Below are positions 1 to 63,069 of a stretch of 63,069 nt of DNA, piece by piece (the stretch's first letter is position 1; every line of letters starts with the position of its first letter). Under the pieces are notes generated by a model. That model was not told the DNA's origin. It saw nothing but the letters and a program-made list of their open reading frames with translations, and did not search any database. Position numbers and translations under genes: made by a program. The stretch is from Pseudomonadota bacterium (GTDB lineage: Bacteria; Pseudomonadota; Alphaproteobacteria; Puniceispirillales; Marisalimonadaceae): contig JAQBXK010000009.1 in the NCBI GenBank assembly GCA_027625145.1, positions 1 to 63,069 of the forward strand. The letters run 5' to 3'.

Positions 1-232
1 ATCATTTCAACAGTAACACCATCACAGTAAACAACTAATAAGAGTGGCAATGCCAATAGTTTTAGTTTGCTTAATTGCATTAAACCATAGAGCTGTGAAA
101 AGATATTTAAGGAAACGTTATGAGCACTAGCTTATAACGCAGTCCTTCTATTGCTTAAATTAAAAAACAACAAGCTAATTAAATATTGATAAATACACAC
201 ACTACAACATTAGTTTAAAGGATTAAAACTAC
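1..232. other. Gene-poor left edge of the island
   Basis: No convincing gene is seen here. A 26-codon reading frame at 50-130 (plus; hydrophobic start, basic end) is too short to call. A stem-loop lies at 116-139. The stretch before 233 is AT-rich and probably holds the promoter of the first small gene; a weak AAGGA-like ribosome binding site lies just upstream of 233. Confidence 0.4.
116..139. repeat. Imperfect inverted repeat (stem-loop)
   Basis: Arms CGTTATGAGC (116-125) and GCTTATAACG (130-139) pair over 10 positions with one G-U pair around a 4-base ACTA loop. No T-run follows on either strand, so it is not a standard terminator. It could be an operator, a recombinase site or an RNA structure ahead of the small-gene cluster. 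Seen directly; role unknown. Confidence 0.4.
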
Positions 233-658
233 ATGACATTAATTGAACAGATATTTAATGAATTAAATGAAAAGACAACAATAACTACCGATGAGTTTAG
301 TACTGATTGGTTAGGACAATGCAAAAGCTATTATACAAGTATTAAAAGCAGAAACATTCAAGCTAGCAATAACGCTTTAATAAACTTGCTTAATAAAATA
401 AATGAAGAAAAGAATTTAATTAATAATAAAAACCCCCACCCAATACTACAAAGTTTAGTAACACAATATAACATGTTGGAAGACAAGCTATGCAAAGAGA
501 TTGCAGAACGCAGTATTAAGCACAATATATGCAATTCAAGTGTAAAAAAACTAATATTAAAAGCAGTTAACAACGTATTATCACAAACAAACACAACCAC
601 AGTTGCACCCCTACCCTTTTTCTCAAATCGCAATCAATTACCAATAGTAATTTTATAA
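233..658 (+). CDS. Small hypothetical protein of the island (141 aa)
   Basis: The protein starts with a short helical part, then a D-W-L-G-x-C-K-S-Y-Y motif near residues 25-35, then a helix-rich middle and a polar threonine-rich tail. The W-L-G-x-S/C-x-S-Y-Y layout recalls small alphaproteobacterial proteins of unknown function (DUF6626-like). That match is from memory and not verified. It has no signal peptide or membrane segment. It is the first of three same-strand genes; only 6 bases separate it from the next, so they are probably co-transcribed. Function unknown; possibly a phage or integrative-element accessory protein. Confidence 0.6.
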   Translation: MTLIEQIFNELNEKTTITTDEFSTDWLGQCKSYYTSIKSRNIQASNNALINLLNKINEEKNLINNKNPHPILQSLVTQYNMLEDKLCKEIAERSIKHNICNSSVKKLILKAVNNVLSQTNTTTVAPLPFFSNRNQLPIVIL

Positions 659-664
659 AATAAA

Positions 665-1117
665 ATGGTTAAAAGTTTGCGACATTACATAGATATTGTT
701 GAAGGTGTAATACCAAACACTCTACTAAATCGTATTTCGCCATTTACTGCACAAAGCGAACAAAATGATGAATATTTAACACGAATAAAAGCACAAATAG
801 AAAATGAAGAAAGTGGATTGTTAACTGGATTTGGCAAATATGCAGAGTATAGCAATTTCAATAAAAACAGCAGTGGAGCAAACACTGAACGTAATGAACA
901 TTACATGCTGATAGATAAATTAAGAAAATATCAACAACAAGCTGAAAAAGAACGTAGAGATGAGATTATTAAACAGAAACAAAATAGACGTGCTGAATTA
1001 ATTGGATACGCAAAAGCTGGTGCTGAACAATATGACGATTATATGGATATAGCACAAACACATGTTGCTAAAATGGCATCTAAAAACATGGGAAAACAAT
1101 TAACCGCTAAAAATTAG
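665..1117 (+). CDS. Small hypothetical protein with duplicated C-terminal segment (150 aa)
   Basis: The N-terminus has a K-S-L-R-x-Y-I-x-I-V-E-G pattern (residues 3-14). Short proteins with this pattern are common in marine phages and metagenomes, but I cannot name a family with certainty. Residues 80-115 are charged and likely helical. Residues 121-141 (E-Q-Y-D-D-Y-M-D-I ... M-A-S-K-N) are encoded by an exact 64-bp repeat that recurs, in the same codon phase, at the end of the next gene. A strong terminator hairpin overlaps the end of the gene. Possibly a phage structural or accessory protein; function unknown. Confidence 0.6.
   Translation: MVKSLRHYIDIVEGVIPNTLLNRISPFTAQSEQNDEYLTRIKAQIENEESGLLTGFGKYAEYSNFNKNSSGANTERNEHYMLIDKLRKYQQQAEKERRDEIIKQKQNRRAELIGYAKAGAEQYDDYMDIAQTHVAKMASKNMGKQLTAKN
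1024..1087 (+). repeat. 64-bp perfect direct repeat, copy 1
   Basis: The sequence from 1024 to 1087 is identical to 1356-1419 (offset 332 bases). Flanking bases differ at both ends. Both copies lie in coding sequence and are read in the same codon phase, giving a shared segment E-Q-Y-D-D-Y-M-D-I-A-Q-T-H-V-A-K-M-A-S-K-N. Confidence 0.97.
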
Positions 1118-1147
1118 TCTCTGCACCATGACAATGCAGAGACTTTT
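1116..1147 (+). terminator. Rho-independent terminator after the 150-aa gene
   Basis: Perfect 10-bp stem AGTCTCTGCA (1116-1125) / TGCAGAGACT (1135-1144) with a 9-base loop, followed by TTTT. It begins at the stop codon of the 150-aa gene and lies between the two 64-bp repeats, so the downstream HTH gene probably depends on readthrough or its own promoter. Confidence 0.8.
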
Positions 1148-1170
1148 CCACTAGCAAAGAGGAACTTAAA

Positions 1171-1479
1171 ATGAATAGCATAAATATCAAGTTAACAAAA
1201 GAGCAATTTAAACAAATTAGAACAGAACTACAATACACTCAAAAAGAAATGTCTGAACTTCTTGGCATAACTATCAGAGCAATAAGTTATTATGAGTCTG
1301 GTCAAAGACCAGTGAACAAGACTGTAAGTATCTTAATGAAACGTATTTACGTTGATGAACAATATGACGATTATATGGATATAGCACAAACACATGTTGC
1401 TAAAATGGCATCTAAAAACGCTAGTAAACTTGAAAAGCAATCTACTGCTTTAAAGTTGATGGCAAAAAGAACGATTTAA
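1171..1479 (+). CDS. XRE/Cro-type helix-turn-helix protein with grafted tail (102 aa)
   Basis: Residues 5-60 form a typical XRE-type HTH domain: T-Q-K-E-M-S-E-L-L-G-I-T for the first helix and turn, then R-A-I-S-Y-Y-E-S-G-Q-R-P for the recognition part. From residue 62 the protein switches to the 21-residue segment shared with the preceding gene, encoded by the second copy of the 64-bp repeat. It ends with a basic tail. A clear AGAGGAA ribosome binding site precedes the ATG. Likely a DNA-binding regulator of the island (phage-repressor style); the graft looks like a recent recombination product. Target operator unknown. Confidence 0.75.
   Translation: MNSINIKLTKEQFKQIRTELQYTQKEMSELLGITIRAISYYESGQRPVNKTVSILMKRIYVDEQYDDYMDIAQTHVAKMASKNASKLEKQSTALKLMAKRTI
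1356..1419 (+). repeat. 64-bp perfect direct repeat, copy 2
   Basis: Identical to 1024-1087. It lies inside the HTH gene, replacing whatever C-terminus that gene originally had. Recombination between the copies would delete 332 bases and leave a single open frame. Confidence 0.97.
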
Positions 1480-1560
1480 TAGCATTTTAAGCGTTATACA
1501 TGAGTCGAATTACTTAAAAAGCTATGCAAGTTAGTTTAGTTTTTTTTTGAAGTGTTAAAT

Positions 1561-1575
1561 GTACAAACTTTGTAC
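1561..1575. repeat. Palindrome GTACAAA-C-TTTGTAC
   Basis: Perfect 7-bp inverted repeat with a single central base, in the gap between the convergent HTH and integrase genes, 13 bases past the integrase stop. It could be a dyad operator or a weak terminator element. A T-rich run (about 1541-1550) lies on its left side, as plus-strand sequence. Confidence 0.4.
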
Positions 1576-1588
1576 TTCTTAGTATCTG

Positions 1589-3079
1589 TTATTGTTTAGC
1601 AATGTTTTCTAAAACTTTGGCAACACTTTCAACATCTAATTCCCCTCTTTTCATCTGCCCTATTAATGTGCTTGCCATTTCAATGTCTTTAGCTTGCTCT
1701 GTATTTGCAGTATTTTTCCTCTTATTCAAATTTTTACCTATATTACTAATTTGTACATGCCCATAATGTTGTTCTATCATTTTCACACTTGTAGCAATAT
1801 TTTTTGCAACATTATAAACTTCAGCACCATCTTCTAATCGCATAGTAGCGTAACTATGTCTCAAACTGTATAAAGTACGATTTTTATTATCAGTTCCTTT
1901 TAATAATCCAATTTTACTAAGAAAAGTTTTAAAACTTACACTTACGTCGCATATTTTTTGATTTCCATTTTTGTCTTTTGTGTAAAACACTAAATCATTA
2001 TCGTCAGCAAACTCAGTTTCTTTTTTCCATTCAATTAGTTCATTATAAATGTGACTACTATGTGAGAGTGTAAAACGCTGTTTTCGTGTTTTACTCGTTT
2101 TCGCAGCTATGTTAAATTTGCCAGTGTCATTTTCTTCGTCATAATCAACGTCTTTCCATCTCAAATGTTTTGCTTCACCTACCCTTGCACCAGTACTTGC
2201 TAAAAACATAATATAAAGTCTCAAGTTTTTTCGTTGTCTAGCGTGTAATGGATTATCATTCTTGTTTTTAAATATTCCTCTTCCATTAACATAATTTCCT
2301 AAATTCAGTATTATCTTCTTCCACTCATCTTTAGTAAAATTGTCTCTTCTATTATTTCTATTAAGTTCTTCTTTGCTAAAAGCACCACTTGCTTTTATTT
2401 TTAATATCTTTTTTGTGTAACTTTGAGTGTCTCTATAACACCAAGCAAAAAACTGATTGATTATACTTGCTTCAGCTCTTGCCGTACCATAAGCAAATTT
2501 CTTTTTTATGTTATTACTAGATTGAGTTTTAGCATTTACTCTATTTTTGTTTGCTAATATCCTTTCTTTTCCTTCACCAGTTATATAAAAAGCATTACGC
2601 CAATCCCAATATCCATCTAATATGTCATCAGTTATGTCACCAATTTTCCTATCATTAAAATAACCTGCCATATATCTTTGCCAAGTATTTTTTATATACT
2701 TTTGGCGTTGTATTGTATGATTGTTTGAATTTTTTATACTGTCAAAAAACTTGTTTATAGCATTGCGAACATAAACAATATTGGTTTCCATATTGTTTTT
2801 ATGTTTATATTCATGCTCTCTGTAATCTTCCGTTGCTTTACGCTTTGCAAGTTCAAAAACTGTTTCTTTGGTACTTCGTCTTACATAGTCTTTTTTGCCT
2901 ACTAACTTTGCTCTGTAATGCCACACTTTATCATTTTTTAAATCTGCACGTTTATAAAGGAATAAATTACCTTCATAACCTTCAACTTCTTGTCTATCTA
3001 AATACTTTGTCATTGTAAAACTGTAACCATTAATTGCTTGATACGTGCAAACGTTAACACCTAACTTTAGCAATTCCAA
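1589..3079 (-). CDS. Tyrosine recombinase / phage-type integrase
   Basis: Site-specific recombinase that would insert or excise the island. Layout: an N-terminal arm-binding/SAM-like region to about residue 280, then a catalytic domain. Catalytic residues seen: R in S-T-G-A-R-V-G-E, the box II arginine in L-Y-S-L-R-H-S-Y-A-T (Tyr replaces the first His of H-x-x-R, as in many integrases of this type), and the nucleophilic Tyr in E-Q-H-Y-G-H-V. At 496 aa it is within the normal range for phage or element integrases. The first start is at 3079; an internal ATG at residue 23 (M-T-K-Y-L-D-R) is a plausible alternative. The frame is intact, so the enzyme may be active. It lies next to the rpsI terminator, suggesting that this end is an element boundary. 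Confidence 0.88.
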   Translation of the reverse strand: MELLKLGVNVCTYQAINGYSFTMTKYLDRQEVEGYEGNLFLYKRADLKNDKVWHYRAKLVGKKDYVRRSTKETVFELAKRKATEDYREHEYKHKNNMETNIVYVRNAINKFFDSIKNSNNHTIQRQKYIKNTWQRYMAGYFNDRKIGDITDDILDGYWDWRNAFYITGEGKERILANKNRVNAKTQSSNNIKKKFAYGTARAEASIINQFFAWCYRDTQSYTKKILKIKASGAFSKEELNRNNRRDNFTKDEWKKIILNLGNYVNGRGIFKNKNDNPLHARQRKNLRLYIMFLASTGARVGEAKHLRWKDVDYDEENDTGKFNIAAKTSKTRKQRFTLSHSSHIYNELIEWKKETEFADDNDLVFYTKDKNGNQKICDVSVSFKTFLSKIGLLKGTDNKNRTLYSLRHSYATMRLEDGAEVYNVAKNIATSVKMIEQHYGHVQISNIGKNLNKRKNTANTEQAKDIEMASTLIGQMKRGELDVESVAKVLENIAKQ

Positions 3080-3090
3080 CAGTTTTTTTT

Positions 3091-3113
3091 AAACGTGCAT
3101 CATACGTGCGTTT
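3091..3113. promoter_or_regulatory. Imperfect dyad with ACGTGC repeats upstream of integrase
   Basis: ACGTGC occurs three times within about 70 bases (near 3043, 3092 and 3104). The last two sit in an AAACG...CGTTT dyad. This short cluster upstream of the integrase start could be recombinase arm sites or a promoter operator. No function is shown. Confidence 0.3.
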
Positions 3114-3146
3114 ATAAAAAAAGCACCTATATTTCTATAAGTGCTT
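3113..3146 (-). terminator. Rho-independent terminator of rplM-rpsI
   Basis: On the minus strand AAGCACTTATA pairs with TATAGGTGCTT around a GAAA loop and is followed by a T-run. It starts about 40 bases after the rpsI stop. The stem carries one mismatch pair near its middle. It cleanly separates the ribosomal operon from the integrase gene. Confidence 0.8.
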
Positions 3147-3185
3147 GATATTGTTATATATTTTTTTATAAAGCGAAGTAAAAAA

Positions 3186-3683
3186 TTATCGTTTTGAAAA
3201 TTGAAAGCTTTTTCTAGCTTTCGCTCTTCCATATTTTTTACGCTCAACCACTCTAGAATCTCTTGTTAACATTCCAGCAACTTTTAAAGGTTTTCTTAAA
3301 TCTGGTTCAAACAAAGTTAATGCACGACTTAATCCGTGTCTAACAGCTCCAGCTTGGCCAGACAAGCCTCCGCCTTTAACAGTAGCCATTACATCAAATT
3401 GATCTTTTCTATCTGTAACTTCAAAAACAAAGTTTAATAGCATTTGCAAAACTGGTCTTGCAAAGTATGAATTCATATCTTTACCATTAATCTGCATTTT
3501 TCCAGATCCTCTTTTAACCCATACACGTGCTGTAGATTCTTTTCTTCTTCCAGTTGCATAAGATCTTCCAAGAGCATCTATTTTTGGCTCTTTCACAACA
3601 ACAGCACTTTCTTGCACTTCACTTAATTGTGACAAATCACTTAGATTATTAATTTCTTTAGTTTCAATATTTTCTTCAGCCAT
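3186..3683 (-). CDS. rpsI: 30S ribosomal protein S9
   Basis: Component of the small ribosomal subunit; its C-terminal tail contacts P-site tRNA. The conserved S9 core starts near residue 40 ([17 protein letters not shown]) and ends with the basic tail [11 protein letters not shown]. An acidic N-terminal extension of about 35 residues precedes the core, as in many alphaproteobacterial S9 proteins, giving 165 aa. The stop is followed by a strong terminator. It sits 10 bases downstream of rplM in the conserved L13-S9 operon. Confidence 0.97.
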
Positions 3684-3693
3684 AATTAAACCC

Positions 3694-4158
3694 TCAACTA
3701 TTTTTTCTATTCATAGACTTAACGTCTAAAACTTTTGGATCCTGAGCTTGATGAGGATGTTCGCTTCCTGAGTACACATATAATTGTCTTAAAACTTGAC
3801 GACCAAGTGGTCCTCTAGGGATCATCCTTTCTACAGCTTTTTTAATCACCCTATCAGGAAATCTTCCATCAAGAATTTTATCAGCTTTTCTTTCTTTAAT
3901 CCCACCTGGATAACCAGTGTGCCAATAATATGTTTTTTGTGTTCTTTTATTGCCAGTAAGCAAAACTTTTTCACAATTGACAACTATTAAATTGTCTCCA
4001 CACGCCATATGAGGAGTAAAACCAACTTTATGCTTACCTCTCAATCTATTAGCAATAATAACCGCCAATCGTCCTAAGACAAGACCTTCTGCATCTACTA
4101 CAAACCAATCTTTTTTAATGTCGCTAGGCTTGGCTGAATATGTTCCTTTTATAGCCAT
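3694..4158 (-). CDS. rplM: 50S ribosomal protein L13
   Basis: Early-assembly protein of the large ribosomal subunit. Full-length at 154 aa. Family motifs seen: [15 protein letters not shown] near the start, [16 protein letters not shown] and [12 protein letters not shown]. First gene of the rplM-rpsI operon. It is divergent from trpD across a 235-base AT-rich spacer that probably holds both promoters. Confidence 0.97.
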
Positions 4159-4393
4159 TTTAATCCTCTAAATTAAATATATTAAAATATTTAACTGTAT
4201 ATACATCTTGAAGTTAATTAGGTCAATAATAATTAATATAAATTAATTCATATTTTTCAATGGCTTAAATTAATGAGTACTATAATACCTCATATATTAA
4301 AAATAAATTTTTATAATTTTTAATTAAATTTTCTCTAAATTATAATTATCAGTTAATATATTAAAGTATTTATTAACTAACCAAGGCTTAAAA
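4159..4393. promoter_or_regulatory. Divergent promoter region, rplM / trpD
   Basis: A 235-base AT-rich spacer between divergent genes. I see no tryptophan leader peptide with Trp codons and no clear attenuator hairpin ahead of trpD. Promoters for both directions must lie here, but the AT-richness prevents naming single -10/-35 boxes. Confidence 0.45.
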
Positions 4394-5419
4394 ATGAATA
4401 ATAGTGATAAATTTAAAGCATTATTAATAGAAATAACAGACGGAAAAAATCTAAACTATATTCAAGCAAAGCTAGCTTTTGAAATAATTATGTCTGGTGA
4501 AGCTACAGACTCACAAATAGGTTCATTTCTTACTGCTATAAAAATGCAAGGAAATAACACAACTATCATTTCTGCTGGAGCAGAGATAATGAGAGAAAAG
4601 TGTACCAAAGTGAAATCTATAGAAGGGTCAATAGATGTTGTAGGAACTGGCGGAGATAATTTAGGTACATTAAACATATCTACTGCCGTTTCTTTTGTAT
4701 TAGCAGGAGCAAATGTTTCAATTGCAAAACACGGCAACTATTCCGCTACATCAAAATCAGGAGCAGCCAATGTTTTAAAATCTTTGTCTGTTAATGTTGA
4801 TTGTGACATACGAGTAGTCGAACTATGCCTAGAAAAATGTGGTATATGTTTCCTCCTAGCACCGAAACATCACAGCGCAATGAAATACGTTGGAAAAATA
4901 AGAAAAGAACTAGGAATAAGAACGATATTCAACCTTCTTGGCCCCCTATCAAACCCAGCGTTTGTAAAAAAACAATTATTAGGCGTTTATGACAGATCCT
5001 TAATACTTCCATTTGCCGAATCTCTAAAAAAACTAGGATCAACTAATGCTTGGGTTGTTCATGGACATGATGGATTAGATGAAATAACAATAACTGGAAA
5101 GACATATTGCGCTCAGTTAAAAGATGGATTAATCAATGAGTTTATCATTCATCCTTCTGATATTGACATGCCTACATCTCCAATTTCAGAACTTATAGGA
5201 GGAGAACCAGAAGAAAACGCAAAAAAAATTAAAGAGTTATTTAATGGTAAAAAAAGTGCCTTTCGAAATGTTGTTGTCCTTAATTCAGCAGCTGCACTTG
5301 TCGCTACAGGAAATGCAGACAGCCTTGAAGAAGGAGCAGAAAAATCTATATTATCTATAGATACAGGCCAAGCCATGAAAAAATTAGAAATGTTAATAGA
5401 TATATCAAATAATAGTTAA
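4394..5419 (+). CDS. trpD: Anthranilate phosphoribosyltransferase
   Basis: Transfers the phosphoribosyl group of PRPP to anthranilate, the second step of tryptophan synthesis. The phosphate-binding loop G-T-G-G-D is at residues 84-88, and the PRPP/anthranilate segment A-K-H-G-N-Y-S-A-T-S-K-S-G is at 111-123. 341 aa is the normal length. An AAGG ribosome binding site precedes the ATG. It is followed after 15 bases by trpC and then moaC and moeA, the usual alphaproteobacterial order. The glutamine amidotransferase gene trpG, often just upstream, is not in the window. Confidence 0.96.
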   Translation: MNNSDKFKALLIEITDGKNLNYIQAKLAFEIIMSGEATDSQIGSFLTAIKMQGNNTTIISAGAEIMREKCTKVKSIEGSIDVVGTGGDNLGTLNISTAVSFVLAGANVSIAKHGNYSATSKSGAANVLKSLSVNVDCDIRVVELCLEKCGICFLLAPKHHSAMKYVGKIRKELGIRTIFNLLGPLSNPAFVKKQLLGVYDRSLILPFAESLKKLGSTNAWVVHGHDGLDEITITGKTYCAQLKDGLINEFIIHPSDIDMPTSPISELIGGEPEENAKKIKELFNGKKSAFRNVVVLNSAAALVATGNADSLEEGAEKSILSIDTGQAMKKLEMLIDISNNS

Positions 5420-5434
5420 GGCTTAATTAGTAAA

Positions 5435-6226
5435 ATGACAACAAAACTTCAAGAAATAATTAATTATAAGAGAGAAGAGTTTATTTTTGAAAAAAATAAA
5501 ACTAATGAATTTGAAATTAATTCAAAAATTGACATGCAAGAAAAACCTAAAGAATTTATTAAAAGCTTAGAACAAACAAAAACAAAATTTGCATTAATTG
5601 CTGAAATAAAAAAAGCATCACCAAGCAAAGGGCTTATTAGAAAAGATTTTGAACCTGTCTATTTAGCTGAATGTTATAAAGAAGGCACAGCTTCTTGCTT
5701 ATCAGTTCTTACTGATAAAAAATTTTTTCAAGGTGATAATAGCTATATTAATTTAATAAAGGGTAAAGTTGATTTACCTATATTAAGAAAAGACTTTATA
5801 ATAGATCCATGGCAAATCAAAGAATCTCGAGCATTAGGTGCTGATTGCATACTACTTATTATGGCTGCATTAACATTAGAACAAGCCCTATTGTTGGAAA
5901 AAGAAGCACATGATCTAGATATGGATGTATTAGTAGAAACACATACTCATGAAGAAATAATAATGGCTAACAAACTAACTACTAAGCTAATTGGAATTAA
6001 CAATAGAAATCTTAAAACTATGGAGGTTGATATAAATAACTCTCTTCAATTAAAAAAATATATAAATCCTGAAAAAATTATAGTTGCTGAAAGTGGTTTA
6101 AAAAATCATGAAGATTTAACTCTTTTTTCTGAAAATGGTATTAATATTTTTTTAATAGGCGAAAGCTTAATGAAAGAAAAAGACGTTACATTAGCTACAA
6201 AAAAAATATTAGGACAAATAAATTGA
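5435..6226 (+). CDS. trpC: Indole-3-glycerol phosphate synthase
   Basis: Closes the indole ring in tryptophan synthesis. It is a single-domain TIM barrel of 263 aa, not fused to TrpF. Visible motifs: A-L-I-A-E-I-K-K-A-S-P-S-K-G (catalytic Lys region), P-I-L-R-K-D-F-I-I-D, G-I-N-N-R-N-L and V-A-E-S-G-L. Its TGA stop overlaps the TTG start of moaC by 4 bases (TTGA), implying translational coupling. Confidence 0.96.
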   Translation: MTTKLQEIINYKREEFIFEKNKTNEFEINSKIDMQEKPKEFIKSLEQTKTKFALIAEIKKASPSKGLIRKDFEPVYLAECYKEGTASCLSVLTDKKFFQGDNSYINLIKGKVDLPILRKDFIIDPWQIKESRALGADCILLIMAALTLEQALLLEKEAHDLDMDVLVETHTHEEIIMANKLTTKLIGINNRNLKTMEVDINNSLQLKKYINPEKIIVAESGLKNHEDLTLFSENGINIFLIGESLMKEKDVTLATKKILGQIN

Positions 6227-6699
6227 ATAATCCTTTAACTCACTTTGATCACAATGGTGACCCATCAATGGTCGATATAAATGACAAAAAAAGCACTGCT
6301 AGAATGGCTATAGCTAGTGGAAAAATAAAAATGCAACCTGAAACTCTAAATAAAATCATTAATATGAAAATCAAAAAAGGTGATGTGCTTGTTATAGCAA
6401 AGTTAGCCGGGATAATGGCTGCAAAAAAAACAGAACAGCTTATTCCTTTATGTCATTCTATTCCTCTCTCTTACGTTAAAATAGACTTAAAACCCAATAT
6501 CAATGATTCATCTATAGAAATCACAGCTGAAGCTTCATTAATTGGAAAAACAGGTGTTGAAATGGAAGCTTTAACAGCGGTATCAATTGCGTCTTTAACC
6601 ATTTATGATATGTGCAAAAGTGCTGACAGAAGTATGACTATTTCAGATATAAAGCTTATTCATAAGTCAGGAGGAAAGTCTGGAGAATTTAACGCATAA
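6223..6699 (+). CDS. moaC: Cyclic pyranopterin monophosphate synthase
   Basis: Converts the MoaA product to cyclic pyranopterin monophosphate in molybdenum cofactor synthesis. The family start L-T-H-F-D-x-x-G is at residues 5-12, so the TTG at 6223 is the likely start codon. Other motifs: L-I-P-L-C-H-S-I-P-L, G-V-E-M-E-A-L-T-A-V and the glycine-rich end K-S-G-G-K-S-G. The codons of that end supply the AGGAGG ribosome binding site for moeA. Confidence 0.95.
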   Translation: MNNPLTHFDHNGDPSMVDINDKKSTARMAIASGKIKMQPETLNKIINMKIKKGDVLVIAKLAGIMAAKKTEQLIPLCHSIPLSYVKIDLKPNINDSSIEITAEASLIGKTGVEMEALTAVSIASLTIYDMCKSADRSMTISDIKLIHKSGGKSGEFNA

Positions 6700-7948
6700 G
6701 TCAAAACTATTATCATTAAATGATGCCATCGATAAAATTAAATCAAATTTTAAAAAAATTGGTAATGAAGATGTTTTTCTTCAGAATGCAAATGGAAGAT
6801 GTTTATCTCAATCAATAGTTAGCAAAAGAAACAATCCAAACTTTGATGCTTCTTCTATGGATGGATTTGCTGTAAACACAAATGATTACAATAACTTAAA
6901 GAAAAAAATTAAAATAGATAATAAAGAATTTGTATCTCTAAAAATCATCGGAGAGTCTTCAGCTGGAACACCTTACAATAAAAAAATTAATAGCGGTGAA
7001 GCAGTTCAAATTTATACCGGAGCAAAGTTACCATCAGGAACCGATGCTGTAATAATTCAAGAAAATGTTACCTTGATAAAAAAAAATAGTCACATCAAAA
7101 CAAATGTAATTGTTCAAAAAAATCAAAATATAAGAAAAAAAGGATTAGATTTAAAATTAGGTCAGCATTTTCTTTCTAAAGGTACTATTATTAATGCTAG
7201 ACACCTTGGAGCTATAGCAATGACTGGAACACCTTGGGTAACCGTAACCAGAAAGCCTCTGATTTCTATTCTTTCTACTGGAAATGAAATTAAAAAAATT
7301 GGAGAACAACTTTCAGAAAATCATATACCTAGTGGTAACAATTTGATGTTAGCATCTATGATAAAAGAGTTTGGAGGTATTCCTAGAATTTTAGAAACAA
7401 GCAACGATGATGAATTAAGTATTTATAACATAATAAATGATGCTCTTGATAGCGATCTAATTGTAACAACAGGTGGGGTTTCAATTGGCAAGTACGATCT
7501 TATACAAAAATCTTTGTTAAATTTTACAAAAAACTCAAATGAATTTTGGAAAATAGCAATGAGACCTGGAAAACCTTTGTTATTCTCAAAAATAAATAAC
7601 ACCCCTTTATTAGGATTGCCAGGCAACCCTGTTTCCAGTGGTGTGTGTGCGTTAATCTTTCTTAATATTGCTATAAAAACAATGTTAGGCAATGATACAT
7701 CATTACCTGAATTTGAAAAAATTACATTAGAAGGATCTTTAAAAAAGAACGATGAAAGAATGGATTTTTTAAGAGCCAAAATAAAAAATATAGATGGTCA
7801 TTTATTCGCGATTCCCTTTGAACAACAAGATAGCTCAATGATAAACCAATTTTCGTCTTCTGACTGTTTGATTATAAGAGACCCCTTTGAAAGAAAAATA
7901 AATAATGGCGAATTAGTTAAAGTTATTAGATTTCAAAAAAATACATAA
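6680..7948 (+). CDS. moeA: Molybdopterin molybdenumtransferase MoeA, probable CTG start
   Basis: Inserts molybdate into adenylylated molybdopterin. The first ATG in frame (6857) falls inside the conserved S-S-M-D-G-F-A motif and would remove about 60 family residues. Reading back, the frame is open to a TAA at 6650-6652 and encodes a normal MoeA N-terminus (L-S-L-N-D-A-I-D-K-I ... N-A-N-G-R-C-L-S-Q). It contains no ATG, GTG or TTG. The best start is CTG at 6680, 5 bases after AGGAGG at 6669-6674, giving 422 aa and a 20-base overlap with moaC. Other motifs: Y-T-G-A-K-L-P-S-G-T-D-A, S-T-G-N-E-I, T-T-G-G-V-S-I-G-K-Y-D and G-L-P-G-N-P-V-S. The gene assignment is certain; the CTG start is an inference. 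Confidence 0.93.
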   Translation: MENLTHKSKLLSLNDAIDKIKSNFKKIGNEDVFLQNANGRCLSQSIVSKRNNPNFDASSMDGFAVNTNDYNNLKKKIKIDNKEFVSLKIIGESSAGTPYNKKINSGEAVQIYTGAKLPSGTDAVIIQENVTLIKKNSHIKTNVIVQKNQNIRKKGLDLKLGQHFLSKGTIINARHLGAIAMTGTPWVTVTRKPLISILSTGNEIKKIGEQLSENHIPSGNNLMLASMIKEFGGIPRILETSNDDELSIYNIINDALDSDLIVTTGGVSIGKYDLIQKSLLNFTKNSNEFWKIAMRPGKPLLFSKINNTPLLGLPGNPVSSGVCALIFLNIAIKTMLGNDTSLPEFEKITLEGSLKKNDERMDFLRAKIKNIDGHLFAIPFEQQDSSMINQFSSSDCLIIRDPFERKINNGELVKVIRFQKNT

Positions 7949-7980
7949 TAATCACTTGCTATTAAACTCAATTTATAGTA

Positions 7981-7995
7981 GAACAAAAGATGAAC
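7981..7995 (-). promoter_or_regulatory. LexA operator (SOS box) upstream of lexA
   Basis: GAAC at 7981-7984 and 7992-7995 are separated by exactly 7 bases. On the other strand this reads GTTC-N7-GTTC, the direct-repeat SOS box known from Alphaproteobacteria. It lies 12 bases before the lexA start at 8008, as expected for autorepression, and it overlaps the alternative upstream ATG at 7990. Confidence 0.8.
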
Positions 7996-8007
7996 AAAAG
8001 GATTGTA

Positions 8008-8691
8008 ATGCTTACAAAAAAGCAAAATGAATTGTTAACTTACTTAATTAAAAGAATTGAAAGCGATGGTGTAACCCCATCATACGAAGAAATCTGTTCT
8101 GCTTTGTTGTTGAAATCAAAATCAGGAATTCATAGAATAGTTAAATCTCTAGAAGAAAGAGGTTTTATTGAAAGATTAAAAAATAAAGCAAGAGCCATAG
8201 CTCCTAAAAAATATCCAAATGGACAGACTTACAATAATGAATTAATAAAATTTAAAGATAAGTTTATTAAAAAAACAACTAAAAAAAACATTGACCCCAT
8301 TAACTCAACATCTGTTGATATTCCTCTGTTAGGAAAGATCGCAGCTGGAACTCCAATAGAAGCAATATCAAATTATAATAATTATATCAATATACCTTCA
8401 TCATTTATGACAACAGGTGAACATTATGCTCTATGTGTTGATGGAGACTCTATGATTGAAGCCGGCATATATGACGGAGATACTGTTATAATTAATAAAA
8501 AAAAAGATGTTAAGAATGGAGACATAGTCGTAGCTCTAATTGATCAGGAAGAAGTAACTCTTAAAAGATTCAGGAAAAAAGGCGATAGCATAGCTCTAGA
8601 GCCAGCTAACAAAAATTATGAAACCCATATTTATGGCCCTGACAGAATTAATATTCAAGGTGTTTTAACTGGATTATTAAGAAAATATTAA
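8008..8691 (+). CDS. lexA: LexA repressor (SOS response)
   Basis: Represses DNA-damage genes until RecA triggers self-cleavage. The N-terminal winged HTH begins M-L-T-K-K-Q-N-E-L-L. The cleavage site A-G is at residues 113-114, catalytic Ser is S148 (G-D-S-M) and catalytic Lys is K186 (V-T-L-K-R-F). I chose the ATG at 8008 (227 aa) over 7990 because it has an AAAAGGA ribosome binding site, matches the family start, and leaves the SOS box outside the gene. In many alphaproteobacteria comEC lies between lexA and gltX; here only 89 bases separate them. Confidence 0.96.
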   Translation: MLTKKQNELLTYLIKRIESDGVTPSYEEICSALLLKSKSGIHRIVKSLEERGFIERLKNKARAIAPKKYPNGQTYNNELIKFKDKFIKKTTKKNIDPINSTSVDIPLLGKIAAGTPIEAISNYNNYINIPSSFMTTGEHYALCVDGDSMIEAGIYDGDTVIINKKKDVKNGDIVVALIDQEEVTLKRFRKKGDSIALEPANKNYETHIYGPDRINIQGVLTGLLRKY

Positions 8692-8780
8692 TTAAAGAGC
8701 ATTTCAATTTATAAGCTTCCCATTATATTTTTTTTATGTAATTAATTGCACTGTTATTTTTAAATATAGAGAGTTATGTT

Positions 8781-10148
8781 TTGAAGGTTATTACAAGATT
8801 TGCACCATCTCCTACTGGTTATCTTCATTTAGGCGGAGCTAGAACAGCTCTTTTTAATTACTTATTTGCGAAAAAAAATAATGGCACGTATTTAGTTAGA
8901 ATTGAAGATACTGATATAAAAAGATCAACTCCTGAAGCCGTACAAGCAATTCATGACGGCCTAAATTGGCTAAAAATTAACAGTTCCGAAGAAATAGTTT
9001 ACCAATCTAAACAAAAAAACAAACATATGGATGTTGCTTATAAACTGCTTGAAAGTAATTTTGCATATAAATGCTACTTAAATCCAGATGAATTAAACGC
9101 ATTAAGGGTTAAAAGCAGAGAAAATGGTATTCCAATAAAATCTCCCTGGAGAAACAAAGTCATAAATAATAACTCAAAAAACTTCGTAATAAGATTAAAA
9201 ATGCCTTTAAACGGAATAACAACTATCAATGACATGGTTCAAGGTGATGTATCTATAAACAATGAAATTCTTGATGATATGATTATTTTGAGATCCGATA
9301 AAACTCCAACTTATATGTTGTCATCAGTAGTAGATGACTTTAACATGGGAATCACTCATATCATTAGAGGTAATGATCATTTTAATAATGCATTTAGACA
9401 AATTCAAATAATAAAATATTTAAATTGGGACATACCAGTATATGCTCATATACCTTTAATACATGGCCCCGATGGAACAAAATTATCTAAGAGGCATGGG
9501 GCTACTAATGTTTATGATTATCATAAAATGGGGTATACGTTTGAAGCGATGTGTAATTATATGCTTCGATTGGGATGGTCTACAGATAACGAATTAGATT
9601 ATGATATAAGTAATGCTAAATCATTATTTTCTTTAAATAAAATAAATAAATCTCCTGCAAAATTTGATATCAAAAAATTAAATAATATAAATTCAATGTA
9701 TTTAAATTCAATGCATATAGATAAGATTTATGAATTAATAGTAACAATCTCTGAATTAAATTTATCGCTTAAACAAGAAGTAAGATTAAAATCATTAATA
9801 CCTGAATTTCTTAAAAGAATTAACGTTTATACTGAAATATTAGATGATATTGAATGGATTATAAATGAAGATTTTGCAGTCAAAAATGAAGAGCATTTAA
9901 TTAAATTACGCAATGATAAAATATTATGCCAAGAAATTGCAGAAAATTTAATGCAATGTAAATGGTCTAAAGAAGAAATTGATACTTCTTTAAAAGAATA
10001 CTTACGAAAAAACTCATTAAAATTCAATCAAATTGGCCCTTTACTTAGAATAGCTCTTACTGGAAAAACAAATTCTCCAGATATAATAACAATTATTTAT
10101 GTACTGGGTTGTGAAATATGTTTAAAACGTTTAAATTATAATTATTAA
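8781..10148 (+). CDS. gltX: Glutamyl-tRNA synthetase
   Basis: Charges tRNA-Glu. Class I signatures: the HIGH-like P-S-P-T-G-Y-L-H-L-G-G at residues 10-19 and the KMSKS-like K-L-S-K-R at 234-238. At 455 aa it has the usual bacterial length. The start is TTG at 8781; no in-frame ATG lies close upstream, and the family begins with x-T-R-F-A-P-S-P-T-G. Many alphaproteobacteria have two GltX copies, one glutamylating tRNA-Gln; a single window cannot tell which this is. Confidence 0.95.
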   Translation: MKVITRFAPSPTGYLHLGGARTALFNYLFAKKNNGTYLVRIEDTDIKRSTPEAVQAIHDGLNWLKINSSEEIVYQSKQKNKHMDVAYKLLESNFAYKCYLNPDELNALRVKSRENGIPIKSPWRNKVINNNSKNFVIRLKMPLNGITTINDMVQGDVSINNEILDDMIILRSDKTPTYMLSSVVDDFNMGITHIIRGNDHFNNAFRQIQIIKYLNWDIPVYAHIPLIHGPDGTKLSKRHGATNVYDYHKMGYTFEAMCNYMLRLGWSTDNELDYDISNAKSLFSLNKINKSPAKFDIKKLNNINSMYLNSMHIDKIYELIVTISELNLSLKQEVRLKSLIPEFLKRINVYTEILDDIEWIINEDFAVKNEEHLIKLRNDKILCQEIAENLMQCKWSKEEIDTSLKEYLRKNSLKFNQIGPLLRIALTGKTNSPDIITIIYVLGCEICLKRLNYNY

Positions 10149-10200
10149 TTCATTTTAAAATATTATATTAATGTAATCTGATTCAATCAAGGTAGTTAAC

Positions 10201-11502
10201 ATGTCAAATAACTCTATAGAAGATAAAGCAACGATCAATCTTTCTGGCAAAAAACTAGAACTTAAAATTTTAAAAGGAACAGTCGGACCTTCCGTGATTG
10301 ATGTTAGAACTTTATATAGTGATTTAGGTGTGTTTACATATGATCCAGGTTATGGATCAACTGGTTCATGTGAGTCTGCTATAACATATATTGATGGAGA
10401 GAAAGGAATTTTACTCCATAGAGGTTACCCAATTGATCAACTTGCAAATGAAAGTAGCTTTTTAGAAGTAGCTTATTTATTGTTAAATGGTGAATTACCA
10501 AAAAAACCAGAAAAAGAAGAATTTGAAAATGCAATAACTTTTCATACAATGGTTCATGAACAGCTAATTAATTTTTATCGAGGGTTTAGAAGAGACGCTC
10601 ACCCTATGGCAATTATGGTAGGGGTAGTAGGAGCTTTATCAGCATTTTATCCAGATTCCACTAATATTAATGACCCTTATGAACGATTGGTAGCTTCAAG
10701 ACGATTAATTGCCAAGATACCAACAATAGCTGCAATGGCATATAAGTACTCTTTAGGCCAACCATTTAATTACCCTCAAAATAATTTAACATATGCTGAA
10801 AATTTTCTTCATATGTGTTTTTCAGTTCCAGCAGAAAAATATAAAATTGACCCAATCATTTCTAATGCAATGGATAAAATATTAATACTTCATGCTGACC
10901 ATGAACAAAATGCCTCCACCTCTACTGTTCGAATATCAGGTTCATCTGGCGCAAACCCATTTGCATGTATTGCTGCTGGTATTGCTTCATTATGGGGCCC
11001 CGCTCATGGCGGTGCAAACGAAGCTGTTTTAAAAATGTTATCCGAAATAGGTGATGTAAGTCGTATTGGGGAATATGTAAACAAAGCAAAAGATAAAAAC
11101 GATCCATTTAGACTTTTTGGCTTTGGTCATAGAGTATACAAGAATTATGATCCAAGAGCAGCTGTAATGAGAACTTCATGTCATGAAGTATTGGATTTAT
11201 TAGGCATTAAGGATGACCCATTACTAGAGATAGCTTTGGAATTAGAAAAGTTAGCCTTAAGTGATGAATATTTTATTGAAAAAAAATTATATCCAAATGT
11301 TGATTTTTATTCAGGAATTATTTTGAAAGCAATGGGGTTCCCAACTGAAATGTTTACAGTCCTTTTTGCTGTAGCTAGAACCGTTGGTTGGGTAGCTCAA
11401 TGGAACGAAATGATTACAGACCCAGTTCAACGAATAGGGAGGCCAAGACAGCTTTATACTGGATATGATAAAAGAAATTTTATTAAGTTAGAACAAAGAT
11501 GA
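10201..11502 (+). CDS. gltA: Citrate synthase
   Basis: Condenses acetyl-CoA and oxaloacetate, the entry step of the TCA cycle. 433 aa, hexameric Gram-negative type. Catalytic segments: [14 protein letters not shown] (first His), G-F-G-H-R-V-Y-K (second His) and the Asp in V-D-F-Y-S-G. It follows gltX on the same strand, the conserved alphaproteobacterial order. Its stop codon touches the stop of the convergent lpxB with no base between. Confidence 0.97.
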
Positions 11503-12726
11503 TCAAGGATTGAAATTATTAATTATAGATAAAATTTTATTACTGGATTCTTTAGAAAAACAATTATGATTAGTTTTATAATAACCCATACTTTTTAAAA
11601 TTTTACTTGATTGGTTTTTTATATCAATTTTTTTTTCTTCTATATTCATTAAAAAATCATTTAGTAATAAATTTAAAGCATTAGGGTTACATTTATCTTG
11701 AAATAAAAAAGGAACAATTTCTTTATCTGCTAAAAAATTTGGTAAAATAACATTTTTAAAATCTACTATTATATTTCCAATAAATGCGCTGAGCCAATCT
11801 GTCTTATAGACAGCGATAGTTGGAATATTAAACAAAATTAGTTCTAAAGTAATGGTGCCACTACAGGCCAATGCTAAATCAGCTATTTTTAAAATATCAT
11901 AATTATCTTCCAAAATAATAACATGAACATGTTTTAAATTTTTCTTGGAATCTAATATATTTTTAGCTTTTAAAAATTGTTTTTTTGTGGTGGGCAAAAA
12001 CCAAATTAAATTAGGCCATCTTAATTTTGACAATTCAATTGTGTTTAAAAGTTCAGGTAAAATATAATTTACTTCAGAATCTCTACTTCCTGGTAAAATT
12101 AGACAAATTTTATTATCAGAGTTTAAAGAATATTTAGTTTTAAAATTTTTAATATTACTAATATTTGAAATATTTTTTAATGATTTTTCTAAAATTGGAT
12201 TTCCAACATATAAACATTCAATATTATATTTTTTAAAAATATCAATTTCTTTATTAAATATACAAAAAAGACCATCATGAATTCCAACCCATTTTTTAGC
12301 ACGTGACTTTCCATATGCCCATATAGTTGGAGGAACAAAATGAATTAATGGACATTTAAAATAAGTTTCTTTAAATTTTTTTTTTAAAGCTTTAGCTAGT
12401 GCCAATGAAAAACCTTTACTATCAATAGTAATAATAACTTTTGGCTGTTCAATTATTATCAATTCTATTAAATCATTAAGGTTTTTCTTTAATTTTTTAT
12501 AATTAAGTAAAGTATTAGTAAAACCAATAATATTAAGATGCTTTATATCAAATGCAGAAACTAAACCTTGCTCTTGCATTAAAGACCCTCCAACACCAAA
12601 AAATCGTACTTTTGAATTCAAACTATCTTTAAGTCCTATCATTAATGAAGATCCAATTTGATCACTGGAGACTTCCCCTGCTAACATGAATATTTTATTA
12701 ATATTAATATTATTATTAATTTTCAT
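11503..12726 (-). CDS. lpxB: Lipid-A-disaccharide synthase
   Basis: Joins UDP-2,3-diacylglucosamine and lipid X to make the lipid A disaccharide at the inner membrane. GT19-type features: M-L-A-G-E-V-S-S-D-Q near the start, F-F-G-V-G-G-S-L-M, H-F-V-P-P-T-I-W-A-Y-G and L-P-G-S-R-D-S-E-V-N. 407 aa, slightly above the usual 380-390. Last gene of the long lipid A/outer-membrane block. Very AT-rich, with asparagine- and lysine-rich coding. Confidence 0.95.
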   Translation of the reverse strand: MKINNNININKIFMLAGEVSSDQIGSSLMIGLKDSLNSKVRFFGVGGSLMQEQGLVSAFDIKHLNIIGFTNTLLNYKKLKKNLNDLIELIIIEQPKVIITIDSKGFSLALAKALKKKFKETYFKCPLIHFVPPTIWAYGKSRAKKWVGIHDGLFCIFNKEIDIFKKYNIECLYVGNPILEKSLKNISNISNIKNFKTKYSLNSDNKICLILPGSRDSEVNYILPELLNTIELSKLRWPNLIWFLPTTKKQFLKAKNILDSKKNLKHVHVIILEDNYDILKIADLALACSGTITLELILFNIPTIAVYKTDWLSAFIGNIIVDFKNVILPNFLADKEIVPFLFQDKCNPNALNLLLNDFLMNIEEKKIDIKNQSSKILKSMGYYKTNHNCFSKESSNKILSIINNFNP

Positions 12727-12753
12727 TAATTAAAACCAAGTAAAATAAAAAAA

Positions 12754-13563
12754 TTATACAGAATATATAGAAATATTTTGTGTTTCTAACAAAAAATTTT
12801 CTACTGATTCACGGTCAACAATTATAGTACCTTTTGAAGAAATAACTAAAGAAGAAAATCCAAAATTTAGGCACAATTTAAGTGTTTCAAGTCCTAAAAC
12901 AGGTGGATCAAGATATGTTTTTTGTGATAATTTGGGAATTTTAATTAAAACAGGACCAATTTTATTATTAGATATTTTAGTATAAAGATGTCCTGCTCTT
13001 TTTATCATCTCATTAGTACCTTCAGGACCTTCTATGGCATATACAAAATTTTTTGAAACAACTAAAGATTGACCTACATCAAATGGAGATAAGCTATTTA
13101 ATAACTTTATACCAAAATCTGAACTTTCTATTATAAAGTCTCTATTTTCTTTCGATAATATTGAATTGTTACTAAAACCTTTATCAAAAAAACAGTCTTT
13201 TAAAATTGATGAAATTGGTAAAATTTTAATGTTATATTTTTCAAAAAAATTTTCTATCATTAATAATAATGAATTATCACCTAAATCAGTTATCTTACTT
13301 AACAATGATATTGAATTTTTGTCTATTAATTTATTTTCTACTTTAGGCCTGTCAATTTTTCCTACCATAACTACATGAGTTATATTATTGTTATTTAATT
13401 CATTAATCCATTTTTCTGGCTCTAAGATAGAAACTTCAGATGATTTATTATGAAAAAAATCTGAACTGACATGCTCTCTAATGCATAGTATAAATGTATC
13501 TTTATTTTTTTTTGCTAAATATAATGGTAAATCCCCCCCTCCTGCAATAATCGCAATTCTCAT
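12754..13563 (-). CDS. lpxI: UDP-2,3-diacylglucosamine pyrophosphatase LpxI
   Basis: Hydrolyses UDP-2,3-diacylglucosamine to lipid X; LpxI (DUF1009 family) replaces LpxH in many alphaproteobacteria. Evidence: N-terminal I-A-I-I-A-G-G-G-D-L-P, the G-K-I-D-R-P motif, the D-x-G-x-S-L-V-V segment (D-V-G-Q-S-L-V-V) and the C-terminal P-V-L-G-L-E-T half. 269 aa is typical. Its ATG overlaps the lpxA stop by one base, so the two are coupled. Confidence 0.93.
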   Translation of the reverse strand: MRIAIIAGGGDLPLYLAKKNKDTFILCIREHVSSDFFHNKSSEVSILEPEKWINELNNNNITHVVMVGKIDRPKVENKLIDKNSISLLSKITDLGDNSLLLMIENFFEKYNIKILPISSILKDCFFDKGFSNNSILSKENRDFIIESSDFGIKLLNSLSPFDVGQSLVVSKNFVYAIEGPEGTNEMIKRAGHLYTKISNNKIGPVLIKIPKLSQKTYLDPPVLGLETLKLCLNFGFSSLVISSKGTIIVDRESVENFLLETQNISIYSV

Positions 13564-14363
13564 TAAAATCTATCCATTTTAGGCTGGACTAGTTGACGAT
13601 TAGAATTTTTATCTAAAAAAATTAAAATTTCACTTATAAGTAAATTATCTTTATATGTTTCTTTAACTTCAGATAGTCTTTCTAAAAAAGTACCTTCTGG
13701 AGCAAATAATAGTCTATAAACATTTCTTAACATTCTAATGTCTTCTTTAGAAAAATTTCTTCGTTTTAACCCTACTAAATTAAGGCCACTTAAAAAACCT
13801 CTGCTTCCAACAACTGAAGAAAAAGGAATAATATCTCCATCAATTGTTGTTCCTGCACCTATAATGGCATGTTTTCCTATACGACAAAATTGATGGATTG
13901 CGCTATGTCCTCCAAGATAAACAAAATCTGATATTTCAACATGGCCTCCAATTACAGAATTATTAACAAAAACTACATTATCTCCTACTATACAATCATG
14001 CGCTACATGACAACCAACCATGAATAAACCATTGTTTCCAACTTTAGTTTTTTTAATTCCAACTTCTGTACCTGGATGCATAGTAACATGCTCCCTAATT
14101 ATATTATTGTTACCTATAATAAGTTCTGATTTTTCACCTTTATATTTAGTATGCTGAGGGGTAGCCCCTAAGACACTAAATGGATATACTATATTATCTT
14201 TTCCAATAGAGGTGTAACCATCAATAACAACATGAGAATGAATTATAGAACCTTTACCAATATTTACATTTGGTCCTATAATAGAATAAGCTCCAATTTT
14301 AACATTTTCTTCAATTTTAGCATCTTTATGTATTATTGCAGCATCATGAATATCATTACTCAT
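13563..14363 (-). CDS. lpxA: UDP-N-acetylglucosamine acyltransferase
   Basis: First step of lipid A synthesis: acyl-ACP-dependent 3-O-acylation of UDP-GlcNAc. Left-handed beta-helix with many I-G-x-N-x-x-I hexapeptide repeats, catalytic-His region G-C-H-V-A-H-D-C and the end S-N-R-Q-L-V. 266 aa is the normal length. It overlaps fabZ by 4 bases (ATGA) upstream and lpxI by 1 base downstream. Confidence 0.96.
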   Translation of the reverse strand: MSNDIHDAAIIHKDAKIEENVKIGAYSIIGPNVNIGKGSIIHSHVVIDGYTSIGKDNIVYPFSVLGATPQHTKYKGEKSELIIGNNNIIREHVTMHPGTEVGIKKTKVGNNGLFMVGCHVAHDCIVGDNVVFVNNSVIGGHVEISDFVYLGGHSAIHQFCRIGKHAIIGAGTTIDGDIIPFSSVVGSRGFLSGLNLVGLKRRNFSKEDIRMLRNVYRLLFAPEGTFLERLSEVKETYKDNLLISEILIFLDKNSNRQLVQPKMDRF

Positions 14364-14839
14364 AATGCTTTTTCCTGATCAACTAACATTGCTGAAAACT
14401 CTGATGTAGCCATTACAATTCCATCAACATATGCATCTGCACTAAATTTATACAATGATTTTTTATTTGCTAGCACATTAACATTTAAGTTTAAAATACT
14501 GCCAGGTGTAACAGGTTTCCTGAATTTAGCTTTTTCAATACCAGTAAAAAAAACAAGACTATTAGTAGATAGAGATTTATCAGAGTATGAAACTAAACAG
14601 GCTGCTGTTTGGGCCATAGCTTCTAAAATCAACACACCAGGCATAATAGGATATTTAGGAAAATGGCCTTGAAAAAATGGCTCATTAAATGTTACAGATT
14701 TGATGCCTGTTACTGACTTATTCACAACTATATTAGTAATTTTATCAATCAATAAAAAAGGATATCTATGAGGAATTAAATCAATTATTTCATTATGCAA
14801 AAGAATTTTTATTTTTCCATTATCTTCAGTCAATACCAT
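14360..14839 (-). CDS. fabZ: 3-hydroxyacyl-ACP dehydratase FabZ
   Basis: Dehydrates beta-hydroxyacyl-ACP in fatty acid elongation and so competes with LpxA/LpxD for substrate. Hot-dog fold; motifs P-H-R-Y-P-F-L-L-I-D, F-Q-G-H-F-P-x-x-P-I-M-P-G-V-L-I-L-E-A-M-A-Q (catalytic His and Glu) and F-R-K-P-V-T-P-G. 159 aa. One base separates it from lpxD. Confidence 0.96.
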   Translation of the reverse strand: MVLTEDNGKIKILLHNEIIDLIPHRYPFLLIDKITNIVVNKSVTGIKSVTFNEPFFQGHFPKYPIMPGVLILEAMAQTAACLVSYSDKSLSTNSLVFFTGIEKAKFRKPVTPGSILNLNVNVLANKKSLYKFSADAYVDGIVMATSEFSAMLVDQEKAL

Positions 14840-14840
14840 G

Positions 14841-15905
14841 TTAATTTTTCTTTCTTTTTTTTACATTTTGTCTTTGAGAAATTATTAACTTTTTCCAATC
14901 AAGTAAATTTTGAGCAGGGCTACCTCCAATTTTACTGTTTTCTGGAAAACTATTGAATACTTTAGATGCTCCAGCAACAATAGAATTTTTACCAATTGTT
15001 ACATTATCTTTAATGCTTACATCCCCGCCTATTATAACATTTTCATCAAGAGTAACTGAACCAGAAAGACCAACTTGGCCAGCTAAAATACAATAATCAT
15101 TAATAATGCAATTATGACCAATATGCACTTGATTATCAATCATAACAAAATCACCAATTATAGTATTATCTATTAACCCTCTATCTATAGTACAATTTGA
15201 ACCAATATTAGTATTGTTTCCTATTGAAACTGATCCAATATGTGGTGTTAATATTGTATCAGATTTATTGGGTATAAAGCCAAAACCAGACTTGCCAATA
15301 ACAGTATTAGGATGAATTACAACTTGTTCTAAAATATGTGAACACTCAATAAAAACACCAGATCCAATAAAAGTTTTTTTTCCAATTTTACAATTTTTAG
15401 ATATTGTAACTCTTTCTGAAATATATACACCATCTTCAATAGTAACCCCCTCTTCTATTACTGAAAACGGTCCTATATTAACATTTTTACCAATTATTGA
15501 TTTTTTATCAATTATTGCGCTAGGATGGATTTTATGATTATCCGCATGTAAATCATATTTGTTAAAATAAAAATTTAGAATTTTAGAAAATGCTAATTTG
15601 GGATTTTCATACGGTATCTTAATAATATTAATGTTTAATAAATCAATACTTTCTTTTTTAACAATACATATACCCTTATTAATAGTTGTATTATTATTAT
15701 TGTTATTTGATAAATAAGATAAAGTGTTAAATTTCATTTTATTAAAGGGAACAAAATCTATTATTTTTGTTCTAATTATTGAATCGTTAAAATTCTTATT
15801 ATTTTTATAAAAATCAAAGTCTGTTATATTAAGTATTTTTAATATATCTTTAATAAAGATTTCTTTTTCAAAGTTAAAAAACATTCTACCCATTGACTTT
15901 TTCAT
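14841..15905 (-). CDS. lpxD: UDP-3-O-acylglucosamine N-acyltransferase
   Basis: Adds the N-linked acyl chain in lipid A synthesis. N-terminal uridine-binding domain to about residue 125, then a left-handed beta-helix of hexapeptide repeats. Catalytic-His region: V-M-I-D-N-Q-V-H-I-G-H-N-C. Another marker is G-F-G-F-I-P-N. 354 aa. Alternative starts at Met5 or Met8 are possible. It directly abuts the skp-like gene. Confidence 0.95.
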   Translation of the reverse strand: MKKSMGRMFFNFEKEIFIKDILKILNITDFDFYKNNKNFNDSIIRTKIIDFVPFNKMKFNTLSYLSNNNNNNTTINKGICIVKKESIDLLNINIIKIPYENPKLAFSKILNFYFNKYDLHADNHKIHPSAIIDKKSIIGKNVNIGPFSVIEEGVTIEDGVYISERVTISKNCKIGKKTFIGSGVFIECSHILEQVVIHPNTVIGKSGFGFIPNKSDTILTPHIGSVSIGNNTNIGSNCTIDRGLIDNTIIGDFVMIDNQVHIGHNCIINDYCILAGQVGLSGSVTLDENVIIGGDVSIKDNVTIGKNSIVAGASKVFNSFPENSKIGGSPAQNLLDWKKLIISQRQNVKKRKKN

Positions 15906-16514
15906 TTAATTAAACTCTTTAGATACAGAAGATTTAATAGATATATTTTGAGTTTTTTTGTTAAAAGCATTAAGAACTTCCAATGTAATATCAATACTGT
16001 TATCATTGAATATAAATATGTTTTCTTTTAAAATAACAACATTTATTCTTTTTTCAATTGAAATTTCTTTAATCAATTTCGCAAGTAAGTCTTTGATTTT
16101 TTTTTGAATATTTTGAAATGAACTATTTAACATTGCTTTATCTTCTTTATCATTTTTTTGTATATAAAGAACATATTCCTTAAATTTTTTTAATTTATTA
16201 TTATAGTCCTCAATTGGAATTTTATTTTTTAAAGCTAAAATTTTTTTTTCTTCAACTTTTAATACCTTTTTGTTAATGTTCAGTTTTTTATTAAGTATTT
16301 TTTCAGAAGAAATAAATTCTTTACTTAAAGCATTCATCGCATCAGAACTTCTTAATATTTTTCTAAAATCAACTATGCCAATTTTATTTACATCTATGCT
16401 TTTATATGTTCTGGCATTATCAGATATTATAGTTAGTTTATTTTTATAAAATTGATTATGATCAATGTTATTATTAACCAAACTTGAAATAAAAAAAATA
16501 TTTGTTAATAACAT
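15906..16514 (-). CDS. skp: Skp/OmpH-family periplasmic chaperone
   Basis: Periplasmic holdase for unfolded outer-membrane proteins, handing them to BamA. The protein has a short hydrophobic N-terminus (weak signal-like segment, residues 1-12), then K-I-G-I-V-D-F near residue 45, the usual OmpH start. A long Lys-rich coiled-coil region follows, then V-V-I-L-K-E-N, matching the end of the fold. The identity rests on layout and position between bamA and lpxD; the sequence itself is divergent. The weak signal peptide is odd for a periplasmic protein. Confidence 0.78.
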   Translation of the reverse strand: MLLTNIFFISSLVNNNIDHNQFYKNKLTIISDNARTYKSIDVNKIGIVDFRKILRSSDAMNALSKEFISSEKILNKKLNINKKVLKVEEKKILALKNKIPIEDYNNKLKKFKEYVLYIQKNDKEDKAMLNSSFQNIQKKIKDLLAKLIKEISIEKRINVVILKENIFIFNDNSIDITLEVLNAFNKKTQNISIKSSVSKEFN

Positions 16515-16563
16515 ATAAAACTCTAATCAAATATATAAATAATATATTGTAAGATAAATTAAT

Positions 16564-18825
16564 TTAAAAACTAGTTCCAATAGAGAATTGAAAACTTTCT
16601 TCTACATCATATGTTTGACTGGCAATTGGAAATCCCCAAATCGCTTGCAAAGGCCCTATTGGAGTATTTATTCCCAAACCAAGTCCAGAAGTAATTCTTG
16701 GTTCCATATCATCATATCCTTGAACGTTTGACTCATAATCCGTACCCCATAATGAGCCAGCATCAACAAATAAACTCCACTCAAAACCAGTATCATCAGG
16801 CATAAATTTTTTTGATCTAATTTCAGCTGACATATTATAAAAATTATTTCCACCAACGGTTTGATTATTTCCCTTATCTCTTGGACCAACTCCCGCATTA
16901 TCAAATCCTCTTAAAGTTTTTCCTCCTAATGAAAATCTATTGGAACTTGTAATCTTTTTGTCAATTGATGAAACAAAACCTAATGAACTTTTCAATCCAA
17001 TTATATATTCACCATAAACAAGAGGATAATAAACTTTATAAGACGCTTCGGATTTGATAAAACTTGAATCACCTCCTAAACCTGCCAATGTGTTTGTTAA
17101 ATTCCATCTAAAACCTGATGTTGGATTAAAATAATTATCTCTAGTGTCTTTTGCTATTGAATATTTAATTGAAGAAGTAATTATATTTATACCTTCCTCA
17201 CCAGTTTCAGATATAGCTGTTGAGGTTGAAGATGTAGTTGTTTGACTTTGTAAAAAATTATAAGATAATGAATGAGATTTTAAATCTTCTCTAATGCCTA
17301 ATCCAAAAGAAATTCCAAATTTATCAGACTTAATATCTCCTTTAGAGTTCTGAGTTTCTTGATTATAAATATCTGAAGATAAAGATATAGGTCTGTCCAA
17401 GAAGTAAGGCTCAGTCATCCCTATGTTGTAAGTATTTTTTTTCTCAGAAAGTGATGCTTCTAATCTTGCTCTTCTACCTTCACCAAGAAAGTTTTTTTCG
17501 TTTAAGCCAAAAGTAACACTTGTATTGTCAAGAGATGAATAACCAACTCCAAAGCTAACGGAACCAGTGTTAGTTTCTTCGATATTTAAAATAACATCTA
17601 CAGCATTAGTAATGTCTGTTTTTCTTATATTATAAATAACAGATTGAAAAAAACCTAATCTTTTTAATGCATTAATAGACTCTTTTATTTTAGCATTATT
17701 AAATGGATCTCCCTCTAAAAAAGTTAACTCTCTACGTATTATAGAGTCAGAGGTCCTGGAATTACCTAATATAAAAATTTTATTAATATAGTTTTTACTA
17801 CCTTCATTAATTGTAAAAAGTATATCTACTAAATTATCTTTTTTTCTTAATTTAGGCAAAACTTTAACAAAACCATAACTGGATTCTGAATAGTGATCGG
17901 TTAAGTCAGTTATACTTTTATCTAAAGCACGCGTATCAAAATAATCATCCTTTTTTAATAATAAATTATCTAAAATATAATCATCTTTATTTTTTATTAA
18001 GCTTGAAGTGATTTCAATTTTATTAATTTTAAATCTTATTCCTTCTTCAACAATAAAATTAATGTTAAACCCAGACAAATCAGGTAACAGATCTGCTCTA
18101 GCTAAAATAATTTTAAAATCGATATATCCTCTTTGTTTATAAAAACTATAAAGTTTTTCTTTATCATACTCTAGTTTGCTGGGAATATATTTATTTGAGG
18201 CAAATATTTTATACCACGCATCTTCTTTTGTAGTAATTGCTAATTTTAAATCATTATCTGAAAATATTTTATTTCCTATAAAATTAATATTTTTAACTAA
18301 AAGTAAAGAACCTTCTTGTATCTCAAAAATTAAATCAACTCTATCATCAGAAAGTATATTTTTTTTTACATTAATTTCAGCTAAATAACGGCCTATTTTC
18401 TGATACGCTGTTCGTATATTTTCTATTGAATTATCTATAGATTGTTTGTTAAGAGTATCTCTAGATTTAATATTCACAATAGAAACTAATTGATCATTAT
18501 CTAATAAATCATTACCTATGAATGAAACTTGATTTATTGTTGGATATTCTTCTACTTTAATTACAATTTTATTATCTTGGATTTCAACTTTAACATCTAA
18601 AAAAAAACCAGTCTGATAAAGGTTTTTTGTTACTGTATTTAAAAAATTATCATCAACAGTATCATTTTTAATAATAGGTAAGTATTTTAAAATAAGAGCC
18701 TCAGAAAACCTTTTTTCACCTTCTATAAGAATTTTGTTAACCTTATAATCATTTGAGTATGTTAAATTACTAAAAACTATAAAAAAAATAGTGATTAATG
18801 TTTTTAATGAAAAAATAATTTTCAT
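16564..18825 (-). CDS. bamA: Outer membrane assembly factor BamA
   Basis: Core of the BAM complex, inserting beta-barrel proteins into the outer membrane. Signal peptide at residues 1-24, five POTRA domains to about 400, then a 16-strand barrel. The barrel carries S-V-S-F-G-V-G-Y-S at its start, the L6 loop motif (R-G-F-D in L-R-G-F-D-N) and the C-terminal F-Q-F-S-I-G-T-S-F with terminal Phe. 753 aa. A good AAGGAG ribosome binding site precedes the ATG. It follows rseP as in most proteobacteria. Confidence 0.97.
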   Translation of the reverse strand: MKIIFSLKTLITIFFIVFSNLTYSNDYKVNKILIEGEKRFSEALILKYLPIIKNDTVDDNFLNTVTKNLYQTGFFLDVKVEIQDNKIVIKVEEYPTINQVSFIGNDLLDNDQLVSIVNIKSRDTLNKQSIDNSIENIRTAYQKIGRYLAEINVKKNILSDDRVDLIFEIQEGSLLLVKNINFIGNKIFSDNDLKLAITTKEDAWYKIFASNKYIPSKLEYDKEKLYSFYKQRGYIDFKIILARADLLPDLSGFNINFIVEEGIRFKINKIEITSSLIKNKDDYILDNLLLKKDDYFDTRALDKSITDLTDHYSESSYGFVKVLPKLRKKDNLVDILFTINEGSKNYINKIFILGNSRTSDSIIRRELTFLEGDPFNNAKIKESINALKRLGFFQSVIYNIRKTDITNAVDVILNIEETNTGSVSFGVGYSSLDNTSVTFGLNEKNFLGEGRRARLEASLSEKKNTYNIGMTEPYFLDRPISLSSDIYNQETQNSKGDIKSDKFGISFGLGIREDLKSHSLSYNFLQSQTTTSSTSTAISETGEEGINIITSSIKYSIAKDTRDNYFNPTSGFRWNLTNTLAGLGGDSSFIKSEASYKVYYPLVYGEYIIGLKSSLGFVSSIDKKITSSNRFSLGGKTLRGFDNAGVGPRDKGNNQTVGGNNFYNMSAEIRSKKFMPDDTGFEWSLFVDAGSLWGTDYESNVQGYDDMEPRITSGLGLGINTPIGPLQAIWGFPIASQTYDVEESFQFSIGTSF

Positions 18826-18857
18826 TTTATGAATTATCTCCTTAAAATAATCTAAAA

Positions 18858-19919
18858 CTAGTATAAGCCTAATTCTGGTATTGTTACAAGTATCATTAAT
18901 AAGAGAAGCAAAATAATACCTAATTTCATTAAAAAGCCATGAATAATAATTGGAAGAGGCCTCTTAAAAATTATTTGATATAAATAAATTACTATATGTC
19001 CTCCGTCTAAAGGTGGTATAGGTAAAAGATTTATCAAACCTAGATTAATTGACATAAATGCCATAAAATATAGTAAGGGCATCAAACCTTTTTCAACAAC
19101 ATCTCCAGATAATTTAGCTATTCCAATAGGACCCATAATATCTTTATCTTTTTCCAGAGATAGAATTGAAAACCACTTAATTTGGCTTAATCCATTAAAC
19201 CAACTCATTGATAATTCGATAGAATCATAAAAACCAAAATAAATTGATTCAGAATATGTTTTTTTTGACAAAATTGGTAAAGTCGCCTTTATGCCAATTC
19301 TTCCAACTAAATTATTATTATCTAATAAAAAACTTTCTGGAAAAACATCAAATAATTTTTCATTATTTTCTCTTACAATGTTAAAAGTTAATTTTTTTCC
19401 TGCATTTTCTTGAACTATATTTTTAACATCATCAAAAGTTGAAATATTTATGTTGTTAATTTCTTTTATAATATCTTTAGATTTTAATCCAGCTTTGTCA
19501 GCTGCTGAGTTTTGAAAAACTTCGCTAATAACTGCAGGAGTCTCATACCTTCCATTATAAGAATAAAAAAAAGAAATCAAAAGAAATCCCAAAACAAGGT
19601 TAGCTAATGGGCCAGAAAATAATATTAAAATTTTAGATTTCAATTTAGCGTTTATAAAAGAATTTTTTTCTGAATTTAAATTATTACTTTGATTATGACT
19701 TAAAGTTTCACCCTTCATCTTTACATAACCACCTAATAAAAAAGGTGTTAATTTCCAACGTGTTCCCCTTTTATCTGTATAACCAAATAATTCAGGACCA
19801 AAACCAATAGAAAAAACTTCAACATATACACCCGATTTAATGGCTGCAAAGTAATGACCAAGCTCATGAACAAAAATTAAAGGAGGAAGAATAATAAGTA
19901 TACCAATTATACTATCCAT
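18858..19919 (-). CDS. rseP: Site-2 intramembrane zinc protease RseP
   Basis: Cleaves membrane-bound anti-sigma factors and remnant signal peptides. The zinc motif H-E-L-G-H is at residues 19-23 in the first membrane segment. One PDZ domain follows (around residues 110-205), then the third zinc ligand in P-P-L-D-G-G-H and a final membrane segment. 353 aa, single-PDZ type. It begins the envelope set after dxr with only 3 bases between. Confidence 0.95.
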   Translation of the reverse strand: MDSIIGILIILPPLIFVHELGHYFAAIKSGVYVEVFSIGFGPELFGYTDKRGTRWKLTPFLLGGYVKMKGETLSHNQSNNLNSEKNSFINAKLKSKILILFSGPLANLVLGFLLISFFYSYNGRYETPAVISEVFQNSAADKAGLKSKDIIKEINNINISTFDDVKNIVQENAGKKLTFNIVRENNEKLFDVFPESFLLDNNNLVGRIGIKATLPILSKKTYSESIYFGFYDSIELSMSWFNGLSQIKWFSILSLEKDKDIMGPIGIAKLSGDVVEKGLMPLLYFMAFMSINLGLINLLPIPPLDGGHIVIYLYQIIFKRPLPIIIHGFLMKLGIILLLLLMILVTIPELGLY

Positions 19920-19922
19920 ACA

Positions 19923-21059
19923 TTATAACTTTCTATTAAAGTAATCTATTGATTTTAATCGAGCAATATTATCTATATATATAACTTCGTCGATAGTTAA
20001 AGCATCTGAAGGTTGATAAATATCTATAATTTCACTGACTAACTTGAAAATGCTAGTAAATTTAATTTTATTTTCTAAAAATAGTTTAACTGCAATTTCG
20101 TTAGCCGCATTTAAAACTATTGGTGACAATTTATTATTTTTTAAAACTTCCCAACCTAAGTTAAGAGCAGGAAATTTTTTATAATCAGGTTCAATAAATG
20201 TTAAATTACCTATGTCAGTTAATTTAATTTTTTTTAAATTTAAATCAACTCTATCTGGCCAGCTCAATGCTACACTTAAAGGTGTAATCATATCAGGGTA
20301 ACCTAGGTTAGCTAAAATAGAACCATCTTTATAATGAACAAGGCCATGAATTATAGATTGAGGATGAATTACCACGTCTATCTTCTCATATGTCAAATCA
20401 AATAAAACAGACGCCTCAATAATTTCAAGGGCTTTATTAAACATAGTTGCACTATCTATAGATATTTTGTCTCCCATATCCCAAACAGGATGATTTAAAG
20501 CCATTTCAGGTGTAACATTATCAAGACTATCAATATCATAATTAAGAAACGGCCCTCCAGAAGCTGTAAGAGTAATAAAATCTAAATTATCATTATATTG
20601 TATACATTGAAAAATAGCACTATGTTCAGAATCTACCGGTAAAATTTTTGCTCCAGTTTGTTTGACTTTATTCATAAATATTTGACCTGCAGCGACCAAT
20701 GGTTCTTTATTAGCTATTGCTAAATCATTACCTGAAGATATAGCCTCATAAGCTGGATACAATCCTGAAAGACCTGTAATACCAGATATAACAATATCAC
20801 AATCAAGCTTAGCTAAATTTTTTAATTCTAAAGATCCAACTTTTAACTGATGAATACCATAGTATTCATTAACATTTTTACAATCTGATAAAACAACGTT
20901 TTGTACATTAAATTCGTTAACAATCTCGCTTAATAATTTTGCATTATTATGCGCAGAGACTCCAATTAAATGATAAAGGTTTTTATTTTTTCTTAATAAT
21001 CTTAAAGCAGAGTTACCAATAGACCCAGTAGCTCCAAGTAAAATAATTTTTTTAAGCAT
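19923..21059 (-). CDS. dxr: 1-deoxy-D-xylulose 5-phosphate reductoisomerase
   Basis: Second step of the MEP isoprenoid pathway: DXP to MEP with NADPH. Motifs: G-A-T-G-S-I-G near residue 9, A-N-K-E-P-L-V-A-A-G, P-V-D-S-E-H-S-A-I-F-Q, T-A-S-G-G-P-F, N-H-P-V-W-D-M-G and I-H-P-Q-S-I-I-H-G. 378 aa. It lies between cdsA and rseP, and feeds the isoprenoid used by UppS two genes upstream. Confidence 0.97.
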   Translation of the reverse strand: MLKKIILLGATGSIGNSALRLLRKNKNLYHLIGVSAHNNAKLLSEIVNEFNVQNVVLSDCKNVNEYYGIHQLKVGSLELKNLAKLDCDIVISGITGLSGLYPAYEAISSGNDLAIANKEPLVAAGQIFMNKVKQTGAKILPVDSEHSAIFQCIQYNDNLDFITLTASGGPFLNYDIDSLDNVTPEMALNHPVWDMGDKISIDSATMFNKALEIIEASVLFDLTYEKIDVVIHPQSIIHGLVHYKDGSILANLGYPDMITPLSVALSWPDRVDLNLKKIKLTDIGNLTFIEPDYKKFPALNLGWEVLKNNKLSPIVLNAANEIAVKLFLENKIKFTSIFKLVSEIIDIYQPSDALTIDEVIYIDNIARLKSIDYFNRKL

Positions 21060-21069
21060 AAAAAAAACT

Positions 21070-21927
21070 CTAAATCAGAAAATTAATAAAAAAAGGAGAT
21101 AATGAGAAAACTAAAATATAGCCATCAAATCTATCTAGAAGTCCTCCATGGCCAGGGATAATGTTACCACTATCCTTGATACCAATTTTCCTTTTAAAGG
21201 ACGACTCCAATAGGTCACCCAAAAAGGCAAGAAAACCAACCACAATACCTAAAATAATAGCAGTAATATAATTAAATGATAAAATTTCAATAAAGAAACA
21301 TGATATTATAACTGTAAAAAACAAACCAATAACAGTGCCTTCCACAGTCTTTCCATTACTAATTTTGGGCGCTATTTTATTTTTACCTAATAAATTCCCT
21401 CCTATATAACCAAAAATATCCATTGAAGTTACTAATGTCACTAAATAAAAAATAATATATAAACCGTTATTATTAAGCAAAATATCAATTACAGCATAGA
21501 ATGATAACACAAGTAAAAATGAAATTAAGTAATAAAAAATATTCTTTAAACTAAAAAAAATGACCCCAGTAATTAAAAGTGATGTAAATAGAAAAAACTT
21601 GTAATCATCTATCAAAAACATATTAAAATTAATATAATTAAAACTAATGTAATTAAATTTAGAAAGTAAATATAATAACAAAAAGATAGGAATTATAGCA
21701 ATTTCTATGAAAACAAAAAAATTATTTTTTATAGAATAATTTTTTTTTAACTCAAATAAGAGACCTCCAAATAACAAAATTAAGAAAAGAGATAAAACAA
21801 ATTCTCCTAAAAAAAATAAGCCAGAAAAAATGGAAATTAAGACTAAAGTTGTTATAAATCTAGTTTTTAGATTTTTAACATTTAAAAAGTTTTTTGTTTT
21901 TAAAAAAAAATTAATTGTCACCACCAA
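21070..21927 (-). CDS. cdsA: Phosphatidate cytidylyltransferase
   Basis: Makes CDP-diacylglycerol, the precursor of all phospholipids. Multi-pass membrane protein with about seven hydrophobic segments and the CdsA signature near the end (L-G-D-L-L-E-S-S-F-K-R ... D-S-G-N-I-I-P-G-H-G-G-L-L-D-R-F-D). The reading frame overlaps uppS by 17 bases; its first codon is TTG, followed by GTG-GTG, and any of the three may be the start. 285 aa. Confidence 0.94.
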   Translation of the reverse strand: MVVTINFFLKTKNFLNVKNLKTRFITTLVLISIFSGLFFLGEFVLSLFLILLFGGLLFELKKNYSIKNNFFVFIEIAIIPIFLLLYLLSKFNYISFNYINFNMFLIDDYKFFLFTSLLITGVIFFSLKNIFYYLISFLLVLSFYAVIDILLNNNGLYIIFYLVTLVTSMDIFGYIGGNLLGKNKIAPKISNGKTVEGTVIGLFFTVIISCFFIEILSFNYITAIILGIVVGFLAFLGDLLESSFKRKIGIKDSGNIIPGHGGLLDRFDGYILVFSLSPFFINFLI

Positions 21928-22606
21928 ATTTTCTAATTCTAGAAGAAAATTCTAACACAGCTTTCTCTAAAGATTCTTCATTAAAGTCGGGCCACATTTC
22001 TGAAGAAAAAAACAGTTCAGTGTAAGCTAAATCCCAAAGAAGAAAGTTAGATAACCTTAATTCACCACCTGTTCTAATTAATAAATCTGGGTCAGGTATG
22101 CCTTTATTTAAAGTAAAGTCTTTAAAATTAGTTTCATTTAAAGTTAATGAATCAAGGTTAGCTTTATTTAATTTTATAAATTGGTTTAAAGCATAAATGA
22201 TATCATACCTCCCACCATAATTTAGAGCAACTGATATTACCAAGCCTTGATTGTTAATAGTATTATTATAAATGAGGTTCATTTTTTCTACAATACTTTT
22301 ATCAAAGATGCTAAGATCTCCAATAAATTTAATTTTAAAATTATATTCATTGATTTTTAATATTGTATCATCAAGAAATTTATCTAGGAGTTCCATAAGA
22401 AAATTAATTTCTAAACTAGATCTTTTCCAATTTTCTGTAGAAAAACCAAAAACAGTTACATATTTAATTTCTAAATCATTAGTTTTTTTTAAAATAGACC
22501 AAAGATTTTTAGCACCCATTTGATGCCCTTCATTAGCACTAAGTCCATTATCTTTAGCCCAACGTCTATTGCCATCCATTATAATAGCTAAATGTTGTAA
22601 ATTCAT
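21911..22606 (-). CDS. uppS: Isoprenyl transferase (undecaprenyl-PP synthase)
   Basis: Cis-prenyltransferase making the C55 carrier lipid for peptidoglycan and lipopolysaccharide. Motifs: L-A-I-I-M-D-G-N-R-R-W-A at residues 6-17 (catalytic Asp), F-G-F-S-T-E-N-W-x-R-S, A-L-N-Y-G-G-R-Y-D-I and P-D-P-D-L-L-I-R-T-G-G-E-L-R-L-S-N-F-L-L-W. 231 aa. Located 10 bases after frr. Confidence 0.97.
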   Translation of the reverse strand: MNLQHLAIIMDGNRRWAKDNGLSANEGHQMGAKNLWSILKKTNDLEIKYVTVFGFSTENWKRSSLEINFLMELLDKFLDDTILKINEYNFKIKFIGDLSIFDKSIVEKMNLIYNNTINNQGLVISVALNYGGRYDIIYALNQFIKLNKANLDSLTLNETNFKDFTLNKGIPDPDLLIRTGGELRLSNFLLWDLAYTELFFSSEMWPDFNEESLEKAVLEFSSRIRKFGGDN

Positions 22607-22616
22607 ATTAATTTAA

Positions 22617-23174
22617 CTATCTTTCTAGAATTTCTTTTTCTTTGTTTGATAAAAGAAAATCAATATTTTTTATATGTGAATCAGTGATTTCTTGAACTTT
22701 CATCTCATCACTATGTTTTTGATCTTCGCTGATATCTCCAATTTTTTGAGATTTTCTAATATTTTCAACCATATCTCTTCTTATATTTCTTATTGATATT
22801 TTTGAGCTTTCCGCATATTTAGACGCAACTTTTGTAAGTTCAATTCTTCGATCTTCTGACAAAGGCGGTACTGAAATTCTAATAATATTACCTTCAACCA
22901 TAGGATTTAGACCTAATGAACTTCCTCTAATTGCCTTTTCAACGAATGAAACAAGTGAATTATCCCATACTGATACCAGCAACAACCTTGATTCAGGAAC
23001 ACTAACAGTGCTTGTTTGGTTCAAAGGAACAATGCTTCCATATGCATTAACATTTATGGGATCAAGCATCGAAGATGATGCTCTTCCAACTCTCAAACTA
23101 CTTAAATCTTTTTTAAACGATTCTATACCCTTATTCATTCGCTCTTGAATTTCATTATAATTTAAATCAGCCAT
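22617..23174 (-). CDS. frr: Ribosome recycling factor
   Basis: Splits post-termination ribosomes with EF-G. 185 aa, three-helix bundle family: F-K-K-D-L-S-S-L-R-V-G-R-A-S near the start, I-R-I-S-V-P-P-L-S-E-D-R-R and S-I-R-N-I-R-R-D. Part of the conserved rpsB-tsf-pyrH-frr order, 11 bases after pyrH. Confidence 0.98.
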   Translation of the reverse strand: MADLNYNEIQERMNKGIESFKKDLSSLRVGRASSSMLDPINVNAYGSIVPLNQTSTVSVPESRLLLVSVWDNSLVSFVEKAIRGSSLGLNPMVEGNIIRISVPPLSEDRRIELTKVASKYAESSKISIRNIRRDMVENIRKSQKIGDISEDQKHSDEMKVQEITDSHIKNIDFLLSNKEKEILER

Positions 23175-23185
23175 ATAAAAACTCC

Positions 23186-23905
23186 TTAATCAGTAATAAT
23201 CGTATATAGACCATTTCCAGATAAAACTTTTGTAAGATTTTTGTTTTCAACTATAGAGCACACTATAATTGGTATTTTATTTTCTCTTGCCAATGAAATT
23301 GATGAGGCATCCATAACTTTTAAATCTTTTGATAATACATCTAAATAAGTTAACTTATCAAATTTAATTGCGTTTTTATCAACTCTAGGGTCAGCTGAAT
23401 ATACTCCATCAACTAAAGTTGCTTTAATTATTGCTTCACAATTCATTTCTGAAGCTCTAAGCGCTGCAGCTGTGTCTGTAGTAAAGTATGGATTGCCAGT
23501 GCCTGCAGCAAATATAACTACTCTACCTTTTTCCATATGCCTAATAGCTCGCCTTTTTATATAAGGCTCACAAACAGCAGAAATTGGAAGTGCTGATTGA
23601 ACTCTAGTTTCAATTCCAATTTGTTCAAGTGCGTTTTGAATTGCTAGACTATTCATTACAGTGGCTAGCATTCCCATGTAATCTCCAGTTGTTCGATCCA
23701 TACCATTTTCAGAGCTTGAAATGCCCCTATAGATATTACCTCCACCTACAACAATACAAATTTGCAAACCAGATAGAACAACTTCACTAATTTCTTTTGC
23801 AAATAATTTAACCACAGTAGGGTTTATACCAAATAAATCACTACCCATTAATGACTCACCTGAAATTTTTAAAAGAACTTTTTTCCACTTAAATTTTTTC
23901 AACAA
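23186..23905 (-). CDS. pyrH: Uridylate kinase
   Basis: Phosphorylates UMP to UDP, feeding UTP/CTP synthesis and the UDP-sugars used for lipid A. Amino-acid-kinase fold: K-I-S-G-E-S-L-M-G near the start, V-V-G-G-G-N-I-Y-R-G, D-Y-M-G-M-L-A-T-V-M-N and the F-A-A-G-T-G-N-P-Y-F-T-T-D-T-A-A-A-L-R segment. 239 aa, usual length. 31 bases downstream of tsf. Confidence 0.98.
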   Translation of the reverse strand: MLKKFKWKKVLLKISGESLMGSDLFGINPTVVKLFAKEISEVVLSGLQICIVVGGGNIYRGISSSENGMDRTTGDYMGMLATVMNSLAIQNALEQIGIETRVQSALPISAVCEPYIKRRAIRHMEKGRVVIFAAGTGNPYFTTDTAAALRASEMNCEAIIKATLVDGVYSADPRVDKNAIKFDKLTYLDVLSKDLKVMDASSISLARENKIPIIVCSIVENKNLTKVLSGNGLYTIITD

Positions 23906-23936
23906 ATAATCCTAAATAATATAAATTTAAAAAAAA

Positions 23937-24863
23937 TTATTTTATTCCAGCTGTTGCAGCTACTTCAGCAGCAAAATCACTTTCACTTACTTCTATACCG
24001 TCACCTAATTTAAGCATTTTAAAACCAGTTAAAGTAATTGAAGTATTGAAATCTTTTTCTGCTTTTTTTATGACATCTTTAATTTTTGTTTCACCATCTA
24101 TAACAAAAATTTGTTCGTTCAATACTACCTCTTGGTAAAATTTTTGCATTCTACCAATAACCATTTTTTCTGCAATTTCACTTGGTTTGCCAGATGCAAT
24201 TGCTTGGTCGATTAAAATTTGTTTTTCCCTTTTAACTATATCTTTATCTAATTCATCTATATTTAAAGCTTGAGGTGCAGTAGCAGCTATATGCATTGCT
24301 ATCTGTTTTCCTAAATTTGATAAATTATTTTCATCAGCATCAGATTGTAAAGCAACTAAAACTCCTAATCTACCTAATCCCTCGTTAACACTATTATGAA
24401 TATATGAAATAACTAGGCCATTACTTACATTTAAAATTTCTATACGTCTAATATTCATGTTTTCACCGATAGTCGCTATGTTATTAGCAAGCTCTTCATC
24501 AACGCTTCTATCTGAATTAGGAAAAGACATTTCCTTCAACGCTAATAAATTTCCATCAGTTGCTATTGCTAAATCAGCACAAGTACTAACAAAGCCTTGA
24601 AAAATTTCATTTCTAGCAACAAAATCTGTTTCAGAATTGATTTCTATTATAGACCCAACATTACCTTTAACAGCGATGCCAATTAATCCTTCAGCGGCAA
24701 CTCTACCTGATTTTTTTGCAACTGCAGACAATCCTTTTTTTCTCAACCAATCAATTGCCTCATCCATCTTACCTTCGGTTTCATGTAAAGCATTTTTACA
24801 ATCCATCATACCAGCACCACTTTTTTCTCTTAACTCTTTAACCAATAAAGCTGAAAAAGCCAT
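23937..24863 (-). CDS. tsf: Elongation factor Ts
   Basis: Nucleotide exchange factor for EF-Tu. N-terminal UBA-like domain (V-K-E-L-R-E-K-S-G-A-G-M-M-D-C-K-N-A-L), then the S-E-T-D-F-V-A-R-N signature near residue 78. 308 aa, full length. Preceded by an AAAGGA ribosome binding site. An AT-rich hairpin covers the rpsB stop and the start of this gap. Confidence 0.98.
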   Translation of the reverse strand: MAFSALLVKELREKSGAGMMDCKNALHETEGKMDEAIDWLRKKGLSAVAKKSGRVAAEGLIGIAVKGNVGSIIEINSETDFVARNEIFQGFVSTCADLAIATDGNLLALKEMSFPNSDRSVDEELANNIATIGENMNIRRIEILNVSNGLVISYIHNSVNEGLGRLGVLVALQSDADENNLSNLGKQIAMHIAATAPQALNIDELDKDIVKREKQILIDQAIASGKPSEIAEKMVIGRMQKFYQEVVLNEQIFVIDGETKIKDVIKKAEKDFNTSITLTGFKMLKLGDGIEVSESDFAAEVAATAGIK

Positions 24864-24889
24864 TTATTATCCTTTCTATAATTACTTAT

Positions 24890-24920
24890 AATCAATTAAA
24901 TTTATAAAATTTAATTGATT
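24890..24920 (-). repeat. Perfect inverted repeat in the rpsB-tsf gap
   Basis: Arms AATCAATTAAATTT (24890-24903) and AAATTTAATTGATT (24907-24920) with a 3-base loop: a 14-bp perfect hairpin in the mRNA that includes the rpsB stop codon. No T-run follows. It could attenuate transcription, slow 3' decay or tune the S2 to EF-Ts ratio. Confidence 0.6.
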
Positions 24921-25720
24921 TCATCAGCACTTGTGTTTGTATCAATATCTTTATTTACTTCTAGAATTTGATCTAAGTTTTTTTCAATTATATTTGAAGA
25001 TTCGCCAAGATCTATTCCGCTTTGTTCTAAATTGCTTTCTAAACCTTTTAATATTGATGCCCCTACTAAATCACAATATAATGAAATCGCTCTTAGTGCA
25101 TCATCGTTACCAGGAATAGGAAAATCAATTCCGGATGGATCACTATTAGTGTCACATATGGCTATAACAGGAATTTTTAAAGTATTTGCTTCTGCCACAG
25201 CTATTGATTCTTTATTTGTATCAATGATAAAAATAGCATCAGGCAATCCTGACATATTTTTAATACCACCTAATGTTAATTCTAACTTATCTCTTTGTCT
25301 CTCAATATTTAATCTTTCTTTTTTAGTTAAATTATTGAGCTCACCTAATTCTATTCTTTCTTCTATAGCTTTAAGATTTTTTATCGATTTGGAAACTGTT
25401 TCCCAGTTGGTAAGCATTCCACCTAACCAGCGATGGTTAACATAATATTGGCCACAGTTAATGGCTGCAAGAGCAACTAATTCAGAAGCAGAACGTTTTG
25501 TTCCAACGAATAAAAATTTTCCTCCATTCTTTGCTATGGATAAGATAGCTTCCAAAGCCTCATGTAACATTGGGACAGTTTTTTCTAAATTTAAAATATG
25601 AATGTTATTTCTTTTTCCAAAAATATAAGGATCCATTTTAGGATTCCATCTTCTAGTGTGATGACCAAAATGAACTCCAGCTTCTAGAAGTTGACGCATT
25701 GTAAAAGTAGTAATTGACAT
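24911..25720 (-). CDS. rpsB: 30S ribosomal protein S2
   Basis: Last protein to join the small subunit; needed for S1 binding. The true start is the ATG at 25720 ([20 protein letters not shown]), preceded by an AAAAAGGAA ribosome binding site, giving 269 aa. A longer open frame to 25795 is only readthrough of the leader. Motifs: [32 protein letters not shown] and P-G-N-D-D-A. First gene of the translation/envelope run. Confidence 0.97.
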
Positions 25721-25800
25721 TAAAAATTCCTTTTTACCGGTTAATGTTAAGTAATGCTTATAAAAACACCGGAAGGTTAAGTATAAACCAAGCATTACAC
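25721..25800 (-). ncRNA. rpsB leader with hairpin and possible pseudoknot (S2 autoregulation)
   Basis: In the mRNA upstream of rpsB, GTAATGCTT (25798-25790) pairs perfectly with AAGCATTAC (25759-25751). Inside the 30-base loop, CCGGT (25772-25768) can pair with ACCGG (25741-25737), just before the AAAAAGGAA ribosome binding site. This is the hairpin-plus-pseudoknot plan expected of an S2-binding leader; rpsB autoregulation by S2 is known in E. coli. The folding is inferred by eye. A weak promoter (TTGCAT, plus-strand 25835-25840) may lie upstream. Confidence 0.6.
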
Positions 25801-25862
25801 AAGATTGCTTTTAATTAAATTGTTTTATAAATATATGCAAGTAAATTTAGATTTTAGAGAAA

Positions 25863-28800
25863 CTATAAGTAACTTATTTTACTTATACCTTTAATGTGTG
25901 AAATTTGATTTAAAAATTCTTCCGAAAACTTTACATTTTCTATAGCCTTAATTTCAATAATTTTTTTATCTACATAAAGTTTAAAAAAAACTGAAGATGC
26001 ACCTTTTTTAAAAAATGTTAAAGTAGATTTAATCTTTTCAACAACAGTTAAATCAACTATTGTAATAATTATATTAAACTTTGTATTAGTCATATACTCA
26101 TCAAATTTCCTTAGTCTTTTAGCAATAATTCTTATCCCCTGATTATCTTCACGCTTAATTTCAGCATCGATTAATATTGGTTTGCTTTCATTAAGCAAAA
26201 ATTCATATTTTTCTAAAATATCAGAGTATAATACTATTTCACAATTACCACCTAAATCATTTAATTGAATAGTTGCCCATTTGCCTCTTGGAGATTGTCT
26301 TTTTTGAACTTTGAAAATCAAACCGCATAATTGAATAATTTTTTTTTCAAAATTATTCTTAAAGTTTTCTAATAATTGAGACGAGTTTATAATCTTTAAA
26401 TTTTTCATGACAATAGAAAAATTATCAAGAGGATGTGATGACAAATATATTCCAAGTGATGTAAATTCGTTATTTAATTTTTCAAGAAACGTCCACTCTA
26501 ACAATTCTGGTATATCGATCATTAATTCATTATTATCAATGTTATTAAATAAATTTTCTTGATTAGAAATCATGTCTTTTTGAATAGCTTGAGAATAATT
26601 TAACATTAAATCAATGGAAGAAAAAAGTTTATTTCTATTGTTCTCCAAACAATCAAATGCTCCTGACTTTATTAAACTTTCCAAAGCTTTTTTTCCAATA
26701 GAATTATGTGGAACCTTATGGAAAAAATCATCCATATTTTTAAAAAAACCTTTTTCATTTCTAGCCTGAATAATTTTAATAATTGCTTCGTTACCAACAT
26801 TTTTTAGAGAAGATAATGAGTATCTTATAAATGGGTCTTTATTATCGATATTTTCAATAGAAAAATAATTTTTACTATTATTAATACATGGAGGTTTAAG
26901 TGCAATATTTAATCTTTTTAAATCATGATAAAAAACTGATAATTTTTCTGAATTATTAAATTCAATTGACATCATTGATGCAAAAAATTCTTTAGGAAAA
27001 TTACATTTTATCCAAGCAGTTTGATAAGCAATTAATGCATAAGCCGCTGCATGAGATTTGTTAAATCCATACCCAGCGAATGCTGAAATTTGATCAAAAA
27101 TTTTCTTCGCTTTATTTTCATCTATCCCTTTATGCAACGCACCTTTTAAAAAAGCATTTTTTTGTTGAAACATTTCATCTTTATCTTTTTTCCCCATCGC
27201 TCTTCTTAATATATCTGCGCTTCCCAATGAAAAGTTAGCTAGCACTTGAGCAGCTCTTAAAACTTGCTCTTGATATATAAAAATTCCATAAGTTTCTTTG
27301 AGTACTTCTTCTAAATCTGCATGCATATAAGTAATATTTTCATTTCCATGCTTTCTATTAATGTAGGTGGGAATATTCTCCATTGGCCCAGGACGATATA
27401 ATGAAACTACAGCTATAATATCTTCAAATCTATCAGGCTTTAAACCAATCAGGACATCTCTCATACCAGCTGATTCTAATTGAAAAACACCAACAGTATC
27501 TCCAGTCGATAGCATTTCATAGGTTTTAACGTCGTTGAGCAATATATTAGATAAATTAAAGTTTTCTTGTTTTTTCTTAATTAAACTCTCTGCTTTTGAT
27601 AAAACCGTTAATGTTTTTAGACCTAAAAAATCAAACTTTACCAAACCTGCTTTTTCAACAAACTTCATGTTAAATTGAGTTGCAGGCATTTCTTCATCAT
27701 TTAATTTATAGAGAGGCACCAATTCATTTAATGGTCTATCTCCAATAACTAATCCTGCAGCATGAGTTGAAACATGTCTATTTAATCCTTCAAGATCTAT
27801 TGCTGTTGATAAAAGGCTCTTAACTTGATCATTATCAGACATCTCTTTTCTTAAAAGTTCTTCACTATTAATAGCTTCTTGAATAGTTAATGGATTAGCT
27901 GGAATTAAGGGTATTAATTTAGCTATTTTATCAACATGACCATAGGGCATTTCCATAACTCTACCCACATCTCTGATAGCAGCTTTAGCCTGCAAACTTC
28001 CAAAAGTTATAATTTGCGCTACCCTATCATGACCATATCTATTTCTAACATAATCAATTACTTCACCACGCCTATCTTGACAAAAATCAATATCAAAATC
28101 AGGCATTGAAACACGTTCTGGATTTAAAAATCTTTCAAATAACAACCCCCATTTTATAGGATCTAGATCAGTAATTTCAAGAGCCCAAGCTACTATAGAG
28201 CCAGCTCCTGAACCTCGACCAGGCCCTACAGGAATATTATTATCTTTTGACCACTTAATAAAATCATACACTATTAAAAAATAACCTGAAAAACCCATAT
28301 TATTAATAATATCTAATTCATTTTTTAATCTATCATTATATAAACTTTTTTTATCACTAGAAAATTTTTCAAGTGACATTTGAAATCTTTTTTCTATGCC
28401 TTCTAGTGAAATTTTAATGAGATAATTATTTTCAGTAATATTATCTAAATCAGGGAATCTAGGCAAAATAGGTTCGTGACCTTTTACTGAAAAGGAAGAT
28501 CTTTTAGCTATTACAATGGTATTTTCTATAGCTTCAGGAAGATCTTTAAACAACTCAGTCATCTGGTCAGTACTTTTTAAGTAATGTTCTCTAGTCAAAA
28601 CCCTTCTGTTTGGTGAAGATATAGTTAAACCTTTATCTATACATGTTAATATTTGATGTGAATAATATTTATCTGGAGATTGAAAATAACAATCATTAGT
28701 AGCTACAATTGGCAAATTTAAATCTTTAGCAGCATTTAGAAGTATAGGTTCAGAAACATCTTCAGTTGACATACCATGTCTTTGTATCTCAATATATAAA

Positions 28801-29291
28801 TTATCATTAAATATTTCTTGAAGTAATTTTAAACGAGTATAAACAAGTTTGCTGTTTGCTATACTTGCAGGGTTGCCAATAAAACCCTTTTCAACTCCAC
28901 CAGTTAATAGAATTAACCCATCATGATGTTTTTTAAGATTGTTATAACTAACAATTCTTTCAAATTCACTATTAGTAGTGAAATTACTCGAAATTTTTAA
29001 TAAGTTCTTATAGCCTTTCTCATTTTTAGCAATTAGAACTACTTCACCTACATTAATTTCATCAAAAGAGGATTCTGCTATTTGAACTTGAATACCTATA
29101 ATTGGTTGTATACCTAAAGAAACCATTTTCAATGAAAACTCTAATACACCAAACATATTAGATGTATCAGTAATTGCAATTGCAGGCTGAAAATTTTCTA
29201 TACAAAATTTTGATAAATAATCAAATGATAACATCCCTTCAGCTAAAGAAAAATTAGAATGATTTCTAAGATGAATAAAGTTTTGTTTCAT
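25863..29291 (-). CDS. dnaE: DNA polymerase III alpha subunit
   Basis: Replicative polymerase. N-terminal PHP domain (H-L-R-N-H-S-N-F-S-L-A-E-G), then the polymerase core with the catalytic P-D-F-D-I-D-F at residues 397-403 and G-P-G-R-G-S-G-A-G-S at about 356. A helix-hairpin-helix region and an OB domain follow (R-G-K-W-A-T-I-Q-L-N-D). 1142 aa fits a normal DnaE1 rather than the mutagenic DnaE2. 13 bases after lolD in the conserved proS-lolC-lolD-dnaE order. Confidence 0.97.
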   Translation of the reverse strand: MKQNFIHLRNHSNFSLAEGMLSFDYLSKFCIENFQPAIAITDTSNMFGVLEFSLKMVSLGIQPIIGIQVQIAESSFDEINVGEVVLIAKNEKGYKNLLKISSNFTTNSEFERIVSYNNLKKHHDGLILLTGGVEKGFIGNPASIANSKLVYTRLKLLQEIFNDNLYIEIQRHGMSTEDVSEPILLNAAKDLNLPIVATNDCYFQSPDKYYSHQILTCIDKGLTISSPNRRVLTREHYLKSTDQMTELFKDLPEAIENTIVIAKRSSFSVKGHEPILPRFPDLDNITENNYLIKISLEGIEKRFQMSLEKFSSDKKSLYNDRLKNELDIINNMGFSGYFLIVYDFIKWSKDNNIPVGPGRGSGAGSIVAWALEITDLDPIKWGLLFERFLNPERVSMPDFDIDFCQDRRGEVIDYVRNRYGHDRVAQIITFGSLQAKAAIRDVGRVMEMPYGHVDKIAKLIPLIPANPLTIQEAINSEELLRKEMSDNDQVKSLLSTAIDLEGLNRHVSTHAAGLVIGDRPLNELVPLYKLNDEEMPATQFNMKFVEKAGLVKFDFLGLKTLTVLSKAESLIKKKQENFNLSNILLNDVKTYEMLSTGDTVGVFQLESAGMRDVLIGLKPDRFEDIIAVVSLYRPGPMENIPTYINRKHGNENITYMHADLEEVLKETYGIFIYQEQVLRAAQVLANFSLGSADILRRAMGKKDKDEMFQQKNAFLKGALHKGIDENKAKKIFDQISAFAGYGFNKSHAAAYALIAYQTAWIKCNFPKEFFASMMSIEFNNSEKLSVFYHDLKRLNIALKPPCINNSKNYFSIENIDNKDPFIRYSLSSLKNVGNEAIIKIIQARNEKGFFKNMDDFFHKVPHNSIGKKALESLIKSGAFDCLENNRNKLFSSIDLMLNYSQAIQKDMISNQENLFNNIDNNELMIDIPELLEWTFLEKLNNEFTSLGIYLSSHPLDNFSIVMKNLKIINSSQLLENFKNNFEKKIIQLCGLIFKVQKRQSPRGKWATIQLNDLGGNCEIVLYSDILEKYEFLLNESKPILIDAEIKREDNQGIRIIAKRLRKFDEYMTNTKFNIIITIVDLTVVEKIKSTLTFFKKGASSVFFKLYVDKKIIEIKAIENVKFSEEFLNQISHIKGISKISYL

Positions 29292-29304
29292 ATTCTAATT
29301 TTTT

Positions 29305-30012
29305 CTAGATTATAAGTTTAGAGTTTTTAATAAATCCATTTTCTAATGTTATCAACCTATCCATAGAATTAGCTAAATCAAGGTTATGAGTGGCTATAAT
29401 GCAACTAATTCCAATAGATTTGACTAATTTATGTAGTAATTCAAAAACTTTTCTTGCCGTTACTGGATCAAGGTTTCCTGTTGGTTCATCTGCTAAAATT
29501 AAGTTTGGATTGTTAGCTAAAGCCCTTGCTATAGCGACCCTTTGAGCTTCTCCACCAGATAGATTTGCAGGTCTAAAAGAAAATCGTTTTTCTAAACCAA
29601 GCGTTGATAATATTTCTTTAGCATTCGATAAAGATTCTTTTTTATTAACTCCCATTAATAATTGTGGCAACATAACATTTTCAATAGAGGAAAACTCAGG
29701 AAAAAGTCTATGTGATTGGAAAATAAATCCTATATTTTTACCTCTCAAAATAGTTTTTTGCTCTTCATCTATTAAGTTACAATTGGTTCCACAAAAATTA
29801 ACTTCACCATTGCTTGGATTTTCAAGCAAGCCAGCTATATTTAAGAGTGTTGATTTACCAGTTCCGCTTGGTCCAGTTAAAGCAATTATCTCTCCTTTGG
29901 AAACTTCTAAATTAATATCTTTTAAAACTTCAATATTATTATTATTTTGAGAGTAAGTATGAGAAATCTTATTTAAGGTTAATATTTTATCATTAAATAC
30001 TTTATTATTCAT
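29305..30012 (-). CDS. lolD: Lipoprotein-releasing ABC transporter ATPase LolD
   Basis: ATPase that powers release of outer-membrane lipoproteins from the inner membrane to LolA. Walker A G-P-S-G-T-G-K-S-T, signature L-S-G-G-E-A-Q-R-V-A-I-A-R-A-L, Walker B L-I-L-A-D-E-P-T-G-N-L-D and switch His (A-T-H-N-L). 235 aa. It overlaps lolC by 8 bases. Confidence 0.95.
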   Translation of the reverse strand: MNNKVFNDKILTLNKISHTYSQNNNNIEVLKDINLEVSKGEIIALTGPSGTGKSTLLNIAGLLENPSNGEVNFCGTNCNLIDEEQKTILRGKNIGFIFQSHRLFPEFSSIENVMLPQLLMGVNKKESLSNAKEILSTLGLEKRFSFRPANLSGGEAQRVAIARALANNPNLILADEPTGNLDPVTARKVFELLHKLVKSIGISCIIATHNLDLANSMDRLITLENGFIKNSKLII

Positions 30013-31264
30013 ACCTTAGGGCCTCGGCTGGTGAAATTCGAGAAGCTTTCCATGCAGGAAACACACTTGCTAATAAAGTAAGGGATAATGAAATAAAAAT
30101 CACTGTTGATACTTCACTTATATTAATATTTGAAGGTAATTTAGATAAAAAATAAATTTCTGCTGAGAACAAATCAGACCCAAGAAGAGTAGTTAAAAAA
30201 CCTCTTATAACTTCAATATTAGAAGCGATAATAATTCCTAAAAAAGCACCAAATAAAGTCCCTAAAAAACCAATAATTGACGCTGTTAAAATAAAAATTC
30301 TGATTATAACATATTTTGAAGCTCCCATAGTTCTCATCAGCGCTATATCTGATTTTTTTGTTTGAACTAACATTGTCATTGAGGATATTATATTAAAAGC
30401 AGCAACAAGAATTATTAAACTTAAAATAACAAACATTACATTTTTTTCTACTGCTAAAGCAGACATAAAAGCAGAGTTTCTTTTTTTCCAATCTATTACT
30501 AATAAATCATTATTTAACTTAAGCTTTATTGTAGATAAAGCTATAGATGTAAACTTTTGATTTTTTAAAAAAACCTCAATGCCATGAGCTATATTTTTTG
30601 TAGACAGAAATAGTTCAGCTTTTTTCCAAGGAATAAATATAAAGTTATTATCATATTCATACATTCCTATATCAAAGAGACCTGCAATCTTAAAATTTTG
30701 CTTTATAGGCAAAACTCCTAATGCCGTTTCCATTCCATTCGGTGAAATAAGGGTGACAAAGTCACCAGTATTAACATTTAGTCTTTGAGCTAATCTATAA
30801 CCAATAATTATCTCTTCTTTATTTTTATAGTTATCAATAGTTTTTTGATTTAATGATTTCCATAACAGTTTTTTTGCAGCTAAGTCTGACCAATTAAGAC
30901 CTCTTATAATTACTCCAGAAACAGTTGCTTTCGTTTTAGCTAACGCTTGCCCCTCAAGATGGGGTGTAACTGCATCAACATTAGCAACATCTGAAATTTG
31001 TTTTATTATATCGTTATAATTAGATATAAAAGGTCCATTTTTGCCATAAATAACAAGATGACCATTAATACCAAGAATTCTATCTACTAATTCTGTTCTA
31101 AAGCCATTCATAACAGACATAACAACAATTAAAGTTGCAACACCGAGCATAATTCCAATTAAAGAAAACCAGGCTGAAATAGATATAAATCCTTCAACTC
31201 TTCTAGACTTAATATATCTAAAAGCTATCATTTGTTCTGTTTTATTAAAAAGTAAAAACTTCAC
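30005..31264 (-). CDS. lolC: Lipoprotein-releasing ABC transporter permease LolC/LolE
   Basis: Inner-membrane permease partner of LolD. 419 aa with the MacB/FtsX fold: one N-terminal membrane helix (residues about 25-50), a periplasmic domain to about 265, then three C-terminal helices. Motif I-A-F-R-Y-I-K-S-R-R at the start and P-A-W-K-A-S-R-I-S-P-A-E-A-L-R-Y-E at the end. Only one permease gene is present, as is usual for alphaproteobacteria (LolF-like homodimer). Confidence 0.93.
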   Translation of the reverse strand: MKFLLFNKTEQMIAFRYIKSRRVEGFISISAWFSLIGIMLGVATLIVVMSVMNGFRTELVDRILGINGHLVIYGKNGPFISNYNDIIKQISDVANVDAVTPHLEGQALAKTKATVSGVIIRGLNWSDLAAKKLLWKSLNQKTIDNYKNKEEIIIGYRLAQRLNVNTGDFVTLISPNGMETALGVLPIKQNFKIAGLFDIGMYEYDNNFIFIPWKKAELFLSTKNIAHGIEVFLKNQKFTSIALSTIKLKLNNDLLVIDWKKRNSAFMSALAVEKNVMFVILSLIILVAAFNIISSMTMLVQTKKSDIALMRTMGASKYVIIRIFILTASIIGFLGTLFGAFLGIIIASNIEVIRGFLTTLLGSDLFSAEIYFLSKLPSNINISEVSTVIFISLSLTLLASVFPAWKASRISPAEALRYE

Positions 31265-31274
31265 TATAAACCTA

Positions 31275-32591
31275 TTAATTTGTACTTATAAAATTTATTA
31301 ATTCATCATAAGATAATTTTTTTATCTCACCATTTTTTCTATCTTTAAGATCAAATATTTTATCTTTTATTCCTCTTGGACCTATTATTATTTGGAAAGG
31401 TATTCCAATCAAATCTGCCTTTGCTAATTTAGATCCAGCTCTATCCATTGTATCATCATAAAGAACAGTCTTGGACATGCTTTTAATTTTGTTATAAAGA
31501 TCATAACAAATATTGTCACAATCATCATCTCCATTTTTTAAGTTAATTAAATTATAATACCAAGGTGTTAATTCTTTTGGCCATATTATACCCTTTTCAT
31601 CATGATTTGCTTCTATAACAGCGCCAACAAGTCTAGATAAACCTACACCATATGATCCCATATAGGCAGGAATATTATTCCCAATATTTGTATTAATATT
31701 AGCCTGCATAGGTTTAGAATATTTTTGACCAAAATGGAAAATATGTCCCACTTCAATACCTCGAGATTTAATTAAATTATTTAAATCTTTATTATATGCT
31801 TTTGGATCATGCTTCTCATCTGTAGCTGCATAAAAAGATGTGTATTTATCAACCATATCTTGAAGATTAGAATCATAATTAACTTCATTTAAAATTCCGT
31901 CAAAGCTTAATAATTCTTTTTCAAGATAAACTTCACTTTCTCCTGTTTCAGCAATTATAATAAACTCATGACTCAAATCGCCTCCAATTGGACCAGTGTC
32001 GGCTTTCATTGGAATAGCTTTCAATCCCATTTTTTTAAATAATTTCATATAAGCAACAAACATTTTATTATATGAAGTTATTGATGATTCGTAATCAACA
32101 TCAAATGAATAAGCATCCTTCATTAGAAATTCTCGACCTCTCATAACGCCAAATCTAGGTCTAAGCTCATCTCTAAACTTCCATTGAATATGAAAAAGAT
32201 TTAAAGGTAATTCTTTATAACTTTTAACGTGAGTTCTAAAAATGTCAGTCACTAATTCTTCATTTGTAGGTCCATATAACAAGTCCCTATCATTTCTATC
32301 TTTAATACGAAGCATTTCTTTTCCATAATCTTCGTATCTTCCGGATTCTTTCCAAATTTCTGCTGGTTGTAAAGTTGGCATTAAAATTTCATTTGCTCCA
32401 GCAAGCAACATTTCATTTTTACAAATATTTGTGATTTTATCTAAAATAATTTTTCCAAGTGGAAGCCATGAATAAATACCCGATGCAGATTGCTGACAAA
32501 GGCCTGTACGGAGCATAAGTACATGAGAAGCTATTAGAGCTTCTTTAGGATTTTCTTTTAAAATTGGAATAAAAAAACGAGATAATAACAT
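31275..32591 (-). CDS. proS: Prolyl-tRNA synthetase, short type
   Basis: Charges tRNA-Pro. Class II motifs: motif 1 region G-I-Y-S-W-L-P-L-G, motif 2 F-R-D-E-L-R-P-R-F-G-V-M-R-G-R-E-F-L-M-K-D and motif 3 G-S-Y-G-V-G-L-S-R. At 438 aa it lacks the inserted editing domain of the 570-aa E. coli enzyme, a known alphaproteobacterial form. It is the first gene of the minus-strand block and diverges from hemB. Confidence 0.96.
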   Translation of the reverse strand: MLLSRFFIPILKENPKEALIASHVLMLRTGLCQQSASGIYSWLPLGKIILDKITNICKNEMLLAGANEILMPTLQPAEIWKESGRYEDYGKEMLRIKDRNDRDLLYGPTNEELVTDIFRTHVKSYKELPLNLFHIQWKFRDELRPRFGVMRGREFLMKDAYSFDVDYESSITSYNKMFVAYMKLFKKMGLKAIPMKADTGPIGGDLSHEFIIIAETGESEVYLEKELLSFDGILNEVNYDSNLQDMVDKYTSFYAATDEKHDPKAYNKDLNNLIKSRGIEVGHIFHFGQKYSKPMQANINTNIGNNIPAYMGSYGVGLSRLVGAVIEANHDEKGIIWPKELTPWYYNLINLKNGDDDCDNICYDLYNKIKSMSKTVLYDDTMDRAGSKLAKADLIGIPFQIIIGPRGIKDKIFDLKDRKNGEIKKLSYDELINFISTN

Positions 32592-32712
32592 TTAAGATGA
32601 CCCTTTTTTAAAATCATAATTATAAACACGAAATAAAAAAATAAAACTAAGTTGATTGATAGTTTATTGAGGTATAAATTGCAATATAAGGAAATATTAT
32701 AGGAAAATAAAA
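32592..32712. promoter_or_regulatory. Divergent promoter region, proS / hemB
   Basis: A 121-base AT-rich spacer separates the two divergent genes, so it should hold promoters for both the long minus-strand block and hemB. No distinct operator dyad is visible. Confidence 0.4.
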
Positions 32713-33741
32713 ATGACAAACCCTTCAAATAAATTACATAGTCTAAATAGCTTTCCTAGAATAAGAATGCGAAGAAATAGAATGAAGAATTTTTCTAGAA
32801 GGCTTGTCAGCGAAAACACAATATCAACTGATGATCTTATTTATCCAATTTTCATTACTTTTGGTAATAATAAAAAAGAACCAATTGAATCAATGCCTGG
32901 AATACATAGATTTTCTTTAGACTTATTAAAAGAAGAAATAGAATATATTTCTTCTTTAGATATTCCCGCAATTGCATTTTTTCCAATGATACAACAAAGT
33001 TTAAAAAGTTCTGATGGTAAAGAAGCATTTAATAAAGACAATTTAATTTGTGAAGCTATCAAAATTTCAAAAAGTATAAATAAGAATTTAGGGGTTATTT
33101 GTGATGTAGCTTTAGATCCTTATACCGATCATGGACATGACGGCATAATAATTAATGACGAAATTGATAATGATCAAACTTTAAAAACATTATGTAAACA
33201 AGCATTGGTTCAAGCTGAAGCAGGATGTGATATAATTGCTCCAAGTGATATGATGGATGGCAGAGTTGGTATTATAAGGGATGCATTAGATAATGCGGGT
33301 TACAACGATGTACAAATTATGTCATATGGAGCAAAATATGCATCTGCTTTTTATGGTCCATTTAGAGATGCTATTGGATCTTTAGGTAATTTATCGACTA
33401 AAGGTAAGCAAAGTTATCAAATGGACCCTTCTAACTCAGATGAAGCTCTAAAAGAAATTGCTTTAGACTTAAGTGAAGGAGCAGATATGGTAATTATTAA
33501 ACCTGGGATGCCATATCTAGACATTATTTATAGAGTTAAACAGGAATTTAAAATACCAGTTTACGCCTATCAAGTTTCTGGCGAATATTCAATGATAATG
33601 GGCGGAATCAAAAATGGCTGGTTTGATGAAAAAAAAATAATTATGGAGAGTTTGATGGCATTCAAACGAGCTGGATGTAATGGTATCATAACTTATTTTG
33701 CTCCATTCATTGCCCAGCAATTAAAAGACAATAAAAAATAA
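32713..33741 (+). CDS. hemB: Delta-aminolevulinic acid dehydratase (porphobilinogen synthase)
   Basis: Joins two 5-aminolevulinate molecules to porphobilinogen in haem synthesis. Schiff-base lysines lie in M-S-Y-G-A-K-Y-A-S-A-F-Y-G-P-F-R-D-A and I-I-K-P-G-M-P-Y-L-D-I. The metal-site segment reads C-D-V-A-L-D-P-Y-T-D-H-G-H-D-G; the zinc cysteine cluster is replaced by Ala/Asp, which points to the magnesium-dependent type. 342 aa. Confidence 0.97.
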   Translation: MTNPSNKLHSLNSFPRIRMRRNRMKNFSRRLVSENTISTDDLIYPIFITFGNNKKEPIESMPGIHRFSLDLLKEEIEYISSLDIPAIAFFPMIQQSLKSSDGKEAFNKDNLICEAIKISKSINKNLGVICDVALDPYTDHGHDGIIINDEIDNDQTLKTLCKQALVQAEAGCDIIAPSDMMDGRVGIIRDALDNAGYNDVQIMSYGAKYASAFYGPFRDAIGSLGNLSTKGKQSYQMDPSNSDEALKEIALDLSEGADMVIIKPGMPYLDIIYRVKQEFKIPVYAYQVSGEYSMIMGGIKNGWFDEKKIIMESLMAFKRAGCNGIITYFAPFIAQQLKDNKK

Positions 33742-33764
33742 ATATTTAAGTCGTATATAAATGC

Positions 33765-34481
33765 ATGATGGAAATTAAAAAAAATATTTTAGAACAATCA
33801 ATATATATGCTTACGAAAGCTGCGCCATGCCCATACATATCTGAGCGGGTGGAAAAAAGAATTGCTACAGATATTACATTTAATAACTCAATCCATGATG
33901 AATTAGTAATAAATGGATTTAGAAGAGTAGAAAATTGGATGTATAGACCAGCATGCGATAACTGTAATTCATGTAAATCATATAGAGTTATTATTAATAA
34001 TTTTAAATTTACTAAAAGCTTAAAACGTATTTCTAATAATTTAAATTATATAAATATTGAAATCGTTAAAAATATTGCCACTCAAGAACATTATAGTTTG
34101 TTTAAAAAATATCAATTACATAGACATCCAGGAGGATCAATGTCCAACATGAGTGAAGATGATTTTATTTCTATGATAGAAATATCTTCTGTTAAAACAT
34201 ATTTAATGGAATTTAGAGATAATTTTAAAAAATTATTAGGGGTTATGTTATTTGATAAACAAAATAATGCTTTATCTGCGGTGTATAGTTTTTTTAATCC
34301 TGATTTAAGTAAATTTGGAATAGGTAATTTTATGATTATTAAATGCCTCATGTATGGAATGGAAAATAATTACAAGTATTTGTATCTAGGATATTATATT
34401 AAAGAAGTCTCTAGTATGGCTTATAAAATCCGTTTTAAACCTGGTCAAATATTAGAAGACGGTTCATGGAATAACATTTAA
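33765..34481 (+). CDS. bpt: Leucyl (or arginyl) transferase of the N-degron pathway
   Basis: Adds an amino acid, leucine in the Bpt type, to proteins with N-terminal Asp/Glu, marking them for ClpS/ClpAP. Family hallmarks: P-C-P-Y-I at the start, W-M-Y-R-P-A-C-D-N-C-N-S-C-K-S-Y-R (Cys cluster), H-R-H-P-G-G-S-M and the end Y-L-G-Y-Y-I-K-E-V-S-S-M-A-Y-K-I-R-F-K-P. 238 aa. It follows hemB by 23 bases. Its stop is separated by only 2 bases from the stop of the convergent ggt gene. Confidence 0.9.
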   Translation: MMEIKKNILEQSIYMLTKAAPCPYISERVEKRIATDITFNNSIHDELVINGFRRVENWMYRPACDNCNSCKSYRVIINNFKFTKSLKRISNNLNYINIEIVKNIATQEHYSLFKKYQLHRHPGGSMSNMSEDDFISMIEISSVKTYLMEFRDNFKKLLGVMLFDKQNNALSAVYSFFNPDLSKFGIGNFMIIKCLMYGMENNYKYLYLGYYIKEVSSMAYKIRFKPGQILEDGSWNNI

Positions 34482-34483
34482 TC

Positions 34484-36076
34484 CTATTCTCCTATTGAAG
34501 ATCCATCACTTCTTAAATCAAAGGCGCCTTCAATTAAACCATTCGGATGTCTGACTATCGCGCCCGCATGACCCATAACTTCTTCAAATTCACCAAGTAA
34601 TTCAAGATTATGACCAATATTTTTTAATTTATTATATATATCACTAGAGAACCTATTTTCAATTTTTAAAGATGTACTTTCGTCTCCCCAAGTTTTGCCT
34701 AATAACCAGCGAGGTTTGTCAATTGAAGATTGAAGATCTAAATTTTGATAAGCATATCTTGAAAAAACTGTAGCTTGAGTTTGAGGTTGACCTTCACCGC
34801 CCATAGTACCATATGGCATAACTCTACCATCATCAAAATGAGCAAGAGCAGGTTGAATAGTATGAAAAGGTCGACGTCCAGGAATTAATTTATTAAAATG
34901 TTTTTCATCTAAAGAAAAACTAATGCCTCTATTTTGCATAGTAATGCCTGTCTCAGGCAATATTAAGCCTGAACCAAATTCCCAGTATATACTTTGAATA
35001 AAACTTACAGAATTACCATAATTATCTGAAGCACCTAGCCAAACAGTGTCACCTCCAACTGAAGCCTCTGGCCAAGGAAGTGCTTTATTTTGATCAACAT
35101 CATTAGATAATGATTTAATAAAATTACTTTCTAAAAATGCATTAACATCAGTAGACATGTAGTTAGGATCACATACAAAATTATCTCTAACTTTGAATGC
35201 AACTTTTGTAGCCTCAACTATATTATGTATCAGAGAAAAATCATCATCATAACAATTACTTAAATTATTAAGAACTCCTAATATTAATAATGAAGCGATA
35301 CCTTGTGTTGGAGGAGGTAAATTATAAATATTTGCTTTGTTGATTTTTAAATTTAAAGGTTTTACAAATGAAGCCTTAAAATTCAAAAAATCATTTATTC
35401 TTAAAGGTGACCCTAAACGTTCAAGTTCTGAACATATCTTATTTGCTAGATCACCATTATAGAAGTCATCAAAGCCATTTTTAATTAAACATGAAAAAGT
35501 TTCTGACATGGCTGAAAACTTTAATTTATCACCAATAATTGGTAATTTATTATTAATAAGATAAATTTCATTAAATCCAGGTATATCTTTTAATTGTGAG
35601 TACTTAGATGTTAAATTATTACTTAAAGTGTTTGTAACAGCAATTCCATTTTTAGAAGTTTGTTCTGCATCATATAAAAGTCTACTAAGAGGCAATTTTC
35701 CTCCGAGTTCTTTTACACTAAAATCATATGCAGCTTTCCATCCAGCAACAGCTCCTGGAACAGTTAAAGCAGCTAATGATCCTCTAGTTGGAATAGTATT
35801 AAAACCTTTTCTTTTATAGAATTCAATATCAGCAAGTTTAGCTGCACTTCCACATGCTTCGATCGCAGAAACTTTATTATTTTTATCAGAAATTAACCAA
35901 AAGTTATCGCCACCCATTGAATTCATATGGGGGTAAACTACAGCAATCATGGCTGCTGAAGCAATCATAGCTTCAACAGCATTGCCACCCTCTTTCATGA
36001 TATCTGCACCAGTCTTTGAAGCAAGATGGTGAGGCGCAACCATCATGTTTTTAAATGACATTTTTGATGATTGCAT
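34484..36076 (-). CDS. ggt: Gamma-glutamyltransferase-like Ntn hydrolase
   Basis: GGT family: hydrolyses or transfers gamma-glutamyl groups, or acts on acyl-amide analogues. N-terminal H-H-L-A-S-K-T-G-A-D-I-M-K-E-G-G-N-A-V-E-A, G-S-L-A-A-L-T-V-P-G-A-V-A-G-W, the likely autocleavage Thr in G-G-D-T-V-W-L-G-A-S-D and the end-domain M-P-Y-G-T-M-G-G-E-G-Q-P-Q. 530 aa with no visible signal peptide, so probably cytoplasmic, unlike periplasmic E. coli GGT. It lies 18 bases downstream of the TRAP membrane gene dctM, so it is probably the last gene of that operon and may process the imported compound. Confidence 0.88.
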   Translation of the reverse strand: MQSSKMSFKNMMVAPHHLASKTGADIMKEGGNAVEAMIASAAMIAVVYPHMNSMGGDNFWLISDKNNKVSAIEACGSAAKLADIEFYKRKGFNTIPTRGSLAALTVPGAVAGWKAAYDFSVKELGGKLPLSRLLYDAEQTSKNGIAVTNTLSNNLTSKYSQLKDIPGFNEIYLINNKLPIIGDKLKFSAMSETFSCLIKNGFDDFYNGDLANKICSELERLGSPLRINDFLNFKASFVKPLNLKINKANIYNLPPPTQGIASLLILGVLNNLSNCYDDDFSLIHNIVEATKVAFKVRDNFVCDPNYMSTDVNAFLESNFIKSLSNDVDQNKALPWPEASVGGDTVWLGASDNYGNSVSFIQSIYWEFGSGLILPETGITMQNRGISFSLDEKHFNKLIPGRRPFHTIQPALAHFDDGRVMPYGTMGGEGQPQTQATVFSRYAYQNLDLQSSIDKPRWLLGKTWGDESTSLKIENRFSSDIYNKLKNIGHNLELLGEFEEVMGHAGAIVRHPNGLIEGAFDLRSDGSSIGE

Positions 36077-36094
36077 TATTTATACCTTAAAATT

Positions 36095-38761
36095 TTAGAA
36101 ATAAAGCGATAAGTCTCTGTGAAATGTTTGGCAAATAAGTATACCTTTTGCTTGTTCAACTGGCAATTCAGATTGTTTTCTTAATCCAATATTACCTTTA
36201 ATTTTTGTATTTAATTCAACAAGTTTAGGTAGCAAATTTTCTTTAGCTTTTAAGCGCCATTCTGCTTCTAATTGATAAAGACTGAAGGCTTTACTAATAT
36301 AATCATTAACTTTATCAAATTTAGGAGATTGCCTTCTCATTTCTTTATGAGATTTATTAATTTGACTAACAATTTTATAACTGCCTCTAATTTTTCTAAA
36401 ATCTTTTTCTAAATCTTTAGCAAAATTCATATACTCAATCTTGTTGATAGTTTCAATTGAATTAGAATATTCAATTAATTTGTTAAATTGATTTTTAAAA
36501 CTAATAAGATTTTCTAAATCATTAATTAATAAAATTTGATTATTTAACTCTTCATACCCTTTGTCTGCTGCATTTCTAAATTTTGTTTGAGCAATTTTTT
36601 CTTTCTTTATAGTATCATTAAATTCTTTATATATTTTTTTCCAATCCTTTGGAATTTCATTTAAATATTTTTGAATAATCAAATTCTCTTCATTAATTTT
36701 AGAATTGATATTCATCCATTTAGAATTTTCATTCTCTTTGTCTATTGTCTGCAATAAAGATTTATATTTTTTAACTTCCTCTTTTGCTTTATCAATTTTT
36801 CTTTCTAAAAATCTGACTTCATTTCTAATTGGCTTATATAATTCAGCTTTGATATTAACTTCATTAGTTGCTTTTTTAACTTCAGGAAGAAGACTTAAAG
36901 AGGAGTTAATATTATTCAAACTTTTTATTAAATTTTGTTGGTCACGTTTTATCATATAAGAAATATCTATTTTTTTAATTTCATTGGTCGACAAAATTAC
37001 ATCTGCACCAATGCTTTTAAACTCATTAAATAAATAATCTTCAATGCATGTCTGTAATTTAGGATTCATTGGTGGGGGAGGCGAATTACCTAATAATGAT
37101 AATCTTGTTGGCAAATAGTTAACAAACGGTTCTGCATACCCAACAATCATCATTGCAAAAATTTGTAAACTTATAAATGGAACCACCCCTTTATACATAC
37201 TAATAGTTGTTACAATTTTTGAAGCAACTCCTCTTAAGTAAAATAAGGCAAAACCAAAAGGAGGAGTTAGAAAAGAGGTTTGTATATTTAATCCAATCAT
37301 AACTCCAAGCCAAACTGCCGTAATATTAGCGCTCGGATCCATAAGAAGAATAGGAGCAACAATAGGAACAACAACAACCGCAATTTCAATAAAATCAAGA
37401 AAAAAACCAAGTACAAAAATAACTAACATAACTATGATAAATTGGCTCCAAAAACCTCCTGGCATTCCAATAAGAAAATCTTTTACTACATCCTCACCTC
37501 CAAATCCTCTAAATGCCGCTGTAAGCATAGCTGCACCTAATAAAATTATAAATACTAAAGAAGTTGTTTTAGCTGTTTCGAGCATTACTCCTTGAAGAGT
37601 ATCATCAATTTTAAAAGCTCTCCAAGCACTCCAACCGATAGATATAAAAAGGGCAATAGTTCCTATTAATGCTAAAACAATACCTATGACGTCATTATCT
37701 GTTTGAATAGATCTAATATTCACATTAAACGCGGTTGTTATATACAATAAAAAAGCTATTGAACTTAATGCTATTATAGATGGATAAAAACAGCTTTTCT
37801 TCCCAGATGTCAGCCTGTATCCAGCCATAATAAGAGCTCCTACCGCTCCAATCGCTCCTGCTTGATTTACAGTAGCAATACCTCCAATAATTGACCCTAG
37901 AACAATGAAAATCAATGTTAGAGGTGGAATTAACGAAAGAAAAACCTTTATAACAAAAGATTTGTCACGCTTACCTTCAAGAGGCACAGCTGGAGCTAAA
38001 CTGGGCTTAAAATACGCTGCAACTAAAATATATAACATATATAATAAAACTAAAAGCAACCCAGGAAGCAATGCTCCCATAAACATATCTCCAGCACTTG
38101 TAGAATTAACTCCAAATTCTGATGGCATAGTTAATTGACCAGTGTTTTCTTTATACATAGCTTTTCTAGCCATGTCGGCAATATCTACTGCACTTGAAAG
38201 CTGATCGGCAAGAATGATTAATACAATAGAAGGAGGTATTATTTGTCCCAAAGTACCTGACGCTGCAATAGTGCCGGTTGCTAATCCATGTGAATATTTA
38301 TTTTTTAACATTGCTGGCAATGAAATTAAGCCCATAGCTACAACCGTTGCTCCAACAATTCCAGTTGTAGCGGCAAGTAATGCACCGACAAAAACAACAG
38401 ATATACCAAGTCCACCTCTAACTCTTCCAAATAGCTGCGCCATGGTTATCAATAAATCTTCAGCAATTTTAGAACGTTGCAACATAATTCCCATAAAAAT
38501 AAATAAAGGAATTGCTATTAATGTGTCTCTTTCTACTTCCCAATAGATACCTCTAAAATTAGTAACGCCAGCAGTTAACCAATTAATAGGACCGTCCTGG
38601 ACAAAAAAGGCCGTTGTATCATTTTCTATTAAATAACCAAAGCCACCAGCTAAAACTATAGTAATAATTGCTGACCCCGGAAGCGCAAAAGCCACAGGAA
38701 AACCAGAAGCCAAAGCAAAAGCCATAATACCTAATAATACTAATAAAAAAATGAATTCCAT
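36095..38761 (-). CDS. dctM: TRAP transporter large permease with C-terminal coiled-coil extension
   Basis: Sodium-driven membrane subunit of a TRAP importer. Residues 1-560 hold the hydrophobic DctM core, with G-T-L-G-Q-I-I-P-P-S near 170 and L-T-P-P-F-G-F-A-L-F-Y-L-R-G near 530. Extra hydrophobic segments in the middle exceed the classic 12 helices. After a P-P-P-P hinge (about residue 580) comes a soluble, charged, largely coiled-coil region of about 310 residues ending at 888. Standard DctM is about 430 aa. The extension is probably cytoplasmic and of unknown role. Confidence 0.92.
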   Translation of the reverse strand: MEFIFLLVLLGIMAFALASGFPVAFALPGSAIITIVLAGGFGYLIENDTTAFFVQDGPINWLTAGVTNFRGIYWEVERDTLIAIPLFIFMGIMLQRSKIAEDLLITMAQLFGRVRGGLGISVVFVGALLAATTGIVGATVVAMGLISLPAMLKNKYSHGLATGTIAASGTLGQIIPPSIVLIILADQLSSAVDIADMARKAMYKENTGQLTMPSEFGVNSTSAGDMFMGALLPGLLLVLLYMLYILVAAYFKPSLAPAVPLEGKRDKSFVIKVFLSLIPPLTLIFIVLGSIIGGIATVNQAGAIGAVGALIMAGYRLTSGKKSCFYPSIIALSSIAFLLYITTAFNVNIRSIQTDNDVIGIVLALIGTIALFISIGWSAWRAFKIDDTLQGVMLETAKTTSLVFIILLGAAMLTAAFRGFGGEDVVKDFLIGMPGGFWSQFIIVMLVIFVLGFFLDFIEIAVVVVPIVAPILLMDPSANITAVWLGVMIGLNIQTSFLTPPFGFALFYLRGVASKIVTTISMYKGVVPFISLQIFAMMIVGYAEPFVNYLPTRLSLLGNSPPPPMNPKLQTCIEDYLFNEFKSIGADVILSTNEIKKIDISYMIKRDQQNLIKSLNNINSSLSLLPEVKKATNEVNIKAELYKPIRNEVRFLERKIDKAKEEVKKYKSLLQTIDKENENSKWMNINSKINEENLIIQKYLNEIPKDWKKIYKEFNDTIKKEKIAQTKFRNAADKGYEELNNQILLINDLENLISFKNQFNKLIEYSNSIETINKIEYMNFAKDLEKDFRKIRGSYKIVSQINKSHKEMRRQSPKFDKVNDYISKAFSLYQLEAEWRLKAKENLLPKLVELNTKIKGNIGLRKQSELPVEQAKGILICQTFHRDLSLYF

Positions 38762-38776
38762 TTCAATCCTAAAATA

Positions 38777-39775
38777 TTAATGTGATAAAATTTCACCTAA
38801 TTCTCTGTGGCCTTCTTCTTTATACACATCAGCAGTGCTTTCAAAAAGATAACTTACAAATTGTATCATCATAGAAATGGCAAAAATTGCTAGAAAAGAA
38901 GCTAGCCAATACTTAGTATACATGCCAAAACCAGCTTGTGCAGATTCATAACTAAGCATTGGATTTACAATAATATTAGTTTTTTCCCACATTCCTAAAA
39001 GCAGGATAGCCCAACATAACGTCATTCCTAAAAAGATACATCCATAGGAATTAATTATTCCCTTAGTTCTTCTACTAAAATTTGTGTATATTACATCTAC
39101 CCTTACATGACCATCCTCGAATAAAGTGTACGCACTAGCAAACAAAAATAGTGCTGCGTACCAAAATCTAACAATATCACCTTGAAAAGCTTGTTCATAA
39201 GAGAAAACAAATCTTGTAATAACTATTATAAATTCAGCTATAAGAACAAGAAATGTCAACCATGTGAAAGCGATGTGTTTAACAAAAAATCCAACAATAA
39301 AACCTAAAAAAACTAAAGGGATATGAATATAAGGACCTCTAAATTTTGATCTTCCTAATTGAGTAGCTAAATCTTGACCTACAACATTAACTAAAAAATC
39401 CTGTACCCTTAAAAAAGAAATGATCACATCTATTAAACCAACAAAAACCACTGCCCAAAAACAACTTCTAATAAAATAATTTACAAATTTATTAAGAAGC
39501 TCAGAGTCATCTCTAAGTGATATATTTCTCATGCGAATTGCATAAAAAAAAGAACCAAAAATAGCAAATAAATACATTGAAATTTGAAATAAAATTTGAA
39601 ATAAATTTAAATAATTACTTTTATTTTGAATAAAAATAGAAAAAATTGTTGGCCACTCAAGGCTTAAAGTCACAAAAGTATTTATAACAAAGGCAAGCAT
39701 TAAGCTAACCATTAGCCAACCAAAAAATCTTATTAAAACATAAAAATTATATTGTAAAATGGTAGTTTGATTCAT
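38777..39775 (-). CDS. dctQ: TRAP transporter small permease, enlarged (DctQ-like)
   Basis: Small membrane subunit that pairs with DctM. Classic DctQ has about 160-200 aa and four helices. This one has 332 aa with about seven or eight hydrophobic segments. The C-terminal half carries the DctQ pattern (R-F-W-Y-A-A-L-F-L-F-A-S-A-Y-T-L-F-E-D-G-H-V-R-V-D-V). The N-terminal half adds extra helices. It lies between dctP and dctM. Confidence 0.88.
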   Translation of the reverse strand: MNQTTILQYNFYVLIRFFGWLMVSLMLAFVINTFVTLSLEWPTIFSIFIQNKSNYLNLFQILFQISMYLFAIFGSFFYAIRMRNISLRDDSELLNKFVNYFIRSCFWAVVFVGLIDVIISFLRVQDFLVNVVGQDLATQLGRSKFRGPYIHIPLVFLGFIVGFFVKHIAFTWLTFLVLIAEFIIVITRFVFSYEQAFQGDIVRFWYAALFLFASAYTLFEDGHVRVDVIYTNFSRRTKGIINSYGCIFLGMTLCWAILLLGMWEKTNIIVNPMLSYESAQAGFGMYTKYWLASFLAIFAISMMIQFVSYLFESTADVYKEEGHRELGEILSH

Positions 39776-39812
39776 AAAAACTCTAAAATCAAAAAAGTTA
39801 ATTAATTTATAT

Positions 39813-39842
39813 AAACAGGCATCAAAATAATGATGCCTGTTT
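39813..39842 (-). repeat. Intercistronic hairpin between dctP and dctQ
   Basis: Arms AAACAGGCATC (39813-39823) and GATGCCTGTTT (39832-39842) form a perfect 11-bp stem with an 8-base loop, 20 bases after the dctP stop. The mRNA downstream is AU-rich but without a tight T-run. Such a hairpin can end or stabilise most dctP transcripts so that binding protein outnumbers permease, as known in other binding-protein operons. Confidence 0.7.
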
Positions 39843-39862
39843 AAATTTAAAATAGGTAAAGA

Positions 39863-40966
39863 TTAATTTTCAATACCTAAAACTCTATTTCTTTGCGCAT
39901 AATAAGTAGCTTCAGAAAGATTTTTCCATCTTCCCACATCATCTCTTGCTTTAGCAAAACTAGTGTGGATTTCATTAGCTAAATCACTGTGCTGCTGAAC
40001 TTCATCAAAAACTTGTTTAGCACCAACACCCCATGTGTCAAATAATTCATCACTAAACTTTCTTAATTTAACACCATGCTCATTAATCATTTTAGTTAAA
40101 TAAGTACCATTTTTAGCATTATATTCAGCAGAATTATAATCATTATGTTCATGTGCACAAGCAATTAATACTTGCTTATGAGTTTCTGATAAATCATTCC
40201 AAAATTTAGCATTCATTCCTAATGAGGTAAACCCCCCTGGCTCATGCATTCCTGGATAATAATAATATTCAGCTGCCTCATAGAATTTCATAGCATAATC
40301 ATTCCAAGGACCAACCCACTCACAAGCGTCAATAGCGCCTGACATTAAATTTTCATAAATTTGCCCACCTGGTAAAGAAACTGGAGAAACCCCAACCTTA
40401 GCCATAACGTCACCACCTATGCCAGGAATACGCATTTTAAGACCTTTAAGATCTTCAGCTGTATTTATTTCTTTTTTAAACCAACCACCCATTTGTACGC
40501 CAGTGTTCCCAGCAGATAAACATTTAAGACCAAAGCCATCAGCTAATTTGTCCCATAATTGCTGTCCGCCCATATGATGAATCCAAGCAGCGTTTTCTGT
40601 ATAAGTCAAACCGAATGGCACAGATGTAAAATAACTCCATCCAGGATGTTTTCCTTTCCAGTAATAATCAGCAGCGTGATAAGCTTGAGAGTTTCCAGAT
40701 GCAACTTCATCAAAAGAATCAAATGCACCAACTTTTTCACCAGCAGCAAAATATTTAGTTACAATTTCTCCACCTGAAACTTCTTGAATTCTTTTACTTA
40801 ACCTTTGAGCACCAGTTCCTAAACCAGGAAAGTCTCTACCCCAAGTTGAAACAATATTCATCTCAACTTTTTTAGCAGCTAAAGCAGGTGTTGATAGAGC
40901 AGATGCGGCGACAACACTCGCACCAGCAGCTACACCAGCTTTGGTAATAAAGTCTCTACGTTTCAT
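39863..40966 (-). CDS. dctP: TRAP transporter substrate-binding protein (TakP-like)
   Basis: Periplasmic binding protein that captures a carboxylate ligand for the DctQM permease. Twin-arginine signal M-K-R-R-D-F-I-T-K-A-G ending at A-L-A-A. Ligand-site features: L-K-M-R-I-P (conserved Arg that clamps the carboxylate), N-T-G-V-Q-M-G-G-W-F and C-E-W-V-G-P. These resemble TakP of Rhodobacter, which binds 2-oxo acids, so a 2-oxo or hydroxy acid is a reasonable guess. 367 aa, first gene of dctP-dctQ-dctM-ggt. Confidence 0.93.
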   Translation of the reverse strand: MKRRDFITKAGVAAGASVVAASALSTPALAAKKVEMNIVSTWGRDFPGLGTGAQRLSKRIQEVSGGEIVTKYFAAGEKVGAFDSFDEVASGNSQAYHAADYYWKGKHPGWSYFTSVPFGLTYTENAAWIHHMGGQQLWDKLADGFGLKCLSAGNTGVQMGGWFKKEINTAEDLKGLKMRIPGIGGDVMAKVGVSPVSLPGGQIYENLMSGAIDACEWVGPWNDYAMKFYEAAEYYYYPGMHEPGGFTSLGMNAKFWNDLSETHKQVLIACAHEHNDYNSAEYNAKNGTYLTKMINEHGVKLRKFSDELFDTWGVGAKQVFDEVQQHSDLANEIHTSFAKARDDVGRWKNLSEATYYAQRNRVLGIEN

Positions 40967-41157
40967 AAAATATCTCCCATTTTTTATAAATATAAAATTA
41001 AATTTACTTTACGTTATATTAATTATTTTAATAAAAAAATAATTAAATTATAATTTAGTGTTTTTTTTTAATAAAAATGCTTTTTAAAGGATTTTTGCCT
41101 AAATAAATAACATTTTAATGAACAAAAACATATATTTAACATGATAAATAAAAAAGG
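40967..41157 (-). promoter_or_regulatory. Upstream region of the TRAP operon
   Basis: 191 bases of AT-rich sequence between the parC stop and dctP. It probably carries the dctP promoter and the end of the parC transcript. A GGGAGA ribosome binding site precedes dctP. No clear operator dyad or GC-rich terminator is seen. Confidence 0.4.
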
Positions 41158-43374
41158 TTAATTAAATATTGGAGGCCTAGGAAATCCATTCGGAGCCAAT
41201 TTACCAGCCCCCCCTCTTTTTCCTTCCCAAGTAAGAAGATCTGTTTCAACTCTTTTTCGACCACCATTCATTTTCCATGACAACCCTTCATTTTTATTAA
41301 ATGAAGTAAAATCTGATAAAGTGCCGTCTTTATAACGTTGAAGAATAACTCCCTTTCCTTTATTAAGAACAGGCAAATCATCTATAGGAAAAACAATCAA
41401 TTTTCTATTATTTCCAACGATAGCAACAGTGTCTCCAGTAATTTCTTTACATGCTTTAGCTTTAACTTCTCCTTTAACAATAAGAATTTGCTTGCCCGTT
41501 TTTGTTTGGGCAATTAAATTTGCTGAGTTAAGCTTAAACCCATAACCATTAGTTGAAGCAATCATTACGTTGCCATCAAAATATGGAAAGCATGATATAA
41601 TTTTATTTTCTGACTTTAAATCAATAGTTAAAGAAATAGGCTCACCGAACCCTCTGCCAGAAGGTAATTTATTAGCTGGAACAGAAAAAACACGACCATT
41701 ATCAGCAAAGAAAATTATTTTATCAGTGCTTAATGCGTGGACAATAAATAATTCTTTATCGCCTTCTCTATACTTAAGTTCAACATCTTTATCTATATGA
41801 CTTTTTTGGAATCTAACCCAGCCTTGTTCAGATAAAATTATTGTGATTGGCTCTTTTAAAACGAAATGGTTTTCATTAAAATCATCTACTTCAGGTATAT
41901 CTTCAATACTAGTTCGCCTATTGACCAAATCACCAAAATCTTTTTTTAGAGATTTTATCTCATGAGATATAATATTCCATTGTTTGTCCGTATCGTTAAG
42001 TATGCCATTTAAATTTTCTAGCTCAATTTGCAAAGTTGTTAATTCTTTTTTTAATTCTATTTCTTCAAGCTTTCTTAAAGAACGTAATCGCATATCTAAT
42101 ATAGCATTAGCTTGAATCTCATTTATTGAAAAATATGAAATCAATATTTCCTTAGGCTTATCTTCTTCTCTAATTATCTCAATAACTTTATCTAAATTTA
42201 AATAAACAGTTATATAACCATTTAAAATATTTATTCTATTTTCAATTTGACCAACTCTAAATACACTTTTCCTTTGAAGAATGATTTGCCTATGATTTAA
42301 CCAGGACTGTAAGGCTTCTTTCAAAGACTTAACTCCAGGAATATTTTTGTCATCTATTACATTTAAATTAAGAGAGAATCTTGTTTCTAAATCAGATTTT
42401 TTAAAAAGTGTTTCCATAATCATTTCAGGAGATAAATTTCTGCTTCTAGGTTCTAGTACTAATCTTATATCTTCTGCACTTTCATCCCGAATATCTGACA
42501 ACATAGGAAGATGTTTATTTTCCATTAGCTCAGCAATTTTTTCTAACAATCTACTTTTTTGAACTTGATAAGGTATCTCTGTTACAACAATTTGCCATTG
42601 CCCAGCACTTAACTTTTCAACATTCCACCTAGCCCTTAACCTAAACCCACCTTTACCCGCTTTGTAGGCTTCAACAATTGAGTTTCTACTTTCAACTAAA
42701 ATTCCTCCTGTAGGAAAATCAGGTCCATGAACATAATTGATTATAGTACTGTCCGAAGCATTAGGAAATTTGATTAAATGGATTATCGCATCGCATAATT
42801 CTCCGATATTATGAGGAGGAATAGAAGTAGCCATTCCAACCGCAATTCCTTGAGAACCATTGGCTAGTAAATTAGGAAAAGCTGATGGCAGCACTACAGG
42901 TTCTTTACCTTCATCATCATAAGTAACTCGAAAATCAACAGTATCTTGGTCAATGTCTAATAAAAGCAGTTCTGCTGCCTTAGTCATCCTTGCTTCAGTA
43001 TATCTCATTGCAGCAGCATTATCACCGTCGATATTTCCAAAATTTCCTTGACCATCAACAAGAGGATATCTTAATGCAAAATCTTGAGCCATCCTTACCA
43101 TTGAATCATATATTGCAGCATCACCGTGAGGATGAAATTTACCCATCACATCACCAACTACTCTTGCTGATTTTTTGTAACTTAGATTATAATTAAGTTT
43201 TAATTGCCTCATTGCATACAAAACTCTTCTATGAACAGGCTTAAGGCCATCGCGAACATCAGGTAACGATCTAGATGTTATAGTGGACAAAGCATAAGAT
43301 AAGTAACGTTCTGATATAGCTTGTGAAAAACTAGTTAAAATAACATTATCATCTTTTAAATCGTTATCACTCAT
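41158..43374 (-). CDS. parC: DNA topoisomerase IV subunit A
   Basis: Decatenates chromosomes with ParE. Type IIA A subunit: N-terminal [22 protein letters not shown], the active-site Tyr in [10 protein letters not shown] and a C-terminal beta-pinwheel region. It lacks the GyrA box QRRGGKG, supporting ParC over GyrA. 738 aa. It is 21 bases downstream of recO in the minus-strand block. Confidence 0.94.
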
Positions 43375-43395
43375 TAACTTAACCTTTTTTAAAAA

Positions 43396-44154
43396 TTAAA
43401 ATTTTTCGATCATTTCTATAAATCTAGTTCTAGCTTTAGGCATAATATTACTTTTTTCATTATTAATAGAAGCTAATAATTTATTTTCAAAAAAATAAGT
43501 AGTAATTTTTAACCCTGCAACAATTTCATTATAAAAATTAGAACCAACATGTACAAATCCACCTAAAAAAAAAGGTAGTGCTAATAATTTAGGCGCAAAT
43601 TTACCAGCTCCATGTTTTGAGACAGCTTTTCCTGTTTTAGGACTTACAAAGTATAGATCATTTTTACTTCCGGTCACTGCACATTCAGTCAATTTTAATG
43701 CAAAGCCTATAGATCCTAAAACACCTATTTCCCATTTGACATAACCTTCAAGCCAGTAATCAATATTTCTATCATCATCTATAATAATTAGATTTAAAAA
43801 AGCAATTGATGCATTGTAAACTTCTTCATATTTTTGCCTTTCTGGTAAAATTTTTTCTAACAATGAGCACATTGCACTTAAAGCTAAAATCTTTAATTTA
43901 TTATCAAATATTTTACCTGATACAGAAGAAATTAATTCAATTCTATAATTACCCATTTGTTCAACTAATCTTGATTTCCATGAAACAGAGACAATATTCC
44001 CAGGTTGAGCTTGTGAAACTATATTTTTATTTGAATAACCTGATAACCATCCGGAATGCCTTCCATGGTTTTCAGTAAGTATCTGAGTAATTAAGCCTTT
44101 TTCTCCATATTTTCTCACGGACAAAATAATACCTTGATCTACCCAATCAGGCAT
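43396..44154 (-). CDS. recO: DNA repair protein RecO
   Basis: Helps load RecA onto gapped DNA with RecR. 252 aa; N-terminal OB-fold start W-V-D-Q-G-I-I-L-S-V-R-K-Y-G-E-K, then L-T-E-N-H-G-R-H-S-G-W and F-V-S-P-K-T-G-K-A-V-S further on. The identification is supported by its position after era, with an 8-base overlap. Confidence 0.92.
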   Translation of the reverse strand: MPDWVDQGIILSVRKYGEKGLITQILTENHGRHSGWLSGYSNKNIVSQAQPGNIVSVSWKSRLVEQMGNYRIELISSVSGKIFDNKLKILALSAMCSLLEKILPERQKYEEVYNASIAFLNLIIIDDDRNIDYWLEGYVKWEIGVLGSIGFALKLTECAVTGSKNDLYFVSPKTGKAVSKHGAGKFAPKLLALPFFLGGFVHVGSNFYNEIVAGLKITTYFFENKLLASINNEKSNIMPKARTRFIEMIEKF

Positions 44155-45076
44155 TGAAATCCAGACCTATAGAAGAATATTTTCTAGGATCTTCCATCCA
44201 ATTTTTTTTGTATTTAATAAATAAAAAAAGATGAATTTTACAATTTAATAATTCTTCTAATTCCTTACGTGAAGCAATACCTACTCTTTTAATATTCTGC
44301 CCACCTTTGCCTAATATAATTGGTTTATGGCTCTCTTTATTAACGTATATTACCTGCTCAATATTAATGCTCTTATTAGGGTTTATTGACCATTTCTCAG
44401 TTTCAACCATTAAATTATAAGGCAATTCTTGATTTAAAGTATTAAATAACTTTTCTCTTGTTATTTCTGATGCTAGTAAAGCTTCAGGCAAATCAGATAC
44501 TGTATCTTTATCATATAAAAAAGGGTGTACAGGCATTACGCCTGCAAGGTAAGAAAGTAAATCATTGCATCCACTCCCATTTTTAGCTGAAATCATAAAA
44601 ACTTTTTGAAAATCAAATAGTTTTTCAATATTTAATGTTCTTTCCAATAACTTATCTTTTGGACATAAATCAATTTTATTTAAAACTAAGATTGCAGTAG
44701 CTTTAATTTTTATCAGTCTTTCTATAATTTTCAAAGTTTCATCATTAATTTTAGCTCTAGAAACATCATGAATAAAAATCACATTATCACAATACTTTAG
44801 CTCTGACCAAGCAGCAGAAACCATGGCTTTATCTAATCTCCTCTTAGCATTAAAAATACCTGGTGTATCAATAAAAATAATCTGAGATTGAATGCCTTTT
44901 TCCTTATCAATATCATATAAAGTAATCCCTTTTACACAAAACCTTGTGGTTTGAACTTTATGAGAAACTATTGATATTTTTTTACCAACCATCTTGTTTA
45001 TTAACGTAGATTTTCCTGAATTAGGTATACCTAAAATATTAACAAAACCAGATCTGTTTTTTAATTTATTTTCCAA
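44147..45076 (-). CDS. era: GTPase Era
   Basis: 16S rRNA maturation and 30S assembly GTPase. G1 G-I-P-N-S-G-K-S-T, G3 D-T-P-G and G4 N-K-I-D, with a C-terminal KH domain containing I-L-G-K-G-G-Q-N-I-K-R-V-G. 309 aa. Its start codon is TTG (M-E-N-K-L-K). Ordered after rnc, as in most proteobacteria. Confidence 0.96.
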   Translation of the reverse strand: MENKLKNRSGFVNILGIPNSGKSTLINKMVGKKISIVSHKVQTTRFCVKGITLYDIDKEKGIQSQIIFIDTPGIFNAKRRLDKAMVSAAWSELKYCDNVIFIHDVSRAKINDETLKIIERLIKIKATAILVLNKIDLCPKDKLLERTLNIEKLFDFQKVFMISAKNGSGCNDLLSYLAGVMPVHPFLYDKDTVSDLPEALLASEITREKLFNTLNQELPYNLMVETEKWSINPNKSINIEQVIYVNKESHKPIILGKGGQNIKRVGIASRKELEELLNCKIHLFLFIKYKKNWMEDPRKYSSIGLDFNA

Positions 45077-45104
45077 TAAAATACCTTAAATATAGCTATT
45101 AAAA

Positions 45105-45764
45105 TTAAATATTTAAAAATCCCAACAATTTACTAGCCGCGACTTCTTCTGCAATTCTTAAGCTGGATCCTTCACCTAACATAAAAGTATCTTGATTAAC
45201 GCAAACCGAGACAGTAAAAACTGGATTATGGTCAGGGCCAGATTTATTGGTCATCGAATATTTCGGTAACACTTTATATTTTTTTAAACAAAATTCTTGA
45301 AGTAAAGATTTAGAGTGCCTAAGAGGAGGCGAGCTTTTTGAAACCATGTTTAGTATTTTATTTTCTATGAAATTTCTACATTCATTGATATTAGAATCAA
45401 TATAAATTGCTCCAATTAGTGATTCAATTACGTCACTTAAAATAGATTTATTATTATACAAATTATCCCCTTTTTGAGTTTGTATAAAGTCTGCTATTTT
45501 TAGATTTTGAGCGCATTCAGCAAGAAAGTCTTGATTAGCATATTTTTGATAATAATCATTTAAACAACCTTCATTAACTTCAGGAAATAATTTAAAAAAA
45601 TATTCAGCTAATATTAAGCCTAAAACTCTATCACCAAGAAACTCTAATCTTTCATAATTTTGAGAAATTGAGATGGAGGAACTTGAGTGAGTTAAAGCTT
45701 CAATTAATAAGTCTTGGTTATTAAATTTATAATTTATTTTTTTTTCAAATTGATCAAGCAGCAA
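45105..45764 (-). CDS. rnc: Ribonuclease III
   Basis: Processes rRNA precursors by cutting double-stranded RNA. Signature E-R-L-E-F-L-G-D-R-V-L (metal-binding) near residue 40, second metal site D-V-I-E-S-L-I-G-A and a C-terminal double-stranded RNA-binding domain. 219 aa. TTG start that immediately follows the lepB stop. Confidence 0.96.
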   Translation of the reverse strand: MLLDQFEKKINYKFNNQDLLIEALTHSSSSISISQNYERLEFLGDRVLGLILAEYFFKLFPEVNEGCLNDYYQKYANQDFLAECAQNLKIADFIQTQKGDNLYNNKSILSDVIESLIGAIYIDSNINECRNFIENKILNMVSKSSPPLRHSKSLLQEFCLKKYKVLPKYSMTNKSGPDHNPVFTVSVCVNQDTFMLGEGSSLRIAEEVAASKLLGFLNI

Positions 45765-46499
45765 TTACTTAATAGCCTCCCCTATTCTAGAAAATCTTAT
45801 AGACTTGTGCCATTTCCAAAATTCATAAAAAGATGCTGAACTATCATGAGAAAAGAATATTATTTGAGCTTTTCCTATTAAGTTTTTTTTAGGAACAAAC
45901 CCTACTTCAGATGACCTACTATCTCTACTATTATCTCTATTGTCGCCCATAAAGAAAAAATGATCTTTAGGAACTTTAAATTCTATAGTATCATCAAAAT
46001 TATCAATATCACTATATTCTATAATCTTATGATATTCACTTCCTTCAAAGGTTTCTTTATATTCTATTAAAGTCTGCTGATTACCGTTAATATTTTTCAT
46101 TGTTCCTATATTAGCTTTAATCCTATTTACACTTTTACCATTTATAAACAAAATACCTTCTTTTACTTGTATTGTGTCATTAGGCAATCCAACTAAGCGT
46201 TTAATATAATCTATGCTTTCGTCTCCTGGCTTTCTAAAAACAATTACATCACCTCGTTCAGGAGATTTATCAAAAATACGATCATTAATAGGAACTACAC
46301 CAAATGGAAAACTATATTTAGAATAACCATAAGAATATTTGGAGACGAACAAATAGTCTCCAACCAATAAAGTAGGGATCATTGAACCAGATGGAATATT
46401 AAAAGGTTCAAAAAAAATAGATCTAAAAATGATAGCAATAGAACCTGCAACCATCAAAGTTTTGATCAACTCTCCAAAACTGTTTTTTGCTGCACGCAT
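45765..46499 (-). CDS. lepB: Signal peptidase I
   Basis: Removes Sec signal peptides at the outer face of the inner membrane. N-terminal membrane segment (A-G-S-I-A-I-I-F-R-S), catalytic Ser in P-S-G-S-M-I-P-T-L-L-V-G-D, catalytic Lys in Y-I-K-R-L-V-G-L-P-N-D and G-D-N-R-D-N-S-R-D-S-R. 244 aa, single-membrane-span type. 58 bases downstream of acpS, the usual acpS-lepB-rnc-era cluster. Confidence 0.96.
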   Translation of the reverse strand: MRAAKNSFGELIKTLMVAGSIAIIFRSIFFEPFNIPSGSMIPTLLVGDYLFVSKYSYGYSKYSFPFGVVPINDRIFDKSPERGDVIVFRKPGDESIDYIKRLVGLPNDTIQVKEGILFINGKSVNRIKANIGTMKNINGNQQTLIEYKETFEGSEYHKIIEYSDIDNFDDTIEFKVPKDHFFFMGDNRDNSRDSRSSEVGFVPKKNLIGKAQIIFFSHDSSASFYEFWKWHKSIRFSRIGEAIK

Positions 46500-46557
46500 A
46501 CTAAAATCTCCAAATTGATATAATCTATTAAAATTAACACTCTGATTTATGCATTAC

Positions 46558-46965
46558 CTATCCAATTAGAGCAAGTGAAATAACTACAAAAGCTATTACG
46601 TAAGGAGGCTCATCTGATAATGAAATATCAAATTTTAAATTACCATGTAATCCTTCTTCTTTCTTTTTTATATATTCTTCTGTTTTACCTGAAAAATAAA
46701 AATAAGGTTTGCCATTTTTGTCATTCAAGACTTCTATTTCTGTAAATAATAAACCATCTCCTCTTTGTGGGCTCATAGCTTTCCAAAATGCTTCCTTAGC
46801 TGCAAATCTTTTGCTTAGAAATAAATTTTGATTTTTTAACTTTTTATTAAGAAAACTAATTTCATTTTTACCATAAATTCTTGAAATAAATTTTTTATCA
46901 AATTTTTTTAAAATATTACTTATTCTTGAAGCATCCAGAATATCAGTGCCAACTCCATAAATCAT
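46558..46965 (-). CDS. acpS: Holo-[acyl-carrier-protein] synthase
   Basis: Attaches 4'-phosphopantetheine to ACP. Motifs: G-V-G-T-D-I-L-D (metal site) at the start and F-A-A-K-E-A-F-W-K-A-M. 135 aa. It overlaps pdxJ by 4 bases (ATGA) so the two are coupled. Confidence 0.94.
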   Translation of the reverse strand: MIYGVGTDILDASRISNILKKFDKKFISRIYGKNEISFLNKKLKNQNLFLSKRFAAKEAFWKAMSPQRGDGLLFTEIEVLNDKNGKPYFYFSGKTEEYIKKKEEGLHGNLKFDISLSDEPPYVIAFVVISLALIG

Positions 46966-47702
46966 TTGATGGCATCTTCTATAATCTTACGCATTTTTTT
47001 AATTACATTATCTAAACCATGAAAAATAGCTTCGCCAATTAAAAAATGTCCTATATTTAACTCTACTATATTAGGTATTGACGCTATCAAAGATACATTT
47101 TCATAATTCAAACCATGACCAGCATGAGAAGCAATTTTTAGTTTTTGAGCTTGTAAAACGCATTCTTTCATTTGTTTTAGTTCCAATAACTTATCCTTAT
47201 TATTTGTTGCATTAGCATATGATCCTGTATGAAATTCTATTGTTTTAATACCAAGGTTATGAGATGCTATTAATTGGTTTTCATTTGGGTCTATAAATAA
47301 GCTTACGTTTATATCACTGTCTAACAAAGGATTTATGATCTTCTTTAAATTCTCGATATTAGAGCAAACATCAAGACCTCCTTCTGTAGTTACTTCTTTT
47401 CTTTTTTCAGGAACAAAACATACAGAATGAGGTTTAAATTTTTTAGCTATAGAAACCATTTTTTCATTAGCGGCAATCTCTAAATTTAATGGTATGCTTA
47501 TAGCTTCTAATACATTTTGAAGATCAATTTCATTAATATGACGCCTATCTTCTCTTATATGAACGGTAATTAAATCTGCTCCTGCTTTTTCAGCTAATTG
47601 TGCAGCTCGTGATACATCAGGTAAAAACCCGCCTCTAGCATTTCTGATAGTAGCCACGTGATCTATGTTTACGCCTAATCTAATATAACTTTTCAATATC
47701 AT
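46962..47702 (-). CDS. pdxJ: Pyridoxine 5'-phosphate synthase
   Basis: Condenses 1-deoxyxylulose 5-phosphate with 3-amino-2-oxopropyl phosphate to make vitamin B6. TIM barrel; R-L-G-V-N-I-D-H-V-A-T-I-R-N-A-R at the start, D-L-I-T-V-H-I-R-E-D-R-R-H-I, H-A-G-H-G-L-N and the end segment E-L-N-I-G-H-F-L-I-G-E-A. I chose the ATG at 47702 (246 aa) because it matches the family start and is preceded by AGGG. A longer frame to 47774 runs into the upstream DUF2062 gene. Confidence 0.96.
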   Translation of the reverse strand: MILKSYIRLGVNIDHVATIRNARGGFLPDVSRAAQLAEKAGADLITVHIREDRRHINEIDLQNVLEAISIPLNLEIAANEKMVSIAKKFKPHSVCFVPEKRKEVTTEGGLDVCSNIENLKKIINPLLDSDINVSLFIDPNENQLIASHNLGIKTIEFHTGSYANATNNKDKLLELKQMKECVLQAQKLKIASHAGHGLNYENVSLIASIPNIVELNIGHFLIGEAIFHGLDNVIKKMRKIIEDAIK

Positions 47703-47724
47703 AACCCTATAAATACAATTGATT

Positions 47725-48249
47725 TCAAATATTATTATTTTTTCTTTTTTTTGCTTTTTTATATGATGAGACAAAAGCAGACATAACTAAGTATGAAACT
47801 ATCCAAACAGGTAACGCGATAACAGAGGCTCCAATTAACATTGGCAATAAAACTTCATAAGTTTGATTAAGGATCATATTAACACTTATATGATTTATTA
47901 TACTTGCATCTTGCTTAGAAGTTATAAAAACACCAATATTATAAATTAATCCCCATATAAAAGGAAAAGTAATTGGATTCCCAACAGCTGTTCCTATCAA
48001 CGCCGCAAAAAAATTAGCTCTTAAAAAATAAGCAAATAGTATAGCTAAAAAAAAATGCAATCCTAGTAAAGGTGTGAAAGAAACCATTGAACCACAAGCA
48101 AACCCTGCTGAAATAGAGTATGTAGAGCCTGGTAGTCTATTTAAACGAAACCAATAATACATGCCCATTCTTTTTAAATTATTAAATGATAAAAACTTTT
48201 GAATAAAAAATTTAAACGATTTAGATTTGTGTTTTTTAAAGATTGACAC
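47725..48249 (-). CDS. DUF2062 inner-membrane protein
   Basis: Small membrane protein family of unknown role, often near relA/spoT or envelope genes in alphaproteobacteria. Features: a basic N-terminus, S-I-S-A-G-F-A-C-G-S-M-V-S-F-T-P-L-L-G-L-H (the family signature), and about three or four hydrophobic segments, with G-T-A-V-G-N-P-I-T-F-P-F in the middle. 174 aa, Lys-rich end. 2 bases after the spoT stop. Confidence 0.85.
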   Translation of the reverse strand: MSIFKKHKSKSFKFFIQKFLSFNNLKRMGMYYWFRLNRLPGSTYSISAGFACGSMVSFTPLLGLHFFLAILFAYFLRANFFAALIGTAVGNPITFPFIWGLIYNIGVFITSKQDASIINHISVNMILNQTYEVLLPMLIGASVIALPVWIVSYLVMSAFVSSYKKAKKRKNNNI

Positions 48250-48251
48250 TT

Positions 48252-50369
48252 TTATTCTTTACCTCTTTCAATACTTTCAACAAATTGGGATAATCTAAGA
48301 GCAACTATAATCTGATTTAAATGACTAATATTCTTTACTTCAAGATCTATATTAAATTTATAAAAATCTAAATCTCTTGAAATCACCTGAATATTAGAAA
48401 TATTTCCATTGTTTGCACTAATTATTTTTGTAACGTCGGCTAAACTTCCTGGCTCATTAGCTAAAACTGTAACTAAATTTCCTTTATGAAAGGCATCTCC
48501 TTCTCTTTCCCAAGTAATTTCAAGCCACATTTCTGGCATTTCATGAAATTTTTCTAAAGAAAAGCAATCTATGGCATGAACAGTAATACCTTTTCCAGTA
48601 GTAACAATTCCTACAATTCTTTCGCCTGGCAATGGATGGCAACAGTGAGCATAATGTATAGCCATACCGGGAATAACGCCTTTAATTTTTATTTTATCTT
48701 GTATGTTATTTTTTTTCAATGCAGTAATATTTTGAGATTCTAATTTTTTATTAGGATATAAAATGCTTAAAACTTCTCTAGAATTAATGTTACCTTTTCC
48801 TATTTGTATTAATAATTCTTCTAAATCAGATAAACCATATACTTCCATTACTTTGATAAGACTTTTTTCATGTAATGTTTTATTCTGCTGTCTAAATTCT
48901 TTTTGTAATAAAGCCGTTCCCATTTGAGAAAACTCCTTAATTTCTCTGTTTTTGATAAACCTTTTTATACCTGCTTTAGCTTTTCCAGTTATACAACTGT
49001 CAATCCATTTTAGATCAGGAAATCCATTTTCAGAAATTAAAATTTCTACTTGATCACCATTATGGACTTCAGTTGTGATAAGCCTCGTTTTATTATTTAT
49101 TTTTGCTCCAACAGCTGAATTGCCAATTTCCGAATGAACTGCATATGAAAAATCAACGGCATTTGCTCCCTTAGGAAGAATGATCATATTACCTTTTGGA
49201 GTAAAACAAAAAACTTGATCATTATACATTTCTAGTTTTGTATTTTCTAAAAAATCTTCAGGATCTGAGCTCTCTTCTATTATTTGAATAAGTTCTCTTA
49301 TCCATTTATATCTAATTCCTTCAGAAAATTTAGCTTTACCTTTATGCATCCAGTGAGCGGCAACTCCTTTGGAGGCATATTCATTCATAAGAGAAGTACG
49401 AATTTGAACTTCAATTCTAGTTTTTTTCGGACCTATCAAACTTGAGTGAAGTGATTGATAACCATTACGTTTAGGTGCTGAAATATAATCTTTGAAACGA
49501 CCCATAATAGCGGTATATTCTTGATGAAGCAGTCCAAGAGACTGATAACACGATGCTTTATCGTCAACTATAATACGAAATGCCATTATATCCGCCAATT
49601 GATCCATATTAGCTTTTTTAAACTGCATTTTTTTCCATATTGAATAACTACTTTTAATACGTCCTGTAATTTCACAATTAACATTATTTTTTTTAAAAAA
49701 AGATTCAATTTCTTTTGTAATAAAAGGAATATTAATTTTATCTTGTGAATATATAAAATCTAATCTTTTGATTATTGAGTTTCTTGTTTCTGGTTTAATT
49801 TCAGCAAAACATCTATCTTCTAATTCTCTTTGTATTGCTACTATTCCTAGACGTTCTGCCAAAGGAGCAAAAATTTCTAAAGTTTCATAACAAATCTTTG
49901 ATCGTTTTTGGTTATTTTTAATACCACTTATAGTTCTGATGTTATGCAACCTATCAGCAAGTTTAACCAATAAAACTCTGATATCATCCGATGAAGCTAA
50001 TAATAATTTTCTAAAGTTTTCAGCTTGAGCAAGCCCAAACCTTGTTTCTAATTTAGATAATTTTGTAACACCATCAACTAACTTAGATATTTCAACTCCA
50101 AAATTTTGTTTTATATCATCTAGAGTATAAGCACTGTCTTCTACAACATCGTGAAGTAATGCAGTAACAATAGTTGCTGAATCTAATTTCATATCAATTA
50201 AAACATTAGCTACAGCTAATGGATGAGTAAAATATGGCTCCCCACTTCCTCTAAGTTGGTTTCTGTGAGCATTTTTGGAAATATTGTATGCTTTATAGAC
50301 GACTTCTTTGGAAACCGAAGTATCATAAGTTAAAATTTTTTTATAAATTTTATTAGCTGACATATTCAT
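48252..50369 (-). CDS. spoT: Bifunctional (p)ppGpp synthetase/hydrolase
   Basis: Makes and degrades the stringent-response alarmone. HD hydrolase domain with Y-F-T-H-P-L-A-V-A and L-L-H-D-V-V-E-D, intact for hydrolysis. Synthetase domain with G-R-I-K-S-S-Y-S-I-W-K-K-M and N-G-Y-Q-S-L-H. TGS domain (V-F-C-F-T-P-K-G) and C-terminal ACT domain follow. This is the single Rel type of alphaproteobacteria. Starts: TTG at 50381 or ATGs at 50369 and 50363; I favour 50369 (705 aa). Confidence 0.95.
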   Translation of the reverse strand: MNMSANKIYKKILTYDTSVSKEVVYKAYNISKNAHRNQLRGSGEPYFTHPLAVANVLIDMKLDSATIVTALLHDVVEDSAYTLDDIKQNFGVEISKLVDGVTKLSKLETRFGLAQAENFRKLLLASSDDIRVLLVKLADRLHNIRTISGIKNNQKRSKICYETLEIFAPLAERLGIVAIQRELEDRCFAEIKPETRNSIIKRLDFIYSQDKINIPFITKEIESFFKKNNVNCEITGRIKSSYSIWKKMQFKKANMDQLADIMAFRIIVDDKASCYQSLGLLHQEYTAIMGRFKDYISAPKRNGYQSLHSSLIGPKKTRIEVQIRTSLMNEYASKGVAAHWMHKGKAKFSEGIRYKWIRELIQIIEESSDPEDFLENTKLEMYNDQVFCFTPKGNMIILPKGANAVDFSYAVHSEIGNSAVGAKINNKTRLITTEVHNGDQVEILISENGFPDLKWIDSCITGKAKAGIKRFIKNREIKEFSQMGTALLQKEFRQQNKTLHEKSLIKVMEVYGLSDLEELLIQIGKGNINSREVLSILYPNKKLESQNITALKKNNIQDKIKIKGVIPGMAIHYAHCCHPLPGERIVGIVTTGKGITVHAIDCFSLEKFHEMPEMWLEITWEREGDAFHKGNLVTVLANEPGSLADVTKIISANNGNISNIQVISRDLDFYKFNIDLEVKNISHLNQIIVALRLSQFVESIERGKE

Positions 50370-50454
50370 TATTATTGTCAAATCTCATTGATATAAATTA
50401 TATTTTTTATATCTTAACAAAAAATAAGAAAGACATGAAACTAAAAAATCTAAA

Positions 50455-50859
50455 TTAGTCTTCGTTTCTAATTAAATCTTTTGACACATCATCAAATGAT
50501 GTTTCAACATCAGTGTTCTTTGAATTAATAGATGAACTAGAAACTAATTTGTCATCTGAGTCATTAATAGTAAGATAGGTTGAAAATTCTTCTTCTACTG
50601 AACTTTCTTCTTCAAATATCACTTCTTTTTTAATGATATTTTTTTGCATTGATCTAATAAATCTTTCATGCAATGCAGCAGGATCAACAGCATCTTCTGC
50701 AATTTCACGAAGAGAGACTACAGGGTTCTTGTCGTTATCTCTTTCAACTTCAATTTTCATTCCATTTGATATCTCTCTTGATCTTTGAGAGGCAGCAACA
50801 ACTAAGTCAAACCTATTTGGAATTTTTTTAATACAATCTTCTACTGTTACTCTTGCCAT
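50455..50859 (-). CDS. rpoZ: RNA polymerase omega subunit
   Basis: Assembly chaperone of the beta' subunit. M-A-R-V-T-V-E-D-C at the start, [16 protein letters not shown] and [13 protein letters not shown]. The acidic tail after about residue 80 makes it 134 aa. 73 bases upstream of spoT; a common neighbour. Confidence 0.96.
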
Positions 50860-50908
50860 TTAATACTCCATAGATATTTTAGTTCATTAAAGACTTTGCA
50901 CAAAAAAA

Positions 50909-51430
50909 TCAATCAATTTTTTTATTACTTTCATATATTGATATAATTTGCTTAGCTAATTGATTTGATAATTGTTTTGCATTCAAGCCAAACACTGGAT
51001 GAATCCAAAAAGGATTAACTTCAGCGATAGGCTCCATAACAAATCTTCTTAAATGAGATCTGGGGTGAGGTAAAATTAAATTATTACTTTTATAAATCTT
51101 TCCATCATAATCGATTAAATCAAGATCGACAGATCTTGAATCATTGAGATTAATTCTTATTCTTCCTAATTGTTTTTCAACTAATAAAAGTTTTTCTAAA
51201 ACTTTGTTTTCATTTAAAAAAGTGTTGCCAACAACAACGCAATTGAAAAATTTAGGTTGGTCATTTTTAGGTATTGGGTCAGATATATACCAGCTGGATA
51301 TTTTTTGAATATTAATTGATAAAGATTGAAGTTTTTTAATAGCCTTTTTTCCAACTTCTATAGGATGAAGCCCTTCATTTGAGTTTATATTTCCTCCAAT
51401 CCCTATTATTAAATCTTTTTTTTTTTTCAT
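50909..51430 (-). CDS. folK: 2-amino-4-hydroxy-6-hydroxymethyldihydropteridine pyrophosphokinase
   Basis: Folate synthesis step that pyrophosphorylates the pterin. Motifs: G-I-G-G-N-I-N near the start, E-K-Q-L-G-R-I-R, R-S-V-D-L-D-L-I and L-P-H-P-R-S-H-L-R-R-F-V-M-E-P. 173 aa. Placed between smpB and rpoZ. Confidence 0.94.
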   Translation of the reverse strand: MKKKKDLIIGIGGNINSNEGLHPIEVGKKAIKKLQSLSINIQKISSWYISDPIPKNDQPKFFNCVVVGNTFLNENKVLEKLLLVEKQLGRIRINLNDSRSVDLDLIDYDGKIYKSNNLILPHPRSHLRRFVMEPIAEVNPFWIHPVFGLNAKQLSNQLAKQIISIYESNKKID

Positions 51431-51470
51431 ATTCTCTTTAGTAGTTAATTTTAAAGTTAATACAAATATT

Positions 51471-51953
51471 TTAATTGTTATTTTTTAATAACCTATGCTT
51501 TTCTCTATCCCAATCTCGTTTTTTTATAACTTCTCTTTTATCAACTTTCTTTTTTCCTTCAGCAATAGCAAGAGATATTTTGGCAAGCCCTTTTTGATTA
51601 AAATAAAGACTTAGAGGAACTATTGTACAGCCCTCTTTTTTAATCTTACCAAAAATTTTATTTCTTTCTTTTTTATGAATTAATAACCGTCTAATTCTTT
51701 TAGGCTCATGATTTTGGCCAAATGCTGCTGAGCTATACTCAGGTATATTTGAGTTTATTAATACAATATGACCAGATTCTTCTGTAGCATAGGATTCTGC
51801 TATACTGGCTCTTCCTAATCTTAAACTTTTAACTTCACTGCCTAACAAAATAATGCCCGCTTCAATAGTTTCTAAAATTGCATAATCAAATTTTGCACGC
51901 CTATTCTCAGCCACCCTTCCATGAGATATACATTTAGAATCTTTTTGTTTCAT
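51471..51953 (-). CDS. smpB: SsrA-binding protein
   Basis: Delivers tmRNA to stalled ribosomes. V-A-E-N-R-R-A-K-F-D-Y, E-A-G-I-I-L-L-G-S-E-V-K-S-L-R and the C-terminal basic tail K-K-V-D-K-R-E-V-I-K-K-R-D-W-D-R-E are all present. 160 aa. The matching ssrA gene is not in the window. Follows dapA as in many alphaproteobacteria. Confidence 0.96.
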   Translation of the reverse strand: MKQKDSKCISHGRVAENRRAKFDYAILETIEAGIILLGSEVKSLRLGRASIAESYATEESGHIVLINSNIPEYSSAAFGQNHEPKRIRRLLIHKKERNKIFGKIKKEGCTIVPLSLYFNQKGLAKISLAIAEGKKKVDKREVIKKRDWDREKHRLLKNNN

Positions 51954-51966
51954 TTAGTATTATACT

Positions 51967-52842
51967 TTACAATAAACCAGTTATTTCAAGTGCTTTTTTG
52001 ACATTTTTTTTACTACTATCCTCAATATCTACTATCGGCAATCTTGCTTGATGAGAACACATTCCTAGCAATGATGCCGCATATTTCAAAGGGCCTGGGC
52101 TAGTTTCACAAAACAAAGCATCGTGAAGAGGCATAAGCTTTTTATTGATCTCTTGGCACAAAGATATATCTCCTGACTTCCATGCATTATGCATTTCAGA
52201 AATAAGCTTTGGAGCAATGTTCGCAGTAACTGAAATGCAGCCATGACCTCCAGCTGCAAGATAAGCTAAAGCCGTTCCGTCTTCACCAGATAATTGAATA
52301 AAATAATCTCCAATAAGATTTTGTAATCTAGTTGGTCTAGCTAAGTCTGCTGTTGCATCTTTTACACCTACAATCAATTCATTTTCCGCTAATTTAGCCA
52401 TAGTATTATCACTCATCTGAATAACTGAACGGCCAGGTATATCATAGATAATTATTGGTTTTGTAGAATGTTTTATCAATTCATTATAATGTGCCAACAA
52501 ACCAGATTGAGTTGGCTTGTTATAATAAGGTGTTACAACTAAAACACCATCTGCTCCAGCATCACAAGCATGCTTAACAAACTCAATTGCTTCAGCAGTA
52601 GAGTTAGAACCAGCTCCAGCTATAACAGGAACCCTCTTATTTGACTGATCAATACACACTTCAACTAATTTTTTATGTTCCTCATGAGATAACGTAGGAG
52701 ACTCTCCAGTTGTCCCAACAGGAACTAATCCATTAGTTCCATTCTCAATTTGAAAATCTATTAATTTACGATAAGCATCAAAGTCTACTTGATTATCTTT
52801 AAAAGGAGTTAAAAGAGCTGTGTAAGAACTGTGAAATAACAT
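51967..52842 (-). CDS. dapA: 4-hydroxy-tetrahydrodipicolinate synthase
   Basis: First committed step of lysine and diaminopimelate synthesis. Catalytic Tyr in T-P-Y-Y-N-K-P-T-Q, Schiff-base Lys in V-G-V-K-D-A-T and pyruvate-binding G-T-T-G-E-S. 291 aa. First gene of the dapA-smpB-folK-rpoZ-spoT block, divergent from the dehydratase gene across 100 bases. Confidence 0.96.
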   Translation of the reverse strand: MLFHSSYTALLTPFKDNQVDFDAYRKLIDFQIENGTNGLVPVGTTGESPTLSHEEHKKLVEVCIDQSNKRVPVIAGAGSNSTAEAIEFVKHACDAGADGVLVVTPYYNKPTQSGLLAHYNELIKHSTKPIIIYDIPGRSVIQMSDNTMAKLAENELIVGVKDATADLARPTRLQNLIGDYFIQLSGEDGTALAYLAAGGHGCISVTANIAPKLISEMHNAWKSGDISLCQEINKKLMPLHDALFCETSPGPLKYAASLLGMCSHQARLPIVDIEDSSKKNVKKALEITGLL

Positions 52843-52942
52843 GATAACCTCTGTATTGTGAATAATGATTGCATATCATAACTATTTCATTCAAAATTAA
52901 CAAGTTTAAGAATTTTATTTTATTTAAGGGAAAACAATTCTA

Positions 52943-53923
52943 ATGATAGGAATGGTTACGAACGATTCTATAATTAAAGCTGCCGAAAGATTAAAAGGTA
53001 AAATTGTTAGAACGCCATTATTAAAATCAGATCATGTAAACAAAGAATTAAAATCAAATATATATATTAAAGCTGAAAATTTACAGACTATTGGTGCATT
53101 TAAGTTTAGGGGAGCAATGAATACTATACTTCAATTGCCATCAGATGCAAAGAAAGTAGTTGCATGGTCGAGCGGGAACCATGCTCAAGCTGTTGCTGCA
53201 GCAGCAAGTATTACTGGACGAGAAGCTACTCTTGTAATGCCAAAAGACTCTCCTAAAACTAAATTAGATGGAACAATCGCTTGGGGTTCACAAATAATAA
53301 AATATGATAGAAACACTGAGAACCGTGAAGAGATAGGAAAAGCTATTGCAAAACAGCAAAATGCTATAATTATCCCACCTTTTGATGATGTCAATGTTAT
53401 TATTGGCCAAGGAACTGCTGGGTTAGAGGCTGTACAACAATTAAAAGAAATCAATGTTATCCCAGATATTGTATTATGTTGCTGTGGAGGCGGTGGATTA
53501 ATAGCCGGAGTAAGCACCTCGATAAAAGCATATCATCCTAATGCTCAAATATATTCTGTTGAACCTCAAAATTTTGATGACACTAAAAAATCCCTTGAAG
53601 CTGGAATGATTGTTGAAAATACAATGGAAAATCACTCAATATGTGATGCATTATTAGCAAATAAGCCTGGTAATATAACTTTTGAAATTAATAAAAAAAA
53701 TTTAAGCGGTGGAATTTCAGTCAGTGACACTGAATCATTAACAGCTATGAAAATTGCATATAAATATTTTAAAATTGTTTTAGAACCAGGAGGTGCTGTT
53801 GCATTAGCCGCTGCTATTTCAAAAAAAATAGACATAAAAAATAAAAATGTTTTAGTGATTGCTTCAGGTGGAAACGTAGATAGCGATATTTTTGAAAAAT
53901 GTTTATATGCAGAAAGTTTTTAA
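52943..53923 (+). CDS. Threonine/serine dehydratase-family PLP enzyme
   Basis: Fold type II PLP enzyme that removes ammonia from threonine or serine, or racemises serine. PLP lysine in G-A-F-K-F-R-G-A near residue 50 and the phosphate loop C-C-G-G-G-G-L near 175; the 326-aa length, without a regulatory ACT domain, excludes the biosynthetic IlvA. Start at 52943 or three codons later at Met4. It is divergent from dapA. Confidence 0.88.
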   Translation: MIGMVTNDSIIKAAERLKGKIVRTPLLKSDHVNKELKSNIYIKAENLQTIGAFKFRGAMNTILQLPSDAKKVVAWSSGNHAQAVAAAASITGREATLVMPKDSPKTKLDGTIAWGSQIIKYDRNTENREEIGKAIAKQQNAIIIPPFDDVNVIIGQGTAGLEAVQQLKEINVIPDIVLCCCGGGGLIAGVSTSIKAYHPNAQIYSVEPQNFDDTKKSLEAGMIVENTMENHSICDALLANKPGNITFEINKKNLSGGISVSDTESLTAMKIAYKYFKIVLEPGGAVALAAAISKKIDIKNKNVLVIASGGNVDSDIFEKCLYAESF

Positions 53924-53925
53924 GA

Positions 53926-54501
53926 TTACTTTATTAAAAAATCTATTACATTTTCTTTTTTAGGCCTTCTTCTTTCTATTGGATCTTTTTCTTTATTCCC
54001 TATATAAATAAAACCAGCAACTTTATCTGTATCTGGGTTACCTCCTAATTCTATAATCATAGCTTTACTATAAGCATACCATTCAGTTAACCATTGCGCT
54101 GCATAACCTAAGGATTGAGCGGCTATAAGAAGCGTTGTACATACTGCGCCAGAAGATAATTCCATCTCCCATAAAGGAATTTTAGGATGAGAAACTGGTT
54201 TAAAAAGAACTGCAATTATAACATTAGCTCTACAAAATCTTTTTCTTTCGTAATCTATTTCTTCTTCAGTTGCTGTCGGATTATTAACTTTAAATTCTTT
54301 AGCTAAAATATCATTTCCAATTCTAAACCTTGCATTGTTTTTAATTACAATTAATTTCCAAGGATTTAATGCTCCATGATCAGGCACTCTAATTCCACAA
54401 TCTAATATAGCTTCTAAATCATCTTCATTAATATTATTATCAATCATATTTTTTGCTGTTATAGATCTTCTTATTTGTAGAAATTTGATAATGTTTTTCA
54501 T
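53926..54501 (-). CDS. Nitroreductase-family flavoprotein (YdjA-like)
   Basis: FMN-dependent NAD(P)H oxidoreductase fold. R-R-S-I-T-A-K at residues 12-18 begins the FMN-binding part, then R-V-P-D-H-G-A-L-N-P-W, and A-A-Q-S-L-G-Y-A-A-Q-W later. 191 aa with G-N-K-E-K-D-P near the end, the YdjA-like small type. Substrate unknown. Its stop is 2 bases from the stop of the convergent dehydratase. Confidence 0.87.
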   Translation of the reverse strand: MKNIIKFLQIRRSITAKNMIDNNINEDDLEAILDCGIRVPDHGALNPWKLIVIKNNARFRIGNDILAKEFKVNNPTATEEEIDYERKRFCRANVIIAVLFKPVSHPKIPLWEMELSSGAVCTTLLIAAQSLGYAAQWLTEWYAYSKAMIIELGGNPDTDKVAGFIYIGNKEKDPIERRRPKKENVIDFLIK

Positions 54502-54591
54502 AATTACTCTAAAAGAAATAAAAAAGCTTTACATGTTAATCTTTATAATAGAAATATCTAATAAATTAACATATTTTTTTAATGATTCACA

Positions 54592-55332
54592 ATGTATTCT
54601 GATCCAACATTAATTATTATTATAATAACTGCTGTTTTCTTTGGAGGCTTAGTTAAAGGTACTTTAGGATTTGGAATGCCTATGGTAGCTTTACCAATAA
54701 TTGCATTTGCAATACCTGTAACAACTGCAATGATACTTCTTTGTGCCCCCATATTATTAACAAATTTTTTGCAAATAAAATTTAAAGAAGGCGTAAGTAG
54801 TTATAGATTTCTTCCAATGTTTCTAAGTCTGATTGTTGGACTAATAATTGGTGCGCGTTTAATACTAGAAATTAATATTAATACAATTACACAAATAATT
54901 GCAGTATCAATTATTTTTGCAGCCTTAGTAAACTGCTTTGGTATAAAAATTCAAAATATTAAAAAAAGTTGGGAAAAAACTATAACAATAGTTATTGGTT
55001 TTGGATCTGGTATTTTAGGAGGATTATCAACGTTTTATGGGCCTCCAATGCTAGCATATTTAGTAGCCGCGGACCTGCCAAAAGAAAAGTTTGTAAGAAC
55101 AGTATCAACAATGTATTTTATTGGCTCATTTCCATTATATGGTTCCCTAATTTATTATGGATTTGCAACAAAACAAGATTTAATTGTAAGTTTAGCACTT
55201 ATAATTCCTGCATTTATATCACAACAAATAGGCACAAAAATAAGAGATAAAATTAATCAAAAACAATTTAGAATATGTATATTAGCAACATTAATAATAC
55301 TTGGCTTTTCTCTTTTAATTAAAACCTTATAA
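54592..55332 (+). CDS. TauE/SafE-family membrane transporter
   Basis: Eight-helix inner-membrane protein of the TauE/SafE family, thought to export sulfite or related anions. G-G-L-V-K-G-T-L-G-F-G-M-P near residue 20 and G-G-L-S-T-F-Y-G-P-P-M near residue 144 are the two family repeats. 246 aa. No strong ribosome binding site precedes the ATG. No sulfur gene lies beside it, so the substrate is open. Confidence 0.88.
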   Translation: MYSDPTLIIIIITAVFFGGLVKGTLGFGMPMVALPIIAFAIPVTTAMILLCAPILLTNFLQIKFKEGVSSYRFLPMFLSLIVGLIIGARLILEININTITQIIAVSIIFAALVNCFGIKIQNIKKSWEKTITIVIGFGSGILGGLSTFYGPPMLAYLVAADLPKEKFVRTVSTMYFIGSFPLYGSLIYYGFATKQDLIVSLALIIPAFISQQIGTKIRDKINQKQFRICILATLIILGFSLLIKTL

Positions 55333-55334
55333 AT

Positions 55335-56012
55335 TTACTTATTTAAATAAGAAACTATTTTAAGACTTAATGATACTGAAGGACCAATGCCAATTGCAAA
55401 GATTATTGTGCCTATTCCTAAAGTCCCGCCTAAAAGCCATCCGAGAAAAACAACAAAAAACTCAATGCTAAATCTAACAAAACTAATAGGTTTATTATAA
55501 TTTTTGGCAATGCCTGTCATTAAGCCATCTCTTGTTCCAGGACCAAGGTTAGCAATTAAATAAATACCACAACCAAATCCAACAAGAAATGTACCTAAAA
55601 TAGCTAAAAAAAGTCCATTAAAAATTTCATTAACAAAGGATAATAATGGGATAAAAACACCCATAGTCATAGCAATTATAATGATATTCATTATAGTTCC
55701 TAATCCTGGCTTTATTTTAAGAGGATACCAAAAAACTAAAACAGTAACGCTAATGATAAAAGTTGAAAAACCAATCCCTATATTAACTTTCTTTGCAACC
55801 CCTTCTGCTAAAACAGTCCAAGGAGTTGCTCCATATTGAGAAACAACTAAAATGCTCTCACCTAAACCAAAAATGAATAATCCAGTACAAAGAATAAAAA
55901 ACGTATTAAAGTTTGGTTTGAAAATATTTGGTTTAGAAGAACTCCATGAGACCATGGGAACAGAACTTATTAAAAAAATATCTGCAACTTTTTTAAAATT
56001 TAAGAATTTCAT
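55335..56012 (-). CDS. YczE/YitT-type membrane protein
   Basis: Multi-pass membrane protein with a duplicated Y-G-A-T-P-W-T-V and L-G-P-G-T-R-D-G-L-M signature, typical of the YczE/YyaS/YitT group. Function unknown in the family. About five or six helices, 225 aa. 9 bases downstream of the FMN oxidase, probably one operon. Confidence 0.85.
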   Translation of the reverse strand: MKFLNFKKVADIFLISSVPMVSWSSSKPNIFKPNFNTFFILCTGLFIFGLGESILVVSQYGATPWTVLAEGVAKKVNIGIGFSTFIISVTVLVFWYPLKIKPGLGTIMNIIIIAMTMGVFIPLLSFVNEIFNGLFLAILGTFLVGFGCGIYLIANLGPGTRDGLMTGIAKNYNKPISFVRFSIEFFVVFLGWLLGGTLGIGTIIFAIGIGPSVSLSLKIVSYLNK

Positions 56013-56021
56013 TTTTTAAAA

Positions 56022-57170
56022 TTATCTAAACTTAATATTTGATCTATTAAGCTGTTTAATATTTGTGCATCCCATCAATTTCATATCTCTTTCTAACTCT
56101 GTACGATATAGATTTAAAGCACGTTCAACCCCTTTTTGTCCTGCTGCTGCTAAAGCATAAAGATACATTCTTCCACCTGAACAAGCTTTGGCTCCAACTG
56201 ACAAGGCCTTCAAAATATGAGTTCCTCTTTGAATACCTCCCTCACAAATAACATCTATTTTATCTCCTACAGCATCAACAATTTCTGCCAATTGATCAAA
56301 TGGCGCTCTTGCTCCATCTAATTGACGTCCACCATGGTTTGACACCATTATACCGGTGCAACCAATATCAACTGCCTTTTTTGCATCCTCTACACTCATA
56401 ATACCTTTTAAAGCAAAATGACCACCCCATTTAGAACACAAACGCTCTGCATCTTTCCAATTCATAGATTGATCTAACATTGAAGAAAAATAAGACCCTA
56501 TTGATGTAGCGGTGTTAGTTCCTTCACTTACATAATCTTGCAATTGAGGTAATTCAAATTTTGGCTTTGTTAAGTAATTAATTGCCCACATTGGCTTAGA
56601 AGCAAAGCTATAAAGACTAGATAAAGTTAATTTAGGAGGTGAGGTAAATCCAGTTCTTAGATCTCTCTCACGATTTCCACCTGTAATAGTATCAACGGTT
56701 AATGCTAAAACATCAAATTTAGCTGCCTTAACTCTTTCAAGCATACTATCATTTAGACCTCTATCTTTATGAAAATAAAATTGAAACATTTTAGGTGTAG
56801 ATACTATAGACGAAATCTCCTCAACACTGACTGTTCCTAATGAAGAAACACCAAACATTGTTCCGTATTTCTGAGCAGCTTTGCCAACGGCTCTTTCACC
56901 ATCGTAATGAAAAAGTCTTTGCAAAGCAGTCGGTGCGCAATAAAATGGAAGATCAAGTTTTTTGCCAAAAATAGTCGTAGATAAATCAACATTTTCTACG
57001 CCTCTTAAAACATTTGGAATAAGATCACAATCGTTGTATGCCTCTGTATTTCTGTTATATGTAATTTCATCATCAGCTGCTCCATCTATATAATGGAAAA
57101 TAGGTGAAGGAAGACGTTTTTTTGCTAATTTTCTAAAATCTTTAAAATTATAACAATCATTTAAATTCAT
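56022..57170 (-). CDS. FMN-dependent alpha-hydroxy-acid oxidase/dehydrogenase (LldD-like)
   Basis: Oxidises an L-2-hydroxy acid such as L-lactate or glycolate to the 2-oxo acid. FMN/active-site elements: Y-I-D-G-A-A-D-D near residue 27, the catalytic His in M-V-S-N-H-G-G-R-Q-L-D-G, I-C-E-G-G-I-Q-R-G-T and G-A-K-A-C-S-G-G-R-M-Y-L-Y. 382 aa. The S-G-G-R replaces the common M-I-G-R. The substrate cannot be told. Confidence 0.92.
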   Translation of the reverse strand: MNLNDCYNFKDFRKLAKKRLPSPIFHYIDGAADDEITYNRNTEAYNDCDLIPNVLRGVENVDLSTTIFGKKLDLPFYCAPTALQRLFHYDGERAVGKAAQKYGTMFGVSSLGTVSVEEISSIVSTPKMFQFYFHKDRGLNDSMLERVKAAKFDVLALTVDTITGGNRERDLRTGFTSPPKLTLSSLYSFASKPMWAINYLTKPKFELPQLQDYVSEGTNTATSIGSYFSSMLDQSMNWKDAERLCSKWGGHFALKGIMSVEDAKKAVDIGCTGIMVSNHGGRQLDGARAPFDQLAEIVDAVGDKIDVICEGGIQRGTHILKALSVGAKACSGGRMYLYALAAAGQKGVERALNLYRTELERDMKLMGCTNIKQLNRSNIKFR

Positions 57171-57272
57171 TGAGCAACCCTTATTTATATAATACGTATA
57201 ATTAACGATAATAACTATCCGTGAAACATATAAGCTTTTATATAATTGTCTATTTAAATTTTATGAGGAATT
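57171..57272. promoter_or_regulatory. Divergent promoter region, hydroxyacid oxidase / photolyase
   Basis: 102 bases between divergent genes with TACGTA at about 57193-57198. A GAGGAA ribosome binding site precedes the photolyase ATG. No other defined operator is seen. Confidence 0.4.
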
Positions 57273-58772
57273 ATGCACAATAATAATCTTTTATTAATAC
57301 TTGGTAACCAACTATTTCCAATTGAATACATCAAAAAAACAAACGTTAATAAAATTTTTATGGCTGAAGATTATGGCTTATGTATCAATTACAAACACCA
57401 TAAGTTAAAAATACTAATGTTTTTTCAAGCTATGAGACAGTATAAAGAAGAATTGATTCAAAATGGTTATCAAGTAATTTATCACTCAATAGAAGATAAT
57501 GACTTTAAAGATACTTTTGAAAAAAAAATTCATAAAACCATTGATCATCATAAGATAGAGAATATTAAATATTTTGAAATTGAAGATCATTTTTTTGAAA
57601 AAAAATTTGTTAAATTTATTAAAGATACCAAAATAAATTTTGAAATTTTTAAATCCCCTATGTTCTTATGTTCAAGATCAGAATTTAAAGAATTTGCATT
57701 ATCACAAAAAAAAATAATAAGAATGGCAAGTTTTTATCAACTAATGAGAAGAAAATTATCTATTCTTTTAGATAAAGATGGAAAACCTGCCGGGGGCAGA
57801 TGGTCATTTGATGAAGAAAACAGAAAAAAAATACCTAAAAAATTTACTCTTCCTTTAGTTCCCAAAAACTTTAGTGACTTATCTTTAGATAAACTCAAAA
57901 ATTCAATAAATAAATATTTTGGCGATCACCCTGGTTTAATTAATAATTTATGGATGCCTACAAATAGAAAAGATGCATTATGTTGGTTAGATAATTTTTT
58001 AAAAGTTAAATTCATTAATTTTGGAAATTATGAGGATGCAATTCATTCAGAAAACAATTTCCTGTTTCATAGCGGATTAAGTCCAATAATGAATATGGGA
58101 CTCCTTACTCCAAAGGAAATAATAGATAAAGCTTTAAAATTTTCAGTTGAACAAAGAATACCTATTAATTCTACAGAAGGATTTATTCGTCAAATTATAG
58201 GTTGGAGAGAATTTATCAGAGGTATTTATCATTACAAAGATTATGAAAATAAAAATCATAATTATTGGAATCATAATAAAAAATTAACTAAAGATTGGTA
58301 TGAAGGAACCACAGGAATCAAGCCATTAGATGATACAATTAAAGATTGTATTAATTATGGATACACACATCATATTCCAAGATTAATGATAATAGCTAAC
58401 ATAATGAACCTATCAAGAATTCATCCTGAAGAAATCTACAAATGGTTTATGGAAATGTTTGTAGATTCTTCTGATTGGGTAATGAAACCAAATGTATATG
58501 GAATGGGTCTATTTGCTGATGGAGGTGTTTTTGCGACCAAGCCCTATTCTTGCGGTTCAAATTATATAATTAAGATGAGTAATTATAAAAAAGACGATTG
58601 GGCAGATATTGTTGATGGGCTTTATTGGAAATTTATAAATGATAATATTTCTTTTTTTAAAACTAATCCAAGATTATCAATTTTGATAAAATCTTTAGAA
58701 AAAATGCCTAATGAAAGAAAATTATTCATATTTGAAAAAGCCAATCATTTTATTAAAAATAAAACATTATAA
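57273..58772 (+). CDS. Photolyase/cryptochrome of the FeS-BCP (PhrB/CryB) family lacking FeS ligands
   Basis: The fold and motifs match the bacterial (6-4) photolyase family: N-terminal L-I-L-G-N-Q-L-F, F-I-R-Q-I-I-G-W-R-E-F-I-R-G near residue 305, Y-T-H-H-I-P-R-L-M at 364-372 and D-W-V-M-K-P-N-V-Y-G-M at 401-411. Only the first cluster Cys (C359, equivalent to PhrB C350) is present. The other three, normally in a C-x-G-C...C-P-F segment after M-S-N-Y, are replaced by Y-K-K-D-D-W-A-D-I-V (438-447). 499 aa. It may be a repair photolyase or a light sensor. Confidence 0.9.
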   Translation: MHNNNLLLILGNQLFPIEYIKKTNVNKIFMAEDYGLCINYKHHKLKILMFFQAMRQYKEELIQNGYQVIYHSIEDNDFKDTFEKKIHKTIDHHKIENIKYFEIEDHFFEKKFVKFIKDTKINFEIFKSPMFLCSRSEFKEFALSQKKIIRMASFYQLMRRKLSILLDKDGKPAGGRWSFDEENRKKIPKKFTLPLVPKNFSDLSLDKLKNSINKYFGDHPGLINNLWMPTNRKDALCWLDNFLKVKFINFGNYEDAIHSENNFLFHSGLSPIMNMGLLTPKEIIDKALKFSVEQRIPINSTEGFIRQIIGWREFIRGIYHYKDYENKNHNYWNHNKKLTKDWYEGTTGIKPLDDTIKDCINYGYTHHIPRLMIIANIMNLSRIHPEEIYKWFMEMFVDSSDWVMKPNVYGMGLFADGGVFATKPYSCGSNYIIKMSNYKKDDWADIVDGLYWKFINDNISFFKTNPRLSILIKSLEKMPNERKLFIFEKANHFIKNKTL

Positions 58773-58838
58773 TAAGACTTCACAAAGAATAAATTTGCTT
58801 TAATATTTGATCATTATATTTTATTACTTAGGTTAATT

Positions 58839-59753
58839 ATGCTGTTTGATATTCCTAAAATTGATTATCACATATTGTGTGATGAAAATAGTATAAATAG
58901 CCAACTAGAAATAGAAAAATTAAAAATAGCTGCAACTGAATATGGTTTTTTAATAATAAAAAATCATCCAATCAACTTTAAAAATATCATGAGTGTTTTT
59001 TCAATATATAAGCAGTTTTTTAATCAATCTATTGAAGATAAAAGTAAGGTAACTATGTCAAATACTTCTTCTAATAGAGGATGGGGTGGGTTAAGAGCTG
59101 AACAAGTAAATAAAGATTTTAACCCTGATTATAAAGAAATATTTGATTGTGGCCCAAATATTAATTTCAAACACAAATTTGAAGAGTTACCATATTACTC
59201 CAAAAATATATGGCCAGAACAGATCCCATTATTTGAGAAAACTATAATGTCTTTTTATAAATCTTGTGAAACCATTTCTCTTTCTATACTTAAACAAATA
59301 GAAATTTCGCTTAACTATTCAAGTAATTACTTTTCTGATAAGTTTAATATACCTATGTCACTTCTAAGATGTAACTATTACCCCCAAAGATCAAAAGAAC
59401 TTTCTAACAAAGACTTTGGAATTGCAACGCACACTGATTATGGATGTTTAACTCTTTTATTTACTAACGGTACTCCTGGTTTAGAAATAGAGCTACCATC
59501 AAAAAAATGGGGGAAAATAACAGCAAAAAAAAATGAAATTATAGTAAATTTTGGAGATATGTTAGAGATCTGGTCAAATAAAATAATCAAAGCTACTCAC
59601 CATCGAGTTAAAGTAAATAATAAGGAGAGGTATTCTATTCCTTTTTTCTTTAATCCACAATATGACACTATAATCTCAAAAGAGAACAAGATTTTAGCTG
59701 GTGAATATTTGTCAAAAAAATATAATTCTACATACATTCATAAGATTACTTAA
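58839..59753 (+). CDS. 2-oxoglutarate/Fe(II) oxygenase, isopenicillin-N-synthase-like
   Basis: Non-haem iron enzyme. Iron ligands H-T-D-Y-G (H and D) and a distal His in A-T-H-H-R-V, with the 2-oxoglutarate Arg in R-Y-S-I-P-F-F. An N-terminal DIOX_N half (Y-G-F-L-I-I-K-N-H, I-E-D-K-S-K) gives the usual 304 aa. It follows the photolyase gene on the same strand by 66 bases. Substrate unknown. Confidence 0.9.
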   Translation: MLFDIPKIDYHILCDENSINSQLEIEKLKIAATEYGFLIIKNHPINFKNIMSVFSIYKQFFNQSIEDKSKVTMSNTSSNRGWGGLRAEQVNKDFNPDYKEIFDCGPNINFKHKFEELPYYSKNIWPEQIPLFEKTIMSFYKSCETISLSILKQIEISLNYSSNYFSDKFNIPMSLLRCNYYPQRSKELSNKDFGIATHTDYGCLTLLFTNGTPGLEIELPSKKWGKITAKKNEIIVNFGDMLEIWSNKIIKATHHRVKVNNKERYSIPFFFNPQYDTIISKENKILAGEYLSKKYNSTYIHKIT

Positions 59754-59937
59754 GATCTTTTGATCCTTAATTTCATTTACTTTTAAACTATTTGTTCCGT
59801 TTACCTAGCCGTCATCAAAAAGAACTCTTTGTTAATTTATAAAAGCAATCCTCATTAATCTAATTTGATAGAGTAAATGGAAAAAATAATTAACTTCATT
59901 AAAAATCAAACAACTATATAACAGTTAAAATATATGG
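59754..59937. other. Intergenic, between convergent oxygenase and MATE genes
   Basis: 184 AT-rich bases. A short GATC-TTTT-GATC dyad lies right at the oxygenase stop and may be a weak terminator. Nothing else is seen. Confidence 0.35.
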
Positions 59938-61254
59938 TTATTTATTACTTGTTAAAGTAAAAACTCTTTTAAGATACATCGTTAAAACGATACCTCTTAT
60001 AATTAAAAACAAAAGAAAACATGAATATAAATTTTTTAAATTTAAACTGTCATCTATTACGAATTCTAATGTGAAATAAAATATAAGACATGCAATCATT
60101 ATAGAGTTTCTCATTTCTTTTGCTAATGTTGCTCCAATAAATATACCATCTAACTGAAAAGCTAGAGTAGAAATAAAAGGGGTAATAATAACTAGTGCCC
60201 AAATTTCAGCAGTTAACATTCTTAAGATTTTAATGTCAGTAAAAATAGCTATTAAATAATTACCAAAAAAATAAAAAATACATCCTATAATTAAAGCAAA
60301 TATAATAGCTAATTCAGTTGAACTTTTTATAGATTTATACAAGTCATTTTTATTTTTAGAACCAATAGAATTGCCAACCAAAGTTTCTGCTGAATGTGCA
60401 AAAGCGTCTAATGAATAAGATGATAAACTAAAAATAACTAATAATATTTCCATTGTAGCTAATTCATTGATCCCTATTAAGCCAGCCTTTTTAATAAGAT
60501 ATGCTTGAACAAAAACTAAAAAAATTGTTCTTAAAAATAAATTTTTACTAATTAAAAATAAAGGTGCAAAACTTTGAAAATTAATTATTTTTTTAATATT
60601 AAATTTTTGGAAATTAAGATTTTTATAAAAATTTGAAAACATTAATATAGAAATTAATAAACCAGAAAATTGAGCAATTACGCTTCCAATTGCTACACCA
60701 TAGATTCCTAAATCTAAGATAATAGAAAAATAAATTGAAGAAATAATATTAGCAAAATTTATTATAATTAATTGTAACATAACTGATTTTGTTTTTTGCA
60801 TCCCAAAAAACCAACCCAAAAAAACCATGTTTATCAATCCAAAAGGCAACCCTATCAATCTTATAAAAAGATATTCCTTAAAAATATCTTGGACTTCTTT
60901 GTTAGGAGTTAAAAAATAAAGAGAAAAATTATATATCTTATTTTTAAGAAGATATATAAAAATACCAATAAAAAAGGCTAATAACAACGGTCTTATTAAG
61001 CTAAAAAAAACTTCTTCATGATTTTTTTCACCTATTTTTTGAGCTGTAATTCCAGTTGTTCCCATTCTAAGAAAATTCAATCCAGCATATACAAAATTAA
61101 ATACAATCCCTCCAAAAGCAATTGAAGCAATATATAGACTATTTGGCATATGACCCATTATAACGGTATCAGTTAAGCCAACTAAAGGTATTGTAAAATT
61201 TGCAATGATTACAGGCCAAGACAAAGACCATATTTTTTTTCTGTTTATTGACAT
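59938..61254 (-). CDS. MATE-family efflux transporter (DinF-like)
   Basis: Cation-coupled multidrug or metabolite exporter. About 12 hydrophobic segments over 438 aa, as usual. Family signatures: P-L-V-G-L-T-D-T-V-I-M-G-H near residue 24 and the T-G-I-T-A-Q-K-I-G segment near 66, matching the DinF branch. Transcribed alone; upstream is a long AT-rich gap. Confidence 0.9.
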   Translation of the reverse strand: MSINRKKIWSLSWPVIIANFTIPLVGLTDTVIMGHMPNSLYIASIAFGGIVFNFVYAGLNFLRMGTTGITAQKIGEKNHEEVFFSLIRPLLLAFFIGIFIYLLKNKIYNFSLYFLTPNKEVQDIFKEYLFIRLIGLPFGLINMVFLGWFFGMQKTKSVMLQLIIINFANIISSIYFSIILDLGIYGVAIGSVIAQFSGLLISILMFSNFYKNLNFQKFNIKKIINFQSFAPLFLISKNLFLRTIFLVFVQAYLIKKAGLIGINELATMEILLVIFSLSSYSLDAFAHSAETLVGNSIGSKNKNDLYKSIKSSTELAIIFALIIGCIFYFFGNYLIAIFTDIKILRMLTAEIWALVIITPFISTLAFQLDGIFIGATLAKEMRNSIMIACLIFYFTLEFVIDDSLNLKNLYSCFLLFLIIRGIVLTMYLKRVFTLTSNK

Positions 61255-61546
61255 AATTTTTTATGATGAAATAAAGTTATATTTATAAAATATGTATCAA
61301 TGAAATATATAAAAAATAGTTTTTTAAAAACAATTAATAAATCTTTGATTACAAAATATTATAGTTGAAATTATTTATAAAAGAAAATTATTTTCTTTAT
61401 AGTTTAAATGCATTTTTAAGATTTATGCAAATCGAATAAATATGAAAATGCCACAAATATACCTTAATAAATCCTAATTAAAAACTTATTGATCTTCTTT
61501 AATCAGATTATAAATAGAACGTTTTTTTCATTTATAACCCTCCTAA
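61255..61546. other. AT-rich intergenic region
   Basis: About 290 bases with no credible gene or RNA on either strand. The part next to 61254 should hold the MATE promoter. Confidence 0.5.
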
Positions 61547-61576
61547 AAGCATTAGCTATGAAAATAGCTAATGCTT
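61547..61576 (-). terminator. Hairpin terminator after the cupin gene
   Basis: Perfect 13-bp stem AAGCATTAGCTAT (61547-61559) / ATAGCTAATGCTT (61564-61576) with a 4-base loop, 6 bases past the cupin stop. On the minus strand only a short T-run follows (CTTTTAGG), so termination may be partial. A longer T-run follows on the plus side, but no gene reads toward it. Confidence 0.7.
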
Positions 61577-61582
61577 GAAATA

Positions 61583-61936
61583 TTAATTTTTTGTAGCATA
61601 TGTCTTTGCTGCAGTTGCATTAAATTCTAATGCAACACATTCAGTATCACCTTCAACCCAACCATCATGGCCTGGCTCAATCACGTAAACATCTCCTGCA
61701 ACAAAAGTATCAACTGTGCCATCATTGTGTTTTGCTGACATAGAACCTGATAAAATAGTGCCAACATGACGAGCTTGACAACTTTCACCTCCAACAATAG
61801 GCTTTATACAAGTAGACCAACTCCATCCTGGCTGAAGAACCATTTTAGCGGCAGCAACTCCACCTAAGTCACAAACATGAACATTTGCTTTATCAGGACT
61901 TCTAACTTCATCAGGTTTATTAAAAGATTTTTTAAT
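61583..61936 (-). CDS. Cupin-domain protein, possible ATT start
   Basis: Small cupin: W-S-W-S-T-C-I-K-P-I, H-V-G-T-I-L-S-G-S-M and G-D-V-Y-V-I-E-P-G-H-D-G-W-V form the two cupin motifs. The first ATG in frame (61843) would give 86 aa and cut off a conserved leader. The open frame continues back for 31 codons (K-S-F-N-K-P-D-E-V-R ... V-C-D-L-G-G), matching the usual family N-terminus, to ATT at 61936. An in-frame TAA lies 9 bases upstream of it. No ATG, GTG or TTG exists in this stretch. The AAAAAGGA just upstream is close to the ATT. Either ATT is the start, or the start was lost by mutation or sequencing error. 117 aa if ATT. Confidence 0.75.
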   Translation of the reverse strand: MKKSFNKPDEVRSPDKANVHVCDLGGVAAAKMVLQPGWSWSTCIKPIVGGESCQARHVGTILSGSMSAKHNDGTVDTFVAGDVYVIEPGHDGWVEGDTECVALEFNATAAKTYATKN

Positions 61937-61966
61937 TCCTTTTTATATTTAGGTTAAATTAAAATA

Positions 61967-62584
61967 TTAGATATTATTTATAACATTTGCAGACTTTAAT
62001 GTTCCAATTTCATTAGCTCTATTTACTATATTTTGAAATGCCTCTGACATTCCTATTTTATCTATAATTTCTCCCATTGATGCAATAGAAGAATAATAAT
62101 AAACAACATATAAAACATTCATTTTATCAGCAATGACTGGATATAACGCAAGTAACTTAGTATCTTCCGTTTTTGAGATTTCTTCAACTTCTGATAACAA
62201 GTCTATAGATTGAGGAAGTGATTTTCTATCTACTTCATACTCTCTAATCAATAAAACATTATGACTTGGAGATGGCGCCCCATAAACACTTCTATATATT
62301 TCAGGACCTATAAGCACACCAGAGGGATTTTTAGCTCTCTCTTTCATTAAATCAATCATTTCTTTATTTTGACTTAATAAAGCATAGGATTTTGTTGCAG
62401 ATGTCATATCAGGATAAACTGCTGTTAGTTGAAGAGAACCATTTAACGCACCTCCAACAAACATTCCTAATCTTGCTTTCACTCCATTAGAAATCATTAT
62501 ATCTCTATATTTTTTAGCTCTTTCAATAGCAATCTCAGATTTACCTGAGATTGGACTTAATACTCTTCTTGAAATTATAGTCAT
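61967..62584 (-). CDS. Hypothetical two-repeat protein, possible alpha+beta barrel fold
   Basis: I do not recognise a named family. Two halves (about residues 1-105 and 108-205) each read beta-alpha-beta-beta-alpha-beta, resembling duplicated dimeric ferredoxin-like (ABM/DUF1330-type) domains. There is no signal peptide or membrane segment. I start it at ATG 62584 because GGGGGGA lies 4 bases upstream; a longer frame to 62596 includes that site. 205 aa. It precedes the cupin gene by 30 bases, so both are probably one operon ending at the 61547 hairpin. Confidence 0.7.
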   Translation of the reverse strand: MTIISRRVLSPISGKSEIAIERAKKYRDIMISNGVKARLGMFVGGALNGSLQLTAVYPDMTSATKSYALLSQNKEMIDLMKERAKNPSGVLIGPEIYRSVYGAPSPSHNVLLIREYEVDRKSLPQSIDLLSEVEEISKTEDTKLLALYPVIADKMNVLYVVYYYSSIASMGEIIDKIGMSEAFQNIVNRANEIGTLKSANVINNI

Positions 62585-62717
62585 AATTCCCCCCATTATT
62601 ATATAACTTAAACTCTAATAAGAATAAAATTTAATGTCAATAGGTGTTTTATTGGTTAAATTATAAAAAATGAAAATTGGTTATTTATTAATTAAAAAAT
62701 AACTTGTTATTAATAAC

Positions 62718-63069
62718 TTATTTCCATTTAGGCCCCCAAAACCAAGCTACTAAAGATCGTCTGACACCTGAAGTAACAGGAAGAACTCTATGACGAAGAT
62801 AAGAAGGAAAGATTAGTAAAGTTCCTTTTTTTTTAAAATCTGCATTGGTATTAATTTCATCAAACTCAAAATCACCACCATCATATTCTATAGGATCACT
62901 TAACTGTAAAGTAATTGAAATTTTCCTATCAAAGTCTGTTTCTCCGTTCCAATGAACATCGTGATGCCAATCATAGTGATCATTTTGCTTTGCTGTGTAC
63001 TCAGTAAACTGGATATCAGCTTGATTTTTAATGTCAAAATTGAAAGCATTGTTATTTGCTTTTTTAACG
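62718..63069 (-). CDS. 2-oxoglutarate/Fe(II) dioxygenase, partial (5' end outside window)
   Basis: The last 117 codons of a prolyl-4-hydroxylase-type dioxygenase run off the window edge. Iron ligands H-H-D-V-H-W (H and D) and the distal His in Y-L-R-H-R-V, plus the 2-oxoglutarate Arg in G-V-R-R-S-L-V-A-W-F. It ends F-W-G-P-K-W-K. This YbiX/phage-like family acts on proteins or small molecules; the substrate is unknown. The reading frame is open with no start in the window. Confidence 0.85.
   Translation of the reverse strand, partial: VKKANNNAFNFDIKNQADIQFTEYTAKQNDHYDWHHDVHWNGETDFDRKISITLQLSDPIEYDGGDFEFDEINTNADFKKKGTLLIFPSYLRHRVLPVTSGVRRSLVAWFWGPKWK

Follow-up and report, generated by a model that had tools for sequence, protein, structure and literature searches.

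The window, as the whole 63,069-nucleotide stretch of DNA analysed here is called, holds at its left end part of a chromosomal island, in which two unrelated neighbouring genes, orf150 and a helix-turn-helix (HTH) regulator gene, carry identical copies of a 64-bp sequence (Table 1). Contig C6, whose left end it forms, is one of 83 in a 2.27-Mb draft genome with a contamination rated at 1.9%; about 1 kb separates the repeat from that contig end.

Table 1. Features at the left end of the window.
Feature	Position	Strand	Basis or remark
DUF6626 island protein	233..658	+	PF20331, E 1.4e-11
orf150, helical island protein without assigned function	665..1117	+	ORF; last ~9 codons (MGKQLTAKN) apparently from the insert
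Left repeat copy	1024..1087	+	native to orf150; exact match to 1356-1419
Inserted phage segment, ~268 bp	1088..1355	+	contains the leader hairpin, a ribosome binding site and codons 1-62 of the HTH gene
Stem-loop of the leader (CATGAC loop conserved)	1116..1142	+	covariation; fold energy
HTH (XRE/HTH_3) regulator, 102 aa	1171..1479	+	residues 1-62 phage-derived; remainder corresponds to the duplicated orf150 end
Right repeat copy	1356..1419	+	in-frame fusion to HTH; exact match to 1024-1087
Presumed original 3′ terminus of orf150 (ASKLEKQSTALKLMAKRTI stop); at present it closes the HTH ORF	1420..1479	+	in-frame join to 160 aa without 1088-1419
Island tyrosine recombinase (integrase)	1589..3079	-	Phage_integrase, E 1.2e-12; phrog_1, E 8.7e-30
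Probable attachment site (CAAAACGATAA) at the 3′ end of rpsI	3186..3200	-	broken rpsI-hom adjacency

In the relative from the same genus and in relatives from the same family, hom follows rpsI; here, rpsI ends in CAAAACGATAA within the window and hom lies near the end of another contig (C10), preceded by CAAAACGTTAA. Since the two genes are apart in this genome and adjacent in its relatives, the genes to the left of rpsI belong to an integrative island of the tyrosine-recombinase type, which is lodged in rpsI at its 3′ end and separates it from hom. Similar 11-bp sequences, CAAAACG(A/T)TAA, and repeats resembling GCACGTTT occur near both presumed island ends (positions 1-3190 of the window and the hom locus on C10), the remainder of the island falling outside these contigs. 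A second rpsI, 49% identical, is found on a 4.2-kb contig of the same draft (C59, positions 670-1095), which is probably a contamination.

The two repeat copies agree in 64 of 64 bases by direct sequence comparison, and their identity breaks off sharply at either end of the block (a wider block of 67 bases contains one mismatch). They are spaced by 332 bases and represent the only direct repeat of at least 30 bp within the window; in 30 equally long sequences from a second-order Markov model, the longest exact repeats measure 16-19 bp. Both copies share one codon phase, (1024-665) mod 3 = (1356-1171) mod 3 = 2, and encode the peptide EQYDDYMDIAQTHVAKMASKN. When the flanks are joined without 1088-1419 (665-1087 plus 1420-1479), the resulting frame is open for 160 codons and ends with ASKLEKQSTALKLMAKRTI. 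An earlier note on this DNA had reported the 64-bp identity, the common phase in two unrelated frames, the 332-base spacing, the in-phase fusion upon deletion of 1088-1419 and an HTH domain within the unit, and in all of these it is borne out, the HTH ORF matching Pfam HTH_3 with an E-value of 1.9e-8. According to the list of ORFs, the HTH gene is the only one located between the repeats, and the unit contains no gene for a transposase or recombinase. The identity of the copies implies that the event from which they arose is either recent, or that gene conversion has held them alike.

Close relatives of the HTH protein occur in marine viral contigs, at 72-84% identity (81-84% for the nearest phage copies), and the phage signature TKEQFK..R..LQYTQ.., of the XRE type, is present in the window copy as well. 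Within HTVC010P-like marine podoviruses, the HTH gene forms a module with a hairpin directly upstream; 27 such module sequences were found, 25 of them complete. In all 25, the HTH protein ends at the equivalent of residue 64, which is where the repeat begins in the window; the phage proteins close with IYITEK, IYITER, IYQDEK or IYQNGK, and the window protein reads IYVDE and then continues into the repeat. At 102 residues it thus falls outside the range of 59-64 residues used for the module, the complete phage copies having either 59 or 64, and its 38-residue extension, with the tail EQYDDYMDIAQTH, is absent from all 25 of them and present in the window copy only. Seeming matches to this tail at two phage loci (L014 and L018) were rejected, as the matching stretch crosses a stop codon into another gene. 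Through the fusion to the repeat the HTH gene has lost its stop codon and its frame has nevertheless stayed open, for which the chance is about one in three. Between the window HTH and the phage copies dN/dS is about 0.1, a value that mostly reflects selection in the phages and is no proof of HTH function in the island.

The hairpin upstream of the HTH gene folds with an energy of -14.6 kcal/mol (z -5.2) and is present in all 27 module sequences. Across 12 distinct sequences, its core stem of eight pairs is completely (100%) formed, and 15 cells show a change on both sides; a covariation as high is reached by none of 500 shuffles, and slid versions of the stem score far lower. The window stem itself carries a G-C to U-A exchange, in which both sides are changed and pairing is kept. 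The CATGAC loop (CGTGAC in one copy) and the following CTAGCAAAG are conserved, although for copies other than those retrieved by protein search this conservation is partly built in, as the search pattern included these letters. The combination of the hairpin and CTAGCAAAG upstream of an HTH gene of the 59-64-residue class was recorded for the window (1116-1159) and for six further loci (L003, L006, L009, L070, L071 and L083). Where the earlier note had seen a terminator, the hairpin is thus real; its role as a terminator is doubtful, since the stem is followed by CTTTTCC in the window, but in most phage copies by GTTCAC or CTAACC, without a run of T. The hairpin is taken here as a putative structured leader of the HTH mRNA. 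Neither it nor the module has a match in Rfam. The analysis has brought to light a conserved, covarying leader hairpin in marine phages.

Homology to the phages begins at position 1099, in the final codons of orf150, and extends to about 1352, with about 87% identity at the DNA level; to two of the phage contigs (L004 and L006) it is 86-88% over 1099-1349. With these contigs the window has the leader and the HTH gene in common, and nothing else of the island; conversely, neither the integrase nor DUF6626 was found in the viral contigs. The nearest phage sequences diverge by about 13% in their DNA, and the donor phage, with the sequence to the left of ATTAACCGCTAA, was not found among the viral contigs; for this reason the left junction is uncertain, and the attribution of 1088-1098 to phage DNA is inferred. 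The module-bearing phages have terminase large subunits (TerL) with 50-51% identity to those of the Pelagibacter phages HTVC034P and HTVC010P (for L009, 51% to HTVC034P over 99% of the length), and by the relatedness of this protein to HTVC010P or HTVC034P the source phages can be assigned to the HTVC010P-type podoviruses. In every contig with a marker gene in view, the module occupies the same location, between TerS/TerL on its upstream side and RusA or PAPS reductase on its downstream side; these neighbours are all encoded on the opposite strand. The window copy lies outside this setting, in an island beside an integrase gene and rpsI, and no phage TerL was found in this genome. The constancy of the module's location in the phages indicates that the direction of transfer was from phage to island. 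Comparison of the sequences thereby establishes that the insert stems from a phage and roughly where it begins and ends, that the flank is duplicated, and that the HTH tail is confined to the window copy. Around the module in the phages (loci L002-L016), the small ORFs on either side vary from phage to phage with recurring spacers that resemble ribosome binding sites, and the module stays constant; these surroundings have the appearance of a gene-exchange hotspot.

Of the two genes that carry the repeat, orf150 is the older. Its single-sequence structure model is helical (pLDDT 68), and no relatives were found in Pfam, PHROGs, NCBIfam, the PDB, phage records, viral contigs or genome contigs; among 136 genomes of the order, one yields a weak match of 42 residues. 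Degenerate DNA patterns for the shared peptide likewise gave no match in viral or genome contigs. The open join of its flanks suggests that the ancestral orf150 was a gene of 160 codons, corresponding to the fused form. For the present C-terminus, MGKQLTAKN, at least part of the coding DNA comes from the phage leader, given that in the phages the stretch matching the last five residues and the stop codon coincides with the end of the upstream gene or lies past it. Homology between the tails that follow the two repeat copies (GKQLTA and EKQSTA) was considered and rejected: the best local alignment score of their DNA is reached by 77 of 500 shuffles, and the first tail is at least partly phage-derived.

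With the segment from about 1088 to 1355 assigned to phage DNA, the 64-bp repeat becomes a flanking duplication of orf150. The locus is thus probably the result of an insertion, in which a piece of about 268 bp from an HTVC010P-like phage entered the 3′ part of a 160-codon island gene and duplicated 64 bp of it. The earlier note had offered the footprint of an insertion as one of its two readings, and this is the one to which the data point: the module is a phage unit with defined ends, the repeats flank it in the manner of a target duplication, and the tail exists on the window copy only. Its picture of one peptide tail grafted onto two genes stands as to the shared peptide; the peptide is native to orf150 and appears to have been grafted onto the phage regulator alone.

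Most likely, a single illegitimate event of replication template switching is responsible. Copying would have proceeded along orf150 to 1087, switched to phage DNA for about 268 nucleotides, comprising the leader hairpin and the small HTH gene minus its stop codon, and then returned to orf150 at 1024, 64 nucleotides upstream, at a microhomology of about 4 nucleotides (TGAA). At this junction the endings of the phage genes are GATGAR-AA(A/G)-TAR or ACTGAG-AAA-TAG, against GATGAACAATAT in the window and GCTGAACAATAT in orf150. In consequence, orf150 would have kept its first 141 codons and received a new end from the phage leader, and the HTH protein would have gained a helical extension of 38 residues from the duplicate of orf150. 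The proposed mechanism has left no enzyme-specific mark, and break repair with phage DNA as filler would give an identical result; no Ku gene was found in this genome, which counts against non-homologous end joining.

The same final sequence would also be reached in two steps, if orf150 first had its end exchanged for phage DNA and the product later recombined illegitimately with an unaltered copy of the island, such that the HTH gene was joined 64 bp upstream of the first break. This requires two independent breakpoints within one short stretch; it is therefore less parsimonious, and on balance unlikely. An assembly artefact, by which two strains, or island and phage, were joined via the 64 bp they had in common, has to be weighed for a repeat 1 kb from a contig end in a draft of 83 contigs. 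Yet the joins between orf150 and the insert and between the insert and the repeat share at most a few nucleotides with phage sequence, so that an assembler could have built them only from reads spanning them, and contamination is low by its rating; we regard an artefact as improbable.

The other reading of the earlier note was a genetic switch, in which recombination between the repeats would excise the HTH gene and restore the 160-residue protein. The geometry permits such an excision, as it does after any insertion with a duplicated flank, and an integrase gene is adjacent; but this integrase apparently has its own site in rpsI, and the repeat resembles the coding sequence of orf150 rather than a recombination site. 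The fused version, for which the earlier note had proposed to search related genomes, was found neither in the 136 genomes of the order nor in the contig collections, and beyond the weak match no relative of orf150 was found there by which a switch could be supported; regulated excision is thus very improbable. Its compactness, defined ends and presence in a new genome might suggest that the hairpin-HTH module is itself a small mobile element, one that duplicates long stretches of its target. Hardly any credence at all can be given to this, as the module encodes no recombinase, keeps to one genomic place wherever a phage contig includes a marker gene, and has no such flanking repeat in the phage stretches read.

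An insertion of phage DNA with a duplicated flank, which remains the preferred reading, resembles several known systems without coinciding with any of them. As in moron-like accretion by illegitimate recombination, a small gene from a phage has, together with its leader, become an extra unit in or beside an unrelated gene; here, however, it was acquired by a chromosomal island and not by another phage, it has lost its stop codon and is fused to a host gene, a 64-bp duplication flanks it, and the hairpin is at most a putative terminator. With MMBIR-like template-switch or break-repair insertions it has in common a foreign segment between short copies of the target and microhomology at a junction, but in this case the mechanism is a proposed one, the donor is a phage, and the duplication measures 64 bp. 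From the XRE/HTH_3 regulators of HTVC010P-like podoviruses, with which it has the HTH domain, the leader hairpin and 86-88% DNA identity to the nearest in common, the window copy differs by its place in a bacterial island and its 38-residue extension. Insertion sequences also lie between direct repeats of target DNA; the window unit differs from them by having no transposase gene and by the much greater length of its duplication, since target duplications of insertion sequences are usually far shorter than 64 bp. In the titles and opening parts of abstracts on the HTVC010P group and on template-switch or moron-type insertions, a case of this kind is not described.

In an AlphaFold2 model, the last helix of the HTH domain and the tail form one continuous helix from residue 50 to 101 (mean pLDDT 87.6); the tail could thus lengthen the terminal helix of the domain, and may thereby alter its dimerisation. 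That the island uses the captured hairpin-HTH unit, stabilised by the grafted helix, to detect infection by HTVC010P-like phages or to interfere with it, and that the hairpin represents a new class of structured leader controlling a small phage regulator, is a speculation with a poor chance of being right. The locus offers a clear example of stray phage DNA in a bacterial island that has apparently turned two proteins into chimeras at the same time, and a sequence-level trace suggesting entry of HTVC010P-like phages, or of their DNA, into this bacterial lineage.

In seven genomes of the order, DUF6626 genes are also located near tyrosine integrase genes, at sites different from this one. Six such islands were recorded (L134, L135, L137, L138, L139 and L140), several of them beside a guaA-like gene and with varied cargo; that of the last comprises an apparent restriction-modification system.
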